Positions 1 through 14,546 of a stretch of DNA of 14,546 nucleotides are shown here, piece after piece. Source of the DNA: an uncultured Candidatus Udaeobacter sp. Its GTDB lineage: Bacteria; Verrucomicrobiota; Verrucomicrobiia; Chthoniobacterales; UBA10450. Position 1 is the first letter of the stretch; every line of letters starts with the position of its first letter. The notes beneath the pieces are model-generated. The model was not told the DNA's origin. It was given only the letters and a program-made list of their open reading frames with translations, and did not search any database. The translations under genes and the position numbers were made by a program. The DNA is taken from the NCBI GenBank assembly GCA_955652715.1, contig CATPBS010000363.1, positions 1 through 14,546 on the forward strand, written 5' to 3'.

Positions 1-112
1 GCATCGGATTAATGACCGCCGACGCCAACAGGCCTTTGCGCCGCAGCAGCGCGGGGAAATCGCCGGCTGCGCCAGAAAAATTCTGGTCGAGCGCCACCGG
101 TGAGCGTTCCAT
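1..112 (-). CDS. Probable proteasome beta subunit (PrcB), N-terminal propeptide, partial
   Basis: The frame opens with an ATG (112-110) whose A is the last base of the preceding UBact stop codon (TAATG), so translation is probably coupled to it. It stays open for 37 codons to the window edge, where the gene is cut. The visible residues begin MERSPVALDQNF and include DFPALLRRKGLLAS. This resembles the removable propeptide of actinobacterial PrcB, which carries a similar short helical stretch (SFTDFLRRQAPELLPAS-like) before the catalytic Thr. In Pup-type loci the gene after pup is prcB, and I recall the same order in UBact loci. Position and propeptide similarity are the only evidence, because the catalytic threonine and the beta-subunit fold lie outside the window. 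It could instead be another protein of the pupylation locus. The Dop/PafA start motif (GIETEYG) is absent, which argues against those two. Confidence 0.55.
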   Translation of the reverse strand, partial: MERSPVALDQNFSGAAGDFPALLRRKGLLASAVINPM

Positions 113-288
113 TACTGACCCGTGCGCTGGCGATAGCGCTTGGATTGGTTGGGATCGACCTTGCGCATCTTCTTCAAGAGGTCTTTCGTGTCCGGTCTCG
201 AAACGTCCGGCGTGCGCGGCCCTCCGCCATCGCCTTGTTTTGGTCCCCACGGAGCCGGCTCTACCGGCTTCTGAATGCGCTCAGCCAT
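112..288 (-). CDS. UBact-type prokaryotic ubiquitin-like modifier (Pup-like)
   Basis: A 58-residue protein starts MAERIQKPVEPAPWGPKQG and ends KRYRQRTGQ. It is very hydrophilic, has no predicted hydrophobic core and carries the Gly/Pro-rich GDGGGPRTPD segment (residues 19-28). A charged helical segment DLLKKMRKVDPNQSKRYRQ (36-54) is followed by the C-terminal Gly-Gln. These are the hallmarks I know for UBact, the Pup-like tag of some Gram-negative phyla including Verrucomicrobia. In that system the C-terminal Glu is joined to lysines of target proteins by a PafA-type ligase, and the tag is read by a ring ATPase feeding a 20S proteasome. A C-terminal Gln, as here, implies deamidation by a Dop homologue first. 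The stop overlaps the next start (TAATG). The frame is open upstream to 525, but that extension is unrelated and lies over the divergent LysM gene, so I chose the ATG at 288. No ligase or deamidase is visible in the window. Confidence 0.88.
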   Translation of the reverse strand: MAERIQKPVEPAPWGPKQGDGGGPRTPDVSRPDTKDLLKKMRKVDPNQSKRYRQRTGQ

Positions 289-293
289 AAAAA

Positions 294-321
294 AATCTAA
301 GAGCAAATATTGGAAAGGCAA
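294..321 (-). promoter_or_regulatory. Possible promoter for the UBact gene, perhaps giving a leaderless mRNA
   Basis: On the minus strand a TTGCCT (321-316) and a TAGATT (299-294) are 16 bases apart; each matches 4 of 6 positions of the sigma-70 consensus. Only five T residues separate the -10-like box from the ATG at 288, and no Shine-Dalgarno sequence is seen there. Initiation six or so bases downstream of the box would fall on or next to the start codon. The match is modest and could be chance in an AT-rich patch. Confidence 0.3.
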
Positions 322-404
322 GCCGCGCATCCGCGTGCGCACGAGATGCAAACGGAAGACGGATGCTTGCCAGACAAATCTGCTAGTGGCAAGGTTTCGG
401 CCCG

Positions 405-869
405 ATGAAGGTGACACGTATTTTTTGTGCGGCATTGGGTTTGGCGTTTTGCACTGCTTCTGCTCAGACACCCGCGCCGGAGGCCGCAAAATCGGCTGAC
501 ACCGCCCAACTCGAAGCGCTGGCAAAAAAAATGGACGAACAGAGCGCCAAAATTGATGCGCTTTCTCAGGAAATCCTCAAGCTAGAGGAACAAGTCTCAC
601 ACATGCGGCCAGGGGTCATGATCGGAGAAAATACACCCTCACCACCACCAAACCCTGCCGTTCCAGCCGCAATTCCGTCACATCCTCTAGCAGGCAACGC
701 GCACATCGTCGCACGCGGGGAGACACTCACCTCCATTGCCAAGATGTACAAAGTGACCGTGGATGAATTGCAAAAAGCGAACCACATCGAAGACGGCCGT
801 AAATTGCAAGCCGGCCAAACCATCTCGATTCCAACATCTGCCACGCCGACGCCAACCCCCGCTGGATAG
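405..869 (+). CDS. Secreted coiled-coil protein with C-terminal LysM domain
   Basis: This is a 154-residue protein. Residues 1-20 form a type I signal peptide (MKVTRIF, a hydrophobic core, then ASA before Gln21). The cysteines at 8 and 16 do not make a proper lipobox, so a soluble periplasmic or wall-associated protein is more likely than a lipoprotein. Residues 34-67 are a heptad-like coiled coil (AQLEALAKKMDEQSAKIDAL and following), suggesting oligomerisation. Residues 75-95 are a Pro-rich linker. Residues 100-143 form one LysM domain (HIVARGETLTSIAKMYKVTV, then LQAGQTISIP), a fold that binds N-acetylglucosamine-containing glycans such as peptidoglycan. No catalytic domain is present, so it is probably an anchoring or structural peptidoglycan-binding protein. 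It diverges from the UBact gene and converges on the ABC exporter with a 10-base gap. An AAGG at 391-394 is the only RBS-like sequence upstream. Confidence 0.85.
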   Translation: MKVTRIFCAALGLAFCTASAQTPAPEAAKSADTAQLEALAKKMDEQSAKIDALSQEILKLEEQVSHMRPGVMIGENTPSPPPNPAVPAAIPSHPLAGNAHIVARGETLTSIAKMYKVTVDELQKANHIEDGRKLQAGQTISIPTSATPTPTPAG

Positions 870-879
870 CCGAATTTCC

Positions 880-2691
880 CTAGACGGCCAATTGCTCCTC
901 TTTCTCCAGCGATTCCGATCCAACGATTTCCGCCGCCGGCTCTGTCTCCCGCACTGGGGAGGCTTCGAGCAAACTTTGCCGGCACAGCCGCGCGTATTTT
1001 CCGCCGAGCGCGAGTAACTCATCGTGCGTGCCGCGCTCGATGATCCGGCCATGATCGAGCACCAAAATTTGGTCCGCGTGCACGATTGTTGAAAGCCGAT
1101 GCGCGATGACAATGGATGTGCGGTTCGCCATCAAGCGGTCGAGCGCTTCCTGAATCAGGCGCTCGGTCGCCGTGTCCACGCTCGCGGTCGCTTCGTCGAG
1201 AATTAAAATCGGCGGGTCTTTCAGCAGTGCCCGTGCAATCGATAGGCGCTGTTTCTCGCCCACGCTCAATTTCACCCCACGCTCGCCCACCACGCTTTCC
1301 AATCCGTCCGGCAAGCGTTCGATAAATTGTCGGGCATTCGCCGCATCCACGGCGCGCCACAATTCAGTGTCAGTCGCGTCCGGTTTTCCCATCAAGAGAT
1401 TTTCGCGAATTGATCCGTTGAAGAGAAAACTTTCCTGAGTCACAACCCCAATTGTTTCGCGCAAAGTGCGCAGTCCATATTCACGAATCGGTTTTCCATC
1501 GATGTAGATTTGTCCGCTGGTGAATTCGTAGAAGCGCACCAGCAGATTTACCAAGGTCGATTTGCCGGCGCCGGTTGCGCCCACCAACGCGACAGTCGTT
1601 CCGGGGCGCGCATGAAAAGAAACGTGCCTGAGCGCCGGCAATCCTTCCACGTAGCTGAAGCTCACGTCTTCGTAGCGAATATCTCCCAGAATTCGCGCCT
1701 TATCCTCGTGATCGGTGATTTCGCCTAGAGCGCCCGTTTCCACTGGTTCGTCAAGAATTTCAAACACGCGTTCGCCAGCGGCGCGTCCGGCTTGGACAAG
1801 TTGGTTCAGTTGATGTAGGCGGCTCACCGGATCGTAGAGGAACGCGGTAAGCATCAGAAACGCAACCAGGTCGCCGATCTGCATTGTGCCTGTCAGCACC
1901 GCGTGACTGCCAAACCCAATCACGAAGAGCGCGCCCATTGCTTCAAACATCGACATTGATGGGCTGTAAATTGCCCATACCCGCATCACCACGAGCGTCG
2001 CATGCCGTAGTTGATCGCTTACACGGTTGAAGCGCGCGTGCTCTTCCCGCTCGCGCACGAAACTTTTAATCTGCCGCACGCCAGCGAGATTATCATGCAG
2101 CAGCGCGTTCATGTTAGAGGAGGCCCGTCGTTGTAAGCGGTAGCGCCGGTGCGCCGTCAGCGTGTACGTGAGCGCGCCGGCAACAAGGAATGGAAATGGC
2201 ACCAGCGCGAGCAATGCCAGCTTGACGTTTAGATAAAACATTACGCTGATGACGATCACCACTTGCAGGACTGCAACCACGCCCTGTTCGATCCCATCGA
2301 TCAACACGCGCTCGACCGAGTTGACGTCCTCAATCACGCGCGTCATCAGGTCACCGGTGGCGCGGTTGTCGAACCAGCGCAACGGCAGCAGTTGAATGTG
2401 CGAATACAGATCGCTGCGCAAATCAAAGATCACCCTTTGCTCGAATGTGTTGTTGAGCACGATGCGCAACGCGTTAAATCCGTGTTGAACAAGAAAAGCG
2501 CCAGCCGCCAGCATGATCAACGGCAGCAATTTGTCCGGCCGATTCGCGCGCACCACATCGTCGATGATCCATTTCGTGGTCGCCGGGAAAACAATCACCG
2601 TCAGTGTGCTTAGGATCGCGCAAGTCAACATCCCGGCAGCCATCCATGGATACCGCTTGAGATAAGCAAAAACGCGCCAAACCGTTTTCAT
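880..2691 (-). CDS. ABC exporter, fused membrane and ATPase domains (MsbA/MDR-like)
   Basis: This 603-residue half-transporter has the type IV exporter layout: a six-helix membrane domain (about residues 15-305) followed by a nucleotide-binding domain (about 338-575). The ATPase motifs are complete: Walker A GATGAGKST (371-379), Q-loop Gln419, signature LSVGEKQ (475-481, a variant of LSGGQ), Walker B ILILDE (495-500), D-loop SVD (504-506) and switch His531. The length matches MsbA and other homodimeric lipid or drug exporters of the inner membrane. Substrate cannot be read from the sequence; lipid A-core flipping (MsbA) is one option and multidrug export another. The last 25 residues are an acidic tail (ETEPAAEIVGSESLEKEEQ) beyond the usual domain end. 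It is transcribed alone, converges on the LysM gene and diverges from folB. No strong Shine-Dalgarno precedes the ATG. Confidence 0.93.
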   Translation of the reverse strand: MKTVWRVFAYLKRYPWMAAGMLTCAILSTLTVIVFPATTKWIIDDVVRANRPDKLLPLIMLAAGAFLVQHGFNALRIVLNNTFEQRVIFDLRSDLYSHIQLLPLRWFDNRATGDLMTRVIEDVNSVERVLIDGIEQGVVAVLQVVIVISVMFYLNVKLALLALVPFPFLVAGALTYTLTAHRRYRLQRRASSNMNALLHDNLAGVRQIKSFVREREEHARFNRVSDQLRHATLVVMRVWAIYSPSMSMFEAMGALFVIGFGSHAVLTGTMQIGDLVAFLMLTAFLYDPVSRLHQLNQLVQAGRAAGERVFEILDEPVETGALGEITDHEDKARILGDIRYEDVSFSYVEGLPALRHVSFHARPGTTVALVGATGAGKSTLVNLLVRFYEFTSGQIYIDGKPIREYGLRTLRETIGVVTQESFLFNGSIRENLLMGKPDATDTELWRAVDAANARQFIERLPDGLESVVGERGVKLSVGEKQRLSIARALLKDPPILILDEATASVDTATERLIQEALDRLMANRTSIVIAHRLSTIVHADQILVLDHGRIIERGTHDELLALGGKYARLCRQSLLEASPVRETEPAAEIVGSESLEKEEQLAV

Positions 2692-2735
2692 TGCCCGATC
2701 AAAGTCAACGCGCAGGTCATAACGTCAAGATAGGC

Positions 2736-2753
2736 GCGATTGACATCAATCGC
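2736..2753. promoter_or_regulatory. Perfect inverted repeat between abc exporter and folB, possible operator
   Basis: GCGATTGA-CA-TCAATCGC is a perfect palindrome with 8-base arms and a 2-base spacer. It lies in the 119-base gap between two divergent genes, 45 bases from the exporter start and 57 from folB. Size and symmetry fit a site for a dimeric helix-turn-helix repressor, but no regulator gene is nearby and no clear -10/-35 pair frames it. Function is inferred from symmetry and position only. Confidence 0.4.
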
Positions 2754-2810
2754 CCGGTCTGCGTTCGAAACACATTGTCGCCCTCACCAGCGCTGCGTTA
2801 ACGTTGGTGG

Positions 2811-3191
2811 ATGGCTAATGAACCAAATCAGTTCTGCGACGAAATTCACATCGAGCAACTTGAGGTTTTCGCCCGTATCGGAGTGCCGGAAGAAGAGCGC
2901 TCCAAGCCGCAACGGTTAACCGTCAACATTTCATTCTGGGCTGGTCAGCAGGCTTGCGATCTGGAAGACAAGATCGACCAGACAGTGAATTATTCGGCGG
3001 TCGCCGAAGAGACGAGAACTTTTGTGCGCGATCAATCCGTCAGCCTGATCGAGACACTTACGGATCGGCTCGCAACCCATTTGTTGAAAACCTTTCCGGT
3101 TCAGAAAGTGGCCGTTGAAGTACGGAAGTTTGCGTTGCAGGACGCAAAATATGTCTCTGCAAGCGTGACGCGCACTGCACGCGTCGGATGA
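2811..3191 (+). CDS. folB: Dihydroneopterin aldolase family protein (FolB)
   Basis: This is a 126-residue protein of the usual FolB length. FolB cleaves 7,8-dihydroneopterin to 6-hydroxymethyl-dihydropterin and glycolaldehyde in cytoplasmic folate synthesis and works as an octamer. Family features seen are the opening IHIEQLEVFARIGVPEEER (12-30, with the pterin-site Glu near 27-28), VNYSAVAE (59-66, with Tyr61), LIETLTDRLA (79-88, with Glu81 as the likely pterin-anchoring acid) and the VEVRK strand ending at Lys106, which corresponds to the catalytic lysine. The usual KP-x-A after that lysine is replaced by KFALQDA. An epimerase (FolX) role is therefore not excluded. Its stop overlaps the argH start (ATGA), so the two are probably co-translated. 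There is no other folate gene in the window. Confidence 0.85.
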   Translation: MANEPNQFCDEIHIEQLEVFARIGVPEEERSKPQRLTVNISFWAGQQACDLEDKIDQTVNYSAVAEETRTFVRDQSVSLIETLTDRLATHLLKTFPVQKVAVEVRKFALQDAKYVSASVTRTARVG

Positions 3192-4576
3192 TGGTCCGTA
3201 AAGGAAGATTCAACAAGCCCGCTGCTGAGATTGCGCAGCGTTACGGCGAATCTGTTTCGTTCGATTGGCGGCTTTATCGCTACGATGTCACTGGATCGAT
3301 CGCACACGCCGCAGCGCTCGCGCGCGCGGGGATCATCACCGCAGAGGACCGCCGAAAAATTGAGAACGGATTGCGCGCGATCGAAAAAGAAATCGTGTCC
3401 GGCAAATTTGAATGGGATCCGTCGCTCGAAGATGTGCACATGAACATCGAAGCCGCGCTTACAAATCGAATCGGCGCCGCAGGTGCAAATCTGCATACCG
3501 CGCGCAGCCGGAACGACCAAATTGCGCTCGATCTGCGGCTTTACGTCAAAGCTGAAATCGCTGAAGTGTTATCGCGTCTACGACATTTGCAAAGGGCACT
3601 TCTCGGTCTCGCCGAAAAACATGTCGATGTTTTGATGCCCGGTTACACGCACTTGCAGCGTGCACAGCCAGTCACTTTTTCGCATTACTTGCTCGCGCAA
3701 ATCGAGACGTTTCAACGCGACGCGAGTCGCCTTCGGGATTGCCTGGCTCGCACGGATGTGCTTCCACTTGGGTCCGGCGCACTCGCGGGATCAACTATCC
3801 TTCTGGATCGCGAATGCATCGCGCGCGACCTCGGTTTTTCGCGCGTGAGTCAGAACAGCATCGACGCAGTAAGCGACCGCGACTTCGTGTGCGAGTTCAT
3901 TTTTTGTCTCGCGACGATTGGCCTGCACCTCTCTCGTCTGAGCGAGGACTTGATCATCTGGAGCACGAGCGAATTCGGTTTTCTGGAATTCAGCGACGCG
4001 TTTTCCACAGGCTCAAGCTTGATGCCGCAGAAAAAGAATCCTGACATGGCGGAGCTGACTCGCGGCAAGACAGGCCGGCTTTACGGGAATTTGATGGCGA
4101 TAATGACAACGATGAAAGGGCTTGCCTCCTCTTACAATCGTGACATGCAGGAAGATAAGCACGCGCTTTTTGATTCGGTCGATACGGTTCGCTCGGCCCT
4201 CGAAGTTTTCGCCGCGATGCTGCCGGAATTAAAAATTTATCACGAACGCATGCAAGCGGCCGCGAGTGATCCGAATCTCCTCGCGACCGATCTGGCAGAG
4301 TATCTGGTGAAAAAAGGAACGCCCTTTCGCAAGGCACACGCAATCGTGGGGAACATCGTCGCGCAGTCCGCAGCGAATCAAATTCCGCTCAACCAGGTTC
4401 CGCTTGCTGAACTCAAAAAATTTTCGCCTCTCCTCGATCGTGAGGTTGCGAAGATTTTCAACGTTAGCAGCGCCCTGGCGAAGCGAACCGCGACTGGTGC
4501 GCCGTCACCAAAGAACATTGCGGCGCAGATTAAGCGATGGCACTCGAATCTGGAACTCACAGATGAATCCGCCTGA
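3188..4576 (+). CDS. argH: Argininosuccinate lyase
   Basis: This 462-residue protein has the full length of the family. ArgH splits argininosuccinate into arginine and fumarate, the last step of arginine synthesis, as a cytoplasmic homotetramer. Clear motifs are TARSRNDQ (104-111), GYTHLQRAQP (152-161, with His155 in the active site), the fumarase/aspartase superfamily signature GSSLMPQKKNPD (275-286, with the flexible-loop catalytic serine) and the C-terminal TPFRKAH (378-384). The N-terminal WGGRF element of most ArgH proteins reads VRKGRF here. The start overlaps the folB stop (ATGA, 3188-3191). Two consecutive ATG codons make the first residue ambiguous by one position. The 3' end overlaps the GH15 gene by 14 bases. 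No other arginine gene is visible. Confidence 0.96.
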   Translation: MMVRKGRFNKPAAEIAQRYGESVSFDWRLYRYDVTGSIAHAAALARAGIITAEDRRKIENGLRAIEKEIVSGKFEWDPSLEDVHMNIEAALTNRIGAAGANLHTARSRNDQIALDLRLYVKAEIAEVLSRLRHLQRALLGLAEKHVDVLMPGYTHLQRAQPVTFSHYLLAQIETFQRDASRLRDCLARTDVLPLGSGALAGSTILLDRECIARDLGFSRVSQNSIDAVSDRDFVCEFIFCLATIGLHLSRLSEDLIIWSTSEFGFLEFSDAFSTGSSLMPQKKNPDMAELTRGKTGRLYGNLMAIMTTMKGLASSYNRDMQEDKHALFDSVDTVRSALEVFAAMLPELKIYHERMQAAASDPNLLATDLAEYLVKKGTPFRKAHAIVGNIVAQSAANQIPLNQVPLAELKKFSPLLDREVAKIFNVSSALAKRTATGAPSPKNIAAQIKRWHSNLELTDESA

Positions 4577-6953
4577 CAATTCAGTGGCGTTTGGCGCGCC
4601 TGGGATCGAGCCACGCTGGACTTCGAGTGCGAAAGAAGGCGTCGGCACAGCTTACCACACTAGTTGCCGGGTCTGGTTCACCCTCAGTCACGGAATCGTC
4701 AACGAGATTTACTATCCGCATATTGATCAACCCAACATGCGCGACTTCGAGTTTCTCATCAGCGACGGAGAAACATTTTGCCACGAGGAAAAGCGGGACC
4801 TGGATCATCTCGTCGAATACCCGGAGCGCGATTGCGTTTTTTATCGCCTAACGAACTCCGAACCGAGCGGCCGCTATCGCCTGGTAAAATATGTGCTCAC
4901 CGATCCACATCGGTCGGTCTTGCTCGTGCACACCAAGGTCGAGGTGTTAGACGAATCGCTGCGCGGCAAGTTGCGGCTCTATGCGTTGCTGGCACCTCAC
5001 ATAGCCGGGTATGGTGCGGGCAACTCCGCGTGGTGTTCTGAAATCGGCGCTGCCGAACTCATGCACGCCAAGCGGGAAGACGTTCACCTGATCATCGCAT
5101 GTAGCTCCGGTTTTTCTCGCCGATCTGTTGGCTATGTCGGCTTCAGCGATGGTTGGCAGGACCTGATGAACAATTTCAAAATGGATTGGGAATTCCGCAC
5201 CGCCGAGAGAGGCAACATCGCGCTGACCGGTGAAATCGATCTCCCCGGTAACGGCGAATTCACAATCGCCATCGCATTTGGCCGCAGCTACCAGAGCACG
5301 GCCATCAAGTTGTTCCAGTCGATGGTGGACCCATTTGAGTTACATCGCCAGGCATATGTTCGCCAGTGGCAACGCGCGGTCGTCAATCCCAACTTCGACT
5401 TCAGCCGTGACACATCCGATCACGGTGGGATGTACCGGCTGAGCCGCTGCGTGTTGTTGACGCATGAAGACAAAGTCTTTCAAGGAGCTCTTGTCGCTTC
5501 GCTGAGTATTCCCTGGGGCGAAACCAAGGGCGACAACGATCTCGGTGGTTATCATCTCGTCTGGACACGAGACCTCGTGCAAAGTGCGACTGCACTTCTC
5601 GCCACAGGGCAGACCGGCACACCGGTACGCGCTTTAATTTGGTTGGCTGCCATTCAGCGAGCGGACGGCACTTTTCCACAAAATAGCTGGATCGACGGCG
5701 CTGCGTATTGGTCTGGGCTACAGCTGGACCAGGTTGCATTGCCAATATTGCTTGCGTGGCGTTTGCACAAACACGACTCGCTCGGTTTGTTCAATCCCCG
5801 CGTGATGATTGTGCGTGCCGCGTCACATTTGATCCTCCAGGGTCCAGTCACAGCCCAGGAACGATGGGAGGAAAACGCCGGCTACTCACCTTCGACACTC
5901 GCAGTAGTCGTTGCGGCTCTCGTCTGCGCGGCCGAATGGGCTAAGGAATACGGCAAAACGGATGTTGTAGATTTTATCTTCGCGTATGCCGACTGGGTGA
6001 CAGCGCATCTCGAAGAATGGATGGTTACAACTCAGGGCGAGTTAGTCGAAGGGTTTCCTCGTCATTATATCCGCATTAATCCGACTGACCCCGGCGCGCC
6101 GGATCCTCACGCCGATCCAAACACGACAATGATTCAGCTCGCCAACGGCGGGGGATTTCACGCGGCGCGAAATATAGTGGGCGGCGATTTTCTCCATCTG
6201 GTGCGATTCGGCATTCGCGATCCAAACGATCCGATCGTGCGCGATTCAATCGAAGTGATCGATCGCGTGCTCAAACATGATCTGCCGGAAGGCCCCGGGT
6301 GGCGTCGTTACAATCATGATGGCTACGGCCAGAAGGATGACGGTAGCGCTTTCGATGGAACTGGCGTAGGCCGTTGCTGGCCGATCTTGACAGGAGAACG
6401 CGGCCATTACGAACTGGCTGCCGGGCGGGATCCAAAACCCTTCATCGCGTCGATAGAAAATTTTGCGAACCAGGGTGGCATGATCACCGAACAATTATGG
6501 GACGGAGCTGACTTGCCGGGTGGCCGTATGAAACGCGGTTGCCCAACCGGCGCCGCAATGCCGCTTTGCTGGTCGCACGCTGAATATATTTCGCTCGTGC
6601 GCAGCATTCACGAGGGCGTCTGCTTTGATCGCGTCGAAGCGGCGTTCCAACGTTATGTGTCGAATCCGGTGCAAAGCCGGTACGAGATTTGGTCTCTTCG
6701 CCATCCCCTCCGCCGTGTACCTCGTGGAAAAATTCTGCGGATTATCCTTGCCGCGGCTGCAAGGATCGTTTGGTCAACGAATGACTGGATGCGTAGTGAG
6801 CAGTTGGACACTACTCATCAGAGCGACCTGAATCTCTGGTTCGCGGACTTTCCGACCGCAGAATGGCCGCAGGGCTCAGTGCTCGCCTTTACATTCTTTT
6901 GGGAGCGCGATCAGCGTCGGGAAGACCGCAATTGGCAAGTGAACATTTTATGA
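4563..6953 (+). CDS. Glycoside hydrolase family 15, bacterial glucoamylase/glucodextranase-like
   Basis: This is a 796-residue protein. An N-terminal beta-sandwich of the bacterial GH15 type (about 15-270) is followed by an (alpha/alpha)6 catalytic barrel (about 290-700). Active-site landmarks are KGDNDLGGYHLVWTRD (322-337), QERWEENAGYSPST (432-445, general acid probably Glu436) and PLCWSHAEY (667-675, general base probably Glu674). The family releases glucose from non-reducing ends with inversion; members act on alpha-1,4 glucans, dextran or trehalose, and the sequence alone does not decide which. There is no signal peptide, so it is probably cytoplasmic and acts on stored or imported glucan. 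I chose ATG 4563 because the protein aligns from there with known enzymes. The frame is open back to 4404, but that extension lies inside argH and is Arg-rich. It overlaps argH by 14 bases. A 34-base gap leads to the phosphatase. Confidence 0.92.
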   Translation: MNPPDNSVAFGAPGIEPRWTSSAKEGVGTAYHTSCRVWFTLSHGIVNEIYYPHIDQPNMRDFEFLISDGETFCHEEKRDLDHLVEYPERDCVFYRLTNSEPSGRYRLVKYVLTDPHRSVLLVHTKVEVLDESLRGKLRLYALLAPHIAGYGAGNSAWCSEIGAAELMHAKREDVHLIIACSSGFSRRSVGYVGFSDGWQDLMNNFKMDWEFRTAERGNIALTGEIDLPGNGEFTIAIAFGRSYQSTAIKLFQSMVDPFELHRQAYVRQWQRAVVNPNFDFSRDTSDHGGMYRLSRCVLLTHEDKVFQGALVASLSIPWGETKGDNDLGGYHLVWTRDLVQSATALLATGQTGTPVRALIWLAAIQRADGTFPQNSWIDGAAYWSGLQLDQVALPILLAWRLHKHDSLGLFNPRVMIVRAASHLILQGPVTAQERWEENAGYSPSTLAVVVAALVCAAEWAKEYGKTDVVDFIFAYADWVTAHLEEWMVTTQGELVEGFPRHYIRINPTDPGAPDPHADPNTTMIQLANGGGFHAARNIVGGDFLHLVRFGIRDPNDPIVRDSIEVIDRVLKHDLPEGPGWRRYNHDGYGQKDDGSAFDGTGVGRCWPILTGERGHYELAAGRDPKPFIASIENFANQGGMITEQLWDGADLPGGRMKRGCPTGAAMPLCWSHAEYISLVRSIHEGVCFDRVEAAFQRYVSNPVQSRYEIWSLRHPLRRVPRGKILRIILAAAARIVWSTNDWMRSEQLDTTHQSDLNLWFADFPTAEWPQGSVLAFTFFWERDQRREDRNWQVNIL

Positions 6954-6987
6954 AAACAACTCGAAGTGGCCGATCAGCAGACCAGTC

Positions 6988-7587
6988 ATGGCGTCCGAAA
7001 TTCTTCCTGTAATCTATTTAGCGCGCCACGGGGAGACTGCCTGGAGCGTCACAGGTCAGCATACGGGACTCACCGATTTGCCTCTGACCGAGCGCGGCGA
7101 ACGCAATGCCCTACGACTTGGGAAGCGCCTAGCCGGATTAGTTTTCGCCAAGGTTTTGACCAGCCCGTTGCAACGTGCCGTTCGAACCTGTGAACTAGCC
7201 GGGTTCGGCGCCGCAGCCGAAGTCGATCCCGATCTGGTCGAGTGGAACTACGGCGATTATGAAGGCGTTCGAACCGCGGAGATTCATGCGAAGCGACCCG
7301 ACTGGCAACTGTTCCGCGACGGTTGCCCCAACGGAGAATCGCCGGAGCAGATTGGCGCCCGAGCCGATCACGTTGTCAGCCGGGTGCGCGCCATCAAAGG
7401 CAATGTGTTGATTTTTTCCAGCGGACATTTCCTGCGCGTGTTCGCCGCCCGCTGGCTCGGACTCGAGCCGGTTGCTGGGAAATTTTTGATGTTGGACGTG
7501 GCAAGCCTTAGTGCGCTCAGCTATGAACATGATCTATCGCAGCCAGCGATCCGGTTTTGGAATGACGCTCGGCATACAGGGGACTGA
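6988..7587 (+). CDS. Histidine phosphatase family protein (phosphoglycerate mutase-like)
   Basis: This 199-residue protein is from the histidine phosphatase superfamily, which transfers phosphate through a phospho-histidine. The signature ARHGET (12-17) gives nucleophile His14 and Arg13. Arg63 in SPLQRA, Glu85 in EWNYGDYEG and His147 in SSGHFLR complete the usual catalytic set. The order and the EWxYGDYEG motif fit the small phosphatases (SixA/CobC/GpmB-like branch) rather than classical glycolytic Gpm, which is longer. The substrate is unknown: candidates are sugar phosphates, alpha-ribazole phosphate or a phosphoprotein. It follows the GH15 gene by 34 bases on the same strand, so a sugar phosphate is plausible but only by context. 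No Shine-Dalgarno is visible before the ATG. Confidence 0.9.
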   Translation: MASEILPVIYLARHGETAWSVTGQHTGLTDLPLTERGERNALRLGKRLAGLVFAKVLTSPLQRAVRTCELAGFGAAAEVDPDLVEWNYGDYEGVRTAEIHAKRPDWQLFRDGCPNGESPEQIGARADHVVSRVRAIKGNVLIFSSGHFLRVFAARWLGLEPVAGKFLMLDVASLSALSYEHDLSQPAIRFWNDARHTGD

Positions 7588-7710
7588 GTGGGAAGGGAAT
7601 TCAAAAATCCGGGGCACGAGGGCGATTGACTCAATTGCCAGCGGGCGGTTCGGGTGAGCCGCTTCCACCTAAGCATTCGCTTTTCCAGCCCAGGTTCATA
7701 ATCTTTCCGC

Positions 7711-8310
7711 ATGAAGGAGCACGCGTGGCAAACCATCTCGAGCGAGCTGCACTTTGCCAATGCGCATCTCGAAGTCGTGACCGATCACGTCCGAACGCCA
7801 TTGCGAAGCCAACCGGCCACGTGGACAACTGTGCATCGCAAAGCGGCTGTCATCATCGCGCCGATGACGGGCGACGGTAAAATTGTTCTCATTCGCCAGG
7901 AACGCATTCCGATCCGCGAAGCCATCTGGGAAATGCCCTCGGGCCAGATCGACGATCCTGTAGCCGGGGTCGGGCACCCAGCGGAGACAATTGAGCAAGT
8001 CGCATTGCGCGAACTTCGCGAAGAGGCCGGCTACGAGCTTGCCAGAGACGGCGAGCTCATTCCGCTCGGCCATTATTTTTCATCGCCGGGATTCACGGAT
8101 GAGCGTGGCTACTTCTTTCTAGCGCGCCCGGTTCATCCGTGTAAGGAGGCCCCGGCGCGAGACGAAGGAGAGTCGATTCTCGATTGCCGCGAATTTACAG
8201 TGGAGGAAATTCGCCGCATGATCGCAGAGAACGAAATTCGCGACGCCAATACCTTGGGCATTTGCGCCACGCTCGCGGCGCGCGGTCTTCTGTCGTTCAG
8301 GCCACGTTGA
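7711..8310 (+). CDS. NUDIX hydrolase, ADP-ribose pyrophosphatase-like
   Basis: This 199-residue protein has a complete NUDIX box: Gly86, Glu92, Arg100-Glu101, then LREEAGY (102-108), which binds the metal ions needed to hydrolyse nucleoside diphosphates linked to another group. WEMPSGQID (73-81) just before the box and SSPGFTDERGYFF (124-136) after it are typical of the ADP-ribose pyrophosphatase (NudF) branch, which converts ADP-ribose to AMP and ribose 5-phosphate. ADP-sugars or other NDP-sugars are possible alternatives and would fit the glucan enzyme upstream. It follows a 123-base gap after the phosphatase and is 12 bases from tatC. An AAGGAG within codons 2-3 is not a usable RBS for this ATG, and no better signal is seen. 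Confidence 0.88.
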   Translation: MKEHAWQTISSELHFANAHLEVVTDHVRTPLRSQPATWTTVHRKAAVIIAPMTGDGKIVLIRQERIPIREAIWEMPSGQIDDPVAGVGHPAETIEQVALRELREEAGYELARDGELIPLGHYFSSPGFTDERGYFFLARPVHPCKEAPARDEGESILDCREFTVEEIRRMIAENEIRDANTLGICATLAARGLLSFRPR

Positions 8311-8322
8311 CTCGTCGATCCA

Positions 8323-9105
8323 ATGGCGCTGCGAGACATCTTTAAATTTCGCGATCTGCCGGAGAGCGAAACTTCCAAACCGTTTCTCGAGCATCTCGAA
8401 GACTTGCGGTGGACCATTGTGAAGATGGCGATCACGCTCGGAGTCGCAATGATTGTTTGCTTCGCGTTTCGCTCGTCTCTCGTGCGATTCCTGCAAGCAC
8501 CGCTCCGCGATGTCGGTTCACAAATTGGAACGCTCAAGGCGCTCGGCATCACTGATTCAATCGTGATTTCGTTTCATTTGGCGTTTTACGCCGGCATCGT
8601 TCTCTCCTTCCCGGTGCTGCTGTATTTCTTGGCGGAATTTGTCTTGCCTGCGCTCACCGAAGTGGAGAAACGCTTTTTATTTCCGGCGATCGGAGTCAGC
8701 TTCGCGCTATTCCTTCTTGGTGTGTTCGTTTGTTATCTTTGGCTGCTGCCCAAAACGATTCTCTTTTTCTTTCGCGACACCGAGTCGCTGGGCTGGGCGC
8801 CCACCTGGACCGTACAACAGTACTATTCTTTCGTGACGAGATTCACCCTCGGCTTCGGTCTTGCGTTCGAATTGCCGGTGGTAGTTCTGGCGCTGGTCCG
8901 ATTCGGATTGATCACATACAGATTCATGGCACGCACCCGGCCGTACGCACTGGTGCTGATCTTTATCCTGGCGACCATCATCACACCGACGCCAGACATC
9001 CTGACACTGATTGCAATGGCGCTGCCGATGTGTCTGCTTTACGAAAGCTGCATCTGGATTGCTTGGCTCATGGAGCGCCGACGCTCGAAATCGTTCGCAA
9101 GCTGA
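8323..9105 (+). CDS. tatC: Sec-independent (twin-arginine) translocase subunit TatC
   Basis: This 260-residue, six-helix inner-membrane protein is of typical TatC length. TatC is the receptor that recognises twin-arginine signal peptides and, with TatA/TatB, moves folded proteins across the inner membrane. The conserved N-terminal cytoplasmic motif is present as FLEHLEDLR (21-29). The periplasmic/TM4 acidic motif appears as AFELP (181-185, with Glu183), and ITPTPD (220-225) sits between helices 5 and 6. Approximate helices are 31-49, 84-106, 119-145, 170-195, 207-222 and 226-248. tatA and tatB are not in the window. The gene sits 12 bases after the NUDIX gene and 4 bases before the prepilin peptidase, forming an export-related pair with the latter. 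Confidence 0.95.
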   Translation: MALRDIFKFRDLPESETSKPFLEHLEDLRWTIVKMAITLGVAMIVCFAFRSSLVRFLQAPLRDVGSQIGTLKALGITDSIVISFHLAFYAGIVLSFPVLLYFLAEFVLPALTEVEKRFLFPAIGVSFALFLLGVFVCYLWLLPKTILFFFRDTESLGWAPTWTVQQYYSFVTRFTLGFGLAFELPVVVLALVRFGLITYRFMARTRPYALVLIFILATIITPTPDILTLIAMALPMCLLYESCIWIAWLMERRRSKSFAS

Positions 9106-9109
9106 TCGC

Positions 9110-10204
9110 GTGCACCACCCGACGTACGAGTTTCTCTTCGGCGCGTTCGCGCTTGTGTTTGGCGCTGCGGTCGGCTCCTTTTTGAACGTCTGCATTTACC
9201 GCTGGCCTGTTGATCTTTCGATCAACCGGCCCCGCCGGTCTTTTTGCCCGAACTGCAAGCAACCGATTCCATGGCATCAGAATCTGCCGTTGATCAGCTG
9301 GATCGTGCTTCGCGGTCGTTGCGCAAACTGCGGCGCCAAAATTTCTTTTCGGTATTTCGCCGTCGAGCTGGTTACCACGCTTCTTTTTCTCGCAATCTGG
9401 GAACGCTTCCCGTGGCAGGTGGCGATCGCGTACTGGATTTTTGTTTCCTTCCTCATCATCGGAACGTTTATCGATTTTGAGCATTTCATTATTCCAGACC
9501 GGGTAACGATCGGCGGAGTAATCGCGGGCGCCGTTTGCAGTGCGACGGTCCCAGCTTTGATGGGAACCGATTCGCGGCTCGCGGCCTGCCTTCGCGCTGT
9601 GCTCGCGGCCGCCCTCGGTTATGTCATTCTTTTGATTGTCTTGGAAGCGGGCAAAATCGCTTTTGGGAGAAAACGGATTCGATTCGATGCGCCGACGCCG
9701 TTCACGTGGACAAAACGCGGGGATGACGCTGATTTCGTGGTAGGCACTGAAGAGGGTCTGTGGAGCGATTATTTTGCGCGCGAAAAAGATCGGCTGTTGC
9801 TCCAGTGCGACGAGGTCAGGATCGATCACCACACACATGGGGATATAACGCTGGACTTTCGCTACGATCGCGTCACGGCCGAGGGCCATGTGATGATGCT
9901 TGACGATGTGACGCAGATCGCCGGCGTAACTCGTGAACTGGTGATTCCGCGAGAGGCAATGGGGCGCGGCGACTTAAAATTCCTGGCTGCGATTGGCGCG
10001 TTTCTGGGGTGGCGCGCGGTACTGTTTAGCCTTTTCGCCGGATCGCTTCTCGGTTCGATCGTCGGATTGATCACGCTCGTGATGGGAAGACGCGTTTGGT
10101 CAGCTAAACTGCCCTTTGGACCTTATCTGGCGTTTGGCGCAGTGACGTGGATGTTTTTTGGCGACATTTTTCTGCGCTGGTACGGAACGCTGCTCAGCCC
10201 GTAG
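9110..10204 (+). CDS. Type IV prepilin peptidase (A24 family) with large internal insertion
   Basis: This 364-residue inner-membrane aspartic protease cleaves, and usually N-methylates, type IV pilin-like precursors. The cytosolic Cys pairs CPNC (46-49) and CANC (71-74) mark the bifunctional zinc-binding N-terminal domain. One catalytic Asp is in IDFEHFIIPD (121-130, Asp122) and the other in GRGDLK (285-290, Asp288). Normal enzymes are about 250-290 residues; here about 100 residues (roughly 185-283), hydrophilic and with alternating beta-like segments, sit between the two catalytic Asp motifs. I recall similar insertions in verrucomicrobial enzymes. I chose GTG 9110, four bases after the tatC stop, because the first helix (8-28) starts just after it. 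The frame is open to 9011, but that part lies inside tatC and looks non-native. No pilin gene is visible nearby. Confidence 0.9.
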   Translation: MHHPTYEFLFGAFALVFGAAVGSFLNVCIYRWPVDLSINRPRRSFCPNCKQPIPWHQNLPLISWIVLRGRCANCGAKISFRYFAVELVTTLLFLAIWERFPWQVAIAYWIFVSFLIIGTFIDFEHFIIPDRVTIGGVIAGAVCSATVPALMGTDSRLAACLRAVLAAALGYVILLIVLEAGKIAFGRKRIRFDAPTPFTWTKRGDDADFVVGTEEGLWSDYFAREKDRLLLQCDEVRIDHHTHGDITLDFRYDRVTAEGHVMMLDDVTQIAGVTRELVIPREAMGRGDLKFLAAIGAFLGWRAVLFSLFAGSLLGSIVGLITLVMGRRVWSAKLPFGPYLAFGAVTWMFFGDIFLRWYGTLLSP

Positions 10205-10223
10205 GGGTGAGAAAGGAAGGGGC

Positions 10224-10252
10224 AGGAGTAAGAATAGGAATAGGAAATGAGA
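10224..10252 (+). repeat. GAATAG-type hexamer array, copy A (upstream of S23 gene)
   Basis: This purine-rich array has six-base periodicity (AGGAGTA-AGAATA-GGAATA-GGAAAT-GAGA). It starts 20 bases after the prepilin peptidase stop and is preceded by GAAAGGAAGGGGC. Copy C after the S23 gene is the same kind of sequence in the same orientation. Copy B, 40 bases downstream, is its inverted complement with 19 of 22 positions matching, so A and B can pair into a long hairpin. Confidence 0.8.
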
Positions 10253-10285
10253 CGTGACCCACTGGCGAGTGAATTTTAATCTTAC

Positions 10286-10307
10286 TCGTATTCGTATTCT
10301 TAATCCT
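10286..10307 (-). repeat. GAATAG-type hexamer array, copy B (inverted relative to A)
   Basis: Read on the minus strand this is AGGATTAAGAATACGAATAC plus GA. It matches copy A with three mismatches in 22 bases. It lies 12 bases before the S23 start codon. Pairing with copy A gives a hairpin with a 40-base loop that would sit in the 5' leader of the S23 transcript. Confidence 0.75.
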
Positions 10308-10319
10308 TCTTCTCTTCAA

Positions 10320-10778
10320 ATGCACACGTCCGTGGATCACGAAAAGCTCGAAGTTTACCAAGCCTCCCTTGAGTTCATCACATGGACGATCCCTGTTTTG
10401 GGGGCACTGCCGGGGAGTGCATCGGTTCGCAATCAACTCGATCGCGCCTCGACCTCGGTTCCATTGAACATTGCAGAAGGAAACGGAAAATTCACTTCGC
10501 CGGATCGCTGCCGATTCTTCGATAACGCGCGTGGTTCCGCATTGGAGTCAGCCGCGTGCCTCGATGTAATGGTGGCCAAGAGATTCGTCAGTACGGCCGA
10601 AGTCCAGGCAGGCAAAGCGATGCTCGTGAAAATCGTTTCGATGCTGTTTGGACTGATCCGCGCAAATTCCGATGTGCGGGTCTTCGAAGAGCCAGCAAGC
10701 TATCGGGCTGAGAAACCACAGAAGGAGGAAGGCAAGAGCAGGAGTAGGAATAAGAATAGGAGGGTGAGTAGGAGATGA
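10320..10778 (+). CDS. Four-helix bundle protein (S23 / 23S rRNA intervening-sequence protein family)
   Basis: This 152-residue protein contains the family core: HEKLEVYQASLEFI (7-20), the RNQLDRASTSVPLNIAEG block (37-54) and DNARGSALES (68-77). Members of this family are small pentameric helical-bundle proteins first found encoded inside 23S rRNA intervening sequences, and they resemble the accessory protein of diversity-generating retroelements. Their function is unknown; nucleic-acid binding has been proposed. Here the gene stands alone, outside any rRNA, and no reverse transcriptase is visible. I chose ATG 10320 because homology starts right after it; the open frame back to 10254 translates repeat-containing leader. 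The last 20 residues (about 133-152, Lys/Arg/Ser/Asn-rich, ending NKNRRVSRR) are simply the translation of repeat copy C, and the stop lies within that repeat. Codon and repeat content set it apart from its neighbours, suggesting later arrival. Confidence 0.88.
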   Translation: MHTSVDHEKLEVYQASLEFITWTIPVLGALPGSASVRNQLDRASTSVPLNIAEGNGKFTSPDRCRFFDNARGSALESAACLDVMVAKRFVSTAEVQAGKAMLVKIVSMLFGLIRANSDVRVFEEPASYRAEKPQKEEGKSRSRNKNRRVSRR

Positions 10779-10780
10779 GA
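10739..10780 (+). repeat. GAATAG-type hexamer array, copy C (overlaps end of S23 gene)
   Basis: The array begins CAGGAGTAGGAATAAGAATA and runs on through GGAGGGTGAGTAGGAGATGAGA. It has the same orientation and composition as copy A, and both end in ATGAGA. The upstream flank GGAGGAAGGCAAGAG also resembles the flank of A. It encodes the basic tail and stop codon of the S23 protein, so A and C bracket the gene as direct repeats about 515 bases apart. Confidence 0.75.
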
Positions 10781-10931
10781 TCCAATCATGCGCTGAGCCC
10801 CAGCCCTACCAGGCTTCGATGGGAGCGGTGGAAACCTGACTTGCTGGGACGGTTGTTCGCCCGCGAAATATCAACACCGGATTGATCAGCTCACATTCCC
10901 ACCAGCGCCGCACGCCCATTGCCTTCCTTTG

Positions 10932-10959
10932 GCATTGAAGGTTGAGCATTCAAGGCTGA
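10932..10959 (+). repeat. 14-nt tandem repeat just upstream of nagA
   Basis: Two adjacent units, GCATTGAAGGTTGA and GCATTCAAGGCTGA, differ at two positions. A third partial unit starts GCGTTGGGCG and runs to within a few bases of the nagA ATG. The rest of the 194-base gap between the S23 gene and nagA (10779-10972) shows no ORF or clear promoter to me. The repeat could be part of the nagA leader or the edge of the neighbouring repeat-rich unit. Confidence 0.6.
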
Positions 10960-10972
10960 GCGTTGGGCGAAA

Positions 10973-12124
10973 ATGATTTTTACGAATGCGCGCCTGATTT
11001 TTCCCGATGGAGTTCACGACGGGCTTGCAGTCGTCGCTCGCGATGGAAAAATCGTCGGAATTCGTGAGCAAACGCAAGCGCGCGGGGAAGAAATTATTGA
11101 TCTTTCCGGAAATTATCTCGCGCCCGGATTCATTGATCTTCATGTGCACGGCGCACTCGGCCGGGACACGATGGAAGCATCGGGGGAAGCGTTTCGCGCC
11201 ATTTGCAATTTTCATGCGAGCGGCGGCACGACGACGCTATTGCTCACAACAACGACAGCGCCGATCGACAAGCTTGTTGACGTTTTAGGCGCGGTTCGAG
11301 ACTGTCGGTCTTCGATCAGCGCGATTGTGGGCGTTCACGTAGAAGGCCCGTTCATCTCAAAAGCGAAACGCGGCGCGCAATGCGCGGAATTCATTCAGGA
11401 CCCGCCACCAGCTCGTGTACAGCAGTTGCTCGAGCACGCGGATGTGATCAAACGCGTCACGCTCGCGCCAGAACTGCCGCGAGCGCTCCAGGCGATCGAA
11501 AACTTTTACACGCATGGAATCAGCGTAAGCGGGGGCCATAGCGATGCTTGGGACGAAGACGCGAGCGTCGCGTTCGATCATGGCATGCGCAGTGTAACGC
11601 ACACGTTCAATTGCATGTCTTCCGCGCGCCGTCGCGGGGTCTATCGTATCGGCGGTTTGCTTGAGTTTGCGTTAAGCGAGCCGCAAATCAGTTGCGAACT
11701 CATCGCGGACGGTCATCACGTTTCGCCGACGTTAATGAAAATGTTGTATCGGGCCAAAGGCCCGGGCGGAATCTGTCTCGTAACCGACGCAACTGCGGGG
11801 GCCGGACTGCCCGATGGGTCGCAGTTTTCACTTTTCGGGAACAGTTGCATTGTGGAGCACGGCGTCTGCTTGCTTAGTGACCGCTCTGCGCTCGCCGGAA
11901 GCGCCTCGCGCATGATCGACCTCATCCGAACGATGGTGAACAAGATCAATGTTCCGCTGCATGAAGCGGTCATGATGGCGACGGAAAATCCCGCAAGCGC
12001 GGTTGGCCTCGAAACCAAGGGCCGTATGGTCGTCGGCGCGGACGCGGATTTCGTCGTTCTCTCGCCGGAATTGGAAGTTGTGGGAACGTTTGCCTGCGGG
12101 AACGAGATTATCTTGGTGAGTTGA
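10973..12124 (+). CDS. nagA: N-acetylglucosamine-6-phosphate deacetylase
   Basis: This 383-residue amidohydrolase has the full length of NagA. It removes acetate from GlcNAc-6-phosphate in the cytoplasm, feeding glucosamine-6-phosphate to glycolysis or back to cell-wall precursors. The metal and catalytic residues are all present: His57 and His59 in PGFIDLHVHG (51-60), Glu124 in GVHVEGPFI, His189 in SGGHSDA, His210 in VTHTFNCMS and catalytic Asp272 in LVTDATAG. DGHHVSP (246-252) matches the substrate site. The HxH pair implies a binuclear site of the Bacillus type rather than the E. coli type, where these positions are Gln and Asn. THTFNCMS replaces the commoner THLFNAM. No nagB, PTS or regulator gene is adjacent. 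It converges on the next gene with a short gap. Confidence 0.94.
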   Translation: MIFTNARLIFPDGVHDGLAVVARDGKIVGIREQTQARGEEIIDLSGNYLAPGFIDLHVHGALGRDTMEASGEAFRAICNFHASGGTTTLLLTTTTAPIDKLVDVLGAVRDCRSSISAIVGVHVEGPFISKAKRGAQCAEFIQDPPPARVQQLLEHADVIKRVTLAPELPRALQAIENFYTHGISVSGGHSDAWDEDASVAFDHGMRSVTHTFNCMSSARRRGVYRIGGLLEFALSEPQISCELIADGHHVSPTLMKMLYRAKGPGGICLVTDATAGAGLPDGSQFSLFGNSCIVEHGVCLLSDRSALAGSASRMIDLIRTMVNKINVPLHEAVMMATENPASAVGLETKGRMVVGADADFVVLSPELEVVGTFACGNEIILVS

Positions 12125-12150
12125 AAGGCGCGTTAGGTACAGGGAATCTG

Positions 12151-12813
12151 TCAGCTCCGAAAGCTTTCGGAGTTCACAGAATGGAGCCGCGGGGACGCGA
12201 GCGACATGGACGGTGCACCCATATGGGGAGACAGCGGGAGCGAACGAGTCAAACGCCCTACAATTTTTCGAAACGTGCTCATGATCTGCTCGGTGATCTT
12301 GATCTGGGCAGCGCGATTGTATTGGGCTGGTCGCTGTGGAGGATCGAAGTTGTAGATGTTCACCGAGCGATGTTCGAAGTCGAAGTGAAGTTCTTTGCTC
12401 TTCCAGGTGTAAATGATGTGCAGCGTTAAATGTCCGGCGCTGCCTTCTTCGAATTTAGTGCGTTCGAAAGTCACAGTGCCTGCGGTGAAATGACCAAAGT
12501 CTTCTGCGCTTTTCAGCAAGTCGTAATCGCCCCGAACAATGATTAAGCTTTTGTCTTCGAGGTTCGTTTTCGCTAGAACAGCAAAGCCGGTAAACTGGGT
12601 TGAATCTTTCGGATAATCCGCGACACCGCGTTTGATTCCAGCCGGTAGACAAATACGAAAGCCATGCGCAGGATCGGCATATGCGAAGGAATACTGCGGC
12701 GGACAATGTGGTAACGCGTTCGACTGAGTGCTAGTGCCGCGGGGGCACCACGCTGTCAGGAGTAACGCAACAGCGACCCGACTGCATCGGCGAAACGTCG
12801 CTTCGGTCAACAT
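12151..12813 (-). CDS. Secreted protein of unknown function
   Basis: I do not recognise this 220-residue protein. Residues 1-22 look like a signal peptide: basic FRRCSR, then hydrophobic VAVALLLTA. Cys23 follows Trp, so it is a poor lipobox; cleavage by signal peptidase I near residue 30 is more likely. Cys37 and Cys55 flank a segment HCPPQYSFAYADPAHGFRIC that could be closed by a disulfide. The middle (60-150) alternates short strands (GFAVLAK, SLIIVRGDY, GTVTFERTKF, HLTLHIIYTWKSKELHFDF), suggesting a beta-rich fold. Residues 170-185 (QIKITEQIMSTFRKIV) look like a closing helix. The last 35 residues are low in hydrophobic content and run through a palindrome, so the tail may be a non-conserved extension. 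No catalytic motif is evident. It is transcribed away from the glycosyltransferase gap and converges on nagA. Confidence 0.7.
   Translation of the reverse strand: MLTEATFRRCSRVAVALLLTAWCPRGTSTQSNALPHCPPQYSFAYADPAHGFRICLPAGIKRGVADYPKDSTQFTGFAVLAKTNLEDKSLIIVRGDYDLLKSAEDFGHFTAGTVTFERTKFEEGSAGHLTLHIIYTWKSKELHFDFEHRSVNIYNFDPPQRPAQYNRAAQIKITEQIMSTFRKIVGRLTRSLPLSPHMGAPSMSLASPRLHSVNSESFRS
12155..12172. terminator. 18-bp perfect palindrome at the nagA/secreted-protein junction, possible bidirectional terminator
   Basis: CTCCGAAAGCTTTCGGAG is perfectly self-complementary; in RNA it can fold as a 7-bp stem with an AGCU loop, extended by A-U and G-U pairs outside. It starts 31 bases after the nagA stop and overlaps the last codons of the convergent gene, the usual place for a shared terminator. 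No T-run follows on either strand, so it is not a classical intrinsic terminator. Confidence 0.45.
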
Positions 12814-12904
12814 GGCATTACGGTTAGGTCTCTGACTCTGGAAGGGTGGTCATTACGCACACCTAATCAAGCTTCAATCGCTAGGACGGTGACCCAAATA
12901 TCGG

Positions 12905-12947
12905 TAATCAGCGCGTTGGGCTGTTGAAGCAATAAGCCAGCTGATTA
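12905..12947 (-). terminator. Stem-loop at the 3' end of the glycosyltransferase gene
   Basis: TAATCAGC (12905-12912) is the exact inverted complement of GCTGATTA (12940-12947), and inside it GGCT (12919-12922) pairs with AGCC (12935-12938). The outer arm includes the stop codon of the minus-strand glycosyltransferase. There is no U-run afterwards, so termination or 3'-end protection is only inferred. The remaining gap to 12814 shows a weak TTGAAG-16-TAATGA promoter-like pair on the minus strand and nothing else. Confidence 0.3.
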
Positions 12948-14048
12948 AATCGACAGCAAGAACTCTGCGATGTCGAGCGCAGCCCGTGGTTTGCTCAAAC
13001 GGCTGATATTCACGGCCCACTTCCGCCATTGTTTTGCGTCATCGGCGAACGCGCGTTGAACTTGTGTGACCACCTCCGCCGGTGAAAGCGCGATCACACC
13101 TGAGTTCGTTTCGACGATCAACCGGGCGTTGCCTTCCTCCTGACCGGCCACGACGTGATTAATGATCATCGGACAGCCGGCGGCGATCGTTTCCTGGACT
13201 GTCGCACCTCCAGCTTTGCCAATGAGTACATGGCTCTCGTACAGCATGCGGGGAAGTTCATCGGTCCAGCCAAGGATCTTTGCCGTGCGACCGTCTGCCG
13301 CCGCTTGGATCGCCGGCCGGAGGTTATCAGCGCGGCCAATCGTCACGGTCAGATCCACGCCAACGTCCACGAGTCGCCGTACGAGATCAGGCGCGCCGTG
13401 GGTAGCGGCATTGATCATGTACAAGACACGACGCTTGGAGTTGTTGGAAGGCAACACTCGGTTCGACCCCGCGAAGTCAAAAAATTTCGGGCTTACAGGA
13501 AATCCAAACACCTTAATTTTTTGTGGGGCGACTCCGACTGCTCGCAAGACGGAGGCGCTCTGTTCGTTCGCAACGAGGAAATAATCGGCGGCGCAGCGGT
13601 ACCAGGCTGCGTTGATTGTAATTGAATCCGTGACAACCACCACACTCTTACAGTCCCGAAAACGGTCAGGGTTTTCTCCTTCAATGCGTCGGAGCACATT
13701 CGGATACGTCGGGAAAGTGGAAATCACGACGTCAGGTTGAAATCGGTCCAGCAATGCGGCGAAATGATCTTTTAGCCGGGAGAATCGAGAAAATTCCTTA
13801 TCGAAATCCTGCTTGCGGTCGAGCCATCGATAAACAGCTCCCCAAGCGCGCGGTGCGGAATTTATCAGCCCGAGATAGCTTCTTCGCACCAGCTCATTGA
13901 CCGGCCCATACGCTTCAGCAAACAAATCACGCATTTCAACCTCTGCCGCCTCCGGGGCGACACGGGCGAGCCCATCGCGAACTCCTCGCGCGGCGCTATT
14001 GTGACCCTCTCCGAAGCTGGCTGTGAGAATCAGGATTCTTTTTTTCAC
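12945..14048 (-). CDS. MGDG synthase / GT28-type glycosyltransferase (diacylglycerol glucosyltransferase or MurG-like)
   Basis: This 367-residue GT-B glycosyltransferase has two Rossmann-like domains. The N-terminal acceptor domain (about 1-175) is of the MGDG-synthase type, with the glycine-rich SFGEGHNSAARG (11-22) and a membrane-facing helix region RRSYLGLINSAPRAWGAVYR (55-74). The C-terminal donor domain (about 205-365) carries the GT28 nucleotide-sugar signature GKAGGATVQETIAAGCPMI (277-295) and GQEEGNA (302-308). Relatives transfer Glc or Gal from UDP-sugars to diacylglycerol at the cytoplasmic face of the membrane, making glycolipids; MurG uses the same C-terminal fold. Lack of the MurG N-terminal motif and the presence of the MGDG domain favour a glycolipid synthase. 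It diverges from a YihY/BrkB-family membrane protein gene 158 bases away. Confidence 0.87.
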   Translation of the reverse strand: MKKRILILTASFGEGHNSAARGVRDGLARVAPEAAEVEMRDLFAEAYGPVNELVRRSYLGLINSAPRAWGAVYRWLDRKQDFDKEFSRFSRLKDHFAALLDRFQPDVVISTFPTYPNVLRRIEGENPDRFRDCKSVVVVTDSITINAAWYRCAADYFLVANEQSASVLRAVGVAPQKIKVFGFPVSPKFFDFAGSNRVLPSNNSKRRVLYMINAATHGAPDLVRRLVDVGVDLTVTIGRADNLRPAIQAAADGRTAKILGWTDELPRMLYESHVLIGKAGGATVQETIAAGCPMIINHVVAGQEEGNARLIVETNSGVIALSPAEVVTQVQRAFADDAKQWRKWAVNISRLSKPRAALDIAEFLLSI

Positions 14049-14206
14049 AGTTTGTCAGGCCGTTGTGTCGCAACTCATCAAGCCGCATTTTTCGTAATGC
14101 GCACTCTGAAAAAATCGCGCTCCGAGGCAACGCGGCGGAAGTTTACTCGCGGAAGCATTCGGAGTTTAATGGATATTTACGTGGGGCAAAGTAAACTGCG
14201 CCGGAG

Positions 14207-14546
14207 ATGAAGTATCTCGGATTCATCTGGCGCGTTTTGCGCCGGCTGGTTTGGGAAACGGCGACCGATAACACAACCGGCCTGGCTGCGCAGATGGCGT
14301 ATCTCCTTCTTTTCGCGTTGGCTCCCGGATCGCTGTTTCTCTGGCATCTGCTGGGTCTTTTCGGTACCGATCCGACCAAATTGCATCGAATGTTTCTCTT
14401 CTTGAAAAGCTTCATGCCGCCGGACCCGAAAGTGCAGGACATTCTGGACTCTGCGATGGCCAATGTGGTGGTGACGGGCTCGAGCGGTCTACTCGCGAAC
14501 GCAGGCATCATTCTCGGAATTTATTTCGGGACCGTGTTTATTGCGA
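14207..14546 (+). CDS. YihY/BrkB-family inner-membrane protein, N-terminal part
   Basis: The frame opens at ATG 14207, with a stop five codons upstream (14192-14194), and runs open to the window end, giving 113 codons of a gene cut by the edge. The protein begins MKYLGFIWRVLRRLVWETAT and continues with AAQMAYLLLFALAPGSLFLW. This is the amphipathic start plus first membrane helix typical of the YihY/virulence-factor BrkB family, multi-spanning proteins of uncertain function once annotated as ribonuclease BN. A second hydrophobic helix begins near residue 93. A GGAG directly abuts the ATG, too close for a standard RBS. The 158-base gap before it (14049-14206) must hold the promoters of this gene and the divergent glycosyltransferase, but I find no convincing consensus. 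Confidence 0.82.
   Translation, partial: MKYLGFIWRVLRRLVWETATDNTTGLAAQMAYLLLFALAPGSLFLWHLLGLFGTDPTKLHRMFLFLKSFMPPDPKVQDILDSAMANVVVTGSSGLLANAGIILGIYFGTVFIA

Follow-up and report, generated by a model that had tools for sequence, protein, structure and literature searches.

Sequence comparison confirmed that positions 112-288 of the window, read on the minus strand, are a gene for the modifier UBact. The window is the whole stretch of DNA analysed (14,546 nucleotides) and corresponds to the entire contig C363 of its own genome bin, G000, which comprises 1.98 Mb in 369 contigs and is 68.85% complete and 2.46% contaminated. The gene is very probably the first of a ubact-prcB-prcA operon acting in a Pup-like tagging and proteasome pathway together with Dop, PafA and a ring ATPase. 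The Pup pathway served as the model, with deamidation, ligation, unfolding, degradation and removal of the tag by Dop as described in the consulted parts of PMC12288473 and PMC7947786, and all enzymatic reactions, together with the targets and the physiology, are presumed here by analogy with it. UBact is predicted to be translated with a C-terminal Gln, which a Dop-type enzyme would convert to Glu. A PafA-type ligase would use ATP to activate the side-chain carboxylate of this Glu and join UBact to lysines of the target proteins. A ring ATPase of the Mpa/ARC type would bind the charged helix of UBact, pull from its disordered Gly/Pro-rich N-terminus and feed the target into the PrcA/PrcB 20S proteasome. 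The Dop-type enzyme would also remove the UBact tag. The features of the window on which the analysis is based are the following.

1..112, minus strand: start of prcB up to codon 37, encoding the propeptide MERSPVALDQNFSGAAGDFPALLRRKGLL..., truncated by the contig end.
112..288, minus strand: ubact, ATG at 288 and TAA at 114-112, 58-residue product with the C-terminus KRYRQRTGQ.
289..404, no strand: intergenic spacer that separates ubact from the divergently oriented LysM gene, with the T-rich leader GATTTTTTTATG on the minus strand; likely the promoter region of the ubact-prcB-prcA operon.
405-869, plus strand: LysM-domain gene (Pfam, 54 bits), divergent and upstream of ubact.

An earlier note, made from the letters of the window, had proposed a UBact gene in the short open reading frame 112..288 without giving its strand, and the translation of 288..112 on the minus strand (MAERIQKPVEPAPWGPKQGDGGGPRTPDVSRPDTKDLLKKMRKVDPNQSKRYRQRTGQ) agreed with the 58-residue product and the C-terminus that it gave. 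In the profile search called for there, both curated models were above their cut-offs: the product scored 82.2 bits with the Pfam UBact model PF20513 (cut-off 27.8, E 2.2e-23) and 84.6 bits with the NCBIfam UBact equivalog NF033388 (cut-off 35, E 4e-24), the match spanning nearly the whole profile length. The Pup-family profiles of Pfam and NCBIfam did not match the product at E up to 1, where the UBact models alone were reported, and Pup proper was ruled out as the identity of the tag. No UBact match appeared in a control search over 14 well-known genomes (0/14), and a PDB sequence search with UBact returned nothing up to E 10. The UBact described here is a well-supported new member of an already known tag family and not a new kind of system; the family was reportedly discovered by Lehmann and co-workers in 2017. 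Like the other proteins covered by PF20513 and NF033388, it has the C-terminal RTG[QE], a short Gly/Pro-rich start and the prcB/prcA neighbour. No difference was seen at the protein level, but here the gene lies away from the ligase genes. The warning that annotation could easily overlook the gene was borne out in part: the mechanical list of open reading frames does give a 137-residue frame in its place, but the Pfam and NCBIfam models catch the gene. Since these models recognise it, and Pup-like genes of Verrucomicrobia have been in print since 2008 (PMC2588565, consulted in part), the gene is not an unrecognised one.

Relatives were collected from genome contigs with the pattern [VI][DN]P[NDE]Q[SA][KR]RY, and the best 80 of 300 were kept. 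Seventy-nine of them are titled Verrucomicrobia or groups within (Chthoniobacterales, Spartobacteria, Udaeobacter and others), the last (L127) being titled only PVC group bacterium; UBact of Candidatus Udaeobacter AEW3 (L050) is 97% identical to that of the window and is among its nearest named counterparts, all from soil bins of Verrucomicrobia. The host is accordingly a soil bacterium of the order Chthoniobacterales, probably Candidatus Udaeobacter or a genus close to it.

At the left end of the window, beyond which the earlier note had advised looking for proteasome genes, prcB starts and is cut by the contig end. The proteasome linkage of UBact is direct, prcB beginning within the ubact stop codon: in the window and on contig C236, a single A is both the end of the ubact TAA and the beginning of the prcB ATG (TAATGG). 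The final 112 bases of the window on the minus strand read MERSPVALDQNFSGAAGDFPALLRRKGLLASAVINPM, the PrcB propeptide, and this start is homologous to that of the prcB gene on C236 (L003:134-958). C236 carries a second ubact copy at its edge, followed by prcB and prcA. Contig C187 opens inside a further prcB gene and continues with prcA and two open frames arranged as on C236, the two contigs being 80.2% identical over an alignment of 1,105 bases; prcB overlaps prcA on both contigs. Because a ubact copy is already present on C236, C187 is the better candidate for the continuation of the window contig, although no overlap was found between the window and C187. Among the relatives (best 80 of 300), a prcB motif lies shortly downstream of ubact in 79/80, and none was found downstream of ubact in L081. 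Upstream of ubact, bases -7 to -5 are identical in 46/46 sequences and most positions beyond -35 are variable; no sigma-70-like promoter consensus was found in window positions 1-900. On C236, prcA is followed by genes for an N-acetylmuramoyl-L-alanine amidase and a peptidoglycan-binding protein (L003:1769-3175), and the proteasome operon thus sits among cell-wall genes (LysM, amidase, peptidoglycan-binding).

The genome-wide search suggested earlier for prcA, prcB, PafA-like, Dop-like and ring ATPase genes found all five in the bin, which is a mixed one, each of the five proteins scoring below its NCBIfam equivalog cut-off. For the 20S core, PrcB on C236 gave 170.6 bits with TIGR03690 (cut-off 191.9); PrcA was weak, with 73.8 bits against a cut-off of 139.05 and 21.4 bits with the Pfam Proteasome model, just under 22.4. 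In the PrcB of C236, residue 53 is the one aligned with residue 1 of mature chains, and the Thr1/Asp17/Lys33 spacing is present in 79/80 loci (best 80 of 300), the pattern having demanded Thr and Asp but not Lys. In PrcA, a lysine aligned with QK of the mycobacterial alpha subunit occurs in all 64 sequences that were read from the 80 loci, 57 of them with a pattern and 7 by visual inspection of the same output; we take it to be the counterpart of the pocket lysine of that subunit. Beta-subunit matches were obtained in 29/39 near genomes, all below the family cut-off.

The Mpa/ARC-like ATPase gene adjoins the Dop-like gene on contig C206 (L036:2361-4043), and its product scored 466.9 bits with TIGR03689 (cut-off 504.75), both proteasomal-ATPase OB domains of Pfam being over cut-off. 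At E 0.001, the control searches matched 14/14 genomes for the ATPase family (1 over cut-off) and 8/14 for the beta subunit (0 over cut-off). Since the controls matched so widely, the ATPase and beta-subunit calls rest on score, on the OB domains in the case of the ATPase, and on neighbours, not on the E-value. The ATPase gene is separated from the Dop-like gene by a match to a Y1-type (IS200-like) transposase (L036:1927-2301, G000:C206; 26.7 bits, cut-off 23).

The tail of the own-bin ATPase is SGVI, with neither GQYL nor HbYX. Thirty-five Dop loci were examined, own included (among them G000:C206, L139-L146 and L157-L179), and gave 32 readable ATPase tails. In 31 of these a variable linker leads to a terminal [VI][IV], with no penultimate Tyr. 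The four loci outside the 31 are L138, L180 and L181, in which no tail was found, and L161, which is frameshifted. Position -2 is Val in 30/31 and position -1 is Ile or Val in 31/31, counts that are not independent because the species are related. Entropy is 0.71 and 0.21 bits at -1 and -2, respectively, and 1.60 to 3.06 bits from -3 to -15, with the lowest value of 1.60 at -9. Conservation is much stronger in the last two residues than in the linker, suggesting a docking tail of another kind than the C-terminal GQYL that is required in mycobacterial Mpa (PMC8755798, PMC12288473, both consulted in part). It is conceivable, with the balance slightly against it, that the UBact-associated ATPase of Verrucomicrobia docks on and opens the 20S particle through a tyrosine-free [VI][IV]-COOH tail, its carboxylate contacting the conserved pocket lysine of PrcA, and that the genes of this system have dispersed from the classic locus. 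If this is true, HbYX and GQYL would be joined by a third type of proteasome-activator tail. What may be new here is the scatter of the loci and the absence of tyrosine from the tail; no publication on such an ATPase tail was found in the few searches close to this subject. Bpa/PafE was looked for in the own bin and matched nothing there, but the control genomes gave no match either, so the absence carries no weight.

The same tails are a ground for a competing explanation, in which UBact would be mainly a reversible signal or storage mark with a weak proteasome link, the ATPase no longer docking in the mycobacterial style. The absence of a penultimate Tyr from 31 of 32 tails would fit it, and pupylation loci without proteasome genes exist according to the consulted part of PMC3511204. 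We consider this explanation unlikely: both in the window and on C236 the stop codon of ubact runs into the start codon of prcB, prcB overlaps prcA on C236 and C187, the catalytic residues of PrcB are kept in 79/80 loci (best 80 of 300), and the conserved last two ATPase residues rather point to docking by a different tail.

A tagging pathway that ends at the proteasome, which we prefer, would also need the two ligase-type enzymes, and the bin holds two Pup_ligase homologues, on C206 and C215. The C206 protein is nearer Dop, with 486.2 bits for TIGR03688 (cut-off 492.3) against 400.0 for PafA, and its top PDB match is Dop 4b0r (412.9 bits). By profile the C215 protein is nearer PafA, with 323.7 bits for TIGR03686 (cut-off 551.3) against 300.3 for Dop, and it aligns end to end with PafA 4b0t; its best PDB match is Dop, however (241.9 bits, PafA close behind at 237.5), so that its assignment to one or the other is not firm from the PDB. 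From the first conserved block to residue 84 of 4b0r, where we take the Dop-loop to lie, the C206 protein can be aligned over the entire stretch; the C215 protein has about 25 residues fewer there. This loop is given as a mark of Dop in the consulted part of PMC7947786, where Dop/PafA homologues are also said to occur sporadically in Verrucomicrobia drafts. In the control search, Pup_ligase matched only Corynebacterium glutamicum among the 14 genomes.

The co-occurrence of the tag and the ligase pair was followed in a phylum sample of 387 Verrucomicrobia genomes. PF20513 matched 12/387 at E up to 0.001; ten matches were over cut-off and the other two were weak (23.4 and 22.3 bits) and lay inside long frames. 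Each of the 10/10 genomes with UBact over cut-off contained exactly two Pup_ligase matches, and the other 377 contained a single match of 27 residues, in G375. In 39 near genomes, own included, UBact was found in 28 and Pup_ligase in 31, the ligase occurring without a UBact match in G002, G009 and G013 (91, 75 and 84% complete).

The presence of two ubact and two prcB copies (C363, C236, C187) indicates that bin G000 mixes two related organisms. As the bin is mixed and incomplete, the partner genes on its other contigs possibly come from another cell than the ubact gene of the window. That they all derive from a contaminating organism and that the ubact species has no pathway is nevertheless very improbable. 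Pup_ligase matches occur in 28/28 near genomes with UBact, own included, and lie on at least two contigs in 24/28; the UBact/Pup_ligase pairing recurs in genomes of the phylum that are near-complete or consist of a single contig, and prcB starts in the window itself, beside ubact.

That the 58-residue frame is a chance frame, or is untranslated as such within a real 137-residue, TTG-started gene, can practically be dismissed: the longer frame is open in the window, where UBact matches its last 42 residues, and longer open frames surround the match in other species too, but their length varies from 61 to 251 residues around full-length matches in 39 near genomes (the contig-edge copy of C236 left out), conservation begins at the ATG at 288, and the 84.6-bit equivalog match and a non-synonymous to synonymous ratio of 0.057 speak against both. 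This ratio was obtained from 46 genes at least 85% identical to the window ubact, window included, with mean differences of 0.585 per synonymous and 0.034 per non-synonymous site, and it falls to 0.031 for UBact residues 29-58; the core is partly conserved by choice of the set, given the pattern search, the retention of the best 80 of 300 and the selection of the 46 by identity. In these 46 genes, the DNA 5' of the ATG is poorly conserved except for the T-rich leader, which supports position 288 as the start of ubact. The 137-residue read-through frame was rejected as a gene. In G019, of the same genus, ubact breaks off after DPN and passes, out of frame, into the mature part of prcB (L030, G019:C126), possibly through a real deletion or an assembly fault.

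The C-terminal tail, whose conservation in close relatives the earlier note had put forward as a check, proved constant: RTG[QE] is present in 80/80 relatives (best 80 of 300; 64 RTGQ and 16 RTGE), the last six residues of UBact having lain outside the search pattern. UBact of the window, with RTGQ, has the Gly-Gln/Gly-Glu end for ligation. On a PrcB tree of 78 rows, from which L061 and L081 were absent, 11 changes of the Gln/Glu label are required, and starred branches force at least 7 of these; a looser tree of 77 rows requires 10 changes, at least 5 of them forced. L084 sits on a long branch in either tree, perhaps owing to a frame error. Most shuffles left the label less clustered (5 and 3 of 500 gave a value as low), so that it changed less often than at random, yet more than once.

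Two Pup-ligase homologues were found in 6/6 Glu-ending genomes of the phylum sample (G079, G091, G109, G188, G202 and G300). Among the Glu-ending near genomes, G028 and G038 keep both paralogues and G005 (68% complete) has the PafA-like one only. The presence of Dop does not, on these data, track the Gln ending. The earlier argument that a Gln terminus implies a Dop elsewhere is right for this bin, in that a Dop-like gene exists on C206, but Dop is not inferable from Gln alone because all six Glu-ending sample genomes keep two homologues. Their retention is consistent with the known tag-removing role of Dop, and the natural Gln/Glu switches separate this role from the deamidase role. G028 has a normal ubact-prcB-prcA locus on C5 with the tail RTGE, and also carries a second, more divergent ubact ending in RSGQ (L046:5009-5185, G028:C227). 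No prcB or prcA was seen beside the latter on C227; it is a stand-alone paralogue or lies on a contaminant contig.

The Gly-Glu remnant on lysine proposed earlier as a proteomic signature needs correction. Given the tail R-T-G-Q, trypsin would leave Thr-Gly-Glu, for which an addition of 287.1117 Da was computed; +287.11 Da on lysine is a concrete mass to look for in proteomic data.

The gene arrangement departs from that of the classic loci. In the consulted parts of the literature, the Pup gene is stated to be invariably adjacent to the PafA gene (PMC2588565) and the pup gene order is called "rigidly conserved" (PMC3511204). Of 28 near genomes with both genes, own included, a single one (G027, another family) has ubact and ligase on one contig, about 5.6 kb apart. 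Adjacency of the tag gene to PafA or Dop was not found in the window's family, a count that fragmented bins weaken; the near-complete G051 and G202 of this family (about 20 and 10 contigs, respectively) have ubact, Dop and PafA on three contigs. No paper on a Udaeobacter proteasome was found in the literature search. The bin resembles the actinobacterial Pup-proteasome system (Pup, Dop, PafA, Mpa/ARC, PrcB, PrcA) in its Gln-ending tag, the homologues of the five partners, the Dop-like and PafA-like paralogues and the PrcB residues Thr1/Asp17/Lys33. It differs in that the tag has no Pup-family match at E up to 1, the ATPase ends in GVI instead of GQYL and the genes are split over separate loci. 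With the Methylacidiphilum pup/proteasome locus, as described in the consulted parts of PMC2588565 and PMC2474590, it shares the phylum, the components and the two Pup_ligase paralogues. In family f15 of the same class, which we infer to be Methylacidiphilaceae, the six sampled genomes have Dop, ubact and PafA clustered within about 5 kb, in contrast to the separate loci of the window's family, and 5/6 of their tails end in Glu.
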